Below are positions 1-64,000 of a stretch of 64,000 nt of DNA, one piece after another; within the stretch, counting starts at the first letter, position 1, and each line of letters opens with the position of its first letter. The notes under the pieces are model-generated. The model ran no database searches, was not told the DNA's origin, and was given only the letters and a program-made list of their open reading frames with translations. The DNA comes from Sulfurovum indicum. GTDB lineage: Bacteria > Campylobacterota > Campylobacteria > Campylobacterales > Sulfurovaceae. The position numbers and the translations under genes are program-made. The stretch covers positions 62,001-126,000 of the forward strand of contig NZ_CP063164.1 of NCBI RefSeq assembly GCF_014931715.1. Direction: 5' to 3'.

Positions 1-1
1 A

Positions 2-601
2 ATATATACACCGCTGGGGCTCATTAAAAGCTCGCTTTCTCTTTTAGAGCTTGAACAGGGTGACAACGAGCATCTTCAGAATATAAAATCTTCCGTACAG
101 TCACTTCACTCAATCTATGAAGACATATACTATGCCATTAAAAAAGAGGTACGGTCATACCCTCCCGAGTGGATAGACCTGGAAGCCTTCCTGAACAAAA
201 GAATTGAACTGTTCAAACCCCAGATGAAGTATAAAAGACTCAAGTGTGAGATCACATCTGAAATAGAATCTCCTATGATAAGGATAAACCTTACCGAACT
301 TGAAAGGCTGATGGACAATCTGTTGTCCAATGCCATTAAGTATGCAAATGAAGAGAGTATTGTAAAGATAGAGATCACTCTTTCGGGGGAAAAGATCAGG
401 CTGGCTGTTTCGAACAGTTCCAAAAAGATCAAAGATCCCAAAAAGCTTTTTGAAAAGCTGTACCGTGAAGACCATTCGGTTATGGGGCTTGGTATAGGTT
501 TGAGCATCGTAAGAAAGATATGTGACAAATATGACATAGACATTGATGTGGAATCAAACGAGCATATTACAAGTTTCATACTTTATTATGAGGAGAAATG
601 A
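2..601 (+). CDS. Sensor histidine kinase, C-terminal part (cut by window start)
   Basis: This is the C-terminal part of a membrane-type sensor kinase. The frame is open to the left edge, so the sensor and membrane segments lie outside. The first visible residues, IYTPLGLIKSSL, are the end of the HisKA H-box; by alignment with the paralogue at 50582-51505 (HETHTPLA) the phospho-accepting His is just upstream of the window. The HATPase domain follows, with N-box DNLLSNAIKYA and G-box GLGIGLSIVRKICD. The stop overlaps the start of the response regulator gene, so the two are translationally coupled. The genes downstream encode a metal-type RND pump, which suggests metal sensing. That is inference from position. 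Confidence 0.9.
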   Translation: MYTPLGLIKSSLSLLELEQGDNEHLQNIKSSVQSLHSIYEDIYYAIKKEVRSYPPEWIDLEAFLNKRIELFKPQMKYKRLKCEITSEIESPMIRINLTELERLMDNLLSNAIKYANEESIVKIEITLSGEKIRLAVSNSSKKIKDPKKLFEKLYREDHSVMGLGIGLSIVRKICDKYDIDIDVESNEHITSFILYYEEK

Positions 602-1251
602 TGAAGATCTTACTTTTGGAAGATGAAGAGGTTCTTTGCAGGAATATAGAAAAGTTTTTAACTATCAAGGGGCATCAGGTTGACAGTTATGGAGACGGTG
701 GAGTGCTTCTGGACGAAGCCAACCTCTTTGAATATGATTTTTTTATATTTGATATCAATGTTCCGGATGTTGACGGCTTTGAGCTTCTTACCTATATTAA
801 AGACAAAAAGATCGAAACTCCTTTGATCTTTATCAGTGCCATGGTCGGTATTGAGGAGATAAGCAAAGGGTTTAAGCTGGGGTGCAGTGATTATCTGAAA
901 AAACCTTTTGAGCTTGAAGAACTTGAACTGAGAATCAATAATATCAAAAACAGCTTCAGTGCCCATGAACGGATCGAACTGCCCGGAGGCCTGGTCTATG
1001 ATTTTGATACCAAATCCGTATATAAAGACGGAGAGCCGTTGGAGCTGTCCAAAAAACAGAGTGAGATCCTCTATATCATTATGAAGTATAATGGACAGGT
1101 AGTCAGTTTTGATACTATTGCCGACTATGCCTATGAAGATGATTTTCGCGATATGCATACCATATCAAGCCATATCAGGGATATACGGAAGGTTATAGGT
1201 TCGGAAACTATTAAAAATGTAAGAGGTGTAGGATACAAACTGGCTTTGTGA
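601..1251 (+). CDS. OmpR-family response regulator
   Basis: DNA-binding response regulator that would be phosphorylated by the kinase just upstream. The receiver domain (about residues 1-115) has the acidic pair ED near the N terminus, the phosphorylation Asp in FDINVPDVDG, and the conserved Lys in DYLKKPF. A winged-helix Trans_reg_C domain follows and ends in IRKVIGSETIKNVRGVGYKL. There are two tandem ATGs (598 and 601). The ribosome site AGGAG at 591-595 is only 2 nt from the first but 5 nt from the second, so 601 is preferred. It is clearly related to the regulator at 49926-50585 (shared IKGH, DINVP, FISA, LGC.DYLKKPF blocks). The likely target is the efflux operon downstream. Confidence 0.93.
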   Translation: MKILLLEDEEVLCRNIEKFLTIKGHQVDSYGDGGVLLDEANLFEYDFFIFDINVPDVDGFELLTYIKDKKIETPLIFISAMVGIEEISKGFKLGCSDYLKKPFELEELELRINNIKNSFSAHERIELPGGLVYDFDTKSVYKDGEPLELSKKQSEILYIIMKYNGQVVSFDTIADYAYEDDFRDMHTISSHIRDIRKVIGSETIKNVRGVGYKLAL

Positions 1252-1457
1252 TACTTTAGACTTGAACTCAGTAGGCAAGCACCTGCTATTGTGATCCAAA
1301 AGAGAAAAAGGAGGAGATATTTTTTCAAAGTGTTTATACATCTGTAAGAAGAGAGCATACACGGTAATAAAAAAGTATACTAAATAATAATTTTTTTCAT
1401 TTAGATTTAAGATAATTTAGTATAAAGTTCTTCATTCTTAAAAAGAAAGGAGTATAA

Positions 1458-1760
1458 ATGCGATCTAAAATAGTATTTCTTGTTGTATTTATGCTCTCTT
1501 TTGTTATCGTACACGATACAGTACTCACAATGATCGATCAGAACAAGAAGATCGGTGTGACCTCCTCTTTGGAGAGTTATACTGTATCAGAGAAAAGTCC
1601 GAATATCCATCAAATACATAATATGTTCCACTTTGTTGCACTTGTCTGTACAGAGCTTCCCTCCGTGGATGTTCATGCTGAGAAGAAAACCATTGCATAT
1701 TACATACCACAATACACTTTATCCTGCAAAGAGAGCATCATCAAACCCCCGATAGCCTAA
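1458..1760 (+). CDS. Small exported protein of unknown function
   Basis: I do not recognise the family. The protein has 100 residues with an N-terminal hydrophobic segment (about residues 4-25) that reads as an uncleaved anchor or signal peptide. The mature part contains scattered His, Met and two Cys (HQIHNMFHFVALVC, and later LSC). A good ribosome site (AAAGGAG) lies 6-7 nt before the ATG, which supports it being translated. It sits between a two-component system and an RND metal-efflux operon on the same strand, so a periplasmic role in metal handling is possible but unproven. A 266-bp MITE-like element begins 13 bp after its stop codon. Confidence 0.65.
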   Translation: MRSKIVFLVVFMLSFVIVHDTVLTMIDQNKKIGVTSSLESYTVSEKSPNIHQIHNMFHFVALVCTELPSVDVHAEKKTIAYYIPQYTLSCKESIIKPPIA

Positions 1761-1773
1761 CTTTTTTACTATA

Positions 1774-2039
1774 GGGCACCTCTAATAACCCCATATGCTC
1801 ATAACATTGCCGGCTTTGTTCTAGGCAAGGCACACTTTACAGACCTAGCCGTAGCTAAGTCGAAAAAGTGTAACGCCGCATAGGGCAAAGCCGGCATTGC
1901 CCAAAGGGTGGGCTTTGCAGACGCGATCTTTCACAAGATGCTTCCCATCGTCTTAGCTTTGGCTAGGACTTGAAAGCCTCTTGCAAAATCTCACATCTGC
2001 AAAACCCATTATGGGTGTATGGGGTTATTAGAAGTGCCC
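1774..2039 (+). mobile_element. MITE-like element, copy 1 (266 bp)
   Basis: This is a non-coding element bounded by inverted termini. The left end reads GGGCACCTCTAATAACCCCA and the right end is its complement with one mismatch. It is flanked by a perfect 4-bp direct repeat TATA (1770-1773 and 2040-2043), the expected target-site duplication. The interior has two long imperfect hairpins: A at about 1805-1899 (arms around GCCGGCTTTG / CAAAGCCGGC) and B at about 1910-2007 (arms around GGGCTTTGCAG / CTGCAAAACCC). Nearly identical copies lie at 30519-30784 and, inverted, at 43824-44088. The 4-bp duplication fits some IS5-type transposases, but the family assignment is tentative. Confidence 0.9.
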
Positions 2040-2093
2040 TATACTCTTATTTATACAATACAATATTTTTTTATGTAAAAAAGGAATACCCTT

Positions 2094-2450
2094 ATGAAAA
2101 TTATATTATGGGTCATACCATTCTTTATGGCCGGTATGGCAGCTGCCGAGCAGTTGAAGATAGAGAGTTCCATACCACTTCGGATCTATAACCATAGACC
2201 AAGTGTACAGTTGCAGCATCAACAAAGGCTGAGGCAATTGTGCAAAATAAAACCGGAGGAGGCCAGGTGGATCGCACTGAAAGTGTGTCATGCACGAAAG
2301 CTTCGTTCCCGAAAACTGAAACATAAAGGGCAGCTGCTCTTTTACCGTATTGCTACGGAACACTGCACAGTAGAGATCAATGCACTGGACGGGGCGGTGA
2401 TCTCCAAAATAACAGACCAGAATGTCAATGAAAAAGGAAAAAAACAATGA
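2094..2450 (+). CDS. Exported PepSY-like protein
   Basis: Small exported protein of 118 residues. An N-terminal signal peptide (about residues 1-18, ending AAAEQ) precedes a basic middle segment. The C-terminal half, EEARWIALKVCHARKL...LLFYRIATEHCTVEINALDGAVISK, has the helix-strand-strand pattern of a PepSY domain, including the closing VDA-x-G-like segment (NALDGAV). PepSY proteins are common in envelope and metal-regulated operons. Its stop overlaps the start of the outer-membrane channel gene (ATGA), so it belongs to the efflux operon. The MITE-like copy 1 separates it from the small exported protein upstream. The domain call is moderate; the role in efflux is inferred from context. Confidence 0.7.
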   Translation: MKIILWVIPFFMAGMAAAEQLKIESSIPLRIYNHRPSVQLQHQQRLRQLCKIKPEEARWIALKVCHARKLRSRKLKHKGQLLFYRIATEHCTVEINALDGAVISKITDQNVNEKGKKQ

Positions 2451-3646
2451 AACTGAGATATATGATGTATGCCCTTTTACTGATGCAGGGGCTATATGCA
2501 TCGACTTATACACTTGACAGAGTATTGGAATCGACAAAAAAACATGGTGTACTGACAAAAGCACAGTATTACGAAAGACTTTCTCTTGAGGCAAAGAACC
2601 GGGCAGATACGGCAGGAGATCCCTTCTCCCTGACAGCAGAAGGAACACATGCTGCTCCGCATCTTGACAAAAGCGGTACTGAGTACAGTATCGGTCTCTC
2701 AAAGAAGATTATGATGCCGGGAGTACTTTCACAGGAGCAGCGGATCACACAGCTCTCCAATGATGCCTATATGCTGGAAAAAGAGATGGAACTGCTTGAT
2801 TTTGAGAATGGACTGAAGAACCTCTACCATCAGTATTGTCTTGATGTACAGAACTACAGAAGTTTCAGAGCAAGCTATCTTGATTTTGTCAAGCTCTATA
2901 AAAAGAAACAGAAAGCCTACCTTTATCAGGAGATCTCCAAAATGGAGCTTATTCAGCTTGAAACTGAGAAGAACAGGCTTAATGCACAGCTTCAGGCATT
3001 GAAAATGCAACAGAGTATCTCCCGACGAAAGTTGCTGATACTCGGAAGCATCCCGGAAAAAGAGACGGTTGTCTTTTCATGTCAAGATATGTACCCTGTT
3101 CGAAGAAAGGTAGACTATACAAAATCACTTTCCTTGTCAAAAAAAGCCTATAAAAAACGTATACAAAGTACAGAGGAGACGCTGAAGCGTTACTCCAGAG
3201 CGATCGAATCTATCGACACCTATGCACAGTATACCAATGAACTGGATACGGAGAGATACTCCATAGGTATCTCTATCCCTCTGAACTTTACCAGTCGCCG
3301 TTTTGAGGAGGAGCGTGCTGCCGCAATGTATAAGAACAGTGCACTTCAGTATAAATTCGAGCAGCATATGCGTCAGAAACAGAGTGCTCTTATGGAGCTG
3401 CACTCACAGCTGCAGAGTCATGCACTGATGATCGATGCTCTGCGAAAGAATGAATATGATTACACAAAAAAGCTTTTCCCAATGGTACAAAAGAGTTTTG
3501 ACCTTGGAGAGATCTCGGTTTTGGAGTATCTGATGAACAGACAGAAGCTCTATCAGATCAGACAAGCGATCTATGCGGAAAAGGAAGCCTACTATACAAC
3601 TCTGTTCAGACTCTATACGATCAGCGAAACAAAGGATAAAAAATGA
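2447..3646 (+). CDS. TolC/CzcC-type outer membrane efflux protein
   Basis: Outer-membrane channel of a tripartite RND efflux pump. The 399-residue protein has a signal peptide (about 1-19, ending LYASTYTLDRVLE) and long alpha-helical repeats rich in Gln, Glu and Lys, as in the outer membrane efflux protein family. A typical late segment is KSFDLGEISVLEYLMNRQKLY, where these proteins have F-x-x-G-x-x-x-x-L-E-x-L. The gene overlaps the PepSY-like gene before it and the adaptor gene after it (stop and start share ATGA at 3643-3646), so the operon is tightly coupled. Compared with classical TolC it is short, as is usual for CzcC/CusC-like members in Campylobacterota. Confidence 0.88.
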   Translation: MKLRYMMYALLLMQGLYASTYTLDRVLESTKKHGVLTKAQYYERLSLEAKNRADTAGDPFSLTAEGTHAAPHLDKSGTEYSIGLSKKIMMPGVLSQEQRITQLSNDAYMLEKEMELLDFENGLKNLYHQYCLDVQNYRSFRASYLDFVKLYKKKQKAYLYQEISKMELIQLETEKNRLNAQLQALKMQQSISRRKLLILGSIPEKETVVFSCQDMYPVRRKVDYTKSLSLSKKAYKKRIQSTEETLKRYSRAIESIDTYAQYTNELDTERYSIGISIPLNFTSRRFEEERAAAMYKNSALQYKFEQHMRQKQSALMELHSQLQSHALMIDALRKNEYDYTKKLFPMVQKSFDLGEISVLEYLMNRQKLYQIRQAIYAEKEAYYTTLFRLYTISETKDKK

Positions 3647-4716
3647 AAAAACGATTGATACTGCTTGCAACCCTTATTTGCTTTGCCCGGGCTGAAGAGG
3701 TGAAGTTAACGCCGAAACAGGAGAAGAACTGGGATATTACAGTAGCCAAACCCGAAAGAGCCGACAGTTACCCTCTGGGGAGGATCATTGTCGAAGTAGT
3801 TACTCCTCCGACACTGCTGCATACGATATCTTTGCCGTTTGAAGCCAATGTACAGAAACTCTATGCCGCGAAGTACCAAAAAGTGCAAAAAGGCGAGATA
3901 TTGGCGGAAGTGACAGGAACCAAGTGGATTGAAGTGCAGCAGAAAGCCATTGCAGATGCCATTGAATACCGTCATCACAAACATTTGACAGAGCGAAAGA
4001 TAATGCTTTGCAAAGAGGAGATTATTCCACAAAAGGAGTGTAAGGCGGCACGTGCTGAACTTGAAACGGACAAAATAAGGATTGCGGCTGCCAAAGCACT
4101 TTTGGAGAGTTACGGTGCGGACCGGGAGAGTATTGAGACCCTTTTTAAGACCTTGAAGATCGCTCGTACTGTCAAGGTGAAGAGTAATGTGGCAGGAAGT
4201 ATCATTGTGCTCAATGCAACACCGGGAAAGAGCACAAATCCTTCTGATGCTCTTTTTGTGATCAAACAAAAAGGGCCGCTCTGGATCGAAGCCAATATTG
4301 AAGCATTGCGTACGCTTAAGCTGAAGGAGGGGGAAAGGGTACGGCTTTCGGTAGCTGATAAAATGTTCGAGTCCCGTGTATTGCAGCTTTCAGATGTGAT
4401 TAACCGGGAAAACCAGACACGAAGGGTACGTTTTTCTGTTCCGGAAACAGTACAGCTTGCTTCGGGCTTGATGCTGAGTGCCGACCTGATCGTTTTCGGA
4501 GATGTGCTGAAACTGAAAAAGAGTGCCGTGATCAAAGAGGGAGGTACGCAGATTGTTTTTATGAAAACACAATTTGGATTTAGAGCTATTCCCGTAGAGG
4601 TGATGGCGGAAGATGATACCTTCTACTATATCAAGCCTTCGCCTCTGCTAAAAGGTAAGGTTGCGGTGAACTCCCTTGCTATTCTGAAGAATCTGTTAGG
4701 CGGAAACGATGAATAA
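3643..4716 (+). CDS. RND efflux periplasmic adaptor (CzcB/CusB type)
   Basis: Membrane-fusion adaptor linking the RND pump to the outer-membrane channel. It has 357 residues with an N-terminal signal peptide (MKKRLILLATLICFARA). The barrel-sandwich segment starts near FEANVQKLYAAKYQKVQKGEILAEV, a helical hairpin follows with two Cys, and the second lipoyl half contains VAGSIIVLNATPGKSTN. A beta-barrel and a membrane-proximal domain complete the protein. No His- or Met-rich metal-binding extension is visible, so the substrate cannot be told from this subunit. The gene overlaps the RND permease gene by 8 nt. Confidence 0.88.
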   Translation: MKKRLILLATLICFARAEEVKLTPKQEKNWDITVAKPERADSYPLGRIIVEVVTPPTLLHTISLPFEANVQKLYAAKYQKVQKGEILAEVTGTKWIEVQQKAIADAIEYRHHKHLTERKIMLCKEEIIPQKECKAARAELETDKIRIAAAKALLESYGADRESIETLFKTLKIARTVKVKSNVAGSIIVLNATPGKSTNPSDALFVIKQKGPLWIEANIEALRTLKLKEGERVRLSVADKMFESRVLQLSDVINRENQTRRVRFSVPETVQLASGLMLSADLIVFGDVLKLKKSAVIKEGGTQIVFMKTQFGFRAIPVEVMAEDDTFYYIKPSPLLKGKVAVNSLAILKNLLGGNDE

Positions 4717-7700
4717 GATCATAAGTTTTGCTCTCGCAAGACGCTTTTTTGTCTCACTGTTGGCGCTTGCGATCCTCGGGTTCGGAATCAAGACTTACAA
4801 TGAGCTGCCCGTCGATGCTTTTCCGGATATCTCTCCCACGCAGGTAAAGATCATTATGAAGTCCAGCGGGATGACACCTGCTGAGGTCGAGTCACGTATT
4901 ACAGTTCCTATTGAGACGAAGATGGTAGGAATTCCCTACGAGACCATGATGCGTTCAACAACCAAATACGGGCTGTGTGATATTACGATTGACTTTGAGG
5001 ATGGGACCGATATCTACTGGGCGAGGCAACAGGTGAGTGAGCGTCTGGGTGAGATCAAAGATGAACTGCCGGCCGATATCACAGGCGGGCTTGCACCTAT
5101 CTCTACGCCGCTCAGTGATATACTGATGTTCACGATAGAGTCGGATGTACTTGACCTGGAAGCCAAACGTACGCTGCTTGACTGGGTGATCGCTCCGAAA
5201 CTGAGAGCTATCAGCGGTGTAGCTGAGGTCAATGCACTTGGCGGAAAGGTTAAGACCTATGAAGTGGTACCCGATCTGGACAGAATGCGTGCGATGGGTG
5301 TAACGCTTGATGATATTCTCCAGACCCTTGAGAAGAACAACCGCAATGACGGTGCAGGACGTGTCTCACAGGGAGTGGAGAGTATTTTGGTACGTAGTGT
5401 CGGTCGTCTGAAGAATATCTATGATATAAAAACACTGCCGGTCAAGAAGATCGGAGAGCGTATTGTTACTATCGGTGATGTAGCAACTGTACATTTCGGA
5501 CATCTGACCCGTTCGGGATTTGTCAGCAAGAACGGTGAAGGTGAAGCGGTCGAAGGATTGGTACTCGGACTTAAGGGGATCAATACAGCAATTGTGCTTG
5601 ACAAGGTCAAGGAGGAACTTACACGTATTGAGAAGATGCTGCCAAGCGGTACGAAGATCGATATTTTTTATGATCGGTCCGACCTGGTGAATCTTGCTAC
5701 CGATACGGTGAAGAAAGCGCTTTATGAAGCGATCATCCTCATTATGGTGATCCTGCTTCTGATGCTGGGAAATTTTGCATCAGCGGTAAGTGTGGCGCTC
5801 ATTTTGCCGTTTGCCCTTCTGATGAGTTTTATTGCCATGCAGTACTTCGGTTTGACCGCGAACCTGATGAGTCTTGGCGGGCTTGCCATCGCCATCGGGA
5901 TGCTGGTGGACTCAGCAGTTGTTGTTGTCGAGCATATCACTGCGGAACTGGGTAATCCCAAACGAAAACGCCAGAGCAAACTGCATATTATCTATGAGGC
6001 TACGGTAGAGATGGCTCCTTCGATTATTACAGGAGTACTGATCATCATCATTGTATTTATGCCGCTTTTGACCCTTGAAGGACTGGAGGGAAAACTCTTT
6101 AAACCAGTGGCACTGAGTATTATCTTTGCACTTTTCAGTTCACTGGTACTGGCACTTACTCTCATTCCTGTGCTCAGTTCGTTCATTCTGAAAAAGCGTC
6201 CGGACAAAGAGTCGTCCATTGTCAAAATACTTGTCAAAGGTTACCGACCCATACTCAACTATGCCATCAAGCATGCCAGACTGACCCTTGCAGCAGTTTT
6301 GGTGCTGTTTGGTATCTCTCTGGTGTTTGCCAATAAAACCGGTAAGACTTTTATGCCGACAATGGATGAAGGTAGTATTATTATCGGTGTGGAGATGCTT
6401 CCTTCCATTTCACTCAAAGAGAGTCTCGCTTTGAACCTGAAGGTGCAGAAAAAGCTGCGTGAGCATATTCCTGAGATCAAAGAGATCATTGCAAGAACCG
6501 GAAGTGATGAGCTTGGGCTTGACCCGATGGGGCTGAACGACACAGATACCTTTTTGGTGCTTAAACCCAAAGAGGAGTGGCGTGAGCCTTCCAAAGAGTT
6601 CGTTATCGATGAAATACGGAAAGTACTTGATGAGTTTGTCGGGATCGAATACAGTTTTACCCAACCCATTGAGATGCGTGTTTCCGAAATGCTGACGGGA
6701 GTCAGGGGGGACCTTGCCATTGCGATATTCGGTAACGATAACAGGAAGCTTGAAGAGATCGCTGTGAAGATCAAATCACTGCTTGAAAAGATCCCCGGAA
6801 GTGTTGATGTCTACAAAAAAGCCAATGAGGGTGTTGAGTACTTTGAGCTGGAATTCGACAAAAAGACGATGGCCTACTATGGCATCAGTCAGGAGGCACT
6901 CAACAGTTTCCTTAAGTCGATGCTCACCGGTATGGAAGTGGGGATCATTCAGGAGGGGATGCGACGTATTCCGCTTACGATCAAAGGGGAAAAGAATCTG
7001 CGTAACTCTCTGGACAAGATACGTAATCTTTACTACCCTGTTGCTGAAGGCAAGGCGATTCCTCTGAGTAACTTTGTCAAATTCGTTTCCAACTCAGGGC
7101 CGGTACAGATAGAGCATGAGCATGGCTATAGAAAGACCATCGTTCAGTCCAATGTGGAGGGACGTGACCTTGTCAGTTTTGTGGAAGAGGTTCAGAAGAG
7201 AGTTGAGCAGGAGATCAAGATGCCTCCTGGCTACTATGTTGAGTATGGGGGAGAGTTCAGGAACCAGCAGCGTGCGGCGGCAAGACTCGCTGTTATCGTA
7301 CCGCTGGCACTCTTTTTGATTTTTGTTTTGCTCTTTATCTCTTTCGGTTCGCTCAAGCAGGCGCTGATCGTACTTATCAATGTACCGCTGGCACTTATCG
7401 GAGGGTTTATCGGACTTTACTTTAGTGGGGAGTACCTCTCTGTTCCGGCTTCGGTAGGCTTCATCGCCCTGCTGGGTATTGCGGTGCTTAACGGGGTGGT
7501 GCTGGTCAACTACTTCAACTATCTTGTAAAGAACGGCTCAGAGGTTAAAGATGCTGTTGTTGAAGGTTCTATGAAGCGTCTGCGTCCGGTACTGATGACT
7601 GCAATGATAGCGGCTTTGGGACTCTTGCCGCTACTGTTTGCTACAGGTCCTGGTTCTGAGATACAACGGCCGTTGGCGATTGTTGTAATTAACGGGCTCA

Positions 7701-7795
7701 TCTCCTCTACGCTGTTGACACTGGTGATCCTGCCTATTCTCTATTTGCGCTTTACCAAAGAGCCCGAAGAGGATAGCGTCAGAAAAAGTCAATAG
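4709..7795 (+). CDS. Heavy-metal efflux RND permease (CzcA/CusA family)
   Basis: Inner-membrane proton-driven pump of the HME-RND family, 1028 residues. The N terminus (ALARRFFVSLLALAILGFG...LPVDAFPDISPTQV) is diagnostic. Two sets of six membrane segments frame two large periplasmic loops. The fourth-helix proton-relay motif reads AIAIGMLVDSAVVVVEH, which carries the expected Asp and Glu. The exact motif differs from the copper-type signature, so export of another divalent metal is more likely, but the substrate is not determined. It is the last gene of an operon with the PepSY-like, channel and adaptor genes. The two-component system at the window start is the likely regulator. Confidence 0.93.
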   Translation: MNKIISFALARRFFVSLLALAILGFGIKTYNELPVDAFPDISPTQVKIIMKSSGMTPAEVESRITVPIETKMVGIPYETMMRSTTKYGLCDITIDFEDGTDIYWARQQVSERLGEIKDELPADITGGLAPISTPLSDILMFTIESDVLDLEAKRTLLDWVIAPKLRAISGVAEVNALGGKVKTYEVVPDLDRMRAMGVTLDDILQTLEKNNRNDGAGRVSQGVESILVRSVGRLKNIYDIKTLPVKKIGERIVTIGDVATVHFGHLTRSGFVSKNGEGEAVEGLVLGLKGINTAIVLDKVKEELTRIEKMLPSGTKIDIFYDRSDLVNLATDTVKKALYEAIILIMVILLLMLGNFASAVSVALILPFALLMSFIAMQYFGLTANLMSLGGLAIAIGMLVDSAVVVVEHITAELGNPKRKRQSKLHIIYEATVEMAPSIITGVLIIIIVFMPLLTLEGLEGKLFKPVALSIIFALFSSLVLALTLIPVLSSFILKKRPDKESSIVKILVKGYRPILNYAIKHARLTLAAVLVLFGISLVFANKTGKTFMPTMDEGSIIIGVEMLPSISLKESLALNLKVQKKLREHIPEIKEIIARTGSDELGLDPMGLNDTDTFLVLKPKEEWREPSKEFVIDEIRKVLDEFVGIEYSFTQPIEMRVSEMLTGVRGDLAIAIFGNDNRKLEEIAVKIKSLLEKIPGSVDVYKKANEGVEYFELEFDKKTMAYYGISQEALNSFLKSMLTGMEVGIIQEGMRRIPLTIKGEKNLRNSLDKIRNLYYPVAEGKAIPLSNFVKFVSNSGPVQIEHEHGYRKTIVQSNVEGRDLVSFVEEVQKRVEQEIKMPPGYYVEYGGEFRNQQRAAARLAVIVPLALFLIFVLLFISFGSLKQALIVLINVPLALIGGFIGLYFSGEYLSVPASVGFIALLGIAVLNGVVLVNYFNYLVKNGSEVKDAVVEGSMKRLRPVLMTAMIAALGLLPLLFATGPGSEIQRPLAIVVINGLISSTLLTLVILPILYLRFTKEPEEDSVRKSQ

Positions 7796-7823
7796 ATTTC
7801 AAATAACTTTTAACAGTGCTGCG

Positions 7824-7845
7824 CTCTCCTCTTTTCGGGGGAGAG
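7824..7845 (+). terminator. Possible hairpin terminator after RND operon
   Basis: CTCTCCTC and GGGGAGAG pair (8 bp with one G-U) around a TTTTCG loop, 28 bp after the RND stop. No T-run follows, so Rho-independent function is uncertain. Confidence 0.4.
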
Positions 7846-7955
7846 GATAGAACAGGGAATCTTTCAGATAAAATAGTGCATCTTAGGCTGAGGGCTAAAC
7901 CAACTGTCAGCAAGATAGGGAAATAATAGCAGTATACATCTTGTAAAGGTGATCT

Positions 7956-8381
7956 ATGCAGAGAAAATTCACAAGTGCTTTGAAAGGTATGTTCAAAACT
8001 CTCTATCTCATCGCTCCTATGTTATTGGCGGTTATCGGCCTGATAGGACTTTTCAAGACATTTATTACACCTGAAATGCTTCATGAACTCTTCAACGGCT
8101 CAATATGGCATGATATGTTGATGGGAACAGGCTTGGGCGGTATTTCCGTAGGTCAGCCCTTTTTGAGCTATATCATTGGAGGAGAAGTGCTTGATGAGGG
8201 AGCCTCTTTTTACGGAGTAACAGCCTTCATCCTCTCTTTCGTAACGCTGGGTGTGGTTCAGCTGCCAATGGAGTTTTCTGTTTTCGGATTTCGTTTTACA
8301 TTGCTTAGAAACCTTTTGAGTCTTCTTTTTGCTTTTCTGCTCTCTATGGCAATTGCCTTTACTCTAGGACTGTTGTCATGA
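7956..8381 (+). CDS. Predicted permease, first half (DUF318/ArsP-like)
   Basis: Integral membrane protein of 141 residues with about four hydrophobic segments and conserved glycine-rich stretches (GTGLGGISVGQPFLSYIIGGEVL). Together with the next gene, which overlaps it by 4 nt (ATGA at 8378), it matches a predicted permease family normally made as one chain with two homologous halves. I read it as the first half of a split DUF318/ArsP-type permease. The arsenic genes (arsB, arsR, arsC) nearby are consistent with export of an arsenic compound, but the Cys residues important in ArsP are absent, so the substrate is open. Confidence 0.6.
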   Translation: MQRKFTSALKGMFKTLYLIAPMLLAVIGLIGLFKTFITPEMLHELFNGSIWHDMLMGTGLGGISVGQPFLSYIIGGEVLDEGASFYGVTAFILSFVTLGVVQLPMEFSVFGFRFTLLRNLLSLLFAFLLSMAIAFTLGLLS

Positions 8382-8863
8382 AAAAAAGCAGAAGTGGACT
8401 TATCATGCTTGCTATTGTGACCGTATTATATCTTCTGCTCTATTTTATGCATCCGGATAGAACAATGGATGCACTGAATGAAAGTCTGGGTGTGTTGAAG
8501 ATGGTCCTTCCTGTTTTACTGATCGTCTTTTTTTTAATGGCACTGCTCAATTCTTTCATTGATGAAAAAGCAATTTCAAAATATTTGGGAGAAGAGAGTG
8601 GTACCAAAGGATGGCTGCTGGCACTTGTAGGAGGTATTTTGAGCCATGGACCCGGATATGTCTGGTATCCTCTCCTGCAGAACCTCAGAGAACAGGGAGC
8701 CAAAGACGGATTGATTATTGCCTTCGTCTATGTCAGAGCCATAAAGCTTCCCTGGTTGCCGTTGATGGTCACCTATTTTGGTTTGCCCTTTACCCTGGTC
8801 TATACTTTTTATGTGGTCTTGGGTGCCTATGTGCAGGGTATGATCGCCGATAAATTCAAATAA
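8378..8863 (+). CDS. Predicted permease, second half (DUF318/ArsP-like)
   Basis: Second half of the split permease, 161 residues with about five hydrophobic segments. The block VGGILSHGPGYVWYPLLQNL followed by REQGAKDGLIIAFVYVRAIKLPW resembles the GxLxHxPxYVxxPLxxxLxxxGAxxGxxxAF pattern of the family. It starts within the last codons of the upstream half, so both are made from one message and presumably assemble. A strong bidirectional terminator hairpin follows at 8921-8963, closing this unit before the convergent arsB gene. Function is inferred from neighbours only. Confidence 0.6.
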   Translation: MKKSRSGLIMLAIVTVLYLLLYFMHPDRTMDALNESLGVLKMVLPVLLIVFFLMALLNSFIDEKAISKYLGEESGTKGWLLALVGGILSHGPGYVWYPLLQNLREQGAKDGLIIAFVYVRAIKLPWLPLMVTYFGLPFTLVYTFYVVLGAYVQGMIADKFK

Positions 8864-8920
8864 ATTCCAGCACAAATATCTAGTCTGTATTTTCTATTGT
8901 TATTATCTAACTTGATTTTA

Positions 8921-8963
8921 TTACTCCCCCATCAAACATTCGGGTTATTTGATGGGGGAGTAA
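8921..8963. terminator. Bidirectional intrinsic terminator
   Basis: Perfect 16-bp stem (TTACTCCCCCATCAAA against its complement at 8948-8963) with an 11-nt loop. The AT-rich ends give a T-run on both strands. It follows the permease pair; the arsB gene (minus strand) ends about 180 bp to the right, so it may stop transcription from both sides. Confidence 0.85.
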
Positions 8964-8996
8964 TAATTATAGTGTGGTATTTTTTCAGGAGTATTT

Positions 8997-9104
8997 ATGA
9001 AGAGACTTGCAGTGCGGCTTTGTTTTGCAGCTATCAATACGAATGCTATAGAGTTTCAGGCCGTTCACTCCAGTCTGCAGAGCTGTTTTGAAAACAAAGA
9101 TTGA
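8997..9104 (+). CDS. Possible 35-residue peptide or degraded gene
   Basis: A short frame starts with ATG at 8997 behind a good ribosome site (AGGAG at 8988-8992, 4 nt before the ATG) and encodes a peptide starting MKRLAVRLCFAAINTNAIEF, which has a weak signal-like character. A +1 shift near 9100 would extend it by about 14 codons (ending VIVNYTF), so it could be the remnant of a longer gene. An 8-bp inverted repeat (TTGACAAT / ATTGTCAA, 9101-9125) overlaps its end. I do not recognise it and doubt that it is functional. Confidence 0.25.
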   Translation: MKRLAVRLCFAAINTNAIEFQAVHSSLQSCFENKD

Positions 9105-9125
9105 CAATACAAAAGTGATTGTCAA
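9101..9125. repeat. Inverted repeat TTGACAAT-N9-ATTGTCAA
   Basis: Perfect 8-bp inverted repeat with a 9-nt spacer, 22 bp beyond the stop of arsB. It could be a weak terminator for arsB (minus strand) or an operator remnant. Nothing in the surroundings decides between these. Confidence 0.45.
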
Positions 9126-9147
9126 CTACACGTTCTAACGTATGCTG

Positions 9148-10410
9148 TTACAGTAGTCCAAGCAGTGCGGTTAAAAGTACGGGCGGTGTGATGATCAGTC
9201 CTACCTTCATATATTCACCCCACCCTATTTTCACACCTTTTTGGGCCAATACATGCAGCCAAAGCAGTGTGGCGAGTGATCCGATAGGTGTCATTTTCGG
9301 TCCCAGGTTGGAGCCCAGAATATTGGCATAGACCAATGCTTCATTGCCTATATACCCTACTTTATCAATGGCGATATCCATGATCATGATGGTTGGCATA
9401 TTGTTCATAACCGAAGAGATGATAGCAGAGAGAAACCCTGTTCCGATAATAGCAATTGCATCGCCCTGTGTTTTGATTATCTCTATCCATGAGGCTATGA
9501 TATCGGTAAGCCCTGCATTTTTTAATCCATATACTACGATGTAGAGCCCGATGCTGAACCAGACCACCTGCCAGGGGGCGGCTTTGATGGTCATCATGGG
9601 TTTTGCAGCCCGATAGTGTGCAGCGAGAGCAAGAAAAACAAGGGCACCTCCCAGAGCGAAGAGAGAGACAGGCAGATCGAAGTAGTCGCCGATGAAGTAG
9701 CCAACCATCAGCAGTCCAAGAAAAAGCCAGCTGAGTTTGAACATAGTTCTGTTTTTGATTACGGTGGCAGCTTCGGGAAGCTGGTCGACATCAATGGTCA
9801 AAGGAATCTCTTTTCTGAAATAGACCCATAGCACAGCGATAGAGGCAATGATACTCAGCAGGTTTGGCAGGAACATATGTCTGGCATACTCAACAAATCC
9901 TATATCAAAATAACCTGCAGTGACAATGTTAGTGAGGTTTGAAATGACCAGCGGGTTGGAGGCACTGTCACCTATAAAGCCGCCGGCCATCAGAAAGGCG
10001 AAGATCGGAAGAGGCTTCATTTTGAGGTATTTCATCTTTGCCAGAAGGATAGGGGTAAGAATGAGCGCTGCACCATCGTTGGCAAAGAAGGCTGCGACGA
10101 TGGCACCAAGCAGCAGAATGTACACGAACATCCTGTTCCCGTTTCCTCCGCTGAGTTTTGCCATTTTGATGGCTGCCCACTCAAAAAAACCGATCTCATC
10201 AAGTACCATAGAGAGAAGAATGATACCGATGAATGCCAGTGTTGCATCCCAGACGATACCGGTAACGGTGATCACATCATCAAAACTTACTATGCCAAGC
10301 AGCAGTGCAGCAGCAGCACCGGTTACTGCTGTTGTCCCTATTTGAAGTCCTTTGGGTTGCCAAATGACAAATATCAGTGTAAGCAGAAAGAGGCTGGATG
10401 CGAGTACCAT
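9148..10410 (-). CDS. arsB: Arsenite efflux permease ArsB
   Basis: Arsenite/antimonite exporter of the inner membrane, about 420 residues and roughly 12 membrane segments. The sequence follows classical ArsB closely: IVWDATLAFIGIILLSMVLDE, GFFEWAA, FFANDGAALILTPI, APWQVVWFSIGLYIVVYGL, SSVMNNMPT and PIGSLATLLWLHVL. A longer frame reaches 10467, but the ATG at 10410 has a ribosome site (AAAGGA) at proper distance and matches the usual ArsB N terminus, so I chose it. It is divergent from arsR-arsC, with a palindromic operator between them, so arsenite-responsive control of both directions by ArsR is likely. Confidence 0.95.
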   Translation of the reverse strand: MVLASSLFLLTLIFVIWQPKGLQIGTTAVTGAAAALLLGIVSFDDVITVTGIVWDATLAFIGIILLSMVLDEIGFFEWAAIKMAKLSGGNGNRMFVYILLLGAIVAAFFANDGAALILTPILLAKMKYLKMKPLPIFAFLMAGGFIGDSASNPLVISNLTNIVTAGYFDIGFVEYARHMFLPNLLSIIASIAVLWVYFRKEIPLTIDVDQLPEAATVIKNRTMFKLSWLFLGLLMVGYFIGDYFDLPVSLFALGGALVFLALAAHYRAAKPMMTIKAAPWQVVWFSIGLYIVVYGLKNAGLTDIIASWIEIIKTQGDAIAIIGTGFLSAIISSVMNNMPTIMIMDIAIDKVGYIGNEALVYANILGSNLGPKMTPIGSLATLLWLHVLAQKGVKIGWGEYMKVGLIITPPVLLTALLGLL

Positions 10411-10465
10411 AGATATCCTTTGTTCAATGTTTGGCGGCAGTATAGCAAAAATATATGCTTTAATC

Positions 10466-10483
10466 AATATATCTTGATATATT
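10466..10483. promoter_or_regulatory. ArsR-type operator palindrome
   Basis: AATATATC-TT-GATATATT is a perfect 8+8 inverted repeat in the arsB-arsR divergent intergenic region. Its form (AT-rich arms ending in ATC/GAT) is typical of ArsR/SmtB-family operators. It lies about 50 bp from each chosen start codon, so one dimer could repress both promoters. Confidence 0.75.
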
Positions 10484-10533
10484 AAAATTATTTGGTTATA
10501 CTTTGTATCTTATTTAAAGTACAGGCGGTAGGT

Positions 10534-10857
10534 ATGGATATTTTTTTAAAAACAGTTTCTGCTTTAAATGATGAAACGCGTATACTTATACTCCGTTTTC
10601 TGGATGAATATGGGGAGCTGTGTGTATGTGATCTCCAGGTTTCTCTCGGAATGATACAGTCGCGTCTTTCAAGACATTTGAAAATTCTCAAAGAGGCAGG
10701 GTTTCTGCGTGTGGAACGCAAAGGGACCTGGGCATATTATGCCATCCGTTCACCGCTTGACAGGTTTAGAGCAGAAGCACTTGAAGAGATACGCCATCTG
10801 GATATTGGACTTCCGTCCCTTAAAAAAGTATCACAGACAGGAGAATGTAAAGTATGA
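10534..10857 (+). CDS. arsR: ArsR-family arsenic-responsive repressor
   Basis: Winged-helix repressor of the ArsR/SmtB family, 107 residues from the chosen start. The metal-site motif ELCVCDL in the third helix carries the vicinal Cys pair typical of arsenite sensors. The recognition helix region is QSRLSRHLKILKEAGFL, followed by a wing with RVERKGTWAYYAI. The longest frame starts at 10492, but the ATG at 10534 begins exactly where the family begins (MDIFLKTVSALNDETR) and has a nearby GGTAGG ribosome site. The stop overlaps the arsC start (ATGA). Arsenite binding would release the palindrome at 10466-10483. Confidence 0.92.
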   Translation: MDIFLKTVSALNDETRILILRFLDEYGELCVCDLQVSLGMIQSRLSRHLKILKEAGFLRVERKGTWAYYAIRSPLDRFRAEALEEIRHLDIGLPSLKKVSQTGECKV

Positions 10858-11267
10858 GTGACAAAAAACAGGTATTGGTCTTATGTACAGGAAACAGCTG
10901 CCGTTCCATCATCGCTGAAGCAATGATCAACGCAAGACTTGGTGACTGTGTTGAGGCGCAGAGCTCCGGCGTCAAAGCCAGCGGGAAAGTAAACCCCTAT
11001 GCCAAGGCGCTGCTTGAGTCCAAAGGAGAGTGGAAAGAAGCGTATCACTCTAAAGCAATAGAGAGCGTTTTGGCTACACCGTTTGATCTGGTCGTGACGG
11101 TATGTGATCATGCGAAGGAGACCTGCCCAATATTCCCCAAAGCGGTCAAGACTATTCATGTTGGCTTTGAAGATCCAAGCGGTAAAGCAGAGGAAGAGTA
11201 TGCAAAGACCTATGATCGTATAAAAAAAGAGCTGCTTCCGGTCATCAGGGCGGAACTTTGTGAATAA
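10854..11267 (+). CDS. arsC: Arsenate reductase ArsC (LMW phosphatase/thioredoxin type)
   Basis: Cytoplasmic enzyme that reduces arsenate to arsenite for export by ArsB. The 137-residue protein is of the low-molecular-weight tyrosine phosphatase fold. The P-loop CTGNSCRS starts at Cys11. The redox relay Cys84 and Cys91 sit in VTVCDHAKETCPIFP, as in the thioredoxin-coupled ArsC class (pI258 type). The catalytic Asp is in GFEDPSGK. It is translationally coupled to arsR and followed after 21 bp by a small Cys-containing protein. Confidence 0.95.
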   Translation: MSDKKQVLVLCTGNSCRSIIAEAMINARLGDCVEAQSSGVKASGKVNPYAKALLESKGEWKEAYHSKAIESVLATPFDLVVTVCDHAKETCPIFPKAVKTIHVGFEDPSGKAEEEYAKTYDRIKKELLPVIRAELCE

Positions 11268-11288
11268 TGTAAAATAAAAAGGATAGAT

Positions 11289-11549
11289 ATGCAAAAAAAT
11301 GTCAGTAAAACGAACAATGGTGTCAAGATCAGTTTTTTAGGTGAAGTACAAAAGCAGAATATTGTACAGATGGTACAAAACTGTGCAACAGGAGAGTGTG
11401 AGTGTATGAGTGATACTACAAAAGCCAAGATCAGGGAGATGAGGGTAGAAGGTGCAGATGGTAATGTTGAACTTAATCTCGAAGGAGAGGTAAGTGTTGA
11501 GGAGATCAGGGAGGCACTTTCACGCTCGAAGGTGTTGAAAGGAGAGTAG
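11289..11549 (+). CDS. Small Cys-containing protein of the ars operon
   Basis: Protein of 86 residues, not assigned to a family. The ATG is preceded by an AAAGGA ribosome site. It is soluble in character, with a compact cysteine cluster CATGECECMSD at about residues 32-42 and a C-terminal segment GNVELNLEGEVSVEEIREAL that looks like a strand-helix unit. It is the third gene of the arsR-arsC operon, so a role in binding or delivering As(III) or a similar thiophilic ion is plausible. That role is inference from position and the C-x4-C-x-C pattern only. Confidence 0.75.
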   Translation: MQKNVSKTNNGVKISFLGEVQKQNIVQMVQNCATGECECMSDTTKAKIREMRVEGADGNVELNLEGEVSVEEIREALSRSKVLKGE

Positions 11550-11640
11550 ATTTCCTCCCCCCATCAAGCTGCAATACAATATGTTATAGGTTCAAAGAGA
11601 GGGAAGGTGCTATTGCCTACCCGCTTTACTCTGTACTATA

Positions 11641-12456
11641 TTAAACTGTAGTGTTATTATCATCTTCAAGATTATCATCTGTAGTGTTGTTATCATCTTC
11701 AAGGTTATCATCATCAACATCGTCTGGTAGACCGTCATTGTCATCATCATCATCAACATCGTCTGTCAGACCATCATTGTCGTCATCATCATCAACATCA
11801 TCTGTCAGACCATCGTTGTCATCATCAACATCAGCTGCATTGTCAATACCGTCATCATCAAGGTCATTGTCAATGTCAACTATACCATCACCGTCATCAT
11901 CATCATCATCACGGTTGCACAGCGTATCATTATCATCATTATCATAGACATTGAGCAAGCCGTCACCATCAACATCCATAGGATCATTTTCCAACTCAAT
12001 TAAAATCACTTCGCCGTCAACGCTGATAGACAAGATATCATCAGAAACGCCATCACCTTCGGTATCATTAATGTCGTCACGGCTCATAGGAAGATCAATA
12101 TATCCAAGATCTATATCTTCGGCTGCCTGGAAGAGTGTACCGTTTCCGTCTGTCGTGATAATACCGATAGGAGTAACAACTTTGGTGGCATTGTCATCTT
12201 CATTGGTGGTCATGACCAAACGACAACTCAGGTTACTTGGAATTTCCAACTCAAATGGATGTTCTGTTGTCCCATTGTCTGTTGATTTTACAGAGTAGTA
12301 ACTGCCATCACTACAAAATGCTTCAATAAGTGTTCCCGGAACTGTACCACTGATCTTACTGATTTGTGTAGTGGAAGTAGTAGAGCTTCCGCCACCGCAT
12401 CCTGCCAAAGTTAATGCCGCTGTAATCGCAGCAAGCTTCAATGAATTTATTTTCAT
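11641..12456 (-). CDS. Acidic Asp-repeat lipoprotein (calcium-binding type)
   Basis: Predicted lipoprotein of about 271 residues. The lipobox LTLAGC gives the lipidated Cys after a typical signal peptide. The N-terminal half has no recognised domain. The C-terminal half is made of Asp-rich calcium-binding loops of the thrombospondin type 3 kind (DxDxDG units such as MDVDGDGLLNVYDND and DDNDGLTDDVDDD), three of which are near-identical tandem copies. The end carries two copies of NLEDDNNTT. The longest frame begins at 12495, but the ATG at 12456 has a good ribosome site (AAAGGA) and leads directly into the signal peptide. Binding partner unknown. Confidence 0.85.
   Translation of the reverse strand: MKINSLKLAAITAALTLAGCGGGSSTTSTTQISKISGTVPGTLIEAFCSDGSYYSVKSTDNGTTEHPFELEIPSNLSCRLVMTTNEDDNATKVVTPIGIITTDGNGTLFQAAEDIDLGYIDLPMSRDDINDTEGDGVSDDILSISVDGEVILIELENDPMDVDGDGLLNVYDNDDNDTLCNRDDDDDDGDGIVDIDNDLDDDGIDNAADVDDDNDGLTDDVDDDDDNDGLTDDVDDDDDNDGLPDDVDDDNLEDDNNTTDDNLEDDNNTTV
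11707..11823 (-). repeat. 39-bp tandem coding repeats, three units
   Basis: Three 39-bp units encode DDNDGLT/PDDVDDD in the lipoprotein gene. A second, shorter duplication (33 bp, encoding DDNLEDDNNTT) follows at about 11641-11706. Such arrays are prone to copy-number change by slippage. Confidence 0.8.
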
Positions 12457-12582
12457 ATCTATCCTTTTAATTTCTTTATATAGTATTATAATCACATATA
12501 ATACACAGTATTATTTTAATACTAGCTTAAAAGAAGGTGTTTTTAGGGAATGTGTCATCACAATATTATATAGGATACCCCT

Positions 12583-14031
12583 TTATTTGCGTATTGCCTC
12601 AGCATCAAGTTCTCCGCTCTTCCATTTTTGTAAATAGAGATCAAGGTTGGCTTTGACGTCTCCTTGCAGCATATAGAGTCCGATAATATTTGGCAGAGCC
12701 ATAGTCAATATGAGCAGGTCTGAGAACTCCAGCATTGCCGAAGCACTGGTTACCGATGCCATAATGGTAAATGAGATAAAGATCAGTTTGTAGACAAGGG
12801 TATATTTCTCTCCAAAAAGATAGGTCCATGAACGTTCTCCGTAGTATGACCATGAGATCATTGTGGAAAAAGCAAAAAGAACTATAGAGGCCGAGAGGAT
12901 GATCGGAAACCAGGAGATGACCGTTCCATAGGCAGCAGCAGTGAGTGCGGCACCCTGTTTGGCAGCAACAAGGTCTGCAAATGCACCAGACGGGTCATAA
13001 ACGCCTGTAGTGACGATGACCAATGCAGTCATGGTGCAGATGACGATCGTATCAATAAAAGGTTCGTAAAGTGCCACCATCCCCTGACGTACAGGGTATT
13101 TTACCGAAGCAGTGGAGTGTACGATCGCAGCAGAACCGATCCCCGCTTCTGAAGAGAATGCCGCCCTTTTGAAGCCCTGTACCAAAACACCGATGATGCC
13201 TCCGGCTGCTGCACTTGGTGCAAAGGCTTCATGGAAGATCGTTGCGATAGCTCCCGGTACGGCTGAGGCATTGACAGCCAGGATCCATAAAGAGGCAAGA
13301 AGGTAGATAAAGACCATAAGCGGTACGATCTTTTCAGCAGTACTTGCGATACGTTTAATACCTCCGATGATCACGAAACCGACAATGACCGCCATAATAA
13401 GTCCGAAAGCAATAGGGTAGTCGGCAAAGAATGGAACACGGTCCGAGAGAGCACCAAGTGCCTGTGAAGTCTGGAAAGCATTCCCCGCCCCCAGGCTCCC
13501 TCCAATAGCAAGAAAAGCAAAGAGCATGGCAAGCACTTTTCCTAGGTGCTTGTGCCCTTTGGCGGCAAGTCCTTTGGAGAGGTATTGCATCGCCCCTCCC
13601 ATAATGCGTCCGTCAGGACGTTTTTCACGATAGATCTGTGCAAGTGTCACTTCGGTAAACTTGAGGGTCATTCCAAAAAAACCGGCCAGTATCATCCAGA
13701 ATGTCGCACCCGGACCACCTATGGCAATGGCAATGGCTACCCCGGCGATATTACCCAGACCAACAGTAGCTGAAAGTGCTGTTGTCAATGACTGGAAGGG
13801 TGTTATCTCCCCCTCATCATCGGCTGTGCGATATTTGCCCGTTAGTATTTTATAGGCATGGGAGAACATACGAATATTGATAAAACCGAAACGTAAAGTC
13901 ATATAGAGACCGCCTGCTACCAGCCATGCAACGATAAAAGGCATAGATGATCCCTCTATCTGACCAAAAAAGATATCAAAAAAGAAAACAGAAGCCAAGA
14001 TACTGTTTATTTGTTCAAAAATAGTGTCCAT
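12583..14031 (-). CDS. Sodium:alanine symporter (AGCS family)
   Basis: Sodium-coupled amino-acid carrier, 482 residues with about ten or more membrane segments. Family blocks seen are GGLYMTLRFGFINIRMFSHA near the N terminus, TALSATVGLGNIAGVAIAI, GGPGATFWMILAGFFGM and FSSEAGIGSAAIVHS. An upstream in-frame extension to 14277 runs antisense through the tRNA-Pro gene and is not real. The ATG at 14031 has an AAGGAG site about 10 nt upstream. Substrate is probably alanine or glycine by family; the sequence does not settle it. Confidence 0.92.
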   Translation of the reverse strand: MDTIFEQINSILASVFFFDIFFGQIEGSSMPFIVAWLVAGGLYMTLRFGFINIRMFSHAYKILTGKYRTADDEGEITPFQSLTTALSATVGLGNIAGVAIAIAIGGPGATFWMILAGFFGMTLKFTEVTLAQIYREKRPDGRIMGGAMQYLSKGLAAKGHKHLGKVLAMLFAFLAIGGSLGAGNAFQTSQALGALSDRVPFFADYPIAFGLIMAVIVGFVIIGGIKRIASTAEKIVPLMVFIYLLASLWILAVNASAVPGAIATIFHEAFAPSAAAGGIIGVLVQGFKRAAFSSEAGIGSAAIVHSTASVKYPVRQGMVALYEPFIDTIVICTMTALVIVTTGVYDPSGAFADLVAAKQGAALTAAAYGTVISWFPIILSASIVLFAFSTMISWSYYGERSWTYLFGEKYTLVYKLIFISFTIMASVTSASAMLEFSDLLILTMALPNIIGLYMLQGDVKANLDLYLQKWKSGELDAEAIRK

Positions 14032-14137
14032 AGGTGTGTACTCCTTGAAAATAGCGCATTTATTATACTCAATTAAGCCAAAAGAAGCTCTAGCGGAAAT
14101 AAAAATATCACTTTTTTTATTTTTTTTAAAAAAACTA

Positions 14138-14166
14138 TTGACAAATAGAAACCTTTTGACTATAAT
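14138..14166 (+). promoter_or_regulatory. Consensus promoter of the tRNA cluster
   Basis: TTGACA (14138-14143), 17-nt spacer, TATAAT (14161-14166): both boxes match the vegetative sigma consensus exactly. The tRNA-Pro gene starts 18 bp downstream, as expected for a stable-RNA operon. Confidence 0.9.
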
Positions 14167-14183
14167 TGCAGTCCTTTTTATAA

Positions 14184-14260
14184 CGGAGTGTAGCGCAGTC
14201 TGGTAGCGCACCTGGTTTGGGACCAGGGGGTCGAAGGTTCGAGTCCTTTCACTCCGACCA
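14184..14260 (+). tRNA. tRNA-Pro (TGG)
   Basis: 77 nt including encoded CCA. Acceptor CGGAGTG pairs with CACTCCG, the T arm has GGTTCGAGTCC, and the anticodon loop TTTGGGA gives TGG. First gene of a five-tRNA cluster. Confidence 0.97.
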
Positions 14261-14336
14261 TTTAAGTTATTTAACATTGCATCATTAAAAATATTAAGAC
14301 ACTATTTGAAAGTTTTCAAAAAACGTCTTGTTTCAT

Positions 14337-14413
14337 GGTAGGCGTAGTTCAGTTGGTAGAGCACCAGTTTGTGGCACTGGTTGTCGCGGGTTCGAGCCCC
14401 GTCGCCTACCCCA
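14337..14413 (+). tRNA. tRNA-His (GTG)
   Basis: The anticodon loop contains GTG between CCAGT-type arms. The extra 5' G (14337) pairs with discriminator C (14410), the histidine identity element. CCA is encoded. Confidence 0.97.
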
Positions 14414-14443
14414 TTGGTATTAACAGGATAACCCCGAAATGAA

Positions 14444-14520
14444 GCGCCAGTGGCTCAACTGGATAGAGCATCAGACTTCGGATCTGAGGGTTAGGGGTTC
14501 GAGTCCTCTCTGGCGTACCA
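14444..14520 (+). tRNA. tRNA-Arg (TCG)
   Basis: 77 nt with encoded CCA. The anticodon loop CTTCGGA gives TCG. The acceptor stem GCGCCAG/CTGGCGT has one terminal G-U pair. Confidence 0.95.
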
Positions 14521-14540
14521 CTTATTTTTTTGATGTAGAT

Positions 14541-14617
14541 GCACTCGTAGCTCAGCTGGATAGAGCACCCGCCTTCTAAGCGGGCGGTCTCAGGTTCGAA
14601 TCCTGACGGGTGTACCA
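14541..14617 (+). tRNA. tRNA-Arg (TCT)
   Basis: 77 nt with encoded CCA. The anticodon stem CCCGC/GCGGG encloses CTTCTAA, anticodon TCT. Confidence 0.95.
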
Positions 14618-14646
14618 CCTTTTTATTGTTTTGTAAACAATCACAT

Positions 14647-14731
14647 GCGGATGTGGTGGAATTGGTAGACACGCCAGACTTAGGATCTGGTGCCTAACGG
14701 TGTGGAGGTTCGAGTCCTCTCATCCGCACCA
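14647..14731 (+). tRNA. tRNA-Leu (TAG)
   Basis: 85 nt with the long variable arm of a type II tRNA and encoded CCA. The anticodon loop CTTAGGA gives TAG. Last tRNA of the cluster. Confidence 0.96.
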
Positions 14732-14827
14732 CTTACAAAATATTTTCTTAAAACAATCACTGCACTTATCTTTTCCCGGAAATCATAGTATAATTATTTA
14801 TAAGCATTCTATATATAAGGATAGAAG

Positions 14828-15241
14828 ATGGATAAATCATTTATGGTGTTTATTGCTGTCGGAATGGCATTTTTTTATGTGGTAACTACTTATGTGGGAG
14901 AGATTCAGGAAGAGGATGAACGTTTTCGGAATACAGGTTATGAACAGGAGCACAGATATGACCAGTACTATCTGGAAGACAGTATCGGTCAGAAGATTCT
15001 GGATGTGACACTGGCTGAGCCGGCAACACAGATTGAAGCATGGAACCGCAGTCGGCTGAGGGAGGAGTATTTGGAGCTTTTTCCGGATTTTGATACGATG
15101 AAGGCATTTATCCAACAGAGAGTAAGAGGAGAAGTATTGGTTGGAAAACTTACAGCACAGATCAATGGGGTAGAAGATAAGTTTTTCTCCGGTGAGATGA
15201 GTCCGGAAGAGGCCAAGCGTACACTTGGCCGACTGAAGTAA
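14828..15241 (+). CDS. Membrane-anchored protein of unknown function
   Basis: Protein of 137 residues with one N-terminal membrane segment (about residues 5-22, FMVFIAVGMAFFYVVTTYVG) and a charged, helical remainder likely facing the periplasm. The C-terminal segment (SGEMSPEEAKRTLGRLK) is helical with no catalytic motif. A ribosome site (AAGGAT) precedes the ATG. It stands alone between the tRNA cluster and two convergent lipoprotein genes. I recognise no family. Confidence 0.75.
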   Translation: MDKSFMVFIAVGMAFFYVVTTYVGEIQEEDERFRNTGYEQEHRYDQYYLEDSIGQKILDVTLAEPATQIEAWNRSRLREEYLELFPDFDTMKAFIQQRVRGEVLVGKLTAQINGVEDKFFSGEMSPEEAKRTLGRLK

Positions 15242-15250
15242 AGTGTGCCT

Positions 15251-15961
15251 TTATCTGCACGGATCGGTCATAGCATTTCTGTCTGCATAGAGATAGACCT
15301 CTACACGTCGGTTAAGTGCTCTGTTTCGTGCATTGGTGTTGGGTACAATAGGTTTGTTGTAGGAACATCCTTTAACCAGTGGACGTCCATTGACAGCCAA
15401 CAGATTGGCAACACTTCTTGCACGTCTTTCTGAAAGGCCAAGGTTATATTCGTAACTTCCCCTGTCATCTGTAAAGCCTGCAACGCCTACTACGGTTTGC
15501 GGATAGTTTGCAAGTACCTGGGCAATCTTTTGCACTTTACGTCGTGCGCGAGGCTGCAGTCTGGCAGAATCGGTTGCGAACATCATCTTGTCTCGGAACA
15601 TGATCCTGACGTGGGTAGGGTATTTGGAGACAATGATCTCATGGTTGGGATCGAGACGGGCAAGAGGATCGTTGTTTACTCCGGTTCCAAGGGCCCTGGC
15701 AATTGCGTTTGCCTGTTCATCCATACTGTAGCCTATGGCTCCGCCTACAGCAGCACCAAGCAGTCCGCCAATGAGAGCACGTTGTCCTTTATCGTGTCCC
15801 TTTGTATTGTATCCGATGATGGCACCCGCAAGGGCACCGGTTGCTACACCGGTTTTCGTACGATCGTAACTGGTATCTTCTACCAGGCCGGGCTCCCTGT
15901 AGCATCCGCTGAGGGTCAATAATGCTGCAATAGAGAGCAGCAGTGATCTGGATAAAGTCAT
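15251..15961 (-). CDS. OmpA-family lipoprotein with glycine-zipper region
   Basis: Outer-membrane lipoprotein of 236 residues that probably ties the outer membrane to peptidoglycan. Lipobox LTLSGC at the N terminus. A glycine-zipper segment follows (TGVATGALAGAIIGYNTKG, then GGLLGAAVGGAIGYSMD). The C-terminal OmpA-like domain contains MFATDSARLQPRARRKV, the GFTDDRGSYEYNLGLSERRA peptidoglycan-binding signature and RNRALNRRVEV. The next gene (15986-16267) encodes only a related lipobox and glycine zipper, so the two look like duplicates, one with and one without the OmpA domain. Confidence 0.92.
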   Translation of the reverse strand: MTLSRSLLLSIAALLTLSGCYREPGLVEDTSYDRTKTGVATGALAGAIIGYNTKGHDKGQRALIGGLLGAAVGGAIGYSMDEQANAIARALGTGVNNDPLARLDPNHEIIVSKYPTHVRIMFRDKMMFATDSARLQPRARRKVQKIAQVLANYPQTVVGVAGFTDDRGSYEYNLGLSERRARSVANLLAVNGRPLVKGCSYNKPIVPNTNARNRALNRRVEVYLYADRNAMTDPCR

Positions 15962-15985
15962 TTTTTCTCCTTTTTGGTCTAAATT

Positions 15986-16267
15986 TTATTCATGCCAGCC
16001 GCCGCTATCTACAGGTGGCTGATTGCTCTTGTCGATTTCATGACCGATAAGAGCACCGGTTGCGGCACCTACGACTGCACCGATGGCAGCACGTTGTCCG
16101 GGATGATCTCCTTTGGTATTGTACCCGATGACTGATCCTGCAACAGCTCCTGTGACAGCACCTGTTTGGGTAGCATTGTTGGGTAGTACCTCGTTACCTG
16201 TACATCCGTTGATAAAAAGAGCCGATGTAAGCAATAAGGGTATAATAGTCTGCAAAGAGTATTTCAT
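15986..16267 (-). CDS. Glycine-zipper lipoprotein
   Basis: Small lipoprotein of 93 residues with lipobox LFINGC and a glycine-zipper 2TM-like segment (TGAVTGAVAGSVIGYNTKGD, GAVVGAATGALIGHEID). It closely resembles the N-terminal part of the OmpA-family protein encoded directly downstream on the same strand (shared GYNTKG...GQRA.IG). The two genes are 24 bp apart and probably cotranscribed. Such SlyB/YMGG-like proteins sit in the envelope; exact function unknown. Confidence 0.88.
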   Translation of the reverse strand: MKYSLQTIIPLLLTSALFINGCTGNEVLPNNATQTGAVTGAVAGSVIGYNTKGDHPGQRAAIGAVVGAATGALIGHEIDKSNQPPVDSGGWHE

Positions 16268-16340
16268 TTGTCTCTCCTTGAGATTGGATTGAAAAGATTA
16301 TAGCATATCATTGTGAAGTAAATGTGTTGAGCAGTTTTTT

Positions 16341-17531
16341 CTATGGCTTTTTCTCTCTCACTATCTTTTGATGCCACTCCCAAAGTGTCTTTTCAAAACC
16401 GATCTTCCGTGTTTCGTAGAAGTGCAAAGGTTTACTCAAATATTTCTGTGCCACCCAACCGTCAAATTCATGTGGATAGAGGTAGTTTCCGGCATGGGTT
16501 TTGATATGGTCCGGAATAGGGTGTATCTCACCCCTTTGGATTGCTTTGAGTGCTTTGTTTATGGCTATATAGGCACTGTTTGATTTGGGAGAAGAGGCAA
16601 GATAGACCACAAGCTGTGCCAGAGAGATACGTGCTTCGGGGTATCCGATATGTTTGACGATGGTCAGGGTTGAAGAGGCAAGGTTGAGGGCGTGCGGATT
16701 GGCATTGCCGATATCCTCACTTGCCAGGATACTCAATCGTCTCGCAATGAATTCTGCAGGCTCACCGCCATCGATAAGACGGGCAAGGTAGTAGATGGCA
16801 GCATCAATATCCGAACCTCTGATGCTTTTGATCATGGCGGAAGTAAGTTCATAGTGGCTTTCACTTTCAGAACTTCCAGCCTGCATGGCATGAGGCCGTA
16901 TCTGCTTAAGTACCGGCAGTACTACAGGTGTTTGTACTGCCAGTGCACTCTCAAGCAGATTGAGCATGGCACGAAGATCACCGCTGCTTGAAAAGACTAG
17001 ATAGGCTTTGGCTTCTTTTTCTATTTCTATCTCTTCACGCTGCAGTACTTTTTCCAGGAAAGCAGACATTGTTTTTTCGTCTATAGGCTGCAGCTGATAG
17101 AGATGGGAACGCGAACGTATTGCTGCGGAGAGAGCGTAATAGGGATTTTCGGTAGAAGCTCCGATGATCAGTGCAGCATTGTTCTCCATAAAAGGCAGCA
17201 GTACCTCCTGCTGGTTCTTGCTGAGGCGGTGTACTTCATCAATGAAAATAAGAGGTTTTTGCAGGGCATGTTGATATCTCTTGAAGATATTGCGCACTTC
17301 TTCAATCTTGAATGAGGTGGCATTCATCTCATAAAAAGGTCTGTCGAGGTGTGTGGCAATGACTCTGGCAAGAGAGGTTTTCCCACAGCCTGGAGGACCG
17401 TAAAAGAAAGTGTGTCCCAGCTTCTCCTGCTCAAGGAGTCTGCGAAGCACTCCTGTTTCTCCAAGCAGTTTCTCCTGTCCCACGATATCATTGAGAGTTT
17501 TAGGACGGTATTTGAGTGCCAGGTTTGCCAT
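16341..17531 (-). CDS. rarA: Replication-associated recombination protein RarA
   Basis: AAA+ ATPase of the RarA/MgsA/WRNIP1 family (396 residues) acting at stalled replication forks. Walker A is GPPGCGKTSLAR and Walker B is LIFIDEVHRLSK. Sensor 1 is IIGASTENPYYALSAAIRSR. The C-terminal tetramerisation part has SMIKSIRGSDIDAAIYYLARL and HEFDGWVAQKYL. It is the last gene in a minus-strand run from rsmA, starting 2 nt after the stop of the pseudouridine synthase gene, so coupled expression is likely. Confidence 0.96.
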   Translation of the reverse strand: MANLALKYRPKTLNDIVGQEKLLGETGVLRRLLEQEKLGHTFFYGPPGCGKTSLARVIATHLDRPFYEMNATSFKIEEVRNIFKRYQHALQKPLIFIDEVHRLSKNQQEVLLPFMENNAALIIGASTENPYYALSAAIRSRSHLYQLQPIDEKTMSAFLEKVLQREEIEIEKEAKAYLVFSSSGDLRAMLNLLESALAVQTPVVLPVLKQIRPHAMQAGSSESESHYELTSAMIKSIRGSDIDAAIYYLARLIDGGEPAEFIARRLSILASEDIGNANPHALNLASSTLTIVKHIGYPEARISLAQLVVYLASSPKSNSAYIAINKALKAIQRGEIHPIPDHIKTHAGNYLYPHEFDGWVAQKYLSKPLHFYETRKIGFEKTLWEWHQKIVREKKP

Positions 17532-17533
17532 GG

Positions 17534-18340
17534 TTATGCTTCAGGTGTTTCTTTTTGTTTGGCTCTCTCTTTTTTTTGAGCCTTTTTTCTCTGTTTGAGG
17601 AAAGCATGAAGGTCATCATATTCTTTTTTTGTAAAGAAGCGTGTTTTATTGGTAGGGAGATTGTTTAGCTCGATACCGCCGAAGGCTACACGTTTGAGGT
17701 CAAGTACCTTGGCATTGAAGTGACCAAAAAAACGTCGAAGTTCACGGTTTTTCCCTTCATTGATGGTCACACGAAGTTTGGTGTAGCTTTTCCCCTCCGA
17801 ACGTATATCAAAGCTGATAAACGGGGCGAATTCCATACTGTAGATTTTGCTCTTCTCGTGGGCCCCGGCACGCGCATCATCGAGTACCAGCCCCTCCTGC
17901 ATGGCGCTGACCATCTCCTGGGTAAGGGGTTTGTCTATCTTTATGTTGTATGTACGGTCAAGCTTGCTTTCCATGAGTGCTGTAGCAACTTCAACATTGT
18001 CTGTCAGGAGTAAAAGGCCCTCCGAGGCATAGTCGAGCCTTCCTACAGGGATAAAGTGTCTGAATTTTCCCGGAAGCTTATGGTAGATTGTGGCGCGTCC
18101 TCTGTCATCTTTTTTTGTGACAAGTACTCCCTTGGGCTTGTTGTAGACAATGACAGTCACCTCATTGCCTTTCTCTTTGACCAACCGTCCTTTCACAAAG
18201 ATACGGTCTCCGGGCTGTACCTCATATCCGAACTCTTTAATGGGCCGTTTGTTGAGTGTGACCTCTCCGTCTTCTATCAGTTTATCCGCATCACGTCTGG
18301 AGTACTTGGTATTGTGTGCAATATATTTGTTCAGTCTCAT
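17534..18340 (-). CDS. RsuA/RluB-family pseudouridine synthase
   Basis: rRNA-modifying enzyme of 268 residues. An N-terminal S4 RNA-binding domain (MRLNKYIAHNTKYSRRDADK) is followed by the catalytic domain with VGRLDYASEGLLLLTDN, where the Asp is the catalytic residue, and the late motif EGKNRELRRFFGHF. The tail is very Lys/Arg-rich. Whether it acts on 23S (RluB-like) or 16S rRNA (RsuA-like) cannot be decided by eye. It lies 9 bp after kdsD and 2 bp before rarA. Confidence 0.93.
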   Translation of the reverse strand: MRLNKYIAHNTKYSRRDADKLIEDGEVTLNKRPIKEFGYEVQPGDRIFVKGRLVKEKGNEVTVIVYNKPKGVLVTKKDDRGRATIYHKLPGKFRHFIPVGRLDYASEGLLLLTDNVEVATALMESKLDRTYNIKIDKPLTQEMVSAMQEGLVLDDARAGAHEKSKIYSMEFAPFISFDIRSEGKSYTKLRVTINEGKNRELRRFFGHFNAKVLDLKRVAFGGIELNNLPTNKTRFFTKKEYDDLHAFLKQRKKAQKKERAKQKETPEA

Positions 18341-18349
18341 TTTACTCTC

Positions 18350-19318
18350 TTATTTGCTTTTGATACCTGCATTGACCAGGTCGTGTATGTGTAATACGCC
18401 GATGATCTTTTTCTCTTCTGTGGTGATGGGAAGAAGCTGTATGCGGTCATTTTCTATGATCTCCAGTGCTTCACTGGCAAGGAGTTCTGTATTGTGGTAG
18501 CATTTTGGTGCTTTGGTGGCATAGGTGAATGCAGGCTCATCCATACTGAAGCTCTCCTGCATGAGTGCCCGTCTGAGGTCTCCGTCACTCAATAGGGCTG
18601 TCAGCTTTTTTTGATCATTAATGATAAGGACATTCCCCAGTTTCCCTTCACTCATCACGACGATCGCCTCTTTCAGAGGTGTCTGTTCATCAATGATGGG
18701 AAGATCCTCTGTACGCATCAGGTCTTTGATCTTGATAAAGAGTCTCTTCCCCAGTGAACCGCCCGGATGGAAAGAGGCAAAATCCTCTTTTTCAAAACCG
18801 CGTTCTTTCATAAGGGCAACGGCCAAAGCATCTCCCAGGGCCATTGTCAACGTAGTAGAAGCTGTAGGAGCTGTATTGAGAGGGCAGGCCTCTTTCTCAA
18901 CAGAGATATTCAGCCAGACATCGGCATAGCGTCCCAGAGAAGAGTCTTTGTTCCCCGTCAGTCCGATAAGAGGTATCTCGAAACGTTTGATATGAGGAAG
19001 TATTTTGGTAAGTTCTTCACTCTCTCCGCTGCTGCTGATGGCAAGCAGAGTATCCTCTTTGCCTATCATACCAAGGTCACCGTGGAGTGCTTCGGTAGGA
19101 TGAAGAAAGAAACTGGAGGTTCCTGTAGAGGCAAAGGTTGCCGCTATTTTTGCACCGACAAGTCCTGATTTGCCTACACCGGTAATGATAAGTTTGCCTT
19201 TCGTGTTCAAAATGAGTGATACGGCATCCAGAAAATTCTGGTCAAGTCGCTCTGTCATTTTTTCAAGGGCTTCTATTTCAATCTGTAATGTCTCTTTTGC
19301 GATTTGAATGAGATCCAT
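18350..19318 (-). CDS. kdsD: KpsF/GutQ arabinose-5-phosphate isomerase
   Basis: Isomerase converting ribulose 5-phosphate to arabinose 5-phosphate, the first step to KDO of lipopolysaccharide. The 322-residue protein has an N-terminal SIS sugar-phosphate domain (IITGVGKSGLVGAKIAATFAS, HPTEALHGDLGM, LLAISSSGESEEL) and two C-terminal CBS domains (EDLPIIDEQTPLKEAIVVM onward). Length and domain order match the family. It lies after rnj, with a terminator hairpin (19373-19397) between them, and 9 bp before the pseudouridine synthase gene. Confidence 0.94.
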   Translation of the reverse strand: MDLIQIAKETLQIEIEALEKMTERLDQNFLDAVSLILNTKGKLIITGVGKSGLVGAKIAATFASTGTSSFFLHPTEALHGDLGMIGKEDTLLAISSSGESEELTKILPHIKRFEIPLIGLTGNKDSSLGRYADVWLNISVEKEACPLNTAPTASTTLTMALGDALAVALMKERGFEKEDFASFHPGGSLGKRLFIKIKDLMRTEDLPIIDEQTPLKEAIVVMSEGKLGNVLIINDQKKLTALLSDGDLRRALMQESFSMDEPAFTYATKAPKCYHNTELLASEALEIIENDRIQLLPITTEEKKIIGVLHIHDLVNAGIKSK

Positions 19319-19372
19319 GGTTCTACTTTATTGGGATGAAGATTTGTTTATGTGATTATAGCACAAATTTAT

Positions 19373-19397
19373 CCATCGGAGAATGACCATCCGATGG
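19373..19397 (-). terminator. Hairpin terminator after rnj
   Basis: CCATCGGA/TCCGATGG 8-bp perfect stem with a 9-nt loop, 16 bp beyond the rnj stop on the minus strand. It is followed by an AT-rich run (ATAAATTTG). Confidence 0.65.
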
Positions 19398-19412
19398 GTT
19401 AGAGTATACGAA

Positions 19413-21542
19413 CTATACAATAAATACAGTAGGAACGATGAGCGGGTAACGTTTTTTGGTACGGATAATATGTTTGCGTACGGCATTGCGAATTTCATTT
19501 TCTATGAAAGTATGCTCTTTGAGGCCCTCGCCTTTCATGTTGAGCAGCATGGTTTCCAGTAGCACCTCGATCTCTTTGGCAAACTTTTTGTCCTCTTTGT
19601 CAGGTACAAGCCCATGTGTATGTACTACCGGTTTCCCAACTATCTTTTGGTTACTCTGTGCAATCTGTGCGACGATGGTCACAATACCGTCTTCAGCCAG
19701 TTTCTGCCGGTCAAGGACGACATCATTCTCAATAGTCATGTTGTTCTGGTTGTCAATATAGGTCTTCCCTGTCTTGACCGTTTTGACCTTTTTGAGGTAT
19801 TTAGGTGTGATCTCGACTTGGTCTCCGTCACTCATCAGCAGAATGTTTCTTTCGTCAACCCCACATGAAACAGCAGTTTGTGCGTGTTTGGCGATATGGT
19901 TGTACTCACCATGGACCGGAAGAAAGAATTTGGGCTGAACCAGTCTGAGGATAAGTTTCTGCTCCTCTTGTGCTGCGTGACCCGAAACGTGGATATCACT
20001 GAACTCTTTATAGCGTACAGTCACACCTGCCTTAATGAGCAGGTTCATCAGTTTGGAGACAGAGGCTTCATTTCCCGGGATCGCTGATGCAGAGATGATG
20101 ACTGTATCGGATGGTTTGAGCTTAATGTGTCTGTGCTCATCCGTTGCCATACGGTTGAGTGCAGCCATGGTCTCTCCCTGAGAACCGGTAGTGACGATGA
20201 GGATCTCATGGTCTGCATATTTCGGGACTTCATGCACTTCGATGAAATGTCTGTCCTCGATGTCTACAAAACCGAGTGCTCTGTTGGTTTCTACATTTCT
20301 TTCCATGGAACGGCCGATAACACAGATCTTTCTACCATGTTTGACACCACGCTGCATTGCCTGGAAGATACGGTGTACATTGGAGGAGAAGGTAGACATG
20401 ATGACCCGTCCTTTTGCCATTTCAAAGAGAGAGTCAAAAGTTTTTCCTACGACGGTTTCACTTTTGGTAAATCCCGGGTTGTGGGAATTGGTGGAATCAG
20501 AGAAGAGACAGAGTACCCCTTTCTCTCCATAGTAGGCATAGCGTCTAAGATCCATTGTGTAGCCGTCTACAGGTGTGTGGTCTATCTTGAAATCTGCCGT
20601 ATGCATCAAAATACCTGCCGGTGTTTCGATGGCAAGTGAACAGGCATCGATGATGGAATGGGTATTGTGTATCCATTCGATCTTCATGTCACCGATGGTG
20701 TACTGCTTACGTTTGGTGATAAAGTTAAAATACTTTGCATCGGCCTTAAGTCCGTGTTCATTGAATTTGTTCTCTATCATTGCAAGTGCCAAAGGGGTTC
20801 CGTACACAGGGAATTTCAACTCTTTGAAGAGGTACGGCATTGCACCGATGTGGTCCTCATGGCCATGGGTAATGACAATTGCTTTGATCTTCTCTTTAAT
20901 CGTATGCAGATAGGAGAAATCGGGTACGAGTATATCCACGCCATGCATTGTCTCATCAGGGAAGCTCATACCTACATCAATAACAATAGCTGTCGTCTCT
21001 GTTTCAAGGACTGCCATATTCCCTCCGATCTCTCCAAGCCCGCCAAGCGGTGTAAAGCGTACTTTGCCCTTGCTGTTGAGGTCGATCTGCTTCCACGGTC
21101 TCATTCTTGCTTCCTGAATACGTTTGTTCTCCTCGATGGAAGCTCGCATGATATCGTTGACCGTAGTTACATTTTTGCGTTTGTTGCGGTTCTTGTTCCC
21201 CCCTCCGCTTTTACTCTGGTTGGTGTTACTGCCACCCTGTCTGTTTTGATTTGGTTTACGGTTTGGGTTTGGTTTTCTGTTAGGGTTGTGGCCGCCTTGT
21301 GTTTCAGAGCGCTGCTTAGGGTTGCTGCCACTCTGTCTGTTCGGGTTTGGCTTGCGGTTTGGGTTTGCTTTTCTGTTGGGATTGTTTCTGCTCTCTCCCT
21401 CTCCACTGCGATTTTGGTTAGCGTTGTTTTGGTTCTGTCTGTGTGGGTTGGGTCTTCTGTTGCGCTGTGGTTTATTCCCCTCTTGCGGCGTTTTTTGTCC
21501 TTGATTTTGACTGTTTTCGCTGTTTTGATTGTTGTTTTCCAT
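19413..21542 (-). CDS. rnj: Ribonuclease J with long Asn/Arg-rich N-terminal extension
   Basis: RNA-degrading and processing enzyme of the metallo-beta-lactamase/beta-CASP class (709 residues). The zinc-binding motif HGHEDH is at 226-231, in VITHGHEDHIGAMPYLF. Further family blocks are HNTHSIIDAC, HTADFKIDHTPVDG, FSDSTNSHNPGFT and VHGEYNHIAKHA. Residues 1 to about 125 form a low-complexity extension rich in Asn, Arg, Pro and Gln with NPNRKPN-type repeats. A similar though different extension is known in Helicobacter RNase J. The first 71 nt of the gene overlap the end of rsmA in another frame. Confidence 0.95.
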   Translation of the reverse strand: MENNNQNSENSQNQGQKTPQEGNKPQRNRRPNPHRQNQNNANQNRSGEGESRNNPNRKANPNRKPNPNRQSGSNPKQRSETQGGHNPNRKPNPNRKPNQNRQGGSNTNQSKSGGGNKNRNKRKNVTTVNDIMRASIEENKRIQEARMRPWKQIDLNSKGKVRFTPLGGLGEIGGNMAVLETETTAIVIDVGMSFPDETMHGVDILVPDFSYLHTIKEKIKAIVITHGHEDHIGAMPYLFKELKFPVYGTPLALAMIENKFNEHGLKADAKYFNFITKRKQYTIGDMKIEWIHNTHSIIDACSLAIETPAGILMHTADFKIDHTPVDGYTMDLRRYAYYGEKGVLCLFSDSTNSHNPGFTKSETVVGKTFDSLFEMAKGRVIMSTFSSNVHRIFQAMQRGVKHGRKICVIGRSMERNVETNRALGFVDIEDRHFIEVHEVPKYADHEILIVTTGSQGETMAALNRMATDEHRHIKLKPSDTVIISASAIPGNEASVSKLMNLLIKAGVTVRYKEFSDIHVSGHAAQEEQKLILRLVQPKFFLPVHGEYNHIAKHAQTAVSCGVDERNILLMSDGDQVEITPKYLKKVKTVKTGKTYIDNQNNMTIENDVVLDRQKLAEDGIVTIVAQIAQSNQKIVGKPVVHTHGLVPDKEDKKFAKEIEVLLETMLLNMKGEGLKEHTFIENEIRNAVRKHIIRTKKRYPLIVPTVFIV

Positions 21543-22335
21543 CTAGCTTATCCTTTAATTCATTATATATGAGATGATAAATAGATGTCTCAGCTTCATG
21601 AGGTCGCATATTGGGGGTTAGTCCCAATGTTGCAAAGGTTTGCTCCACTATCTCTTTGGAGAAGGCCGCGGACAGGTTTTTAGAGAGTTTTTTTCTGGGC
21701 TGTGCAAAAGCGATCTTCAGAAAGCTTTCAAACTTCTCGTCATCCATGGAACGGTTCTTCTCTATTAAAAGCACGGCAGAAGTGACATTCGGAGGAGGTA
21801 CGAATGCTTCGGGTTCTACCTCGAAACAGAGTCTCGCTTCTCCTACGCTGGCTGCAAGTACAGAAAGAGCGGAAAACTCCTTCTGATTGGCAACGGCAGA
21901 GAACTTCACGGCTACTTCTTTTTGAACCATTACCAGTATGGACTGGCACTGTTCATCCTTGAAGGCTTTTAATATGATATTGGTTGCAATATAATAAGGC
22001 AGGTTCGCTACAAGATGATAAGGCTCATCAAGCAGACTTCCTTCCCCCCAACGCTCAAGCACATCTCCGCACTGTAATTCGAAGCGGCCCTGTGAGATGG
22101 GTGCTTCAAATTCCGTCGCAAGATGCTCGCATAATCTTTTATCAACCTCAAATGCTGTGACATTTCGAACTTTTACAAGTTCTTTGGTTAAATCACCTAA
22201 GCCAGGCCCGATTTCTGCAACCTTCAGGTTGTCATCGGGCATCGCTTGGATGATTTTGTGCAGATAGATATCATTTTTAAGAAAGTTTTGGCCAAATTTC
22301 TTTGATGCAAATTCCGCCAAATTATCAATAATCAT
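21472..22335 (-). CDS. rsmA: 16S rRNA dimethyladenosine transferase RsmA (KsgA)
   Basis: S-adenosylmethionine-dependent enzyme that dimethylates two adjacent adenosines near the 3' end of 16S rRNA (287 residues). Motifs seen: KKFGQNFLKNDIYLHKI at the N terminus, the SAM site VAEIGPGLGDLTKEL, the catalytic NLPYYIAT and FVPPPNVTSAVL. The C terminus runs into a Lys/Gln/Ser-rich tail (KQQSKQRKQSKSRTKNAAR) whose DNA overlaps the start of rnj by 71 nt. The tail is probably a by-product of that overlap. Confidence 0.96.
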   Translation of the reverse strand: MIIDNLAEFASKKFGQNFLKNDIYLHKIIQAMPDDNLKVAEIGPGLGDLTKELVKVRNVTAFEVDKRLCEHLATEFEAPISQGRFELQCGDVLERWGEGSLLDEPYHLVANLPYYIATNIILKAFKDEQCQSILVMVQKEVAVKFSAVANQKEFSALSVLAASVGEARLCFEVEPEAFVPPPNVTSAVLLIEKNRSMDDEKFESFLKIAFAQPRKKLSKNLSAAFSKEIVEQTFATLGLTPNMRPHEAETSIYHLIYNELKDKLDGKQQSKQRKQSKSRTKNAARGE

Positions 22336-22389
22336 ACTATAATCTACCTTTATACTGAATGGCTAAACCCCTATTTGGGATAATTTTTG

Positions 22390-22395
22390 TATAAT
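22390..22395 (+). promoter_or_regulatory. Likely -10 box of hisF
   Basis: TATAAT in an AT-rich context (TTTTTGTATAATC), about 67 bp before the hisF start. No clear -35 is needed by promoters of this phylum. Confidence 0.55.
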
Positions 22396-22461
22396 CTTAC
22401 CATATTCTGAGCGAAGATAGGTTAACGTAGTGTTATTCTGTCCAAAGATTATGGAGCAATT

Positions 22462-23226
22462 ATGGATTATTTTGCAAAACGTATCATTCCCTGTCTTGAT
22501 GTTGACAGCGGACGTGTTGTCAAGGGAGTGAACTTTGTGGGACTTCGTGATGCCGGAGATCCGGTAGAGGTTGCCAGACGTTATAATGAAGAGGGTGCTG
22601 ATGAACTTACCTTCCTTGATATTGGCGCAAGTCATGAGGGGCGTGAGACGATCGTCGACGTAGTCAAAAAAGTTGCCCAGGAGATTTTTATTCCGTTGAC
22701 AGTAGGCGGCGGTATCCGCAGGCTGGAAGATATTTATGCACTTTTAAATGTCGGATGCGACAAAGTAAGTATCAACTCTGCCGCTATCAAACGGCCTGAT
22801 TTTATCGAAGAGGGTGCCAAACGTTTTGGTTCACAGTGTATTGTGGTAGCGATTGATGCCAAGAGAGTCGATGACCGGAAATGGCATGTTTTTACCCATG
22901 GTGGTCGGAATGATACAGGTATTGATGCTCTGGAGTGGGCAAAAGAGGCTTACAGAAGAGGTGCAGGTGAGCTGTTGGTGACCTCGATGGACGCTGACGG
23001 AACAAAAGCAGGCTTTGACAATGAACTGAACCGGAGGATCGGGGAAGAGGTGAACATACCGGTCATTGCAAGCGGAGGAGCAGGAACAATGGAACATATA
23101 AAAGAGGCATTTACTATAGGAAATGCCGATGCTGCATTGGCCGCTTCCATCTTTCACTTTAGAGAGATAGATATCATGGATCTGAAACGCTACCTTAAAG
23201 ATGAAAATATTCCGGTGAGGCTCTAA
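22462..23226 (+). CDS. hisF: Imidazole glycerol phosphate synthase subunit HisF
   Basis: Cyclase subunit of histidine biosynthesis (254 residues), forming imidazole glycerol phosphate with ammonia from HisH. The (beta/alpha)8 barrel is recognised from [20 protein letters not shown] (catalytic Asp11), [41 protein letters not shown] (second catalytic Asp) and [12 protein letters not shown]. Its stop overlaps the start of the next gene by one base (TAATG). HisH is not in the window. Confidence 0.97.
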
Positions 23227-23846
23227 TGATCGTTTGTGCCGGGAAAAGCGAACAGTTCGACTTTGCGCAGCCCGTCGGTATAGGGATGATAGAGTCGGCA
23301 ATTAATCTGAGCCGCATCTGTGAAATAAAAAAGCCGGATTATATTGTTTTTGTCGGTACTGCAGGATCATATGGAGAGAAAGAGATATTTGAGATCGTAG
23401 AGTCGAGAACCGCTGCGAATATTGAACAGGCTTTTTTTACTGAAGATGCCTATACCCCTATTGACAATATGGTGTCTGCCTATGGCGGTACTGAAGGTGA
23501 TGCACCTTCGGTTGCAAGTCTGCTAAGTCAAAGCAGTTTGACTTCCTTTAAGGGCGCTCATGTTTCACGTGAAACTCTCGAAAACAGGGAAACCATTGTT
23601 AATACGTCGAATTATATTACGACAAATAAAGAGATCTGGAAATACTATACTGCACAAAGTATCCATCTGGAGAATATGGAGTTTTTTGCAGTACTCAAAG
23701 TCGCACAGATGTATGGTATCCCTGCGGCAGGTATTTTCATTGTGACCAACTACTGTGATGAAAGTGCCCACGAGGATTTTCTCAAAAATCACAAAGAGGC
23801 GATGCAGAGGCTGGATCTCTATGTCAAAGCACGTGCCGGGAAATAA
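23226..23846 (+). CDS. Phosphorylase-superfamily (nucleosidase-like) protein
   Basis: Protein of 206 residues in the PNP/UDP phosphorylase superfamily. Supporting blocks are [12 protein letters not shown] near the N terminus and the substrate-site segment [20 protein letters not shown], where NME..A is the usual ribose-binding motif, followed by [17 protein letters not shown]. It probably acts on a purine nucleoside, but the substrate is not clear. Translation is coupled to hisF by a 1-nt overlap. An MqnB or MTAN role is possible but not shown. Confidence 0.75.
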
Positions 23847-23928
23847 AAGGCATCTATACGGGATTACCCCTGTACAGCAAAACGGGTACCCATTTTATAA
23901 TAAATACTACGGGATAAAGAAACAGAAA

Positions 23929-25005
23929 ATGAAAAAGATAATCCAGGATCTGACAAAAGAGGAACTGGCAGAAAAGATCAAACCGGCATTTCGTGCCAAG
24001 CAGGTTTACCAGTGGATCTACCACAAATATGCGACCTCTTTTGAGGAGATGAAGAATCTGCCTAAAGCAATGCGGGAAGAATTGGATGCGGTGTATACAC
24101 TTACACCGCTTAAGACTGTAACAGTACAGGAGAGTATGGATGGTAGCCGGAAATACCTTTTCGAACTTCATGACGGGCATACAGTCGAAGCAGTACTTTT
24201 ACTGATGCGGGACAAGGAGTATCATGAAGATGGCTCTGTAAAGCACCAGGAGCGCTATACTGTCTGTATCTCTTCTCAGGTAGGGTGTAAGGTAGGATGT
24301 GCCTTTTGTTTAACTGCAAAGGGTGGTTTTATGCGAAATTTGACAGCAGGAGAGATCGTTGAACAGCTTCGTATGATCAAAAAGGATAATGATATCGCTG
24401 CCAACCGCCGTGTCAATATCGTTTTCATGGGGATGGGAGAACCGCTTGACAATCTCGATGCTGTAGCCAGGGCTGTGAAGATTTTTGCTGAGAAGGAAGG
24501 TATGGCAATCTCTCCGCATCGTCAGACAATCTCAACTTCCGGGCTTTCAAGCAAGATAGAAAAGCTGGGGAGAATGGAGCTTGGTATTAATCTGGCCATT
24601 TCTCTGCATGCAGTGGATGATGAGCTCAGACAACAGTTGATGCCTATCAATAAAGCCTATAACATTGAGTCAATTATTACTGCCGTCAAAAATTTTCCTG
24701 TCAATGACCGAAAACGTGTCATGTTTGAATATCTTGTCATCAAAGATGTCAATGATGACATCTCTGCAGCAAAGAAACTGCTTAAACTGCTTGAGGGAAT
24801 CAAAGCAAAGGTCAATTTGATCTACTTTAATCCCTATGGCGGTACAGAGTTTAAACGTCCGAGTGAAGCAGATATGAAGAAATTCCAGGAATACTTGACA
24901 AAGAGAGGCTTGCACTGTACTATACGAGAATCAAAAGGGCTTGATATCTCTGCAGCGTGCGGTCAGCTTAGAGAGCAGGAACTGGAAGGAGAAAGCCATG
25001 AGTAG
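23929..25005 (+). CDS. rlmN: 23S rRNA/tRNA adenine-C2 methyltransferase RlmN
   Basis: Radical-SAM enzyme that methylates A2503 of 23S rRNA and A37 of some tRNAs (358 residues). The cluster motif is in [19 protein letters not shown] (CxxxCxxC). Other signs: [23 protein letters not shown], the [10 protein letters not shown] block, [16 protein letters not shown], and the catalytic C-terminal Cys in [13 protein letters not shown]. The frame is open upstream to 23755, overlapping the phosphorylase gene. The ATG at 23929 fits the family N terminus ([13 protein letters not shown]). Confidence 0.95.
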
Positions 25006-25102
25006 TGTAGAGATCGCGTTACTGACACTGATTGTACTGGTTGTGGGTGTCGGTGGTGGATGGTTCGTGTATGATGCGAACCGTTCACCGGATGACGAGT
25101 AG
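24998..25102 (+). CDS. 34-residue single-span membrane peptide
   Basis: A very short gene overlapping the last codons of rlmN. A strong ribosome site (GGAAGGA at 24984-24990) lies 7 nt before ATG 24998. The peptide starts [20 protein letters not shown], one hydrophobic span, then a short polar tail ending NRSPDDE. The spacing, overlap and clean span argue for a real small membrane protein. Function unknown. Confidence 0.6.
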
Positions 25103-25122
25103 GGTGCATTTCCAGATGCACC
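25103..25122 (+). terminator. Possible terminator after rlmN
   Basis: GGTGCAT-TTCCAG-ATGCACC, a perfect 7-bp hairpin immediately after the stop of the 34-residue peptide. The T-run behind it is weak (ATGTTTAA). Confidence 0.5.
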
Positions 25123-25238
25123 ATGTTTAACGGTTTCTATATTTAAACTTCTTCCAGTGTTTGGTGTGGAAGGTACCCTAAAAAATGCGCTTATGCGTGA
25201 TTTTCTCTAAAATTCTTTGAAGGAAAGGGTTGTGTATA

Positions 25239-26183
25239 TCAGTATTTCTGATTTCTCGCGTTGAAAACCCGTTTTTCTTTAGGACAGATCAATCCTTTCA
25301 TCTTGGTAAAACCCACTTTGCTTTCAATAAAATAGGTTGCTCCATATGTGAACTTCAATGTCTGGGCATGCAGCATCAAACGTGTTGACCCGGTTTGTTC
25401 GAGTCGTTCTTCCTGAGACAGAGTGCCTTCCAGGTATTCGTTGGCAGCATGGAAAGCAGTGCCATAGATAGGGTCGCCTAAAATAGGGTGTTTCACGTGA
25501 AACAAGTGGACTCTGATCTGATGTGTACGTCCGGTAAGCGGGTAGCAGGCCACCAGTGTGGCATCAAGTGTTTCATCATACATAAGCGGTTTGAAATCGG
25601 TATGTGCATACTTTCCCTCCGCTTCGACAAAGACTTTGTGTTTGCATTTTGAGTAGTCGTTATTGATCTTGATGGGCATATCAACGGAAAAAGGTTCGCT
25701 TACTTCTCCGTCAACCCATGCAAGATAGCTTTTTTGTATCTTTTTGAGCTCAAACGCACTCTTTAGGTAATGCTCTGCCTTTTTGTGTTTACTGGCCAGC
25801 AGCAGCCCGGATGTCTCCATATCGATACGATGTGTTGCATTGGCCTTATCCCCGCACAGTGCACGTATCTCATCGAGCATCGAGTAGGGGGTGGCCATGG
25901 TATTTGGGTGTACCAGAATACCGGAGGGCTTTTCAAACACCATGAAGTCCCTGTTTTGGAAGAGAGGCATCCGGCCTTTGGATAAAGCTTTAAAATGTAC
26001 TACTTCTACTTCTCCTCTATCTATCTTCGTTCCAGGGTTATAAATAGATTTTCCATCGATAAGAAGACGTCCTTTGCAGATGAGGCGCTGGGCTTCCCCC
26101 TGGGTATAGTTGAAAGCACGCATGATAAAAAGAAAGGCAGGCATACGCTCGGGAACAGTGAATCTCTCTTTGACAAATGGCAT
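25239..26183 (-). CDS. RluA-family pseudouridine synthase
   Basis: RNA pseudouridine synthase of 314 residues. The RluA catalytic motif is HRIDMETSGLLLASK (catalytic Asp), with FMVFEKPSGILVHPN before it and GRTHQIRVHL after it. The N-terminal part (QGEAQRLICKGRLLIDGKSIYNPG) is an S4-like RNA-binding region. Target site in rRNA or tRNA is not determined from sequence. It is transcribed alone, convergent with rlmN. Confidence 0.93.
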   Translation of the reverse strand: MPFVKERFTVPERMPAFLFIMRAFNYTQGEAQRLICKGRLLIDGKSIYNPGTKIDRGEVEVVHFKALSKGRMPLFQNRDFMVFEKPSGILVHPNTMATPYSMLDEIRALCGDKANATHRIDMETSGLLLASKHKKAEHYLKSAFELKKIQKSYLAWVDGEVSEPFSVDMPIKINNDYSKCKHKVFVEAEGKYAHTDFKPLMYDETLDATLVACYPLTGRTHQIRVHLFHVKHPILGDPIYGTAFHAANEYLEGTLSQEERLEQTGSTRLMLHAQTLKFTYGATYFIESKVGFTKMKGLICPKEKRVFNARNQKY

Positions 26184-26311
26184 AGTCTGCTTACCTCTTT
26201 ATAACGGGAAATTAGATAGAATTGTATCAAAATTTTCATAGAGGCCTGATATAGGATGATACATCACCAAGTGATTTATGGTCTGTGCAGGGCTCTTTAA
26301 AGGGCAAATAG

Positions 26312-27640
26312 ATGGTAGAACGATATTCACGTAAAGAGATGGCTGAAAACTGGACAATGCAGGCAAAATATCAGGCATGGCTGGATGTAGAGCTTGCCGT
26401 GGTCAAAGCCTGGAACAGGTTGGGGCTTATCCCGGATGAGGATGCAAAGAAGATCATAGAAAATGCCGGGTTCTCTGTGGAACGTATTGATGAGATAGAA
26501 GCGGTGACAAAGCATGACCTGATCGCTTTTACGACATCAGTTGCTGAAACACTCGGAGAGGAGAGCCGCTGGTTTCACTATGGAATGACAAGTTCTGATA
26601 CTGTCGATACAGCTGTAGCACTGCAAATGGTACGATCTCTCAGGATCATCATCGAAGATGTCAAGATGATGATGGAGTCAATCAAAAAGAGAGCTTTTGA
26701 GCATAAGATGACACTGATGGTCGGAAGAAGCCATGGTATACATGGTGAGCCTATTACATTTGGTCTTGTCCTGGCAGTCTGGTATGATGAGATGGCCAGA
26801 CACCTGGAGAATCTTGAACAGACCATGGAAGTGATCCGGGTAGGCCAGATCTCAGGAGCAATGGGCAACTTTGCGCATGCACCGCTTGAGCTTGAAGAGA
26901 TTGCCTGTGAAGAGCTGGGGCTCAAGCCGGCACCTGTTTCCAACCAGGTGATTCAGAGAGACCGTTATGCACGCCTGGCCAGTGCATTGGCACTTTTGGC
27001 ATCTTCTGTTGAAAAGTTTGCTGTACAGGTACGTCACTGGCAGAGAACAGAAGTATATGAAGTAGAAGAGTATTTTGCAAAAGGCCAAAAAGGCTCTTCG
27101 GCGATGCCGCATAAAAGAAACCCGATCCTTACAGAGAATATTACCGGACTTGCCCGTATCATCAGGGCCTATGCAACACCGGCTATGGAGAATGTCGCAC
27201 TCTGGCATGAGAGAGACATCTCCCATTCATCTACGGAACGTTTCTGGCTGCCTGACTCATTTATTACCACGGACTTTATGCTTCACCGAATGAACAATGT
27301 GATCGCCAACATGACTGTTATGCCGGAGAACATGATGAAGAACCTGAACCTTACAGGCGGACTTGTCTTCTCTCAGCGTGTACTGCTTGAACTGCCAAAA
27401 GCAGGAGTAAGTCGTGAGGATGCATACAAGATCGTTCAGCGTAATGCTATGAAGGTATGGGAAGAGATACAGCAGGGTAAACCGACCCTCAATGAAAAAG
27501 GGGAGTCTCTCTATCTTCAGTATCTGCTTGCAGATGAGGAGCTTGGAAAATTCCTTTCCGAAGAGCAGATCCGTGAATGCTTTAACTATGATTACTATAC
27601 CAAGAATGTAGACAGGATATTCGATAGGGTTTTTAAATAA
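26312..27640 (+). CDS. purB: Adenylosuccinate lyase PurB
   Basis: Purine-biosynthesis lyase acting at two steps, on SAICAR and on adenylosuccinate (442 residues, normal length). Blocks: MTSSDTVDTAVALQM, MVGRSHGIHGEPITFG with the catalytic His, ISGAMGNFAHAP, and the signature loop GSSAMPHKRNPI with the catalytic Ser. A hairpin pair behind it (27648-27773) probably ends transcription. Confidence 0.97.
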   Translation: MVERYSRKEMAENWTMQAKYQAWLDVELAVVKAWNRLGLIPDEDAKKIIENAGFSVERIDEIEAVTKHDLIAFTTSVAETLGEESRWFHYGMTSSDTVDTAVALQMVRSLRIIIEDVKMMMESIKKRAFEHKMTLMVGRSHGIHGEPITFGLVLAVWYDEMARHLENLEQTMEVIRVGQISGAMGNFAHAPLELEEIACEELGLKPAPVSNQVIQRDRYARLASALALLASSVEKFAVQVRHWQRTEVYEVEEYFAKGQKGSSAMPHKRNPILTENITGLARIIRAYATPAMENVALWHERDISHSSTERFWLPDSFITTDFMLHRMNNVIANMTVMPENMMKNLNLTGGLVFSQRVLLELPKAGVSREDAYKIVQRNAMKVWEEIQQGKPTLNEKGESLYLQYLLADEELGKFLSEEQIRECFNYDYYTKNVDRIFDRVFK

Positions 27641-27647
27641 AACTGTA

Positions 27648-27676
27648 GTCAGAAGGTATAGAACAGACCTTCTGAC
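27648..27676 (+). terminator. Hairpin after purB
   Basis: GTCAGAAGGT/ACCTTCTGAC perfect 10-bp stem, 9-nt loop, 7 bp after the purB stop. No T-run directly follows. Confidence 0.6.
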
Positions 27677-27750
27677 CGTAAGTGGAAAATCTGTAAAAAA
27701 TCTCATTTTAGAGGTATTTTTTTTGAGATAAACCACCCTTGTATTTGCAC

Positions 27751-27773
27751 AAACTGCCGCTACCCCGCAGTTT
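27751..27773 (+). terminator. Second hairpin between purB and nrdA
   Basis: AAACTGC/GCAGTTT perfect 7-bp stem with a 9-nt loop. It is directly preceded by CCCTTGTATTTGCAC, a sequence that recurs at 33506-33523. Role uncertain: terminator or part of a short repeat. Confidence 0.4.
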
Positions 27774-27871
27774 CAAAAACTATCATATTTTCTTATAAAA
27801 ATATTGTCTAAAAATGATACGTAATTTCAAACACACTTAACAATAATTTGAGTAAAATCGGTTAATCTTTT

Positions 27872-27889
27872 TACCTCAAAAATGAGGTA
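27872..27889 (+). promoter_or_regulatory. Hairpin in nrdA leader
   Basis: TACCTCA-AAAA-TGAGGTA followed by TTTTC, 47 bp before the nrdA start. A second small stem (GGGTA/TACCC, about 27900-27918) follows. The first has the form of an intrinsic terminator, so leader attenuation is possible. Confidence 0.4.
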
Positions 27890-27935
27890 TTTTCATATGG
27901 GTATTTCTACTGTACCCTTACAATTAGGAGTATGT

Positions 27936-30305
27936 ATGATTCGTGTAGTGAAACGGAACGGAAGAGTGGAGACGTTGGATGTTACCAAAATACAGAAATA
28001 TACCTCTGCGGCTGTTGAAGGCCTTGAGGGGGTAAGTCAGAGTGAATTGGAAGTCGATGCAAAACTACAGTTTCGTGACATGATCTCCTCCGAGGAGATA
28101 CAGACAACACTGATCAAAACAGCGGTAGACAAGATTGATATCGATCGACCAAACTGGACTTTTGTGGCCGCACGTCTTTTCCTTTACGATCTTTACCATA
28201 AAGTTACAGGGTTTACCGGTTACAATCACCTTCGGGACTATTTTGAAAAAGGGGAGAAAGAGGGACGTATTGTTCTTGGGCTGAAGGAGAAATATGATCT
28301 TGATGACCTCAATGACTATATCAAGCCCGAGCGTGATCTGCAGTTCAACTATCTTGGTATCCGTACCCTTTATGACAGATATCTTATCAAAGACAGACAG
28401 GGTGTGCCTATCGAGCTTCCGCAACAGCTCTTTATGGGAGTTGCAATGTTCCTCGCACAAAATGAGTTTGACTGTCAGACCTGGGCAAAGAAGTTTTACG
28501 ATATTTTAAGTAAGTTCGAGGTGATGGCGGCTACACCGACACTCTCCAATGCACGTACACCGAGACATCAGCTCAGCTCCTGCTATATCGGATCGACTCC
28601 CGATAATATAGAAGGGATCTTTGACGGATACAAAGAGATGGCGCTGCTGAGCAAGTTTGGTGGTGGTATCGGTTGGGACTGGTCCTTGGTGCGAGGTATG
28701 GGCTCTTATATTGACGGGCATAAACATGCAGCAGGAGGTATTGTACCGTTTCTTAAGATCGCCAACGATGTTGCCATTGCTGTCGATCAGCTTGGGACCC
28801 GAAAAGGAGCTATTGCAGTTTACATTGAGCCCTGGCATGTTGATGTGAAAGATTTTCTGGACTTGAAGAAAAACTCCGGGGAGGAGCGCCGCAGAGCACA
28901 TGATCTCTTCCCTGCCCTCTGGCTTAATGATCTTTTCATGAAGAGGGTAGCCAATGATGAGATGTGGACACTTTTTGATCCGTTCGAAGTTTCCGAATTG
29001 ACAGAACTTTACGGCGAGGAGTTTGAGAAGCGATATATCGAGCTTGAGAACAGTGAAGAGGATATCACCAGAGAGCGTATCTCTGCCAAGGGACTATGGA
29101 AAGAGATCCTGCGTTCCTATTTTGAGACAGGGAATCCATTCCTTACCTTTAAAGATACAGCCAACCGTGCCAACCCGAACAAGCATGCAGGAGTGATACG
29201 CAGTACCAACCTCTGTACGGAGATATTCCAAAATACGGCACCAAACCACTACCGGTCACAGTTTGTATTTGAGGATGGTACGACAGTATCGTATGAGGAG
29301 AATGAGCTTGTCACTGTTGACAGCGGCATGACCAAGCCTGCAAAGAAGGTCACAGCCCTTGACAGTATTGATGGTAAACAGATCTGGATCGTTGACAAAG
29401 AGAAGATAGACGGGGATACAGCAGTGTGTAACCTTGCTTCTGTCAACCTTTCCAAGATCAACACCAGAGAAGATCTTGAACGAGTTGTACCGGTTGCTGT
29501 ACGCATGCTGGATAATGTCATTGATCTGAACTTCTATCCGCTTGCCAAAGTAAAGCGTACCAATGAAAAGTCCCGTTCCATTGGTTTGGGGGTCATGGGT
29601 GAAGCACAGATGCTGGCTGAACACCAGATTGAGTGGGGGAGTTCGGAACACCTTGAAAAGATCGATGAAGTCATGGAGTCTTTCTCTTACTATACGATAG
29701 AAGCATCAAGCAATCTTGCACTTGAAAAAGGTGTCTATCCGAATTTTGAAGGGTCTGACTGGTCCAAAGGGATTCTGCCTATTGACAAAGCCAATGAAAA
29801 TGCCTGCAAACTGGTTGACAGAGGTGGTCTGTTCGGTTACAGCCATGACTGGCAGAGACTCAGGGAGAAAGTACAAAAAGACGGCATGCGTAACGGATAC
29901 CTCATGGCGATCGCACCAACAAGTTCTATCTCCATTTTGACAGGTACGACGCAGGCGATAGAACCAGTATACAAGAGAAAATGGTTTGAGGAGAATCTCT
30001 CCGGACTCATTCCTGTAACGGCTCCGAAGCTCTCACCTGATACCTGGCAGTACTATATCCCTGCCTATGATCTGGACCAGAACCTTCTCATCAAAGCAGG
30101 AGCGATCAGACAGAAGTGGCTTGACCAGGGACAGTCCCTGAACATCTTCATTACGCTTGACAAAGCAAGCGGCAAATACCTGAATGAGATCTACATGAAT
30201 GCGTGGAAGTTTGGACTGAAGTCGACATACTATCTCAGAAGCCAGTCACCTGAAACGACAGGAGATGTAGAAGACAGATCACAGGAGTGTGTGGGGTGTC
30301 AATGA
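27936..30305 (+). CDS. nrdA: Ribonucleoside-diphosphate reductase alpha subunit
   Basis: Large catalytic subunit of aerobic class I ribonucleotide reductase (789 residues from the chosen start). The N-terminal ATP-cone covers about residues 1-90 (MIRVVKRNGRVETLDV...). The specificity and active-site regions include TPTLSNARTPRHQLSSC, NLCTEIF, CNLASVNLSKI and LMAIAPTSSISI. The C-terminal redox pair is in ECVGCQ. The frame opens at 27882, but ATG 27936 has the AGGAG site and matches the family start. The small subunit nrdB is not nearby. Confidence 0.96.
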   Translation: MIRVVKRNGRVETLDVTKIQKYTSAAVEGLEGVSQSELEVDAKLQFRDMISSEEIQTTLIKTAVDKIDIDRPNWTFVAARLFLYDLYHKVTGFTGYNHLRDYFEKGEKEGRIVLGLKEKYDLDDLNDYIKPERDLQFNYLGIRTLYDRYLIKDRQGVPIELPQQLFMGVAMFLAQNEFDCQTWAKKFYDILSKFEVMAATPTLSNARTPRHQLSSCYIGSTPDNIEGIFDGYKEMALLSKFGGGIGWDWSLVRGMGSYIDGHKHAAGGIVPFLKIANDVAIAVDQLGTRKGAIAVYIEPWHVDVKDFLDLKKNSGEERRRAHDLFPALWLNDLFMKRVANDEMWTLFDPFEVSELTELYGEEFEKRYIELENSEEDITRERISAKGLWKEILRSYFETGNPFLTFKDTANRANPNKHAGVIRSTNLCTEIFQNTAPNHYRSQFVFEDGTTVSYEENELVTVDSGMTKPAKKVTALDSIDGKQIWIVDKEKIDGDTAVCNLASVNLSKINTREDLERVVPVAVRMLDNVIDLNFYPLAKVKRTNEKSRSIGLGVMGEAQMLAEHQIEWGSSEHLEKIDEVMESFSYYTIEASSNLALEKGVYPNFEGSDWSKGILPIDKANENACKLVDRGGLFGYSHDWQRLREKVQKDGMRNGYLMAIAPTSSISILTGTTQAIEPVYKRKWFEENLSGLIPVTAPKLSPDTWQYYIPAYDLDQNLLIKAGAIRQKWLDQGQSLNIFITLDKASGKYLNEIYMNAWKFGLKSTYYLRSQSPETTGDVEDRSQECVGCQ

Positions 30306-30518
30306 TGCACGTCAAAGAAAGTGGCCTTGTGCCAGCACTCTCTGTGAGAGCTGTTTGTCATTTTTAGTGCAGGAACCGGAGTGTAGTCACGAAGGCTGAT
30401 CCATTTACTACTTTTTGACGAAACTGCTTCATTCTGTTTGGTCATTTGCCTTTAAGCAAACTCCCTCTCCATTCAGACTCTTTAGCCAAACCAGTGCAGC
30501 AAACTAAAATAATTTTTA
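30306..30518. other. Gene-free stretch between nrdA and MITE copy 2
   Basis: No convincing gene. A weak hairpin (CTCTC-TGT-GAGAG, 30338-30350) about 30 bp after the nrdA stop could end transcription; a T-run appears 13 nt later (CATTTTT). Confidence 0.4.
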
Positions 30519-30784
30519 GGGCACCTCTAATAACCCCATATGCTCATAACATTGCCGGCTTTGTTCTAGGCAAGGCACACTTTACAGACCTAGCCGTAGC
30601 TAAGTCGAAAAAGTGTAACGCCGCATAGGGCAAAGCCGGCATTGCCCAAAGGGGTGGGCTTTGCAGACGCGATCTTTCACAAGATGCTTCCATCGTCTTA
30701 GCTTTGGCTAGGACTTGAAAGCCTCTTGCAAAATCTCACATCTGCAAAACCCATTATGGGCGTATGGGGTTATTAGAGGTGCCC
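30519..30784 (+). mobile_element. MITE-like element, copy 2 (266 bp)
   Basis: Second copy, same orientation as copy 1 and almost identical to it. The first 22 bp of both ends are perfectly inverted (left end GGGCACCTCTAATAACCCCA...), and the match continues to about 31 bp with two mismatches. The target duplication is TTTA (30515-30518 and 30785-30788). It lies between the convergent 3' ends of nrdA and the DUF1624 gene, so it interrupts no gene. It has no transposase. Confidence 0.92.
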
Positions 30785-30933
30785 TTTAGTAATTCCTATT
30801 CGCTTTTTTATGTGAATATCTCCATAAATGCTTAAAATCCAAAATAACCTATCTATCTCGTAAAATAATCCATTTTAACCCTTTTTTTAACCTTAGGTAT
30901 GGAAAAAACAAAAAAAACGCTTATTTTTACCTG

Positions 30934-31653
30934 TTATACAAGCAGCAGAAAGATGCCGAAGATGAGAGGCTGATGCAGCAGATAGATAAGCAGAGAGTGT
31001 CTGCCGAGAAAAGAGAGAGGAGAGGCGGTACGAATGGAGCGCATGGACATTTCGAGAAAGTGGAAAGGTTTGAAATGCAGATTATACCCTGTCAGGAAGA
31101 TCCCGAGCAGAACAGCAGCAAACCATGGGACAAAAGGTACAAGGTCGACAGTATAACGGGACGGGAGCATCAATAGAGGCTGAAGCATACTAAAGAGCCA
31201 GTGCATATGAAACCACTGAAAGAATGAACCAATAAGAAGTATGGCGGCCAGGATCAAAGCGACTGCAGGGAAGCGGATGAAGAGAAGGCCCGCAAGAGAC
31301 GCAATGAAGATAAAGTGGATAATGCCGAAATAGACCCAGGATGACGGGAACTGCAGATAGGTCACAACACTAATTGCAAGAGAAGCGGCAAAAAGGATGA
31401 TAGAACGCCTGAGAACATGCTTCCACCGTATACCGTTCTGGTGTGTCAGCGCAAGACTGATCCCCGCACCAATGAGAAACATACTGATGATCAGATATCT
31501 GAAAGCAAGCCAAAAGGTATCATGGCCCAGGTCAATCTCTATCAGGTTAAAATGGTTCAGATCATAAAAGAAGTGGAAACAGATCATCAAACAGATCGCT
31601 ATACCTCTGAAAATGTCGAGTCCTTCGATACGTTTGTTTTTTGGGGTCTGCAT
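30934..31653 (-). CDS. DUF1624 membrane protein (acyltransferase-like)
   Basis: Integral membrane protein of 239 residues with about six or seven hydrophobic segments. The start RIEGLDIFRGIAICLMICFHFFYDL matches DUF1624/heparan-alpha-glucosaminide N-acetyltransferase-like proteins (R-x-x-x-x-D-x-x-R-G). The C-terminal motif LGRHSLLIYLLHQPLIFG is also typical of membrane acyltransferases. Substrate unknown. It ends convergent to nrdA and starts about 30 bp beyond gltA on the same strand. Confidence 0.85.
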   Translation of the reverse strand: MQTPKNKRIEGLDIFRGIAICLMICFHFFYDLNHFNLIEIDLGHDTFWLAFRYLIISMFLIGAGISLALTHQNGIRWKHVLRRSIILFAASLAISVVTYLQFPSSWVYFGIIHFIFIASLAGLLFIRFPAVALILAAILLIGSFFQWFHMHWLFSMLQPLLMLPSRYTVDLVPFVPWFAAVLLGIFLTGYNLHFKPFHFLEMSMRSIRTASPLSFLGRHSLLIYLLHQPLIFGIFLLLV

Positions 31654-31684
31654 ATTTGAAGAGGTTATCCTTTTTTACTATTGG

Positions 31685-32968
31685 CTATTGCCCGCTATAG
31701 AGCTGTCTTGGTCTGGCGATCTTGGACTGGGGATCCTGTTTGAACTCAATCCATTGCGTGATCCATCCTACGGTTCTGCCGATCACGAAAACAGGGGTGA
31801 ACATACTTTTTGGAATCTGAAGTGCAGTGAGGATGATACCGGTATAAAAATCGATATTGGGATAGAGGTTTCTCGAGATGAAGTACTCATCACTAAGAGC
31901 AATCTCTTCTACTTTCTCTGCAATCTCCATGAGATGTGAGTTCAAGCCTATCTCCTCTTTAAGCTCATCCTGAAGTTTTTTTAGGATTCTGGCGCGCGGA
32001 TCAAAGTTTTTATAGACACGGTGTCCAAAGCCCATCAACCTGAATGGATCATCCGGATCCTTGGCTTTTGCAATAAATGTGTCCACCCTGTCAACGGAAC
32101 CTATCATTTCAAGCTGGGCAATGACCGATTCGTTGGCACCTCCGTGTGCCCGTCCCCAAAGTGCAGAGATACCCGAAGCAATGGCAACATAGGGATGGGC
32201 TCCTGTTGAGGCAACATTACGTACCACAGTGGTAGAGGCATTTTGCTCATGGTCCGCATGAAGGGTAAAAATAGTGTCAAGGGCACGTACTTCAACCTCT
32301 TTGATCTCATCATGCCCTTCTGTCCCAAGATGCATCTTCCCGCCGGGGTAGGCACGCATCATTGTCAGAAAGTTCCTTGTGAAAGCAAGGTCAATATCCG
32401 GTTGAATAAAGGGGATACCAAGTGAATGTCTGTAGGCAAAGGCTGCAATTGTCGGGATCTTTGCAATGATACGGTGTGCCATTTCCAGATATTCAGTCCC
32501 ATTTTCCATGTTCAAGTGTTCATCATAAAAAGAAGCAAGGGCAGTCACAGCAGCAGAAAGAGTTGCCATAGGGTGCGCATTGTCCGGAAAGGCATTGAAA
32601 AGGTGGCGTAACCCTTCATGCAGAAAAGCGCGGTGGCGTATTTCCAGATCAAATGCAAGAAGCTTTTGGGCAGAGGGGAGTTCACCATTGAGCAGAAGAT
32701 AGCAGGTTTCAAGATAGGTATGTTCTGTAGCCAATTCCTCTATGGGAATACCACGGTAGCGCAGTTCTCCTTTTTTGCCATTGATGAATGTTATGTTTGA
32801 TCTGCAGCTTGCTGTGGATGTATAACCCGGATCATAAGAGAAGAGACCGGTATCACTGAAGAATGTACGAAGATCGAGTACATCAGGTCCCCTGCTCCCT
32901 TTCAACACAGGATATTCGTACTGTTTGCCGTTACGGTTATCTATTAAAGTAAAACTCTCCTTTGGCAT
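31685..32968 (-). CDS. gltA: Citrate synthase
   Basis: Condenses oxaloacetate and acetyl-CoA to citrate (427 residues, the long type II form of Gram-negative bacteria). Blocks: ITFINGKKGELRYRGIPIEELA, ILHADHEQNASTT-type segment (TLHADHEQNASTT) with an active-site His, GRAHGGANESV, MGFGHRVYKNFDPRA with the second His, and NIDFYTGI with the Asp region. Campylobacterota with a reductive TCA cycle also keep citrate synthase, so direction of use is not implied. Confidence 0.96.
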   Translation of the reverse strand: MPKESFTLIDNRNGKQYEYPVLKGSRGPDVLDLRTFFSDTGLFSYDPGYTSTASCRSNITFINGKKGELRYRGIPIEELATEHTYLETCYLLLNGELPSAQKLLAFDLEIRHRAFLHEGLRHLFNAFPDNAHPMATLSAAVTALASFYDEHLNMENGTEYLEMAHRIIAKIPTIAAFAYRHSLGIPFIQPDIDLAFTRNFLTMMRAYPGGKMHLGTEGHDEIKEVEVRALDTIFTLHADHEQNASTTVVRNVASTGAHPYVAIASGISALWGRAHGGANESVIAQLEMIGSVDRVDTFIAKAKDPDDPFRLMGFGHRVYKNFDPRARILKKLQDELKEEIGLNSHLMEIAEKVEEIALSDEYFISRNLYPNIDFYTGIILTALQIPKSMFTPVFVIGRTVGWITQWIEFKQDPQSKIARPRQLYSGQ

Positions 32969-33026
32969 GAAAAATCCTTTTTACCCAAGTATAAAATCTT
33001 ACTGTAGAGTATGTGTGTAGTTTGGT

Positions 33027-33032
33027 TATAAT
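33027..33032 (+). promoter_or_regulatory. Likely -10 box of ppnP
   Basis: TATAAT in GGTTATAATACG, 22 bp upstream of the ppnP start, giving a very short leader. Confidence 0.6.
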
Positions 33033-33054
33033 ACGCAAAAAAGGAAAATATCTG

Positions 33055-33366
33055 ATGAAACAGTTTAATAATGTAACGGTTCTCTTGGAAGGGAACAGCT
33101 ATTTTGACGGCGCTGTAACAAGCCGAACAGTAATGTTCGAAGATGGAAGCAGAAAAACACTGGGATTCATGTTGCCGGGAGAGTATGAGTTCGGTACCGA
33201 TGCAGCAGAATTGATGGAGATTGTTTCAGGTGAGCTGGATGTCAAGCTTCCAGGAGCTGATGAATGGCAAACGATCAAGAGCGCTGAGTCGTTTAACGTC
33301 CCCGCAAACAGCAAGTTTCAGGTGAGTGTCAAGGTAGTAACAGACTACTGCTGTTCATATCTGTAA
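33055..33366 (+). CDS. ppnP: Pyrimidine/purine nucleoside phosphorylase PpnP
   Basis: Small cupin-fold nucleoside phosphorylase (103 residues) that splits nucleosides with phosphate. The family signature is clear: N-terminal [53 protein letters not shown] and [14 protein letters not shown] with the closing DYCCSY. The frame extends to 33013, but ATG 33055 has an AAGGA site and matches the family start. Confidence 0.93.
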
Positions 33367-33679
33367 CTGCTACACAAATAGTTCACAAATGGGTGTTATA
33401 ATGCCAGAAGGAAGGCCAGAGAGCAACTTTTTCCTCCTCCCTTAATATTAAGAGGCTCTCTCCTTCTGGATGACTTTTCGTGATAAATGTGCCAACTTCA
33501 CTCCCCCCCTTGATTTGCACAAACCTATAAAATATTGTTGAAGAAAAGTCATCACTTTCATACATTTTAAAACATGACCTTTTGAATACGATAAGATGTG
33601 TAGAACTTATGCCGTACTATGCCTGTGCAACGGAAACTTAAGTGTTTTCTCTGTATGATAGTAAAAAGGATGGAGTTTT
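33367..33679. other. 313-bp gene-free stretch before the GGDEF gene
   Basis: No gene seen. It holds a TATAAT box (33397-33402), a long hairpin (33404-33469) and a CCCTTGATTTGCACAAAC segment (33506-33523) shared with the nrdA upstream region. Confidence 0.6.
33404..33469 (+). terminator. Two-part long hairpin downstream of ppnP
   Basis: CCAGAAGG/CCTTCTGG forms the base and AGAGAGC/GCTCTCT an inner stem, around a 30-nt loop. A T-run (ACTTTTCG) follows shortly after. Most likely the ppnP terminator; a small RNA started by the TATAAT at 33397 is an alternative. Confidence 0.55.
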
Positions 33680-34741
33680 ATGCTTTTTAAGAATATCTGT
33701 TATCAAAAAGAGCGGAAACATGCAAGTGGCAGGTTTATTGCACTTCTCATTCTGACATTATTGGCATTTGTTCTTTCGGGGCAGAGTGATGGTAAAATAG
33801 CAGAAAAGGCTCTGTTGGCAGGGTTTACACTGCTTGTATTGACACTTTTTTCGATTTTGCATTTTTATTTTATCTCCGTTTTTCCCAGCAAGGTGGTCAC
33901 TCTGCGTAAAAACCTGTTGATCTTTATTGATCTTGCAGTCCTGACCTACTTTATTGTCTCTTTTGGAGAGCATGGCCTCTTTCTTTTCCCATTCTATATA
34001 CTGATCGTAATGCACAGCGGGTTGAGCCTGGGGGTATATTTTTTCTACTCGAGTATGGTGATCGCAGCTATTTCCTGGGTCGCGTTGTTTACCTATTCGT
34101 CTTACTGGAAAGCCCACAGTGACATTATTGTTACCTTTGCAATGACTACATTTCTGATCCCTCTTTTCTATTTGAAAACTATTATCAGGATAGATGAAGA
34201 GAACACGGAATTGAATCAGACACTCAATGAAGTGGTCTATGATGCAACATATGATGCCTTGACAGGGGCAGCGAACAGAAAAAAGTACAAAGACACGATC
34301 ATGGAACTGATCAATAAGAAGGAGCCTTTTGCCCTGCTTTTCATTGATTTGAATAAATTTAAGGTGATCAATGATACGCATGGACATCATGTAGGTGATG
34401 AGGTACTCAAGGAGGTAGCACGAAGACTTTCTGAGAATATCGATGAAGATGATTTTCTTGCACGTCTGGGAGGAGACGAGTTTGTTATTATTACGAAACG
34501 GAAGAAAATCTATATGGAGAAGTTTTTGGCTAGACTGGAGAGAAATGTGATCGGCCGTCACAAGGTGGGAAACACTGTTGTTCCTATTGAACTCAGTATA
34601 GGTGTGAGTCTTTATCCTGATGACAGCCGTATAGCCATGATGCTGTCAAAATATGCGGATGAAGCGATGTACAGGGCTAAAAAAGATCCTGACCGTTATC
34701 ACTACTTTTATCATGAGATTGCCAAGAAGCAACAGGAATAG
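33680..34741 (+). CDS. Membrane diguanylate cyclase (GGDEF)
   Basis: Makes the second messenger c-di-GMP. The 353-residue protein has an N-terminal membrane module with about five hydrophobic segments (residues 18-165) and a C-terminal GGDEF domain (about 188-350). The domain starts DALTGAANRKKYKD and the active-site GGDEF is at 264-268, with metal-binding FIDLNKFKVIND before it. The usual inhibitory RxxD site five residues upstream reads DEDD, so product inhibition is probably lost. Stand-alone gene; signal unknown. Confidence 0.93.
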   Translation: MLFKNICYQKERKHASGRFIALLILTLLAFVLSGQSDGKIAEKALLAGFTLLVLTLFSILHFYFISVFPSKVVTLRKNLLIFIDLAVLTYFIVSFGEHGLFLFPFYILIVMHSGLSLGVYFFYSSMVIAAISWVALFTYSSYWKAHSDIIVTFAMTTFLIPLFYLKTIIRIDEENTELNQTLNEVVYDATYDALTGAANRKKYKDTIMELINKKEPFALLFIDLNKFKVINDTHGHHVGDEVLKEVARRLSENIDEDDFLARLGGDEFVIITKRKKIYMEKFLARLERNVIGRHKVGNTVVPIELSIGVSLYPDDSRIAMMLSKYADEAMYRAKKDPDRYHYFYHEIAKKQQE

Positions 34742-34826
34742 AAACAAGACCATTGCGTTCTTTTCCTTTTATTGCAGTCTGAGATGATCATACCTTTTCT
34801 ATTTTAGAATAAAAGTTGATTTTGGC

Positions 34827-34832
34827 TATAAT
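34827..34832 (+). promoter_or_regulatory. Likely -10 box of thrS-infC
   Basis: TATAAT in GGCTATAATAGC, 54 bp before the chosen thrS start. TTGATT lies just upstream but at short distance for a -35. Confidence 0.6.
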
Positions 34833-34886
34833 AGCTCCATTTTTAACGCATCTATGTGGTGTGATACCAAAAGCAAAAGGTTTATT

Positions 34887-36701
34887 TTGAGCGAAAATCT
34901 TATCGGTTACCTAGATGACCAGGGCAATATTATCGATACACAGAGTGCAGGGGAGAACTGCAACGCAACACCTATTGAGTATGACAACAGCGAAAAAGCA
35001 CTGGAGATTATCCGCCACTCTACGGCACACTTGATGGCACAGGCGATCTCGGAGCTCTATCCCAGCGCGAAGTTCTTTGTCGGACCGGTTGTAGACGAAG
35101 GATTCTATTATGACTTCAGAGTCGATGAGAAGATCTCGGAAGAGGATCTCAAAACAATCGAAAAGAAGATGAAAGAGCTTATCAAAAAGAAGTACAAGAT
35201 TGAAAAGTACGAGATATCCAAAGAGGAAGCACTTAGGAAATTTGCCAATGATGATCTGAAACAGGCGGTACTTTCACGTATCCCTGATGATAGAGTCTCT
35301 ATCTATAAGCAGGGTGACTTTGAAGATCTCTGTCGAGGACCACATGTCCCTGCACTGCGTTTTTTGAATAACTTCAAACTTACCCGTGTAGCGGGTGCCT
35401 ACCTTGGGGGTGATGAGAACGCTGAGATGCTCACCCGTATCTATGGTGTGGCATTTGCAACCAAAGAGGCGCTCAAGGCCTATACGATCATGATGGAAGA
35501 GGCGAAAAAGCGTGATCACCGTAAGATCGGTACGGAAATGGAACTTTTCATGTTCAATGAAGAGTCGGGTGCCGGACTGCCGTTCTGGATGCCTCAGGGA
35601 GCAAAGCTTCGTGCCAAACTTGAGGAGATCCTTCATAAAGCACACCGAGTCAGAGAGTATTATCCTGTACGCGGTCCGGAGATACTGAAATCTGATATGT
35701 GGAGAACCTCCGGACACTATGCCTGTTACGGAGAAAACATGTATCTGACCGAGATAGAGGATCAGGAGTACGGCATCAAACCGATGAACTGTATCGGACA
35801 TATTCAGATATTCAAGCAGACACAGAAGAGTTACCGTGATCTGCCGTTGAGGTATTATGAATACGGTGTGGTACACAGACATGAGAAATCGGGAGTACTT
35901 CACGGACTGCTTCGCGTAAGAGAATTTACTCAGGATGATGCACATATCTTCTGTACACCGGAGCAGATTGCTTCTGAGGTCCTTGAGGTAGTGGAGTTCG
36001 TTGACTCGGTTATGAAGCTCTTTGGTTTTGAGTATACGATGGAGATCGCAACCAAGCCGGAAAAAGCGATCGGTGAAGATGCTGTATGGGAGATGGCGAC
36101 ACAGGGGCTTAAAGAGGCTCTTGAAGGCAATGGCCTGCCGTACACGATCGATGAGGGTGGTGGTGCATTCTACGGACCGAAGATCGATATCAAGATCACT
36201 GATGCGATTGGCAGAAAGTGGCAGTGCGGGACCATCCAGGTAGACTTCAACCTGCCTGAGCGTTTTGATGTAGAGTATGTTGCAGAAGACAACAGCAGAA
36301 AACGTCCGGTTATGATCCACCGTGCTATTCTTGGATCATTCGAACGATTCATAGGTATCTTGACAGAACACTATGCAGGAGAGTTCCCGTTCTTTATTGC
36401 TCCGACACAGGTGATCTTTGTACCGATCTCCGAATCACATAAAGAGTATGCATACAGACTTAAGAAAAAGTTGCTCCTTGAGGGTATAGACTCTGAAGTT
36501 TATGACAAAAATGATTCACTCAACAAACGTATCAGAACCGCTGAAAAGCAGCGTGTTCCGTATGTTGTGATCATCGGGGATGAAGAAGTGAGCAATAACA
36601 GTGTCGCAATTCGTAACCGAAGAAGAAGAGAACAGTATAATCTTACACAAGACGAATTTATGGTAGAATTAACCAAACAACTTCAAGAAGGAAAAATTTG
36701 A
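34887..36701 (+). CDS. thrS: Threonyl-tRNA synthetase
   Basis: Class II aminoacyl-tRNA synthetase (604 residues). The editing domain has [12 protein letters not shown] and the Zn/catalytic core shows [30 protein letters not shown] (zinc Cys), [14 protein letters not shown] and [14 protein letters not shown]. The anticodon-binding domain is C-terminal. It is shorter than the E. coli enzyme because the N-terminal TGS domain is reduced, as in other Campylobacterota. An ATG at 34854 is in frame, but TTG at 34887 has an AAAAGG ribosome site 6 nt before it and fits the family start better. Confidence 0.95.
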
Positions 36702-37246
36702 GTAGACAAAACGATAGAAACAGGGGTAGAAAAAAAGCTGACGATACCATCATGAATGATGCGATCCGCGCCAGTGAACTAAGAGTTTTAACAGATGATG
36801 GGGAACAATTCGGCATTATCTCAAGAGACGAAGCGTTAAAGATTGCAGAAGAGAAAGGACTTGACCTTGTGCTTGTCTCTCCTCAGGCAAAACCACCTGT
36901 TGCTAAGATTATGGACTACGGTAAACATAAATACCAACAAGAAAAGAAGAAAAAAGAGGCAAGAAAGAATCAGAAGAAGATCGAAGTCAAAGAGGTTAAG
37001 TTCTCTTGCAAGATCGCTGAGAACGACATTGCCTACAAAGTAAAGCATGCACGTGAATTTCTTGAAAAAGGCAAACACGTAAAACTGAGAGTATTCCTGA
37101 GAGGGCGCGAGATGGCTAACCCTGAGTGGGGTGTTGAAGTGCTCAACCGTGTCTGGCCGATGCTTGAGGATATTGCACAGCTTGAGTCACCTCCGAAGCA
37201 GGAGGGACGTTACATCAATATGTACGTCACACCGCTTAAGAAGTAA
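36698..37246 (+). CDS. infC: Translation initiation factor IF-3
   Basis: Initiation factor that prevents premature 30S-50S joining and checks start codons (182 residues). Blocks: [58 protein letters not shown] and [18 protein letters not shown]. The start codon is TTG (36698), overlapping the thrS stop as TTGA, with an AGAAGGA site upstream. A non-AUG start is typical for infC, where IF-3 represses its own translation. Confidence 0.96.
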
Positions 37247-37272
37247 GTACGCCTCTCTCAAAATACTTCCTC

Positions 37273-37290
37273 GCACTCCTTATGGAGTGC
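37273..37290 (+). terminator. Hairpin after infC
   Basis: GCACTCC-TTAT-GGAGTGC perfect 7-bp stem 26 bp beyond infC. It lacks a T-run directly behind. Confidence 0.55.
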
Positions 37291-37351
37291 AGAGAATACT
37301 TATAACATTTTCTTTTGATCCAATGTTGGTTTGCATATTCTCTTTATTACT

Positions 37352-37383
37352 CTTTTTCTTTGTTACGTCAACAAAGAAAAAAG
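37352..37383. terminator. Strong bidirectional terminator between infC and mutS7
   Basis: CTTTTTCTTTGTT pairs over at least 12 bp with AACAAAGAAAAA around a 5-nt loop ACGTC. A/T-rich arms serve both strands. It separates convergent infC and mutS7. Confidence 0.75.
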
Positions 37384-37528
37384 AAAGAGTGATACAGAGT
37401 CATCTTGTAAAATATCTGCGCTTTGCTGCAAAACTGCTGTGACACCATAAATTTTTTGAGCAGGAACTTTCACAGATTTCTAAAACCCGTTGACAAGAGT
37501 AGATGATCAGTCTAAGTATTTTATATGC

Positions 37529-40465
37529 TCAATGCTCATTGATCTGATAATGCAGTTTGAGGCCTTCTGATGTCATCATAAAGCCTGATATGACGATCTT
37601 TCCCTCATGTACCATCTGGTGATGTTGTCTGCAGAGGGGGATGAGGTTGTATTTGTGGTTTTTATGGAAATGGTCGATGTGACCAGTTTCGTTTGCCTGA
37701 TTCTGATGGGCAATGTGGTGGACATCTTCGACATTTTTGTCACACAGGGCACATTTTGTCAGGTAGAGGGCTTTGTTGTATTTGCTGCTTTTCTGTCTGC
37801 GCAGTTTTTTAACCTCACTGTCTGAGTGGTTCAGGCTCTCACGGATATCTTGTGCTGTTTGAAGAAACTCTTTATCCATATGCAGTGATTTGGCGAACTC
37901 AAGCCCGTAGAGACTGTCTCCCTGCCCCAGCTGCAGTACACGGTTGTAGATGAGGGTGTCGCTGCACTCATCGTATTTAATACCAAGGTGAAGGAAGATG
38001 AGATGTTTAAGCTCTTTAAGCTGGGCGATATTGCCCAGCTGATGCAGGTGGGTAGCAAAAATGAAGGTAGAACGCAAAGAGATGAGCTTCAAGATAGCCG
38101 AAGAGACGATGGCAAGTGCAGATTCGGTTTCGGTTCCCTGTGATATCTCATCTCCAAGTATCAGTGAGCGTGTATCGGCACGGTTGAAGATGTTCTTTAG
38201 TTCCATCATCTCCACAGAGAAGGTGCTTAAGCCTTTGTAGAGGTTGTCCTTGCTCACAATACGGGTAAAGAGTTTGTCGTACATTCCAAAACGCAATTCA
38301 ACTGCCGGTACAAAAAAACCTGCCTGGGCCAGTATCACCGACAGCCCAATGCTCTTCATAAGTGAAGACTTTCCTGAAGAGTTGATACCGTAAAGCAATA
38401 CACCAAGTACATCCTCCCCATTACTGGCATTTAGGGTAATGTGGTTGTGTACTGTATTGTTGTTCTCTCCAAGATAGATATCGTTAGGAACATAAATGCC
38501 CCGCTCATCATTGGCCTCGATGATAGGATGCCTGAGTCCGATCGCTTCATAGAAGTTGCCCTCTTCAATGATAGGACGGACAAGATTCATGCTTTTGGCA
38601 CATTTTGCTGTAGAGATAGCGACATCAATATTTGCGATGAAGACAATGAGCTTATCAAGCAGAAGGGAAAAGCGCTTCTCCAGCAGGTTCAGACTCTCAA
38701 TGTAGCGCTGTTTGACAAGTGAGATCAGTTTGATCTGTGCTGTCTCATAGGAGCGGGTAATTTCGTCAAAGAGCGGAGCCTGGACTTTGACAGCGTTTTT
38801 AAGGTGTTTGTACTGGAAGTCCTTAAAGAAGTGGTGTTGGTTGTCAATGGTGACAAAAGAGTCTTTGAGTCTCTTTTCTATAAGGGAGAAACGGTTCTTT
38901 GTCAGGTTGATAAAGTAACCCTCACTCTCCAGATAGCTTACGGAAGTATAGCGTGTACCGGAAGAAGAGAAGAGCTTGTCTTTATCAAAGAGTGACTCGA
39001 CATGTTCAGCAACCTGTTCCATTTTGTCAACCTCTTTTTGTTGCGATCTGACAATAGTATCAATAGCAGGATAGACCCCTTGCTTGAATATATTGTCATT
39101 GATCTGCTCGATCCGGAAGCGTGCACAGATGTCCAGTTCGAATGTCTCTTCAAGTACGGTAAGCATCTCCTGTGTTTCATCCTGAAGGTGAGTTTCTATC
39201 TCCAATCCATTTACCTGGGCATCTTCAAGCAGTTTCAGGACTGACTCCAGTGACATAGCAATATATGTCAGTTCTACAGGATGGAGCTTCCGAAGCTTTA
39301 TGCGCCGCGCTATACGCTCCAGATCATAGATCTGCTTGAGGTGTGTCTCGAAACGGTCAATACTTGGCATCAGTTTCTCTACCAGATCGTAACGCTCTTC
39401 CAGTAGAGATTTGTCACAGATGGGGTTGAGCAGCCGTTCTTTGAGCAGGCGTTTTCCAAAGGCGGTTGATGTTTTGTCAATAAGGTCAAGCAGGGTCATC
39501 TCCCCAGGGTCACGACTGATGACAGAAAGCTGCTCCATCGCATTGTTGCCGATGTACATATAGCGGCTGTTACCCAGAAACTGCGGACGGTTCATCTTCT
39601 CTATAATACTCTCATCATGCTCAATAATAAAGTCGATGAGCACGGCCAGTGCTTCCGTTGTGTAAGGGTGTCGTTCAAGGTCGAGAAACTCTATGGCACT
39701 GAGAAAAGAGTTTATCTCGAAGATGCGGTTAAAGAGTTCGTTCTGGTAGGTGATCTTGAAGTGTCTGGTGTTGACTGTACAGTGTATCGAGCTCAGCTCC
39801 AGGTAGTGTGTCAGCCACTCAAGATCGATCTCTTTGCTCTCCAGTGTGATGATCACTTCTGAAGTTGTATAGGTCTGCAGCAGATTGAACGCTTCATCGA
39901 GTGCATAGGTTTTGTCATCGCGTGTTGAGTGGATCTCATTGCAGATGGTCTTTCCTGTACTGACATCGATGGCTGCATACCCTACTGAGTAGATCCCGGC
40001 ATTTGCATCAATGAGCAAAGAGACAATATTGTTTTCTGTCGGTTCGCTCAGATACTCGAAGTTGGTACCTGGACTGATAATGTTGGCCACATAGCGTTTT
40101 ACATTGGGCATCTCGCCTTTTTGTTTAACAACAATAATGGTGTATTTTTTGGTAGCGATGAGACGTGAGAGGTAACGGTCGAGTGAAACTGCCGGTACGC
40201 CGGCAAGCAGCGGATTGCTGACAGAGTTCTCCAGTACAGCTTTGCTTTTACGGGTAAGCTGGATATTGAGCAGCTCAGCGATCTCCTTGGCTTTTCCGAT
40301 TTTAAGGTCGTCATTATTGACCTCATAGACCTCGAAGAAGGTGCCGATCTCCATAAGAACAAGAGCATCTTTACCGTACTTCTCTTCAAAATGGCGCTGC
40401 AGGTCGAAGTAGATCTCAGTAAGAAGTCTTTTTTTTTGGGAAAGTATTTCAGTTGCTTTGTCCAC
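37529..40465 (-). CDS. mutS7: MutS7-type DNA mismatch protein with C-terminal HNH nuclease domain
   Basis: Large MutS homologue of 978 residues. Domain I has GTFFEVYE (41-48), matching the mismatch-wedge F-x-E motif. The ATPase has Walker A GINSSGKS (693-700), [13 protein letters not shown], Walker B LILGDE (768-773) and THLHQLG. The C-terminal 75 residues form an HNH domain: CALC (905-908), [12 protein letters not shown] and QHH (945-949), with zinc-type Cys pairs. This architecture is that of MutS7, known in Campylobacterota, giant viruses and octocoral mitochondria. It may combine mismatch recognition with nicking, since these bacteria lack MutL/MutH. It lies on the minus strand between infC and rpmI. 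Confidence 0.94.
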
Positions 40466-40582
40466 GAAGTGCCCTCTGTTTTAGTGAAAATATTTTAACA
40501 CATATGTTCCCTGAATATGCTTGTTTGTCAAGCCGGCAGATGAAGGATAACATTAATTTATAAATATTTCAGAAAATTTCGG

Positions 40583-40588
40583 TATAAT
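40583..40588 (+). promoter_or_regulatory. Likely -10 box of rpmI-rplT
   Basis: TATAAT in CGGTATAATACCG, itself part of a small palindrome, 70 bp before rpmI. It gives rpmI-rplT a promoter of its own, as needed after separation from infC. Confidence 0.65.
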
Positions 40589-40657
40589 ACCGTCCCATTT
40601 TATGACAATAGAACAGCAGTTCCATTGCACATAAAAAATTCAACAGGGAGTAAGCAT

Positions 40658-40849
40658 ATGCCTAAAATGAAAAGCGTAAAAGGCGCTGTAAAGCGTTTTA
40701 AAGTGAAAAAAAGCGGCAAGATCAAAAGAGGAACGGCGTACAGAAGCCACATCCTTACCAAAGTTGACGGCAAGCATCACAGACAGATGAGAAGTCCGAA
40801 GCATGTTGACGCAGTAGATGCAAAAAACATCAAAGAGATGATCGTATAA
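40658..40849 (+). CDS. rpmI: 50S ribosomal protein L35
   Basis: Ribosomal protein of 63 residues, very basic, starting MPKMKSVKGAVKRFKVKKSG, the L35 signature. ATG 40658 is preceded by AGGGAG at suitable distance; the in-frame ATG at 40625 is not the family start. Cotranscribed with rplT 102 bp downstream. Confidence 0.97.
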   Translation: MPKMKSVKGAVKRFKVKKSGKIKRGTAYRSHILTKVDGKHHRQMRSPKHVDAVDAKNIKEMIV

Positions 40850-40874
40850 GACGATTCAACTGAAGTAGAGGTTC

Positions 40875-40913
40875 CCCCGAAAACGGGGCAAGTTCAAACT
40901 CTGAGAAGTTTGA
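40875..40913 (+). promoter_or_regulatory. Two hairpins in the rpmI-rplT spacer
   Basis: CCCCG-AAAA-CGGGG (40875-40888) and TCAAACT-CTGAGA-AGTTTGA (40894-40913) are perfect stems in the 102-bp spacer upstream of rplT. In other bacteria L20 binds its own leader to repress translation; these stems are candidates for that. Confidence 0.45.
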
Positions 40914-40951
40914 CACCTATTTCTGAATAAAGAAAACGGTAAAGGAAAACC

Positions 40952-41308
40952 ATGAGAGTAAAAACTGGTATTGTTAGACACAGACGTCACAAAAAACTAT
41001 TAAAACAGGCAAGAGGGTTCTACAGCGGTAGAAGAAAACATTTCAGAAAAGCGAAAGAACAACTCGAGCGTTCATTAGTATATGCTTACAGAGATAGAAG
41101 ACAAAAGAAAAGAGATTTCAGAAAACTCTGGATCATTCGTATTAATGCGGCGGCAAGACTCAATGGCTTGAACTATTCAAGATTTATGCACGGTCTTAAA
41201 CTCGCAAACATCGAGCTTGACAGAAAGATTCTTGCCGATATGGCAATGAACAATCCTGAAGCCTTCACTAAAGTAGCGGAAGCTTCCAAAGCAGCATTGG
41301 CTAAATAA
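40952..41308 (+). CDS. rplT: 50S ribosomal protein L20
   Basis: Ribosomal protein of 118 residues needed early in 50S assembly. The family start [20 protein letters not shown] and the blocks [36 protein letters not shown] and NYSRFMHGL are clear. A strong terminator follows. Confidence 0.98.
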
Positions 41309-41319
41309 TTCTATTTCCT

Positions 41320-41337
41320 GGGGAGCTTTTGCTCCCC
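41320..41337 (+). terminator. Terminator after rplT
   Basis: GGGGAGC-TTTT-GCTCCCC perfect 7-bp GC-rich stem, 11 bp beyond rplT, followed by ATCCCTTT. Confidence 0.8.
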
Positions 41338-41502
41338 ATCCCTTTATCTTCTTATATCATTCTCCCATTTTGCTTCACTTTATTTAAGCTAATATAAAGA
41401 TATGCTATTATCAATGATTTTTACGGACATGATGCAGGTGATCTGGACTTTTAGATGCATAGTGTTGCAACAGGGGTCTCTTTCGGAAGAGGGAAGGCTG
41501 TA

Positions 41503-42240
41503 CTATCCCTTTTTAATATCTCCCGAATAGGCAATGATCCCGGGTCTGAGGTTGCATACATGTTCAAATCCCAAAGCCTTCATAGCGTGCTGTACCTGGA
41601 AACTTCTGCTTCCAGTATGGCAGTAAACGATGACAGGGGAGTCTTTCTTATCATTGTGTTCTTCGATTTTTGCATAGAACTGTGAGGTTGGTACAAGAGA
41701 GTCTGTTCCTGCGATGTGCCCCATCTGGAATTCCATAAATTCACGTACATCTATCAGTGTAAAGTCAACCATACCCAGATTTCTGGCTTCAAGGAGTGCC
41801 TCAAGTTCATCTCCATCAAGCTGTTCTTCTTTCAGCAGCATCCGGGCTTGCTCTTTGGTAAGGCCTTTTGAGTGCTGGTGTACGACCTCTTCTATCTCAT
41901 CATGTTGTGCCTGTGCTGCAGCATATTCGGGAGTACAGAATATTCCGCAGTGGCACAGCCCGTCTTCCGGGATCTCCTTTTCAAGAGCCGGTTTACACGG
42001 ACAGATACGGTTATCAGCACTCTTTTGCTCCTCTTTGGTTTCTCCAATGACCATGAAACAGGGACAGAATCTTTTACCGTAAATAAGCTTGTTGCGTGCA
42101 AGCCCCATGGCGACACCTTCGTTGACCTCTTCATTGGGGTTCTGTACGAACCCGAACTGCTTGTTGACCTTTTGTACAAAATTCCATGTTTTTTCCAGTT
42201 CTGCCTGGAATTCATCAGAATGCATATCTATCTGCTGCAT
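41503..42240 (-). CDS. Ferredoxin-thioredoxin reductase-like/rhodanese fusion
   Basis: Cytoplasmic redox protein of 245 residues with two joined domains. The N-terminal part carries the FTR catalytic-chain pattern of three Cys pairs: FCPC (59-61), ICPC (80-82) and LCHC (96-98) plus Cys102, expected to hold a 4Fe-4S cluster and a redox disulfide. The C-terminal rhodanese domain has DVREFMEFQMGHIAG and the catalytic Cys207 loop YCHTGSRS. The fusion suggests coupling of sulfane-sulfur handling with Fe-S based thiol reduction. Function beyond the domains is inferred. Alone on the minus strand, followed by a lipoprotein gene upstream. Confidence 0.9.
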   Translation of the reverse strand: MQQIDMHSDEFQAELEKTWNFVQKVNKQFGFVQNPNEEVNEGVAMGLARNKLIYGKRFCPCFMVIGETKEEQKSADNRICPCKPALEKEIPEDGLCHCGIFCTPEYAAAQAQHDEIEEVVHQHSKGLTKEQARMLLKEEQLDGDELEALLEARNLGMVDFTLIDVREFMEFQMGHIAGTDSLVPTSQFYAKIEEHNDKKDSPVIVYCHTGSRSFQVQHAMKALGFEHVCNLRPGIIAYSGDIKKG

Positions 42241-42249
42241 GATAGTCCT

Positions 42250-42735
42250 TTAATAGGTTGTTTTGTTAAGCTCCTGTGCAATAGTATCAAATTCTTTTGC
42301 AAACTCTGCCATTCTCTCAGCCCAGTGCTCCAAAAAATTTTTGGTTTTGTTCAGATCGATATGAATATGTGTTTCATTGACTTCTATACCGGCCTCTTTC
42401 TCTTCAACTACCCCTCGGTGTATATCAGCAGTCAGCCTGTCTGTTTTTTCTTTCACTGTTTTGGCAAATTGTTCCAAGTAGCTTTTTGTCTTGTCGGTAT
42501 CGATAATGATCTTTCCGTCAGGAGTGGTGATAATACCGATATTTGCAAGTTTCCCCTGCTGTTGTATTTCAAGCTCTCTCTTACGTTTGGCTTCTGCTTC
42601 TGCTTGGAGCTCTCTGAGCAGCTCTTCTCTTGCCTGTTGTGCCACTTTTTTATCATGTTCAGCCTGGTCTTTTTGTTTTTCCTGGCATCCTGTGAGCGCT
42701 GCAAGAACAATAAGAGATATAAGTATTTGTTTCAT
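42250..42735 (-). CDS. Lipoprotein of unknown function
   Basis: Predicted lipoprotein of 161 residues with lipobox LAALTGC. The following 45 residues are a highly charged helix (likely coiled coil, QQAREELLRELQAEAEAKRK). The rest has two similar segments, IIIDTDKTKSYLEQFAKTV and IHIDLNKTKNFLEHWAERM, an internal duplication of about 55 residues apart. No family recognised. It is 9 bp upstream of the FTR-rhodanese gene and likely cotranscribed. Confidence 0.82.
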   Translation of the reverse strand: MKQILISLIVLAALTGCQEKQKDQAEHDKKVAQQAREELLRELQAEAEAKRKRELEIQQQGKLANIGIITTPDGKIIIDTDKTKSYLEQFAKTVKEKTDRLTADIHRGVVEEKEAGIEVNETHIHIDLNKTKNFLEHWAERMAEFAKEFDTIAQELNKTTY

Positions 42736-42823
42736 GAAGTACCTTTTTTTGAATAAAAGATATTATACATGATTTGTGAAGAAAATGTGAAAGTGTGTGC
42801 CAAAGGCACACGAATAGGGAGAG

Positions 42824-43189
42824 TTAGTTGGAACCGCATTTGCCTTTGCCGCATTTACCGCTTTTTTTCATATCTTCCATCTTTTTACTTTCCATTGTCC
42901 CGGCACCGGATTTGCCGGCTTGGCATTTTTGTCCTTTGGGAGATACTTTGTTTGCACCGCATTTACCAGCCTGACACTTCATCTCTTTGGGGACACCTTT
43001 CCCTTCACCGCATTTGCCTGCTTGACATTTCATCTTTTTGGGAGATACTTTGTTTGCACCACATTTACCGGTTTGACACTTCATCTCTTTGGGTGCTTCT
43101 TTCCCTGATCCGCAGGTAGCGTTAGCTGCAGTAAGTGTAAAGGCGGCGGCACCCGCGATGATAAGTCCAAGTTGTAGCAATTTTTTCAT
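42824..43189 (-). CDS. Exported Cys-rich GKCG-repeat peptide (HvfA-like)
   Basis: Exported low-complexity protein of 121 residues. Signal peptide about 1-24 (ending LTAANATC). The mature part is repeated Lys/Cys/Gly units: MKCQTGKCGANK, MKCQAGKCGEGK, MKCQAGKCGANK, QKCQAGKSGAG and a final GKCGKGKCGSN. This resembles HvfA/bufferin-type metallophore peptides, whose EGKCG motifs are modified by MNIO (DUF692) enzymes and which occur with a DoxX protein. DoxX is indeed 17 bp upstream here, but no MNIO gene is in the window. Start 43189 has an AAGGA site; a longer frame to 43267 overlaps doxX. Confidence 0.85.
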   Translation of the reverse strand: MKKLLQLGLIIAGAAAFTLTAANATCGSGKEAPKEMKCQTGKCGANKVSPKKMKCQAGKCGEGKGVPKEMKCQAGKCGANKVSPKGQKCQAGKSGAGTMESKKMEDMKKSGKCGKGKCGSN

Positions 43190-43205
43190 GATTTTTCCTT
43201 TTTTA

Positions 43206-43643
43206 TTATTGTTCATCCCCAAACAGCAGGTGGTCGAGACTGAATTTTCCGGCTCCAAACGAAGCAAATATAGTTAAGAACAACATATAGTAAAGCGGTA
43301 TCTCAAAACCGTTGTTACCAGCACTGAATCCGTGTGGAAGGTGTACCGTGATGATCGCTACTGTCATAACAACGATCAAGGGAAGTGAGATAAGACGCGT
43401 AAAGAGTCCCAATGTCAAAAGAACTACACCTGTTATTTCAGTTGTTGCAGCCATATAGGCATTAAGTGTCGGGAACGGAATGCCTATAGAGCCAAACCAT
43501 GTTGCTACTGCACTGATGTCAGACCACTTCTGCATAGCCGGTTCATAGAAACCGTATGCGATAGCCAGACGGGCAAACAGCAAGGAGAGACTCTGTCCAT
43601 GACTTAACAGATCTTTTGTAAATGGGTAGATATGTTTTAACAT
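43206..43643 (-). CDS. DoxX-family membrane protein
   Basis: Inner-membrane protein of 145 residues with four hydrophobic segments, typical of DoxX/DoxD-like proteins. Blocks: LLFARLAIAYGFYEPAMQKW, WFGSIGIPFPTLNAYMAATTEI, GVVLLTLGLFTRLISLPLI and HGFSAGNNGFEIPLYY. In hvf-type clusters a DoxX protein (HvfD) accompanies the Cys-rich peptide, and these two genes are adjacent here in one orientation. Role: probable redox or metal-stress function in the membrane. Confidence 0.9.
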   Translation of the reverse strand: MLKHIYPFTKDLLSHGQSLSLLFARLAIAYGFYEPAMQKWSDISAVATWFGSIGIPFPTLNAYMAATTEITGVVLLTLGLFTRLISLPLIVVMTVAIITVHLPHGFSAGNNGFEIPLYYMLFLTIFASFGAGKFSLDHLLFGDEQ

Positions 43644-43823
43644 GGGAACTCCTTTTTAGATTTTTTATATGCCGTATCACAATGATTTGATACAGTGAAA
43701 GTATAGGGTAACTGTTGTGTAATGCGTGTGTAAATGTTTAAGATCGGAGTGTTGGTATATGTATGCTGTCAGCAGGCAGAACATGATTGGTGTATGGAGG
43801 AAGAGGAAAGGGAATTTGTATAA
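43644..43823. other. doxX upstream region
   Basis: No gene. Contains the doxX promoter area with a GTATCA-N8-TGATAC palindrome (43674-43693), then MITE copy 3 begins. Confidence 0.6.
43674..43693. promoter_or_regulatory. Palindrome upstream of doxX
   Basis: GTATCA-CAATGATT-TGATAC, a 6+6 perfect inverted repeat 31 bp before the doxX start. Form and place fit a repressor operator; the cognate regulator is not known. Confidence 0.4.
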
Positions 43824-44088
43824 GGGCACCTCTAATAACCCCATACGCCCATAATGGGTTTTGCAGATGTGAGATTTTGCAAGAGGCTTTCAAGTCCTAG
43901 CCAAAGCTAAGACGATGGAAGCCTCTTGTGAAAGATCGCGTCTGCAAAGCCCACCCTTTGGGCAATGCCGGCTTTGCCCTATGCGGCGTTACACTTTTTC
44001 GACTTAGCTACGGCTAGGTCTGTAAAGTGTGCCTTGCCTAGAACAAAGCCGGCAATGTTATGAGCATATGGGGTTATTAGAGGTGCCC
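43824..44088 (-). mobile_element. MITE-like element, copy 3 (265 bp, inverted)
   Basis: Third copy, opposite orientation to copies 1 and 2, with target duplication ATAA (43820-43823 and 44089-44092). Here hairpin B is better paired: the arm reads AAGAGGCTTCC where copies 1 and 2 read AAGATGCTTCC. It lies between the 3' end of the small Cys-rich lipoprotein gene and the doxX promoter region. Confidence 0.92.
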
Positions 44089-44210
44089 ATAAGATCAAAT
44101 ATTTCCGGATGAATAGTGATCAACGGAATAAGAAAAGAGTATGCTGTGTTACGAATAACGATGCGCAACACAGGAAGCCGGGTAAAGAGGGAGTGTGAAG
44201 CAAATAAATA

Positions 44211-44408
44211 CTATTTACCGCATTTTTCGCCGCTTTGGCATTTTGCATCTGTCTGTTTTTCTCCAGCGCATTTTTTAGCTTTTGCCTGGTCACTCTGGCA
44301 CTTGCCTGACTGGCACTTCTGTTCTGCATCAGCATTTTCGCTTGTTGTACACCCTGTAAACATGATCAATGCCAATCCTATTAATGAACCGAAAAGTAAC
44401 TTTTTCAT
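44211..44408 (-). CDS. Small Cys-rich lipoprotein
   Basis: Lipoprotein of 65 residues. Lipobox IMFTGC, then a short Lys/Cys/Gln-rich mature part with KCQSGKCQSD, KKCAGEKQ and KCQSGEKCGK. It resembles the GKCG-repeat peptide at 42824-43189 in composition but is anchored by lipid and lacks true repeats. Start 44408 has an AAGGAG site; the frame to 44507 is spurious. Metal or thiol binding is plausible from the Cys content only. Confidence 0.8.
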   Translation of the reverse strand: MKKLLFGSLIGLALIMFTGCTTSENADAEQKCQSGKCQSDQAKAKKCAGEKQTDAKCQSGEKCGK

Positions 44409-44573
44409 TTTATTCTCCTTATATGAAGTTGTTTTTATCTGACAGATAGCAGTATAATATGTTGTGTGTGCAAGTTGTGTGCAGCAATTTGCACTGAGAG
44501 TACACATAAAAGTGTTACGATACCGTAAACCATGGATAATTTACACAAAGAAGCACAAAAGAAAGATACGAAA

Positions 44574-45074
44574 ATGAAAAGAAGAGATTTTTTAATTATA
44601 GGTTCAGCATTAGGGTTGTCTCCCTATCTTAAAGCAGAGGTTGATACCGGATTTGAAAAAGAGTTCAAAGAGGTAGAAAAGACCATTGCTGCGGTACAGG
44701 AGCATATGTTTCCCGAAGGCAGCAAGCTTCCCTCTGCCAAAAAGATGAACACTATCTCCTTTCTGTTCCAGACGATCAGTCATCCAACGTATGACAAGGA
44801 TATCAGAACCTTTGTGATCGAAGGGGCCGGAGAGCTTATGCATAGGGAGAAGGGTAAATTCATTCATTACAGTGAGGAGAGAAAGGAGAGTGCTTTGAGA
44901 GAGTATGAAAAGACAAACTACGGCAGAAACTGGCTCTCCCGCATTATGACCCTGACCATGGAAGCGATCTTCAGCGACCCTGTATATGGCAGCAATATCA
45001 AAGAGGAGGGCTGGAAAAGCGTGCAGAGTTTTGGTGGACTTCCCAGACCCGAAACGAGGTACATTAGGCTATGA
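44574..45074 (+). CDS. Gluconate 2-dehydrogenase subunit 3-like protein
   Basis: Small subunit (about 166 residues) of a GMC dehydrogenase complex. The N terminus MKRRDFLIIGSALGLSPYL is a Tat-type signal (RRDFL), so the complex is probably exported folded. The remainder (AAVQEHMFPEG, LSRIMTLTMEAIFSDPVYG, GWKSVQSFGGLPRPE) fits the subunit-3 family that guides the catalytic subunit. Its stop overlaps the GMC gene start (ATGA at 45071). A longer frame starts at 44532; the RR signal favours 44574. Confidence 0.85.
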   Translation: MKRRDFLIIGSALGLSPYLKAEVDTGFEKEFKEVEKTIAAVQEHMFPEGSKLPSAKKMNTISFLFQTISHPTYDKDIRTFVIEGAGELMHREKGKFIHYSEERKESALREYEKTNYGRNWLSRIMTLTMEAIFSDPVYGSNIKEEGWKSVQSFGGLPRPETRYIRL

Positions 45075-46765
45075 GCAAAGATGAATTTGATGTTGTGGTC
45101 ATCGGGTCGGGTGCCAGTGGAGGAGCAGTAGCCTATACATTGTGCAAAGCCGGATACAAAGTAGCAGTTCTGGAGAAAGGACGGCTTATCCGGCGTGATG
45201 AGTTTTCCAAAGATGAGCTGGCATACTGCAGACGTGATATCGTCACTCCCAATCTTTTTGAAGAGTATCATGTCATAGAAGAGAAGGTGAACGGAAAATG
45301 GGAAGCGACCCCAACATATGATTCAGGGTGGAGCTTCTGGAACGGGAACATTGTCGGGGGCTCATCAAATTTCATGAGCGGTATGCTGCACCGTCTTCAT
45401 CCTGATGATTTCCGGCTTAAAAGCAAGTATGGAGAGATAGAGGGAGCCAATGTGGTCGACTGGCCCATCAGCTATGAGGAGCTTGAGCCCTATTATACTT
45501 TGGCAGAGGAGATTGTCGGAATATCAGGATATTATGAGCCGCATCCTTATGAACCGCCAAGAAGTACCCCCGGTTTTACGCAGCCCCCTACAAGAGAGAA
45601 TGCTGTAGTCACACTGCTGGATAAAAGCTGTAAAGCACTGGGTATCAGGTCTCTGGTGACTCCAAGGGCAGTTCTCTCTCGGGACAAAGGCCATCGGAAG
45701 GCTTGCTACTACTCCAATTTCTGTGGAAGTTACGGATGCAGTTCCGGTGCCAAAGGAAGCTCCAGGGAAGCCCTCCTCAAACCGGCGCTGGCAACAGGAA
45801 ACCTGACACTGATGACCAATACCCATGTTAAATATCTGCATACAGAGCAGAAAGATCGTGTCAACAGTGCTGTAGCAATTGACACTGTTACAGGAAAAGA
45901 GAAAAAGATCTATGCCAGACTCTTCGTTGTAGCGGCACAGGCACATGAGAGCGCCAGACTGCTGCTGAATTCGGCAAACAAGTATCATCCGGAGGGTCTT
46001 GCCAACAGCAGTGGGGAGCTGGGGAAGAATCTCATCTTCTCAGGAGGCGGTTCCGGACAGGGGGAGCTGCATGAAAATGAACTGAAAGAGATCTCTTTTG
46101 GCGAACTGATGCAGACAGGATACTTTGTCAACCGCTCCATCCTTGACTGGTACTTTGTTGATGACTGGTGGCATGGCAAGTTCAAGGGCGGTTCGGTAGA
46201 GTTTATGTTTGAACATCAGAACATCATCTCAAGGGCAAGAAAGAACAACTATGAAGAGGGCAGACTGGTTTGGGGTAAAGCACTTGGAGAGAGGGTGGTT
46301 GATCGCTTTACCAAACAGAAAAGTATCCGTTTCGAGATCTTTAACGACTGGCTGCCAAATGACAACTGTTTTGTCTCACTGGACCCAACACACAAGGATA
46401 AATACGGTATGCCTGTAGGAAAACTGCGTATCGGTGCACATCCGCAGGATATCAAAGTAGGAAAATATATTGCCAAAAAATGTGAGGCAGTTCTTGAAGA
46501 GATGGGAGCAAAGAATATCTACTCTTCCATCTCTGCCGATCCGGCACAAAATCTTGTTGCAGGGGGGTGCCGTTTCGGTAATGATCCTAAAACATCGGTC
46601 CTTAACAAATACTGTCAGGCACATGATGTTCCAAATCTCTTTGTGGCCGATGCAAGTTTTATGCCAACAGGTGGTTCGGTTGCCTATACCTGGACAATAT
46701 ATGCCAATGCATTCCGGGTGGCCGACCATATTGCCAAGATACTGAAAAAAGGTATGCCGGGTTAA
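45071..46765 (+). CDS. GMC-family FAD-dependent oxidoreductase
   Basis: Catalytic flavoprotein of 564 residues, oxidising an alcohol or sugar. The FAD-binding motif VVIGSGASGGAVAYTLCKAGYKV is at the N terminus, with NIVGGSSNFMSGM, the KGSSREALLKPAL region and the C-terminal GMC block FVADASFMPTGGSVAYTWTIYAN. It lacks its own signal and likely travels with the Tat-signalled small subunit encoded before it. A cytochrome subunit, often third in such complexes, is not present here. Substrate unknown. Confidence 0.92.
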   Translation: MSKDEFDVVVIGSGASGGAVAYTLCKAGYKVAVLEKGRLIRRDEFSKDELAYCRRDIVTPNLFEEYHVIEEKVNGKWEATPTYDSGWSFWNGNIVGGSSNFMSGMLHRLHPDDFRLKSKYGEIEGANVVDWPISYEELEPYYTLAEEIVGISGYYEPHPYEPPRSTPGFTQPPTRENAVVTLLDKSCKALGIRSLVTPRAVLSRDKGHRKACYYSNFCGSYGCSSGAKGSSREALLKPALATGNLTLMTNTHVKYLHTEQKDRVNSAVAIDTVTGKEKKIYARLFVVAAQAHESARLLLNSANKYHPEGLANSSGELGKNLIFSGGGSGQGELHENELKEISFGELMQTGYFVNRSILDWYFVDDWWHGKFKGGSVEFMFEHQNIISRARKNNYEEGRLVWGKALGERVVDRFTKQKSIRFEIFNDWLPNDNCFVSLDPTHKDKYGMPVGKLRIGAHPQDIKVGKYIAKKCEAVLEEMGAKNIYSSISADPAQNLVAGGCRFGNDPKTSVLNKYCQAHDVPNLFVADASFMPTGGSVAYTWTIYANAFRVADHIAKILKKGMPG

Positions 46766-46846
46766 TTCTGGGAGCATTTGCAATGGCAAGGCAAAGTAAT
46801 TTATAGTATACTGTCTCCATTAAATGTGCATCAGGAGTTTACAATT

Positions 46847-47296
46847 ATGAAACTATCATCTCTGCTTTTGCTACTCTTTTCACTTCTTTTTTTTACAGCA
46901 TGTGAAGGGCCGTCCATGGGTGGAGAAAAGGTGAAAAAAGAGTACTTCACCAATGGTCAGATCCGTTCAGAGTTCATCATGAGTGACAATACAGAACAGA
47001 ATGGTCTATTGAAAAGATATGGATCTGACGGGAAGCTTACTTCTACTGTTCCTATCCGGTTCGGGCTCAAGAATGGTGTAGAGAAACTCTATGATGAAGA
47101 GGGTCGTGTCCTGAAGAGCACACCTTACGTTAACGGAAAGAAACACGGTGAAGAGAAAGGTTACTATCCCAGTGGTGATGTATGGTTTGTCATGCCTTAC
47201 CAAAATGGTATACTGAACGGCCGTGCCTACATCTACCGAAAAGACGGTAAAGTGCTGAGAAAGGGTATTTACAGAGACGGCAGGCTTGTCAACTGA
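46847..47296 (+). CDS. MORN-repeat lipoprotein
   Basis: Lipoprotein of 149 residues (lipobox LFFTAC). The mature part is built of MORN/YwqK-like repeats, such as EYFTNGQIRSEF, RYGSDGKLTSTVPI, LYDEEGRVLKSTPYVNGKKHG and GYYPSGDVWFVMPYQNGILNG. These fold as short beta-hairpins and may mediate envelope interactions. An AGGAG site lies before ATG 46847; the frame to 46778 is not needed. The metallopeptidase gene follows 12 bp later. Confidence 0.87.
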   Translation: MKLSSLLLLLFSLLFFTACEGPSMGGEKVKKEYFTNGQIRSEFIMSDNTEQNGLLKRYGSDGKLTSTVPIRFGLKNGVEKLYDEEGRVLKSTPYVNGKKHGEEKGYYPSGDVWFVMPYQNGILNGRAYIYRKDGKVLRKGIYRDGRLVN

Positions 47297-47308
47297 CCAG
47301 GTACCACC

Positions 47309-47986
47309 TTGACTACAATACTCCCGTATTATACGCATATTGTCAATCCCAGGCTCAGGCATACCTATCTGAGCTTTGACGGGGAGGGGAATCTTCTTGT
47401 CAAGTCACCTAAAGTGCCACAGAGGTATATTGAGCAGCTGCTGCTTCAAAAAGCTGACTGGATCAGACGATCCCGACAGAAGATCCTCAAGAAGAAAGGA
47501 CGTATTTCCCGTATCCATCATGAAATGGAGCTTTATTATCTGGGGAAATCGTATCCTTTGCAATTTCGGGAACATGCAAAAAAGAGAGTTGAGTTTTGTT
47601 TTGAAGAGAGCGGTTTTTCTCTGCTATATAACAGACTTGATATGCAGCAGTTCCAGAAACGGATCTATGCATTCTACAAAACAGCTGCCAGGGAGACAAT
47701 CCCCCCGCTTGTGGATAAATGGGCAGAAAGAATGAGCCTCTATCCGGAGAGTATAATATTTCGAAAAGCCAGGCGGCAGTGGGGAAGCTGTTCAGGAGAG
47801 AACAGGCTCAGTTTCAATACAATGCTGATGAAGCTTCCTCTGGAAGTCATAGAGTATGTGATAGTACATGAGTTGGCACACATACGCCATAAACACCACC
47901 AGAAAGCGTTTTGGAAGCTGGTAGAGGAGACGATGCCGGACTACAGAAAGCAGGTGGACATACTCAAAACCTATACCCCTGTGTAA
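47309..47986 (+). CDS. DUF45/YgjP-type metallopeptidase
   Basis: Putative zinc metalloprotease of 225 residues. The catalytic zinc motif is VIVHELAHIRHKHHQKAFW (HExxH, then a downstream H in HKHH). Preceding family block: RRQWGSCSGENRLSFNTMLM. The start is TTG at 47309, as no ATG is available between the MORN gene stop and the first conserved residues. Substrate unknown. In-operon with the MORN gene before and a zinc-ribbon gene after. Confidence 0.88.
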   Translation: MTTILPYYTHIVNPRLRHTYLSFDGEGNLLVKSPKVPQRYIEQLLLQKADWIRRSRQKILKKKGRISRIHHEMELYYLGKSYPLQFREHAKKRVEFCFEESGFSLLYNRLDMQQFQKRIYAFYKTAARETIPPLVDKWAERMSLYPESIIFRKARRQWGSCSGENRLSFNTMLMKLPLEVIEYVIVHELAHIRHKHHQKAFWKLVEETMPDYRKQVDILKTYTPV

Positions 47987-48011
47987 GGAGTTTCCCATCG
48001 ATATCTATCTT

Positions 48012-48269
48012 TTGCTTTTTCTTATTATTGTTCTGGTCGGATCAGTCACGGTCTATATCTATTATCTTAAAGAGAAAAAAGAGCAGCTCGATGCTATCAA
48101 GCGTGGTTTCTGTCCACGCTGCCGAAAAAAGAGTATAGAGCTTATCGATCAGCGTTCAGGAGGATGTTCGGGTCCAAAGATCCTGAGTTTTGAATGCGGC
48201 GAATGCGGGTATCACAACAGTTTCTCTGTCGAAAACGGAGGCGGGTGCGGAAGCGGCAGCTGCCGATAG
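48012..48269 (+). CDS. Small membrane-anchored zinc-ribbon protein
   Basis: Protein of about 85-90 residues: one N-terminal membrane span (LLFLIIVLVGSVTVYIYYL) and a zinc ribbon with CPRC and CGEC pairs, ending in a Gly/Cys-rich tail (GGGCGSGSCR). The first legal start is TTG 48012, but it has no ribosome site. A strong AAGGAG (47985-47990) lies 6 nt before an in-frame ATC at 47997, so an AUC start giving (M)DIYLLLFLII... is quite possible. Function unknown. Confidence 0.72.
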   Translation: MLFLIIVLVGSVTVYIYYLKEKKEQLDAIKRGFCPRCRKKSIELIDQRSGGCSGPKILSFECGECGYHNSFSVENGGGCGSGSCR

Positions 48270-48298
48270 TTGACACCGGGGTATTTTCCTGCTATAAC
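48270..48298 (+). promoter_or_regulatory. Promoter of the truncated haemoglobin gene
   Basis: TTGACA (48270-48275), 17-nt spacer, TATAAC (48293-48298), starting right after the zinc-ribbon gene stop, 33 bp before the haemoglobin start. Confidence 0.8.
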
Positions 48299-48330
48299 AT
48301 TTCCTAAAAAGAGTCTAAAAAAGGATCATT

Positions 48331-48789
48331 ATGCAATTTTCTACACTGGATTTTTCGATCCAACCCTATATTGAAGGGGTTAACCCTCCGGTTACCAAGC
48401 CCAATCCGGCATTTTTGGAAGATATCGGTGAAGAGGGGATGAGGGAACTTCTGGACCGTTTCTATATGAAACTTTTTGAGAGTCCTATCAAACATCTTTT
48501 TCCGGAAGAGAGAGATGCTATGAAGGCGGCAGGGCAGAATTCGGCAGATTTTTTTATACAGATCTGCGGGGGTCCCAAATATTTCAATAAGAACAGGGGT
48601 GCACCGCAAATGCGGACCCGGCATGCCCCTTTTGCCATTACGCCAGAAGCACGGCTTCACTGGCTGGTACTTTTTGAAGAGTCGCTGCAGCCGATTATCG
48701 AGCAGAAGCTTACAAGTGAAGAGAATATTCAGAGTTTCTGGAACTACTTGAATGTATTCTCCCAGTGGATGGTCAATACAAAGGCTTAA
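48331..48789 (+). CDS. Truncated haemoglobin
   Basis: Haem protein of 152 residues in the truncated globin family, probably binding O2 or NO. Globin marks: FYMKLFESPIKHLFPEE (helix B-C), ADFFIQICGGP, then GAPQMRTRHAPFAITPEARLHW with the expected proximal His and the helix G Trp. The first 25 residues are an N-terminal extension. Its stop shares bases with the stop of msrAB on the other strand (TTAA), so the two genes converge without a gap. Confidence 0.9.
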   Translation: MQFSTLDFSIQPYIEGVNPPVTKPNPAFLEDIGEEGMRELLDRFYMKLFESPIKHLFPEERDAMKAAGQNSADFFIQICGGPKYFNKNRGAPQMRTRHAPFAITPEARLHWLVLFEESLQPIIEQKLTSEENIQSFWNYLNVFSQWMVNTKA

Positions 48790-49712
48790 TCAAACCGCTT
48801 CACGTATCCGTGACAGTAAGGCTTTGAGCCTTTACGCTCATAATAGTCCTGATGATATTGTTCAGCCGGATAAAAAGGGGATTTCTTTTTTATCTGAGTC
48901 GTTACACTGTAGCCTTTTTTTTCTAAAAGCATGATCAGTTTTTCTACTGTTTTGCGCTCCCGGGGTGTTGAAACAAAAATGGCTGAGAGGTACTGTTCTC
49001 CAATATCAGGACCCTGCCCGTCTTTCTGGGTCGGATCATGGATCTCGAAAAAGGTTTTTGCCAGCTCTTCATAGGAAATTTTACCGGGGTCATAGAGCAC
49101 TTCGACCGTTTCCAGATGTCCGGTATTCATGTAGACAACCTCTTTGTATCCGGGATTCTTTGTTTCTCCTCCCATGAATCCGGATATCACCTCTTTGACT
49201 CCATCAAGCTTCTCAAGATAGTACTCCACTCCCCAGAAACATCCACCGGCAAAGTAGGCTTTTTTCAAACCTTTTGCTATTGTTTTCTGTCTGTCAAGAT
49301 TGAGTGAGACAGAGTTGACACAGTGGCGTGTGTTTTTGGGTGTCAGTCCTTCTCCTCTGAAAATATGTCCCAAATGGGCACCGCATTCTGCGCAGACTAT
49401 CTCTGTTCGCATGCCGTCTGCATCGGGGAGTTCTTTGATCGCACCTGGAATGGCATCATCAAAGCTTGGCCACCCGCAATGAGAGTTGAACTTGTCGTCT
49501 GATCTGTAAAGCGGCGTATCACATACTTTGCATCTGTAAACACCCTCTTTGGTTGTATTGACATATTTTCCGGAGAAAGGCTGTTCTGTCCCTTTGTCAA
49601 CAATGACATGCTTCTCCAGTGTTGATAGTGTACTGATTTTTGATTGCCAAGGACCGAAGTCTGCAAGAAGCAGAGTACTTAAAAGTGTACAATATAATAT
49701 TAGTGGTTTCAT
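48786..49712 (-). CDS. msrAB: Peptide methionine sulfoxide reductase MsrB-MsrA fusion, exported
   Basis: Repair enzyme for oxidised methionines, 308 residues, with a signal peptide (MKPLILYCTLLSTLLLADFG), so periplasmic. Order is MsrB then MsrA. The MsrB part has zinc Cys pairs (CKVCDTPLY, CAECGAHLGH), HCGWPSF and the catalytic Cys in NTRHCVNS. The MsrA part begins KKAYFAGGCFWGVEYYLEKL with its catalytic Cys and ends in EQYHQDYY. Both reaction stereoisomers are therefore covered. Convergent with the haemoglobin gene. Confidence 0.95.
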   Translation of the reverse strand: MKPLILYCTLLSTLLLADFGPWQSKISTLSTLEKHVIVDKGTEQPFSGKYVNTTKEGVYRCKVCDTPLYRSDDKFNSHCGWPSFDDAIPGAIKELPDADGMRTEIVCAECGAHLGHIFRGEGLTPKNTRHCVNSVSLNLDRQKTIAKGLKKAYFAGGCFWGVEYYLEKLDGVKEVISGFMGGETKNPGYKEVVYMNTGHLETVEVLYDPGKISYEELAKTFFEIHDPTQKDGQGPDIGEQYLSAIFVSTPRERKTVEKLIMLLEKKGYSVTTQIKKKSPFYPAEQYHQDYYERKGSKPYCHGYVKRFD

Positions 49713-49925
49713 CGGTAATACCTTTAGGTAATGGTTATTGCCATCTTATCAGAAGGATGTGCAAATGATGTGGAACATCAACAGCGGGCTTACAGAAGAG
49801 AAAAGAGCCGAATTTTAAAAAAAGACAAGAGGTTCTCTCTGTACTTCAATATCCTGAAGGTATCAGATACAGCAACTATCGGAAAATATGTTTACACCAT
49901 AATAGTGACCTGGCCGCAAAACAGC

Positions 49926-50585
49926 TCAAACAGGTCTTTTGATCATATACCCCATATTCCTGATATTGATAATAATATCTTCTTTTAGTGCTTTTTTCAG
50001 ACGGTTTACCTCTGCCCTTATGGTTGGGATCTCAACATCCATATTGTCCCAGGCATATTCCTGAAAAAGTGCATAGTCGACTACCCGGCTTCGATTATTG
50101 GCAAGAAGTATAAGGATCTTTAGCTGCCTTGCCGGCAAAACCTGGACTTCCCCCTTGAATCTCAGTGTAGAAGATTCAATATCAAGACTGTAGTTCTTTG
50201 AGAGCCTTAAGTGAGAATGGGGGATATAATCAGATTGCAGTATCTTATCTATCCTGATAGACAACTCTTTAAGATGAAACGGTTTCTTGAGGTAGTCATG
50301 ACACCCAAGAGTAAAAGCACGGGAAATGTCATCTATGTCTATAATAGCCGATATAAAAATAGTGGGGATCTGTATTTTGTTTTTCTGTAGCATCTCAAGG
50401 AGTGTCAGTCCATCGATGTTTGGCACATTGATATCCAAAATAAGAAGGTCAAAGCAGTTCTCCTGCAGTGAGTGCAATACAGATTCTCCGTCTTTGAAGG
50501 TTTGAACGGCATGACCTTTTATGATAAGGAACTTACTGATCGCCTCACTAAGCAACAGGTCGTCTTCAAGTAATAAAATTTTCAT
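49926..50585 (-). CDS. OmpR-family response regulator
   Basis: Response regulator of 219 residues. The receiver has LLEDDLLL (acidic pair), phospho-Asp in LILDINVPNIDG and the Lys in DYLKKPF. The C-terminal winged helix contains LPARQLKILILLANN and ends near INIRNMGYMIKRPV. It resembles the regulator at 601-1251 closely (same KILLLED, IKGH, DINVP, FISA and LGCxDYLKKPF). The start overlaps the kinase gene stop (ATGA). The pair is divergent from the TAXI-TRAP operon. Confidence 0.94.
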   Translation of the reverse strand: MKILLLEDDLLLSEAISKFLIIKGHAVQTFKDGESVLHSLQENCFDLLILDINVPNIDGLTLLEMLQKNKIQIPTIFISAIIDIDDISRAFTLGCHDYLKKPFHLKELSIRIDKILQSDYIPHSHLRLSKNYSLDIESSTLRFKGEVQVLPARQLKILILLANNRSRVVDYALFQEYAWDNMDVEIPTIRAEVNRLKKALKEDIIINIRNMGYMIKRPV

Positions 50586-51505
50586 TGTATTTCCTTGTTG
50601 AAATAGTATTCGAATGAAGTATTGTTATTATCGGAGTGAAGCACTATCCTGATATTCTCCTCATCACATATGGTTTTGACCAGACTTAAACCAAGACCAA
50701 GACCATCTTTACTATGATTTTCTCTGTAGTATGCATTAAAAATCTGTTCCGGGTCTTCTATGGTTGCGGAATTGGTGGAAATTTTAAAAATATAATGTTT
50801 TTTGTTTTCATAAAGTTTTATGTGTATCACCTCAAACTCTTTTGTGTATTTTATTGCATTTGTAATGTTGTTGTCAATAATACGTTGCAACTTGGTTTCA
50901 TTTATTTTAACAGTAGTTTGAGTGCAATGGTTTGTAAATTCAAATGAGAGTTTTGATTGTTTTGCAACAATATCAAAAAACTCTATTCTGCTCTTTATAA
51001 AATCTGCCAAGACAAGTTCCTGTTTCGGATAAACAATTTTATCTTTTTGGGTAAGGTAGCTTAGGTCATCATAAATACCGTACATATTTTTGGTAGCGGC
51101 TTCAATATTTGAGAGGATATTGTGTTTTCCTGATACAAGTTCAAAAAGTTCGATATTCGCCATGATGATTGCAAGCGGCGTATGTGTTTCGTGTACCGCA
51201 TAGCGCAGAAAAAGTTTTTGTGACTTAAGCAGTTCCTGAGAGTACTCTTTCTCTTTTTTCAATTTGTTTTCATAGTCCTGGCGGGATAAACGCATAAGCT
51301 TGAGGTAAAAAAGATTAAGGACAAACACCAGGATACCGTAGGGCAGCAAGATAGCTAAATTTTCAGTGTCTTTAAACAGCGCGACCAGGCCAAGTGAAAA
51401 AGTAAAGATAAATGCAACCATGCCAAACATATGCATAGAGTATGTCCGGAATATTTGCTTAAGCATCTGTTTAAGCAAAAGAAAATGATATGCATATCGT
51501 ATCAA
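50582..51505 (-). CDS. Membrane sensor histidine kinase
   Basis: Sensor kinase of 307 residues. Two membrane segments lie at about 23-42 and 52-70 with almost no periplasmic loop between them, so it likely senses within the membrane or cytoplasm. Then a coiled region, H-box RYAVHETHTPLAII, N-box DNNITNAIKYT and G-box GLGLGLSLVKTICD. The start is TTG with a GGGG ribosome site 6 nt before it. It likely controls the divergent transporter genes, and it is a paralogue of the kinase cut at the window start. Confidence 0.92.
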   Translation of the reverse strand: MIRYAYHFLLLKQMLKQIFRTYSMHMFGMVAFIFTFSLGLVALFKDTENLAILLPYGILVFVLNLFYLKLMRLSRQDYENKLKKEKEYSQELLKSQKLFLRYAVHETHTPLAIIMANIELFELVSGKHNILSNIEAATKNMYGIYDDLSYLTQKDKIVYPKQELVLADFIKSRIEFFDIVAKQSKLSFEFTNHCTQTTVKINETKLQRIIDNNITNAIKYTKEFEVIHIKLYENKKHYIFKISTNSATIEDPEQIFNAYYRENHSKDGLGLGLSLVKTICDEENIRIVLHSDNNNTSFEYYFNKEIQ

Positions 51506-51735
51506 TCGTTCCCCTTTTTGCTACATATTTCATCGTATATTATGATAGCCAATATTTATTTGAATTGTTTTGTATATCGTAGCAGGATCATATTATAAAT
51601 TAGTAAAAAATAATTTAATTTTATATGTAAAAATTTATTTTATGCTTTAATGCTATTTTGAGGCTATTTTTATCTGCTACAATTTCACTATCGATCTTTA
51701 AGGCGATATATACATAACCACATTGGAGGATTTTC

Positions 51736-52686
51736 ATGAAAAAAATAATGATGAGTACAGCACTGATTGCTGCAATAAGCATTCCATCATTTGCTACGCA
51801 GTTTATTACGATTGGTACAGGTGGAGTCACCGGTACATATTACCCGACCGGCGGCGCTATTTGCCGGATGATGAACAAAGATAGAAAGACCACAGGAATT
51901 CGATGTTCCGTAGAGTCAACCGGAGGATCTGTCTACAATGTAAACACGATCAATGCCAATGAACTTGATTTTGGTATTGCACAGAGTGATACTGCGTATC
52001 AGGCATACCATGGTGAAGGAAAATTTAAAGGTAAGGCAATTAAAGGTTTGAGGTCTGTATTGGCAATTTATCCTGAGCTTTTGGCATTTGTTGTGACAAA
52101 ATCATCAGGGATCAAGTCTTTGGCAGATGTGAAAGGGAAAAAAATCAATATAGATATTCCCGGTTCCGGTACAAGAATGACGACAGATATCGTACTTGAA
52201 GCGTTTGGTATCAAGCATTCAGATATGGCACTTGCAAATGAGTTGAAATCAAGTGAAGGACCAACAATGTTGAAAGATAACAAAATTGATGGTTACTTTG
52301 GTGTATTCGGGCATCCGACAGCAAATATCAAAGATGCTGCAAACTCTGTAGATATCGATCTGGTACCTATTGAAGGGAAACCTATTGATGATCTGGTCAA
52401 GAAATATTCTTATTATGCAAAAGGTGTAATTTCGGGTTCTTTCTATAAAGGTGTAGAGCATGATACGCCAAGTATCGGGGTAAAAGCAGTGCTTGTCACC
52501 AAAGACAGTATTGATGACAAGGTTGTTTATACTGTAGCAAAGACGATTCTTGATAATTTTGATGAGTTCAAAAAACTTCATCCTGCCTATAAAACGATCA
52601 CAAAAGAGTCACTGCTTGATGGTCTTGCAGTACCGCAGCATCCGGGTGCGATCAAAGCGTTTAAAGAAGCAGGCCTTTTAAAATAG
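51736..52686 (+). CDS. TAXI-family TRAP transporter substrate-binding protein
   Basis: Periplasmic binding protein of 316 residues for a TRAP transporter. Signal peptide about 1-20 (MKKIMMSTALIAAISIPSFA). TAXI family marks: FITIGTGGVTGTYYPTGGAIC, then VESTGGSVYNVNTINANELDFGIAQSD. The rest has an alpha/beta binding-protein pattern with a C-terminal PQHPGAIKAFKEAGL. TAXI proteins often bind organic acids or amino acids, but the ligand cannot be read here. The permease gene follows after 27 bp. Confidence 0.95.
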   Translation: MKKIMMSTALIAAISIPSFATQFITIGTGGVTGTYYPTGGAICRMMNKDRKTTGIRCSVESTGGSVYNVNTINANELDFGIAQSDTAYQAYHGEGKFKGKAIKGLRSVLAIYPELLAFVVTKSSGIKSLADVKGKKINIDIPGSGTRMTTDIVLEAFGIKHSDMALANELKSSEGPTMLKDNKIDGYFGVFGHPTANIKDAANSVDIDLVPIEGKPIDDLVKKYSYYAKGVISGSFYKGVEHDTPSIGVKAVLVTKDSIDDKVVYTVAKTILDNFDEFKKLHPAYKTITKESLLDGLAVPQHPGAIKAFKEAGLLK

Positions 52687-52713
52687 GGCCCTGCTATGAA
52701 GGAAAATCAGCAT

Positions 52714-54768
52714 ATGGATGAACAATTCATAGAGAATGAAGAGAAACTATTAGAAGAGCTTGAAGGGCAGAGAAACCTGAAAGAGGGTTCATGGCAGTAC
52801 TGGATGATCGCCATTATTGCATTTACATGGTCACTGTACCAGCTTTATGTAGTAGTGGTGCCTACCAACAGTGTCTTTGTGAGATCTTTTCACCTGGCAT
52901 TTGCCCTGGCACTGGTATTTGCAATGTACCCAATGTTTCGAACGCCTAAAACCATGAGCAGTATACCCTGGTATAATTTCCCCATAGGTATTGCTGCGGT
53001 CATAGGTACCTTGTACATCTTCATGAACTATGATGCCCTCAATGCACGAAGCGGAGCGTGGTCTCATCTGGATGTTGGTATGGGTATTTTAAGTATTATA
53101 TTGCTTCTAAAGGCGGCAAGACGTTCTTTGGGTATGGCATTGCCGGTAATTGCGGCTATTTTTATACTGTATGACTATTTTGGTCAGTACATGCCCGACT
53201 TGATTGCACATAAAGGTGCAAGCATTAACAAGATCGTAGGACAGATGTATCTTACAACTGAAGGTATATTTGGTGTACCTCTTGGCGTAAGTGCTTCTTA
53301 TGTTTTCCTGTTTGTACTTTTTGGAGCACTGCTTGAAAGAGCAGGTGCAGGAAAGTATTTTATTGACCTGGCTTATGCCCTGCTTGGCAAATATGATGGC
53401 GGACCGGCCAAAGCATCTGTCGCAGCATCAGGTATGATGGGAATCATCTCAGGCAGTTCTATCGCAAATACGGTCACAACGGGTACTTTTACGATACCAC
53501 TTATGAAAAAGCTGGGTTTCCCTGGGCACAAGGCAGCTTCTGTTGAAGTAGCAGCTTCAACCAATGGACAGCTTATGCCTCCTATTATGGGGGCTGCAGC
53601 ATTTATTATTGCAGAGTTTCTGGGCTTGGCATATACTGATGTGATCATGGCAGCAGCCATACCGGCATTTGTAAGTTACTTTGCACTTTTTTATATTGTG
53701 CATTTGGAAGCTAAAAAGCTGGGTATCAAGGGAGAAGACCCTTCCAAGTTAGCACGTGCATTTGATATTTTTAAGGGCGGGATCCATTATATCGTGCCTA
53801 TATTTTTTCTTATGTACACGCTTATCATACTGAGACAGTCTCCTCAGATGGCAGCGTTTAATGCTATTTTCTTCATGATGCTTATTATGGTACTTCAACG
53901 TCCTGCATATGCATTTCTGGAAAAACGTGAGTTAACACAGGAAGTATGGCTAAGCGGTTTTGTTGATATTGGTCATGGAATGATCAATGGTGCCAAGAAT
54001 ATGGTACCTATCGCAATTGCCACAGCGGTTGCGGGTATTGTTGTCGGTTCGGTAACACTTACAGGTATAGGACTGATACTTGCTGAGGTTATTGAAGAGC
54101 TATCGGGTGGATATATTATCGCGGTATTGCTTCTTACAGCAGTGGTGTCACTCATTCTTGGTATGGGACTGCCCACAACGGCAAACTATATCGTTATGGC
54201 AGCACTTACCGCACCGGTGATCATGTCACTTGCAAATGATCTGGGTTATCTGATCCCTGCTATAGCAGCACATCTCTTTGTATTCTACTTTGGAATACTG
54301 GCGGATGATACGCCCCCTGTCGGGATGGCAGCTTATGCTGCCGCAGGGATAGCAAAGAGCGACCCCATTAAAACAGGCTTGCAGGGGTTTGCCTATGACA
54401 TAAGAACAGCCATACTGCCATTTGCGTTCTTCTTCAATAATAAACTCTTGCTGATAGAGGGAGTAGATGCAGTAGATCCAAACAATCCTGCTTTATGGCA
54501 GTGGATCACAAATCCCGGTGAGATAGGGCTTATTTTTATTACAGCAGCTGCAGGAATGTTTGCATTCTCTTCTGCAACACAAGGCTGGGTATTGACTAAA
54601 ACAACAGGTATTGAAAGAGTTCTGTTGTTGGCGGTTGTACCCTTTATGCTTATACCAAACATGACCAGTTCATGGCTTGGTATGGATTCGGAGTACTTAT
54701 CGTACGCAATAGGTTTTGCAATATATGGCGTAGTCTATTTTATGCAAAAGAATAAAATTCAAGATTAA
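52714..54768 (+). CDS. TRAP transporter fused permease
   Basis: Inner-membrane sodium-coupled permease, about 684 residues, with the small four-span (DctQ) and large (DctM) units fused, as usual for TAXI systems. DctM marks: GASYVFLFVLFGALLERAGAG, KASVAASGMMGIISGSSIAN, GAAAFIIAEFLG, ILGMGLPTTANYIVMAALTAP, HLFVFYFGILADDTPPVG. Start at 52714 has an AAGGAAA site; the upstream ATG (52696) has none. Works with the binding protein upstream. Confidence 0.95.
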   Translation: MDEQFIENEEKLLEELEGQRNLKEGSWQYWMIAIIAFTWSLYQLYVVVVPTNSVFVRSFHLAFALALVFAMYPMFRTPKTMSSIPWYNFPIGIAAVIGTLYIFMNYDALNARSGAWSHLDVGMGILSIILLLKAARRSLGMALPVIAAIFILYDYFGQYMPDLIAHKGASINKIVGQMYLTTEGIFGVPLGVSASYVFLFVLFGALLERAGAGKYFIDLAYALLGKYDGGPAKASVAASGMMGIISGSSIANTVTTGTFTIPLMKKLGFPGHKAASVEVAASTNGQLMPPIMGAAAFIIAEFLGLAYTDVIMAAAIPAFVSYFALFYIVHLEAKKLGIKGEDPSKLARAFDIFKGGIHYIVPIFFLMYTLIILRQSPQMAAFNAIFFMMLIMVLQRPAYAFLEKRELTQEVWLSGFVDIGHGMINGAKNMVPIAIATAVAGIVVGSVTLTGIGLILAEVIEELSGGYIIAVLLLTAVVSLILGMGLPTTANYIVMAALTAPVIMSLANDLGYLIPAIAAHLFVFYFGILADDTPPVGMAAYAAAGIAKSDPIKTGLQGFAYDIRTAILPFAFFFNNKLLLIEGVDAVDPNNPALWQWITNPGEIGLIFITAAAGMFAFSSATQGWVLTKTTGIERVLLLAVVPFMLIPNMTSSWLGMDSEYLSYAIGFAIYGVVYFMQKNKIQD

Positions 54769-54791
54769 AAATTAAAAACAAGGGAGTTAAA

Positions 54792-56018
54792 ATGAAAAAA
54801 GGTTTACTACTATCAATAGCGGCATCAACAATGATCATGGCAGGTGGAGATATCGTCCCCGCAGCACCGGCAGCAGAGGCACCAGCAGTAAGTACAGGAA
54901 GTTTTGGTGATGCGCTTGAAAATGGTACATTCACAGCGAATATGAGACTGTTCTATATGAACAGAAGCTTTGATATAGCAGGCACACCGGATGCAGAAGC
55001 ATTGACTGCAGGAGGGATTGTGAAGTATGAGAGCGGTGACTACCATGGGTTCAAGTTTGGTTTTGCATACTATGGAAGCCACAAAGTAGGAGATTTCTTT
55101 GATAGAACGGATGGGATCGGTACAAGTCTTTTGCAGTCAAATGGTGATGATATCGCATTCCTTGGGGAAGCATATTTGCAATATGATGTGAGTAACACTA
55201 TGTTTAAAGTAGGTCGCCAAAGACTTGCTACCCCGCTTATGCAGGATCATGACCTTAGACTCCTGCCATCTACGTATGAGGCTGCTATTGTGCGTAATAA
55301 AGATATTCAGGATACTATGGTAGAAGTAGGATATGTCAAGCGTTACAGCGGGTTTGTCTCCAAATTAAGCGGTTTTGATGATATAGATAATAAATGGGGT
55401 AAAGACGGTCTTGGATATATTTATATTAAAAACAAGAGTATTGAGAACCTGACAGTAAGAGCCCAATACATTAAAGCACTTTCAGATACAGCTGTGGACG
55501 GTACTCCTATTGATGTGGAAGACTACAGATATATTGATCTGAAATACAACCTTCCGTTTGGAAATAAAACATATTTCAAAGCACAGTACGGAGGCAACTC
55601 TTACCAAAATGCAGATGACTCTACACTGGTTGGGGCAAAAATAGGTACATCATTCGGTATGTTCGATGTTGCGGCACTCTATGACAAAATTTCGGATAAC
55701 TCATTCAAAGCAGTTGAATCAGGGCCTATGTATTCTGATTGGCAACAGGGATACAGCAACTATGAAGCAAGTACAGCAGTTGGTGCTCAGTTGGTAGTAA
55801 GACCGCTTGATGGACTTAGTTTGAAATTCGGTTATGTTGATGTCAGTGCAGATGAAGGTAATGTAAGAGATGACTTTTCAGAGTTTAACTTTGATGGAAA
55901 ATATGCTATTAACAGTTACTCCAAGATCAGAGTAAGATACTCTATCAAAGATCAGACAGATACTTCAGACAGAGAAGACAGAGATGACTTCAGAATTATC
56001 TACTATATGAACTTTTAA
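54792..56018 (+). CDS. Outer-membrane porin (MOMP/OprD-like)
   Basis: Beta-barrel porin of 408 residues. Signal peptide about 1-17 (MKKGLLLSIAASTMIMAGG), then an Ala/Pro-rich linker (VPAAPAAEAPAV), then GTFTANMRLFYMNRSFDI and many alternating strands ending in the C-terminal aromatic YYMNF. This fits Campylobacterota major porins and OprD-type substrate-specific porins. In the TRAP operon it is probably the outer-membrane entry for the same substrate. Confidence 0.88.
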   Translation: MKKGLLLSIAASTMIMAGGDIVPAAPAAEAPAVSTGSFGDALENGTFTANMRLFYMNRSFDIAGTPDAEALTAGGIVKYESGDYHGFKFGFAYYGSHKVGDFFDRTDGIGTSLLQSNGDDIAFLGEAYLQYDVSNTMFKVGRQRLATPLMQDHDLRLLPSTYEAAIVRNKDIQDTMVEVGYVKRYSGFVSKLSGFDDIDNKWGKDGLGYIYIKNKSIENLTVRAQYIKALSDTAVDGTPIDVEDYRYIDLKYNLPFGNKTYFKAQYGGNSYQNADDSTLVGAKIGTSFGMFDVAALYDKISDNSFKAVESGPMYSDWQQGYSNYEASTAVGAQLVVRPLDGLSLKFGYVDVSADEGNVRDDFSEFNFDGKYAINSYSKIRVRYSIKDQTDTSDREDRDDFRIIYYMNF

Positions 56019-56122
56019 AACACAAGTATCAAGAGCGCTGCTCTTGATGCTGTTCTGTAATGTATTCTCAGTGAACCTATGCCTTGGTGGGTTTACTGAA
56101 AATAGATATAAAGGAGAGGTAC

Positions 56123-56731
56123 ATGCGAACCATACAATATGAAAGTGAAAATATCACTCCGTCAAAAGTGATCTGTGTAGGCAGGAACTATGTAGCCCAT
56201 ATAGAAGAGTTAAACAATGAAACACCAGACAGCATGGTATTATTCAACAAGCCAAATTCAGCGATTACAAACCAGCTTGAGTATATACAGGAAGATTGCC
56301 GCTTTGAAGGTGAGATCTGTTTTCTTATTAAAGAGAACAAGATAGAAGGCGTGGGCTTTGGGCTGGACTTGACCAAAGCAGGTATACAAAATAAGATGAA
56401 AGAGAAGGGACTTCCCTGGGAGAGAGCCAAAAGCTTCGACGGTTCTGCTGTTTTGAGCAGGTTTGTAAAATGCAGTGGAAATATAGAAACACTTGAGATG
56501 AAGCTCTATATCAATGATGTGCTTGCCCAGCATGCAGACTATGATCTGATGATATACAAGCCCGAAAGCATTGTAAGTGAAATAGCCTCTTTTATGAGCT
56601 TTGAAGATGGGGATATCATCATGAGCGGTACACCAAAGGGTGTAGCAACTTACTCCAAAGGTGATATTTTTGCCGCTGAGATCTATATGGATGGAAAGCT
56701 GGTGCTGCAAGAAGAGTTCATAGCACGGTAA
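56123..56731 (+). CDS. Fumarylacetoacetate hydrolase-family protein
   Basis: Enzyme of 202 residues in the FAH family, which hydrolyses acylpyruvates or decarboxylates oxaloacetate-like acids. Motifs: VICVGRNYVAHIEEL, MVLFNKPNSAIT, metal-binding FEGEICFLI, and IMSGTPKGVAT near the C-terminus. Start at 56123 has an AAAGGAG site; a longer frame starts at 56084. It is last in the TRAP-porin operon, so it may act on the imported compound. That link is inferred. Confidence 0.88.
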   Translation: MRTIQYESENITPSKVICVGRNYVAHIEELNNETPDSMVLFNKPNSAITNQLEYIQEDCRFEGEICFLIKENKIEGVGFGLDLTKAGIQNKMKEKGLPWERAKSFDGSAVLSRFVKCSGNIETLEMKLYINDVLAQHADYDLMIYKPESIVSEIASFMSFEDGDIIMSGTPKGVATYSKGDIFAAEIYMDGKLVLQEEFIAR

Positions 56732-56934
56732 CAATGCAAGGAGGCAGTAGAGTGTTCTGGCAGAGAATAGTCAGGCGGATCGTACTGTCATCCTGTGGAT
56801 GTGACTATTGCTGAGGGCAATCCATTTTGCACCTCTCAAAAGATAGTAAAACTTTATATTTCCCGAACACTACAAAATTCTGAAAATAGAGGTAGCAAAA
56901 AAGCAGAAAAGTATTAAATGCAAAAGAATAAATG

Positions 56935-56958
56935 AGGCCTCTTCAGACCATGAGGCCT
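56935..56958 (-). terminator. Terminator of the barrel-protein gene
   Basis: AGGCCTC/GAGGCCT 7-bp stem with a 10-nt loop just beyond the stop at 56973 (minus strand), with a TTTATTC run after it. Confidence 0.6.
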
Positions 56959-56972
56959 GAAGAAAAAACTTC

Positions 56973-57581
56973 TTAGAATTTGTAGGTTACCCCAAAGTTC
57001 CAGGTATCAATGGTAAGGTCCTCACCACTATTCGTATCGTCATATAAACTGACATAATCCATAAATACAGCTATATCTGAAGTAAATTCATACGAGGCAC
57101 CTAAACCCCATTGAAAACCATCTGTATCATAGGGAGGTTTTCCTCCGCCAATTTCAGGATCGGTATCACCATACCCAAGCAATGCATAAATGTCGATCTC
57201 ATTGGTGACAGGGTACATTGGTTTTACATAAATACCCCATGCATCTGCAGAAAAATCCGCCGAGCCGTAAATATCACTCCACTCTCCATCAGTGAACCAG
57301 TATCTGCCCTCTACCGCTACATAAGGGTTGATTTTATACCCGGCCTGCAGCATCAATGCGTCAAAGTTCTCGTCATGATCGTAGCTGGGATCCGGATAGT
57401 TGTTGTAAGCAAGGCCCATATTCCCCAGGCCATATGCCATACCTACATAGAAACCGGCATCCTGTGGTGCTGCTACTACAGGGGTTTCTACTACTGGTTC
57501 AACCGGAGCGATGCTTCCACCCGCCATTGCGAATGTACCCATTGCTGCGAGCGCAGCAATTGAAAGTGTTACTTTTTTCAT
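56973..57581 (-). CDS. Outer-membrane beta-barrel protein
   Basis: Predicted eight-stranded barrel protein of 202 residues. Signal peptide MKKVTLSIAALAAMGTFAMAGG, a short Pro/Val linker (VEPVVETPVVAAP), then strands such as GFYVGMAYGLGNMGL, VAVEGRYWFTDGEW, WGLGASYEFTSDIAVFMDY and a C-terminal VTYKF. This is the OmpW/OMP_b-brl type, like other surface proteins of the phylum. The longest frame starts at 57743, but ATG 57581 has an AAGGAG site and begins the signal peptide. Function unknown. Confidence 0.87.
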   Translation of the reverse strand: MKKVTLSIAALAAMGTFAMAGGSIAPVEPVVETPVVAAPQDAGFYVGMAYGLGNMGLAYNNYPDPSYDHDENFDALMLQAGYKINPYVAVEGRYWFTDGEWSDIYGSADFSADAWGIYVKPMYPVTNEIDIYALLGYGDTDPEIGGGKPPYDTDGFQWGLGASYEFTSDIAVFMDYVSLYDDTNSGEDLTIDTWNFGVTYKF

Positions 57582-57853
57582 AATATACTCCTTGTTTGGT
57601 TCGTATATGTCTCCATTATAGCACAATAAATAAAGTATTGGTATAGTCATACTATTCTTTACCGAGGTAGTATGTCCGGATATAGTGGAAGATCCCTTCC
57701 TGGCAGAGAAATAACCTTTTCCCGGGATCCACAATAAATGCACTAAGCTCTGGATTGTATTTTGGTGTGGGAGGGAGAATGGAAATAGTAAAATAGATTG
57801 AAATATATCAAGTTAGACTGTATTGTGCATAAAGAAGGATTGTTTAAAATAGA

Positions 57854-57941
57854 TGGCCGGGAGAGGGGGATTCGAACCCCCGGAGGTGTTACCCTCACCG
57901 GTTTTCAAGACCGGCACATTCGACCACTCTGACATCTCCCG
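57854..57941 (-). tRNA. tRNA-Ser (TGA)
   Basis: 88 nt with long variable arm and encoded CCA. The anticodon loop CTTGAAA gives TGA. Acceptor CGGGAGA/TCTCCCG. Confidence 0.96.
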
Positions 57942-57997
57942 ACAGTAAAAAGAAGTATGCAATTTTACCCTAAAAAGATAAAAAATACATAGTATTA

Positions 57998-58073
57998 TGG
58001 AGGAACCAGCCGGACTCGAACCGGCGAATAGCAGCTTTGCAGGCTGCGGCCTTACCAACTTGGCGATGGTTCC
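57998..58073 (-). tRNA. tRNA-Cys (GCA)
   Basis: 76 nt with encoded CCA. Anticodon stem GCAGC/GCTGC around CTGCAAA, anticodon GCA. Confidence 0.96.
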
Positions 58074-58083
58074 ATGTAAAATA

Positions 58084-58190
58084 AATGGTTTGATGAGACA
58101 TCAAATCAAGTACACTCAAAAAACGGCTATCCGTTTGGGCCCTGCATGGAGCAGAACAATAGTGTACCATTTGATGTCTCATCAAATGGT
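58084..58190. repeat. 107-bp structured inverted-repeat element between tRNA genes
   Basis: Outer arms are imperfect inverted repeats: TTTGATG-AGA-CATCAAA plus GTACACT on the left (58089-58116) and AGTGTAC plus ACCATTTGATG-TCT-CATCAAATGGT on the right (58161-58190). The middle holds small stems (AAACGG-CTAT-CCGTTT and CTGC/GCAG). Each outer arm is itself a hairpin. Function unknown; the right hairpin could end tRNA-Leu transcription. Confidence 0.6.
58166..58190 (-). terminator. Hairpin at the tRNA-Leu 3' end
   Basis: ACCATTTGATG-TCT-CATCAAATGGT, 11-bp perfect stem with a 3-nt loop. Its last bases overlap the encoded CCA of the tRNA-Leu gene. Confidence 0.55.
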
Positions 58191-58273
58191 ACCCGGAGCC
58201 GGACTTGAACCGGCACGGTCGCAATGACCGGGGGATTTTAAGTCCCCTGTGTCTACCATTCCACCACCCGGGC
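58187..58273 (-). tRNA. tRNA-Leu (TAA)
   Basis: 87 nt with long variable arm and encoded CCA. Anticodon loop CTTAAAA gives TAA. Acceptor GCCCGGG/CCCGGGT. Confidence 0.96.
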
Positions 58274-58370
58274 TTCGTAGGTACCAAATATATCTTAAAT
58301 ACTAAAGAACGTCAAACTATTTTATGTAAAGTCTGATTATTTTTATTTAGGCAGTGTTTTTTATAATTTA

Positions 58371-58445
58371 TGGAGCGGGCGAAGGGATTCGAACCCTCGG
58401 CCCCCACCTTGGCAAGGTGATGCTCTACCCCTGAGCTACGCCCGC
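58371..58445 (-). tRNA. tRNA-Gly (GCC)
   Basis: 75 nt with encoded CCA. Anticodon loop TTGCCAA gives GCC. First gene of the minus-strand cluster Gly-Leu-Cys-Ser. Confidence 0.97.
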
Positions 58446-58488
58446 ATATCCATACCGCATTCAAGCATATGCTTAAAATTGGAGTGCG

Positions 58489-58518
58489 ATTATAACCAAT
58501 TTTTTTTTAAATGTAAAT
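58489..58518 (-). promoter_or_regulatory. Promoter of the Gly-Leu-Cys-Ser tRNA cluster
   Basis: On the minus strand: TTTACA, 18-nt A-rich spacer, TATAAT (58489-58494). Upstream of tRNA-Gly by 44 bp. Confidence 0.75.
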
Positions 58519-58530
58519 AGTAATTGTGCT

Positions 58531-58536
58531 ATAATC
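58531..58536 (+). promoter_or_regulatory. Likely -10 box of ilvD
   Basis: TATAAT in GTGCTATAATCACC, about 109 bp before ilvD. The leader between contains small stems (e.g. GGCA-TAT-TGCC), with an AAAGGAG ribosome site before the start. Confidence 0.6.
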
Positions 58537-58644
58537 ACCAAAAAATATGAAAATCTTCAAAATCAAAGCCCTAAAACCGTAAGGCAAAGCTTTAGTGAGA
58601 GGAGTTTCAGGGGGCATATTGCCTCAAAAAGGAGAAGTTGAACT

Positions 58645-60333
58645 ATGAGAAGTGATGAGATAAAAAAAGGGCATAGCCGTGCGCCACACAGAAGTCTGCT
58701 TCGTGCTACCGGTCTGAGAGATGAGGATTTTGAGAAGCCGTTCATTGGAGTAGCCAATTCTTTTATCGAACTGATCCCCGGGCACTACTTTCTGAATAAA
58801 GTGGGAGAGATCATCAAAGAGGAGATCAGGGCAAACGGATGTGTGCCTTTTGAGTTCAATACCATTGGAGTAGATGACGGGATCGCAATGGGGCATGACG
58901 GGATGCTCTATTCTCTTCCAAGTCGTGAGATCATTGCCAACTCCATAGAAACGGTCATGAATGCGCATAAGCTTGATGCGATGATCGCTGTTCCAAACTG
59001 TGACAAGATCGTACCGGGGATGATCATGGGGGCATTGCGCGTGGATGTGCCGACTGTATTCGTTTCAGGGGGACCGATGGCGGCAGGACACAAAAAAGAT
59101 GGTACTCCTATTGACCTTGCAACGGCTTTTGAAGCGGTAGGGCAGTTCGAAGCAGGCGAGATCGATGAGGAAGAGTTGACCGATATTGAATGTAACGCCT
59201 GTCCAAGCGGAGGGTCATGTTCGGGGATGTTTACCGCCAACTCTATGAACACACTGATGGAAGCTATGGGGATCGCGCTTCCGGGTAACGGTACGATTCT
59301 TGCATTGACCCCCGAACGAGAGGAGCTGTACAGAAAAGCGGCAAGACGTATCTGTGAGATCGCAAAAGCCGATGCTGCGACGCGTGAGAAATTCAGGCTG
59401 AGAAACATTCTGAACGAGAATGCTGTACGCAATGCTTTTGCGGTTGATATGGCAATGGGAGGAAGCTCCAATACGGTACTTCATATGCTTGCCATAGCCA
59501 AAGAGGCGGAAGTAGATTTCAACCTTCAGGATATCAATGCCATCAGCAAACGTGTTTCACATATCGCCAAGATCTCTCCGTCACTGACAACCGTACATAT
59601 GGAAGATATAAACAAGGCCGGTGGTGTAAGTGCTGTTATGCATGAGATGGCCAAGAGGGGAGAGGATATCCTTCTTGACAACCCTACCATTACAGGAGAG
59701 TCTCTCTATGAGCGTATAAAAGATGCAAAGATCCTCGATACAAATATCATTCATACGATCGATAATCCGTACTCGGAAGTAGGCGGACTGGCAATACTGT
59801 ACGGTAATCTTGCCGAACAGGGGGCAGTCATCAAGACAGCAGGGATCACCGGAGACAGAGTCTTTACCGGTACAGCGGTCTGTTTTGATTCTCAGGATGA
59901 TGCGATAGAGGGGATCATCAGCGGCAAGGTAAAAGCAGGGAACGTGGTTGTTATACGTTATGAGGGGCCTCGCGGCGGTCCTGGTATGCAGGAGATGCTT
60001 TCGCCTACTTCACTCATCATGGGTATGGGACTGGGAGACAAGGTGGCGCTCATTACTGACGGGAGGTTCTCGGGTGCGACCAGAGGGGCAAGTATCGGTC
60101 ATGTAAGCCCGGAAGCGGCAGAAGGCGGAATGATCGGTCTGCTTGAGGATGGTGACGAGATCCATATTGATGTGGACAACTATATTCTTGAGGTCAGACT
60201 CAGTGATGCAGAGATAGCTGAGCGCCGTGCGCGATTCAAGCCGATCGTAAAGCCGCTTAAAAGCAAATGGCTTAAGCAGTATCGAGCTCTTGTAACCAAT
60301 GCAAGCAGCGGAGCGGTACTCGAAGCAGAGTAG
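58645..60333 (+). CDS. ilvD: Dihydroxy-acid dehydratase
   Basis: Fe-S enzyme of valine, leucine and isoleucine biosynthesis (562 residues). Marks: [43 protein letters not shown] (Cys ligand), [21 protein letters not shown] (Cys ligands), [30 protein letters not shown] and [21 protein letters not shown]. Normal length. Transcribed alone from its own promoter. Confidence 0.97.
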
Positions 60334-60343
60334 TCTGCTGCCT

Positions 60344-60360
60344 GCTGCAAAGCAGCTCTT
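60344..60360 (+). terminator. Terminator after ilvD
   Basis: GCTGC-AAA-GCAGC followed by TCTTTTC, 11 bp after the ilvD stop. Confidence 0.65.
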
Positions 60361-60633
60361 TTCTACAGGCTGTGAAAAGCCGATCTTATTTTATTTAAAG
60401 CCTCCAACACCTTTCATTCTGATACATCTGACAAGCTTTTGGGAGGGTTCACTGTGCATCATTTCCATATCACACTGCTCTTGTTGAGACGGTATTGTCA
60501 GAAGTACCCAGTTAGGAGGGAGTAGATCACAGGATGATAATGCATAGCTGTAAAGCAATGAGATCGTGATCTTTCTTATGTATTCAGGGATGATATATGG
60601 CAGGAGAAGAGTGGGGTATGGAGGGGGAGAAAC

Positions 60634-60656
60634 TTCCTGCCTCTTCAGGGCAGGAA
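60634..60656 (-). terminator. Terminator of the LysM/NlpC gene
   Basis: TTCCTGCC/GGCAGGAA perfect 8-bp stem, 7-nt loop, 10 bp beyond the stop (minus strand), followed by GTTTC. Confidence 0.65.
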
Positions 60657-60666
60657 AGCAGGGCAT

Positions 60667-61860
60667 TTATAGAGAAGCGACTCTTCTGGCACCTTTGAAC
60701 CTCTGGCTGTAGAATGGTTTCTTCAGGCTTGTGATCACTACCTTCTTTTTAGCTGAGCTGGCATGGATGAATTTGTTGTTTCCGATGTATATCCCTACAT
60801 GGTTGACGTATCCTTTACGCTTTTTTGAGGTATCGAAAAATACCAGGTCTCCAGGCTGAAGCTCATTTCTTTTGACGGGTTTACCGTACTTGGACTGCTC
60901 AATAGCACGTCTAGGGATATTGATACCGTTCGCCTTGCAGACATAGCTTGTAAGTCCGGAACAGTCAAAGGTGTTTTTCTGTCCTACCGCTCCCCAGACA
61001 TAGCGTTTTCCAAGTTTCTTCTTGGCAAGAGAGATGATCTTTCTTGATTTTGCCGGAAGTTTTTCTTTGTGTTTGCTGCTTTTTCCGAAAACAATATCGT
61101 TGAGTGTATATTTCTTTGGTTTTTTGACACGTGTAGATGCAAGTCTTTTGGATTTAAGACGTGTCAGTGTTTTTGCCAGTTTTTTCTCTTGTGCTTTTGG
61201 TTTGTGTTTCGCGATCTTTATCTTTTTCTTATAGGCGGCTGTTTTACCGGGAATGGTCAGGACCTGTCCCAGTCTAAGTATCTGCCCCTTTTTGAGACGG
61301 TTGGCTTTACGCAGCGCTGCTACTGTGGTATGGTGTTTTTTTGCAAGAGTTGAGAGCGTATCACCTTTTCTGATAACATATTTTTTGTTTGTTCGGCTTT
61401 TTTGGGCAAGATGCTTTTTCTTTTGGTTGCTTTTTTGGGCTGTTTTTCTCTTTGCCTTTGTGTTTGATGAAGCTGTCGGTACTTTGATCACACGACCCAA
61501 TTTCAGAATCTCGTCTTTTTTAATGCCGTTGATCTTGCAGAGCGCATCAATGGTCGTATGATTCTTTTTTGCAATGGTATAGAGAGATTCTCCGCTTTTG
61601 ACCGTATGTTTGGCGGTTCTGTTTGCTGCTTTTGTGTTTGATGAAGCTGTCGGTACTTTGATCGCACGACCTACTTTCAGTATCTCGTCTTTTTTAATGC
61701 CGTTGATCTTGCAGAGCGCATCAATGGTCGTATGATTCTTTTTTGCGATGGTATAGAGAGATTCTCCGCTTTTGACCGTATGTTTGACGGTTGTGTTTGC
61801 TGCATATGATGTAACTGTTGCGATGGAGAGTGGAAGCAGTAGTTTGTAAAGTCGTTTCAA
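60667..61860 (-). CDS. LysM x3 + NlpC/P60 peptidoglycan hydrolase
   Basis: Exported cell-wall hydrolase of 397 residues. Signal peptide about 1-20, three LysM peptidoglycan-binding domains (about 26-70, 84-128, 160-204), a basic linker, and an NlpC/P60 domain (about 275-395). Catalytic triad candidates are Cys300 (NTFDCSGLT), His354 (VNHVGIYIG) and His366 (FIHASS). LysM 1 and 2 with linkers are nearly identical over 58 residues, pointing to a recent duplication. It probably cuts stem peptides at cell separation. Confidence 0.94.
   Translation of the reverse strand: MKRLYKLLLPLSIATVTSYAANTTVKHTVKSGESLYTIAKKNHTTIDALCKINGIKKDEILKVGRAIKVPTASSNTKAANRTAKHTVKSGESLYTIAKKNHTTIDALCKINGIKKDEILKLGRVIKVPTASSNTKAKRKTAQKSNQKKKHLAQKSRTNKKYVIRKGDTLSTLAKKHHTTVAALRKANRLKKGQILRLGQVLTIPGKTAAYKKKIKIAKHKPKAQEKKLAKTLTRLKSKRLASTRVKKPKKYTLNDIVFGKSSKHKEKLPAKSRKIISLAKKKLGKRYVWGAVGQKNTFDCSGLTSYVCKANGINIPRRAIEQSKYGKPVKRNELQPGDLVFFDTSKKRKGYVNHVGIYIGNNKFIHASSAKKKVVITSLKKPFYSQRFKGARRVASL
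61438..61785 (-). repeat. Tandem duplication of a 174-bp LysM unit
   Basis: Units 61612-61785 and 61438-61611 encode residues 26-83 and 84-141. The DNA differs at only a handful of positions. The third LysM is diverged. Confidence 0.85.
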
Positions 61861-62171
61861 TCAAATCTCCTCTAAAATATATTATATTTGGCATATTTTC
61901 CAGTCAGACAAATATCCATACTAAAAAATATGTAACATATGATTCTAGCAATTGTAACTATATTCGATTAATAAAAAATAAACACACATTTAAATATAAC
62001 TTAAAGCTATACCTGTATATTAAAGCAGGTTCGCTGTTGGAGTATTTTTATCTGCATAGTTCAAGTCAAATGACTTTTAAAAACAGATGTATATCTGTCT
62101 TGTTCCGCTAAAAATATGACAATATGACAGATATTTTATTTTTATCCGGCAGTCTGGTTTATACTGCTTCT
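61861..62171. other. AT-rich gap before radC
   Basis: 311 bp, very AT-rich. It must contain the divergent promoters of the LysM gene and radC. No clear gene or repeat seen. Confidence 0.5.
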
Positions 62172-62831
62172 ATGAAAACGATCAAAGAGCTGCATAAACA
62201 GGATAAACCCAGAGAGAAGCTTGTCCATAAAGGTGCCCAGGCATTGAAAAACGATGAACTGCTCTCCATACTGCTTGGTTCGGGGGTACAGGGCAAAGAT
62301 GTCCGTAAACTCTCCAAAGAGATCATTGCGCTGTTTGAGAAGGGTTTTGATGAACTTACGGTCGAAAAACTCTGTGATGTCCATGGACTCGGCATGGCAA
62401 AAGCATCACAGATAGTGGCTGCCATAGAGCTTGGCAGACGTTACTTGATCAAAAATAATAAACGGATCACGTCTGCGCAGGATGTTTATGAGGAGCTCAA
62501 GGCATATGTTGACAGGGTACAAGAGTATTTTTTGACCATTACACTTGATGGAGCTTCACATATTATTCAGACACGTACCGTGTTTATCGGGACGCTCAAT
62601 CAGTCACTGGTGCATCCGCGTGAAGTCTTTGCCGATGCTATTTGTGACAGAGCTGCCGGTATTGTCATTGCACACAATCATCCCTCCGGTACTCTGGAGC
62701 CAAGCAGAGCCGATCTGCAGATCACAGACAGGCTTAAAGAGGTTGCCCGACTGGTCGGCATAGAACTGCTCGATCATGTCATACTCTCAAAGCATGGCTA
62801 TTACAGTTTTTCTGATGAAGGATTATTGTAG
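62172..62831 (+). CDS. radC: RadC/JAB-domain protein
   Basis: DNA-repair-associated protein of 219 residues. N-terminal helix-hairpin-helix region (EKLCDVHGLGMAKASQIVAAI) and C-terminal JAB metalloprotease-like domain with HNHPSGTLEPSRAD (H-x-H...S..D). Its biochemical role is not settled in the family. Start 62172 (MKTIKELHKQDKPREKL) is the family start; the ATG at 62124 is in frame but adds unrelated residues. Confidence 0.93.
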   Translation: MKTIKELHKQDKPREKLVHKGAQALKNDELLSILLGSGVQGKDVRKLSKEIIALFEKGFDELTVEKLCDVHGLGMAKASQIVAAIELGRRYLIKNNKRITSAQDVYEELKAYVDRVQEYFLTITLDGASHIIQTRTVFIGTLNQSLVHPREVFADAICDRAAGIVIAHNHPSGTLEPSRADLQITDRLKEVARLVGIELLDHVILSKHGYYSFSDEGLL

Positions 62832-62895
62832 GATACGGTACTTGCCATGCATCTTCCCGCCTTCCTGGAGAAGGTGTATATAGCGGAATTTTGGA

Positions 62896-63243
62896 TTAAT
62901 CGTCCTCTTTCAGGGCATAGGCACCGGGAGAGGGGGTAATACTGTAGATTTTGTAGATGGACAAAATGTTTTTTGTAAATGCGGTATCCATACCAAGCTC
63001 TTCTGCGGTTTTTTTAAGCACTTGAACAACCTTCGGGTCCATTGTCGTTACTTCAATAAGCAGGTCCCCTTTATATCCTCTATAGGTTCGGATATCTATA
63101 ATATCATACTCAAGTGCCTTTCGGATGAATGCCTTTCTCTCTTTGCTCATGCTGCAATCTGAGGAAGCAAGGTTTGCTACCGGTTTTCCGTGTACCCAGA
63201 TATTCTCTTCAAGTGCATTCTCACTGAAAGACTCATTGGCCAT
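62896..63243 (-). CDS. Conserved hypothetical soluble protein
   Basis: Protein of 115 residues, no signal, no membrane segment, not recognised. It contains IWVHGKPVANLASSDCSMSK and the segment YKGDLLIEVTTMDPKVVQVL that could form an alpha/beta fold. Start 63243 has an AAGGGG site; a longer frame reaches 63288. Alone between radC and the HAD gene. Confidence 0.75.
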   Translation of the reverse strand: MANESFSENALEENIWVHGKPVANLASSDCSMSKERKAFIRKALEYDIIDIRTYRGYKGDLLIEVTTMDPKVVQVLKKTAEELGMDTAFTKNILSIYKIYSITPSPGAYALKEDD

Positions 63244-63504
63244 TTTTTCCCCTTTTGGTTTTATTGTTTTTTCTAGATTATAGCACAAAACAGTTTTTGG
63301 TTTCCGTGTGCTGATGTTTCTGTGATCTTATACTGTTATGTTGGACGATTGTTGTCTTCACTGAGGCACATTTTGACCCTATATGTCATGACTCCAAGAG
63401 AGGAAAGTATGGAGGTTGGGCAAGGATAATGGCAGGTTTTTGGATGTCAGTTCTGCTGACTGGAACAAGCAGTGCGGGCAGTCGATAAAACAGCATGGAT
63501 ACCC

Positions 63505-64000
63505 TTATATGGAAAGATGTCTGTTCAGTGCATTGACATCTTCCAGGAGCAGGTCCGGGACGATCCCTTTGTCAAGGTCTTTGCTGCCGAACTTCCCTGT
63601 TTGGACCAGTGCAGTTTTCAAACCGGCATCCTGCGCCCCTTTGATGTCTGCTTCGATGTCATCACCGATCATCAATACTTCGGAAGGTCTCACTCCCATG
63701 GATTCGACTGCAAGATGAAAAAAGGTTCTGCTTGGTTTCCCGATGATCTGAGCCTCTTTACCGGTGGCATACTCCAAAGCCTGAACAAAGCCTCCTGCAT
63801 CCATCGAGAGTGCACCGTCATCATCTTTAAAGTATCGGTTCTTTGCTGCTGCAATGAGATCTGCTCCGTTTACAAGTGCCCGAAATGCACGGTTGAGGTG
63901 CGGGTAGTCGAAGTTGGTATGGGCATCTCCCACCACTACATAGTCAGGGTTCTCCGAGGTCATCTCTTCAAAATAACGTGATGCTTCATCTGTCATGACT
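63505..64000 (-). CDS. HAD-superfamily IIA phosphatase, C-terminal part (cut by window end)
   Basis: C-terminal part of a HAD subfamily IIA hydrolase (NagD/LHPP-like). The frame is open to the right edge, so the catalytic N-terminal DxDxT motif lies outside. Visible are DYVVVGDAHTNFDYPHLNRA, the Lys-containing IIGKPSRTFFHLAVESMGV and the metal-binding MIGDDIEADIKGAQDAGLKT. Substrate unknown. Confidence 0.88.
   Translation of the reverse strand, partial: VMTDEASRYFEEMTSENPDYVVVGDAHTNFDYPHLNRAFRALVNGADLIAAAKNRYFKDDDGALSMDAGGFVQALEYATGKEAQIIGKPSRTFFHLAVESMGVRPSEVLMIGDDIEADIKGAQDAGLKTALVQTGKFGSKDLDKGIVPDLLLEDVNALNRHLSI

Follow-up and report, generated by a model that had tools for sequence, protein, structure and literature searches.

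Described systems and the Sulfurovum locus

Cys-repeat peptides of the HvfA kind are normally processed by an iron enzyme, after which they bind copper. Many copper-peptide clusters also have a DoxX protein (HvfX), whose role is to our knowledge not known and which is uncharacterised even in Haemophilus. The closest described systems are the hvfABCX oxazolin operon of nontypeable Haemophilus influenzae and the EGKCG captophorins (PMC13419390, PMC12668002). We compared with them a stretch of 64,000 nucleotides of Sulfurovum indicum (contig NZ_CP063164.1, positions 62,001 to 126,000), hereafter the window. As in the oxazolin and captophorin systems, the window encodes a Sec-exported Cys-repeat precursor with C-x4-C pairs in a KCxxGKCG context and an adjoining DoxX protein of the HvfX family. 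Unlike them, its genome has neither the MNIO (HvfB) nor the partner protein (HvfC), its peptide carries the motif MKCQAGKCG in place of EGKCGEGKCG and stays below the cut-off of the HvfA equivalog model (NF050188, 20.7 bits for a cut-off of 95), and its locus has instead a GMC oxidoreductase pair and a Cys-rich lipoprotein. Our preferred reading, to which we give a probability of about 0.5, is that the locus is related to the HvfA/HvfX copper-peptide system but independent of MNIO: the peptide would be a periplasmic thiol or metal ligand, and HvfX and the GMC pair would be redox partners. The features of the locus are the following (positions in the window):

41503..42240, minus strand: FtrB-like (FeThRed_B) - rhodanese fusion (Pfam FeThRed_B 129 bits, rhodanese 58.6 bits)
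42250..42735, minus strand: lipoprotein of 161 aa, conserved beside the peptide in Sulfurovum-type loci
42824..43189, minus strand: exported Cys-repeat peptide, HvfA-like, 121 aa with 10 Cys, ATG at 43189
42887..43090, minus strand: four consecutive KCQxGKCG units of 17 residues each, KSG replacing KCG in the last
43206..43643, minus strand: HvfX-family DoxX membrane protein, 145 aa (NF050144, Pfam DoxX)
44211..44408, minus strand: small lipoprotein of 65 aa, rich in Cys and bearing the motifs KCQSGKCQ and KCAGEK
44532-46765, plus strand: Gluconate_2-dh3/GMC oxidoreductase pair, divergent from peptide and HvfX and part of the conserved neighbourhood
44532..45074, plus strand: Gluconate_2-dh3-family small subunit (PF13618, 34.7 bits against 23.4), with a twin-arginine sequence MKRRDFLIIG and a likely start at 44577
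45071..46765, plus strand: GMC oxidoreductase, 564 aa, with a FAD motif and three [3Fe-4S]-type Cys (212, 218, 223)

The peptide and HvfX genes

The two genes lie 16 bp apart on the minus strand, with the DoxX gene first (upstream). The peptide has a Sec-type signal (MKKLLQLGLIIAGAAAFTLTAANA, ending AANA, as judged by eye) and the 17-residue repeat units KEMKCQTGKCGANKVSP, KKMKCQAGKCGEGKGVP, KEMKCQAGKCGANKVSP and KGQKCQAGKSGAGTMES. At a lag of 17 residues we counted 38 identities, whereas 2000 shuffled sequences averaged 10 and reached at most 21, and a 51-nt spacing in the DNA of the gene matches this period. Repeats of 17 residues have also been described for EGKCG-type precursors (PMC12452194). 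The peptide narrowly passed the NCBIfam model of the HvfA-family repeat domain (NF050137, 21.0 bits for a cut-off of 19.5), so that signal, period and domain together bear out the exported KCQxGKCG repeat peptide of the original prediction. Among 21 Sulfurovum-type homologues the Cys columns are kept and the remainder varies, including the number of repeats; six Cys columns, the C-terminal GKCGxGKCG pair among them, are retained in at least three quarters of these peptides.

The DoxX protein clearly passed the model of the HvfX family (NF050144, 124.3 bits for a cut-off of 80), which was matched by all nine members of A1, and scored 69.8 bits against Pfam DoxX. Its predicted model is all-helical (pLDDT 83.5), and a structure search with this model returned no match with E < 0.001, the best being TMEM35A/NACHO (TM 0.56, E 0.67). 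HvfX sequences are well conserved among homologues, and the closest named relatives of the window protein are from Sulfurovum and Sulfurimonas. With the passes of NF050137 and NF050144, the likeness to the hvf peptide and its DoxX neighbour that had been predicted holds, but the name HvfD given to the latter does not, the DoxX protein of the hvf operon being named HvfX (PMC13419390).

A second HvfX gene is present in the same genome, without a Cys peptide (L125:6465-10361, about C1:1001.5-1005.4 kb; C1:1002489). It is followed by genes for a protein with a Glu_synthase domain (PF01645) and one with an HSP20 domain, and a metallo-beta-lactamase-fold protein is encoded divergently. HvfX - Glu_synthase pairs are recurrent in many relatives. 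The Glu_synthase-like (gltS) gene was considered as the missing partner and rejected: it adjoins HvfX in many loci, but often without a Cys peptide, which is also the case at this second HvfX gene. We also noted a contig labelled Marinilabiliales (Bacteroidota) that encodes a Cys peptide, an MNIO, a 254-aa protein and HvfX in this order (L288:7001-7423); this HvfX is 61% identical to that of the window, which points to transfer or a binning error.

Absence of MNIO and its partner

Profile searches of the whole genome, a single contig of 2.21 Mb with an estimated completeness of 99.98%, gave zero matches for MNIO (PF05114) and zero for the DUF2063 partner (PF09836). The original prediction had described both as missing at the locus, which is confirmed, and had left two possibilities, that they are encoded elsewhere or that the peptide works unmodified, in a variant system. 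The first is ruled out by their absence from the whole single-contig genome, and an hvfB/hvfC pair elsewhere in the genome, which had been named as evidence against the prediction, was looked for and not found. Among 397 genomes of Campylobacteria, HvfX was over its cut-off in 59 and MNIO in 25; by reading the HvfX and MNIO genome tables against each other we obtained 43 genomes with HvfX and without MNIO, so that HvfX carriers of the class more often lack MNIO than have it. The absence of MNIO is not a local loss and recurs across Campylobacteria. The possibility of a variant system gains support, because several families of the class share the arrangement without MNIO.

At one place related genera differ in this respect. 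In the genus coded g14 and in G240, a CGAGKCG peptide lies beside a CusBA-type RND operon in a genome without MNIO (L217-L221), and the same RND place in related genera, in the genomes G323, G341 and G358, holds peptide, MNIO and DUF2063 partner (L155, L156, L161). As read from these loci, the difference between g14 and the related genera is a gain or loss of the MNIO/partner pair at one locus.

In a published survey, 67 of 2583 genomes with EGKCG-type precursors had no MNIO, and such peptides were supposed to need no modification or to be no longer functional (PMC12452194). For the window peptide, functioning unmodified appears plausible. The alternative, that peptide and HvfX are a functionless, drifting leftover of a lost MNIO cluster with the GMC gene as a neighbour by inherited gene order, is in our judgement unlikely. 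It would account for the Cys lost from the fourth repeat (KSG), for the highly variable length and repeat number of the peptides and for the RND locus at which related genera differ solely in the presence of MNIO and partner, and it agrees with the second supposition of the survey's authors; but open frames, signal peptides and Cys columns are retained in many species, the association survives changes of order and strand, and HvfX is well conserved.

Conserved neighbourhood

The interval 42824-43643 of the original prediction does cover two genes, the peptide and HvfX, but misses the Cys lipoprotein and the conserved Gluconate_2-dh3/GMC pair. Most Sulfurovum-type loci, that of the window included, have the order Cys lipoprotein, HvfX, peptide, lipoprotein, FtrB-rhodanese; the Cys lipoprotein is upstream of HvfX in most of them, and the FtrB-rhodanese fusion (ferredoxin-thioredoxin reductase catalytic chain) is conserved at the end. 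In the window, a MITE-like palindromic element of 277 bp (43816-44092), which has hairpins inside and whose inverted ends of 34 bp are 91% complementary, sits between HvfX and the upstream Cys lipoprotein gene. The genome contains 23 near-full copies of this element with 98-100% identity, and in several sister loci the distance between HvfX and the Cys lipoprotein gene is 24-60 bp. A promoter scan gave sites no more numerous than in shuffles.

We mapped the surroundings of HvfX and MNIO genes in 80 regions, plus 60 further regions mostly around GMC genes. MNIO loci have the order Cys peptide, MNIO, DUF2063 partner, usually then HvfX, and most MNIO-less peptide-HvfX loci contain a GMC gene, mostly with a Gluconate_2-dh3 small subunit. 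Cys peptide, HvfX, Gluconate_2-dh3 and GMC are co-directional in families f2, f3, f6 and f7, and the GMC pair is divergent from peptide and HvfX in f1 (with the genus of the window) and f10; the neighbours persist though gene order and strand vary between families. The MNIO-containing Campylobacteria loci L135-L148 come from the same class and have the same HvfX family and CGAGKCG-rich peptides, but their peptides are more regular (CGAGKCGG repeats) and there is no GMC pair at the locus.

Among the mapped HvfX genes, 27 had peptide and GMC nearby, 10 had MNIO and none had MNIO together with GMC. The second set comprised 80 named loci from another collection, 76 of them with an HvfX call, and is not fully independent, since it shares L261, L265, L275, L284 and L293 with the first (G186, G210, G203, G367, G139). 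Its 76 loci divided into peptide and GMC (33), peptide alone (21), peptide and MNIO (4), GMC only (4) and neither (14), and MNIO and GMC were never together. At the level of genomes, GMC was present in 41 of the 43 MNIO-less HvfX genomes vs 4 of 16 with MNIO (Fisher p about 1e-7, a value inflated by relatedness); tree correction on the HvfX tree left 5 supported independent pairs, which is too few (median p 0.125). Four genomes without HvfX over cut-off (G027, G044, G209, G251) retain the peptide beside GMC. The coupling is not obligatory, as lone GMCs of the same clade and several peptide-HvfX pairs without nearby GMC occur. Among the papers searched, none combined DoxX with GMC oxidoreductase and copper, DoxX with Gluconate_2-dh3, Sulfurovum with DoxX, or MNIO with Campylobacterota.

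The GMC oxidoreductase pair

The closest solved relatives of the GMC protein are the large subunits of FAD glucose dehydrogenase and fructose dehydrogenase. Judged by alignment, it would share with BcGDH (6a2u) and FDH (7w2j) the FAD motif and the three iron-sulfur Cys, and these enzymes and the window pair both have a small subunit of the Tat-signal hitchhiker type. The [3Fe-4S] Cys of BcGDH align with Cys 212, 218 and 223, which are kept in 72 of 72 peptide- or HvfX-linked members. The pair differs from BcGDH and FDH in that no heme c subunit gene adjoins GMC, the next gene encoding a MORN-repeat protein, and in that His476 and Asn519, the catalytic pair of BcGDH (PMC6719666), are replaced by Leu495 and Ala538. 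All 72 linked GMCs have Leu at the first position (72/72) and Pro or Ala at the second (72/72), and the surrounding motifs are NLxAGG(C/A)RFG and SFMPTGGSV(P/A)YTW. With both the His and the Asn lost, an ordinary sugar dehydrogenase is unlikely. Stand-alone GMCs of the same clade share these motifs, so the change of the catalytic pair is not tied to peptide linkage.

The RR of the small subunit is kept in nearly all homologues, and these twin-arginine starts indicate that the GMC/small-subunit pair is probably periplasmic, like the peptide. A structure search with the small-subunit model (pLDDT 86.4) was without match, and a sequence search of solved structures with this subunit gave nothing.

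A tree of 81 GMC proteins comprised a clade of 14, one outlier and 66 others, the latter including the window protein. We take the clade of 14 to be probably of the C. jejuni Cj0415 kind. Pairs of the Cj0414/Cj0415 type are called gluconate dehydrogenase and, like that of the window, consist of a Gluconate_2-dh3 and a GMC gene; they differ in their separate GMC clade on a long branch and in having His- and Asn-bearing motifs. We consider it unlikely that the window pair is an ordinary metabolic enzyme of the gluconate-dehydrogenase type and the peptide an unrelated metal buffer encoded nearby by chance. The occurrence of the pair without peptide in many genomes and the name of the Cj0414/Cj0415-type pairs would suit this, but none of the 14 proteins of the C. 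jejuni-like clade is near a Cys peptide vs 33 of 66 in the clade of the window (Fisher p 0.0002), the His/Asn pair is missing, and, in a control of our Cys-peptide caller, calls were rare away from the anchor genes (2 of 894 genes, vs 69 of 794 within three genes of an anchor). A C. jejuni-type gluconate dehydrogenase as the function of the window GMC was rejected, being unsupported by tree and active site.

The conserved GMC pair could be a redox or a modifying partner of the peptide. In the second case, GMC and Gluconate_2-dh3 would replace MNIO and DUF2063, oxidising or otherwise maturing the exported peptide in the periplasm, and HvfX would provide the membrane component. We hold this to be possible, if on the doubtful side. 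At the locus GMC never occurs with MNIO, the two are complementary across HvfX genomes, and GMC is retained beside the peptide even without HvfX; the replacement of the sugar-dehydrogenase catalytic pair by invariant motifs makes another substrate likely. Against this, these motifs are also present in GMCs that stand alone, with no peptide close by, MNIO modifies its precursor before export whereas the GMC pair would act outside, and we know of no GMC enzyme that modifies Cys residues.

Link to metals

The genome of the window also encodes a CusB/CzcB-like adaptor with EMKCEAGKCG directly after its signal peptide (L080:5766-6878, about C1:922.8-923.9 kb). The gene of this KCEAGKCG-bearing adaptor belongs to an operon of the tolC-cusB-cusA type. 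In relatives, GKCG peptides lie beside RND pumps of the CusA/CzcA family (L217, L252), and in L092 a GKCG Cys-rich lipoprotein is encoded 14 bp after a CopA-type ATPase. A metal role of the peptide system is thereby suggested indirectly, by neighbours and motif.

The thiol peptide and HvfX (DoxX) might serve persulfide or thiosulfate chemistry and not metals, a reading that we find improbable. The hosts, mostly Sulfurovum and Sulfurimonas, speak for it, as does the FtrB-rhodanese gene that comes next in Sulfurovum-type loci; but this gene is confined to loci of that type, and it is metal-efflux genes that the motif and the related peptides adjoin.

Proposed mechanism

For the MNIO-independent relative of the copper-peptide system that we prefer, we propose the following course. 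The peptide would act in the periplasm, where its cysteines, present as thiols in paired C-x4-C sites, would bind Cu(I) or a different thiophilic metal. At the inner membrane, HvfX may work alongside the peptide. The GMC pair, presumably Tat-exported, would be a redox partner of peptide and HvfX and not a sugar dehydrogenase, with electrons passing from FAD to the iron-sulfur cluster of GMC and on to a membrane acceptor.

Implications

In MNIO-less genomes, names assigned automatically, for instance 'oxazolone/thioamide-modified RiPP metallophore' or 'RiPP maturation protein', would be misleading. If GMC and Gluconate_2-dh3 did replace the MNIO pair, there would be a second route to metal-handling peptides that does without MNIO. 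The GMC pair, which accompanies MNIO at none of the mapped loci, is a concrete and testable candidate partner of the peptide. A clade with HvfX and peptide but no MNIO separates what is needed for modification from what is needed for the job of the peptide, and is a natural test of whether GKCG cysteines work as plain thiols.
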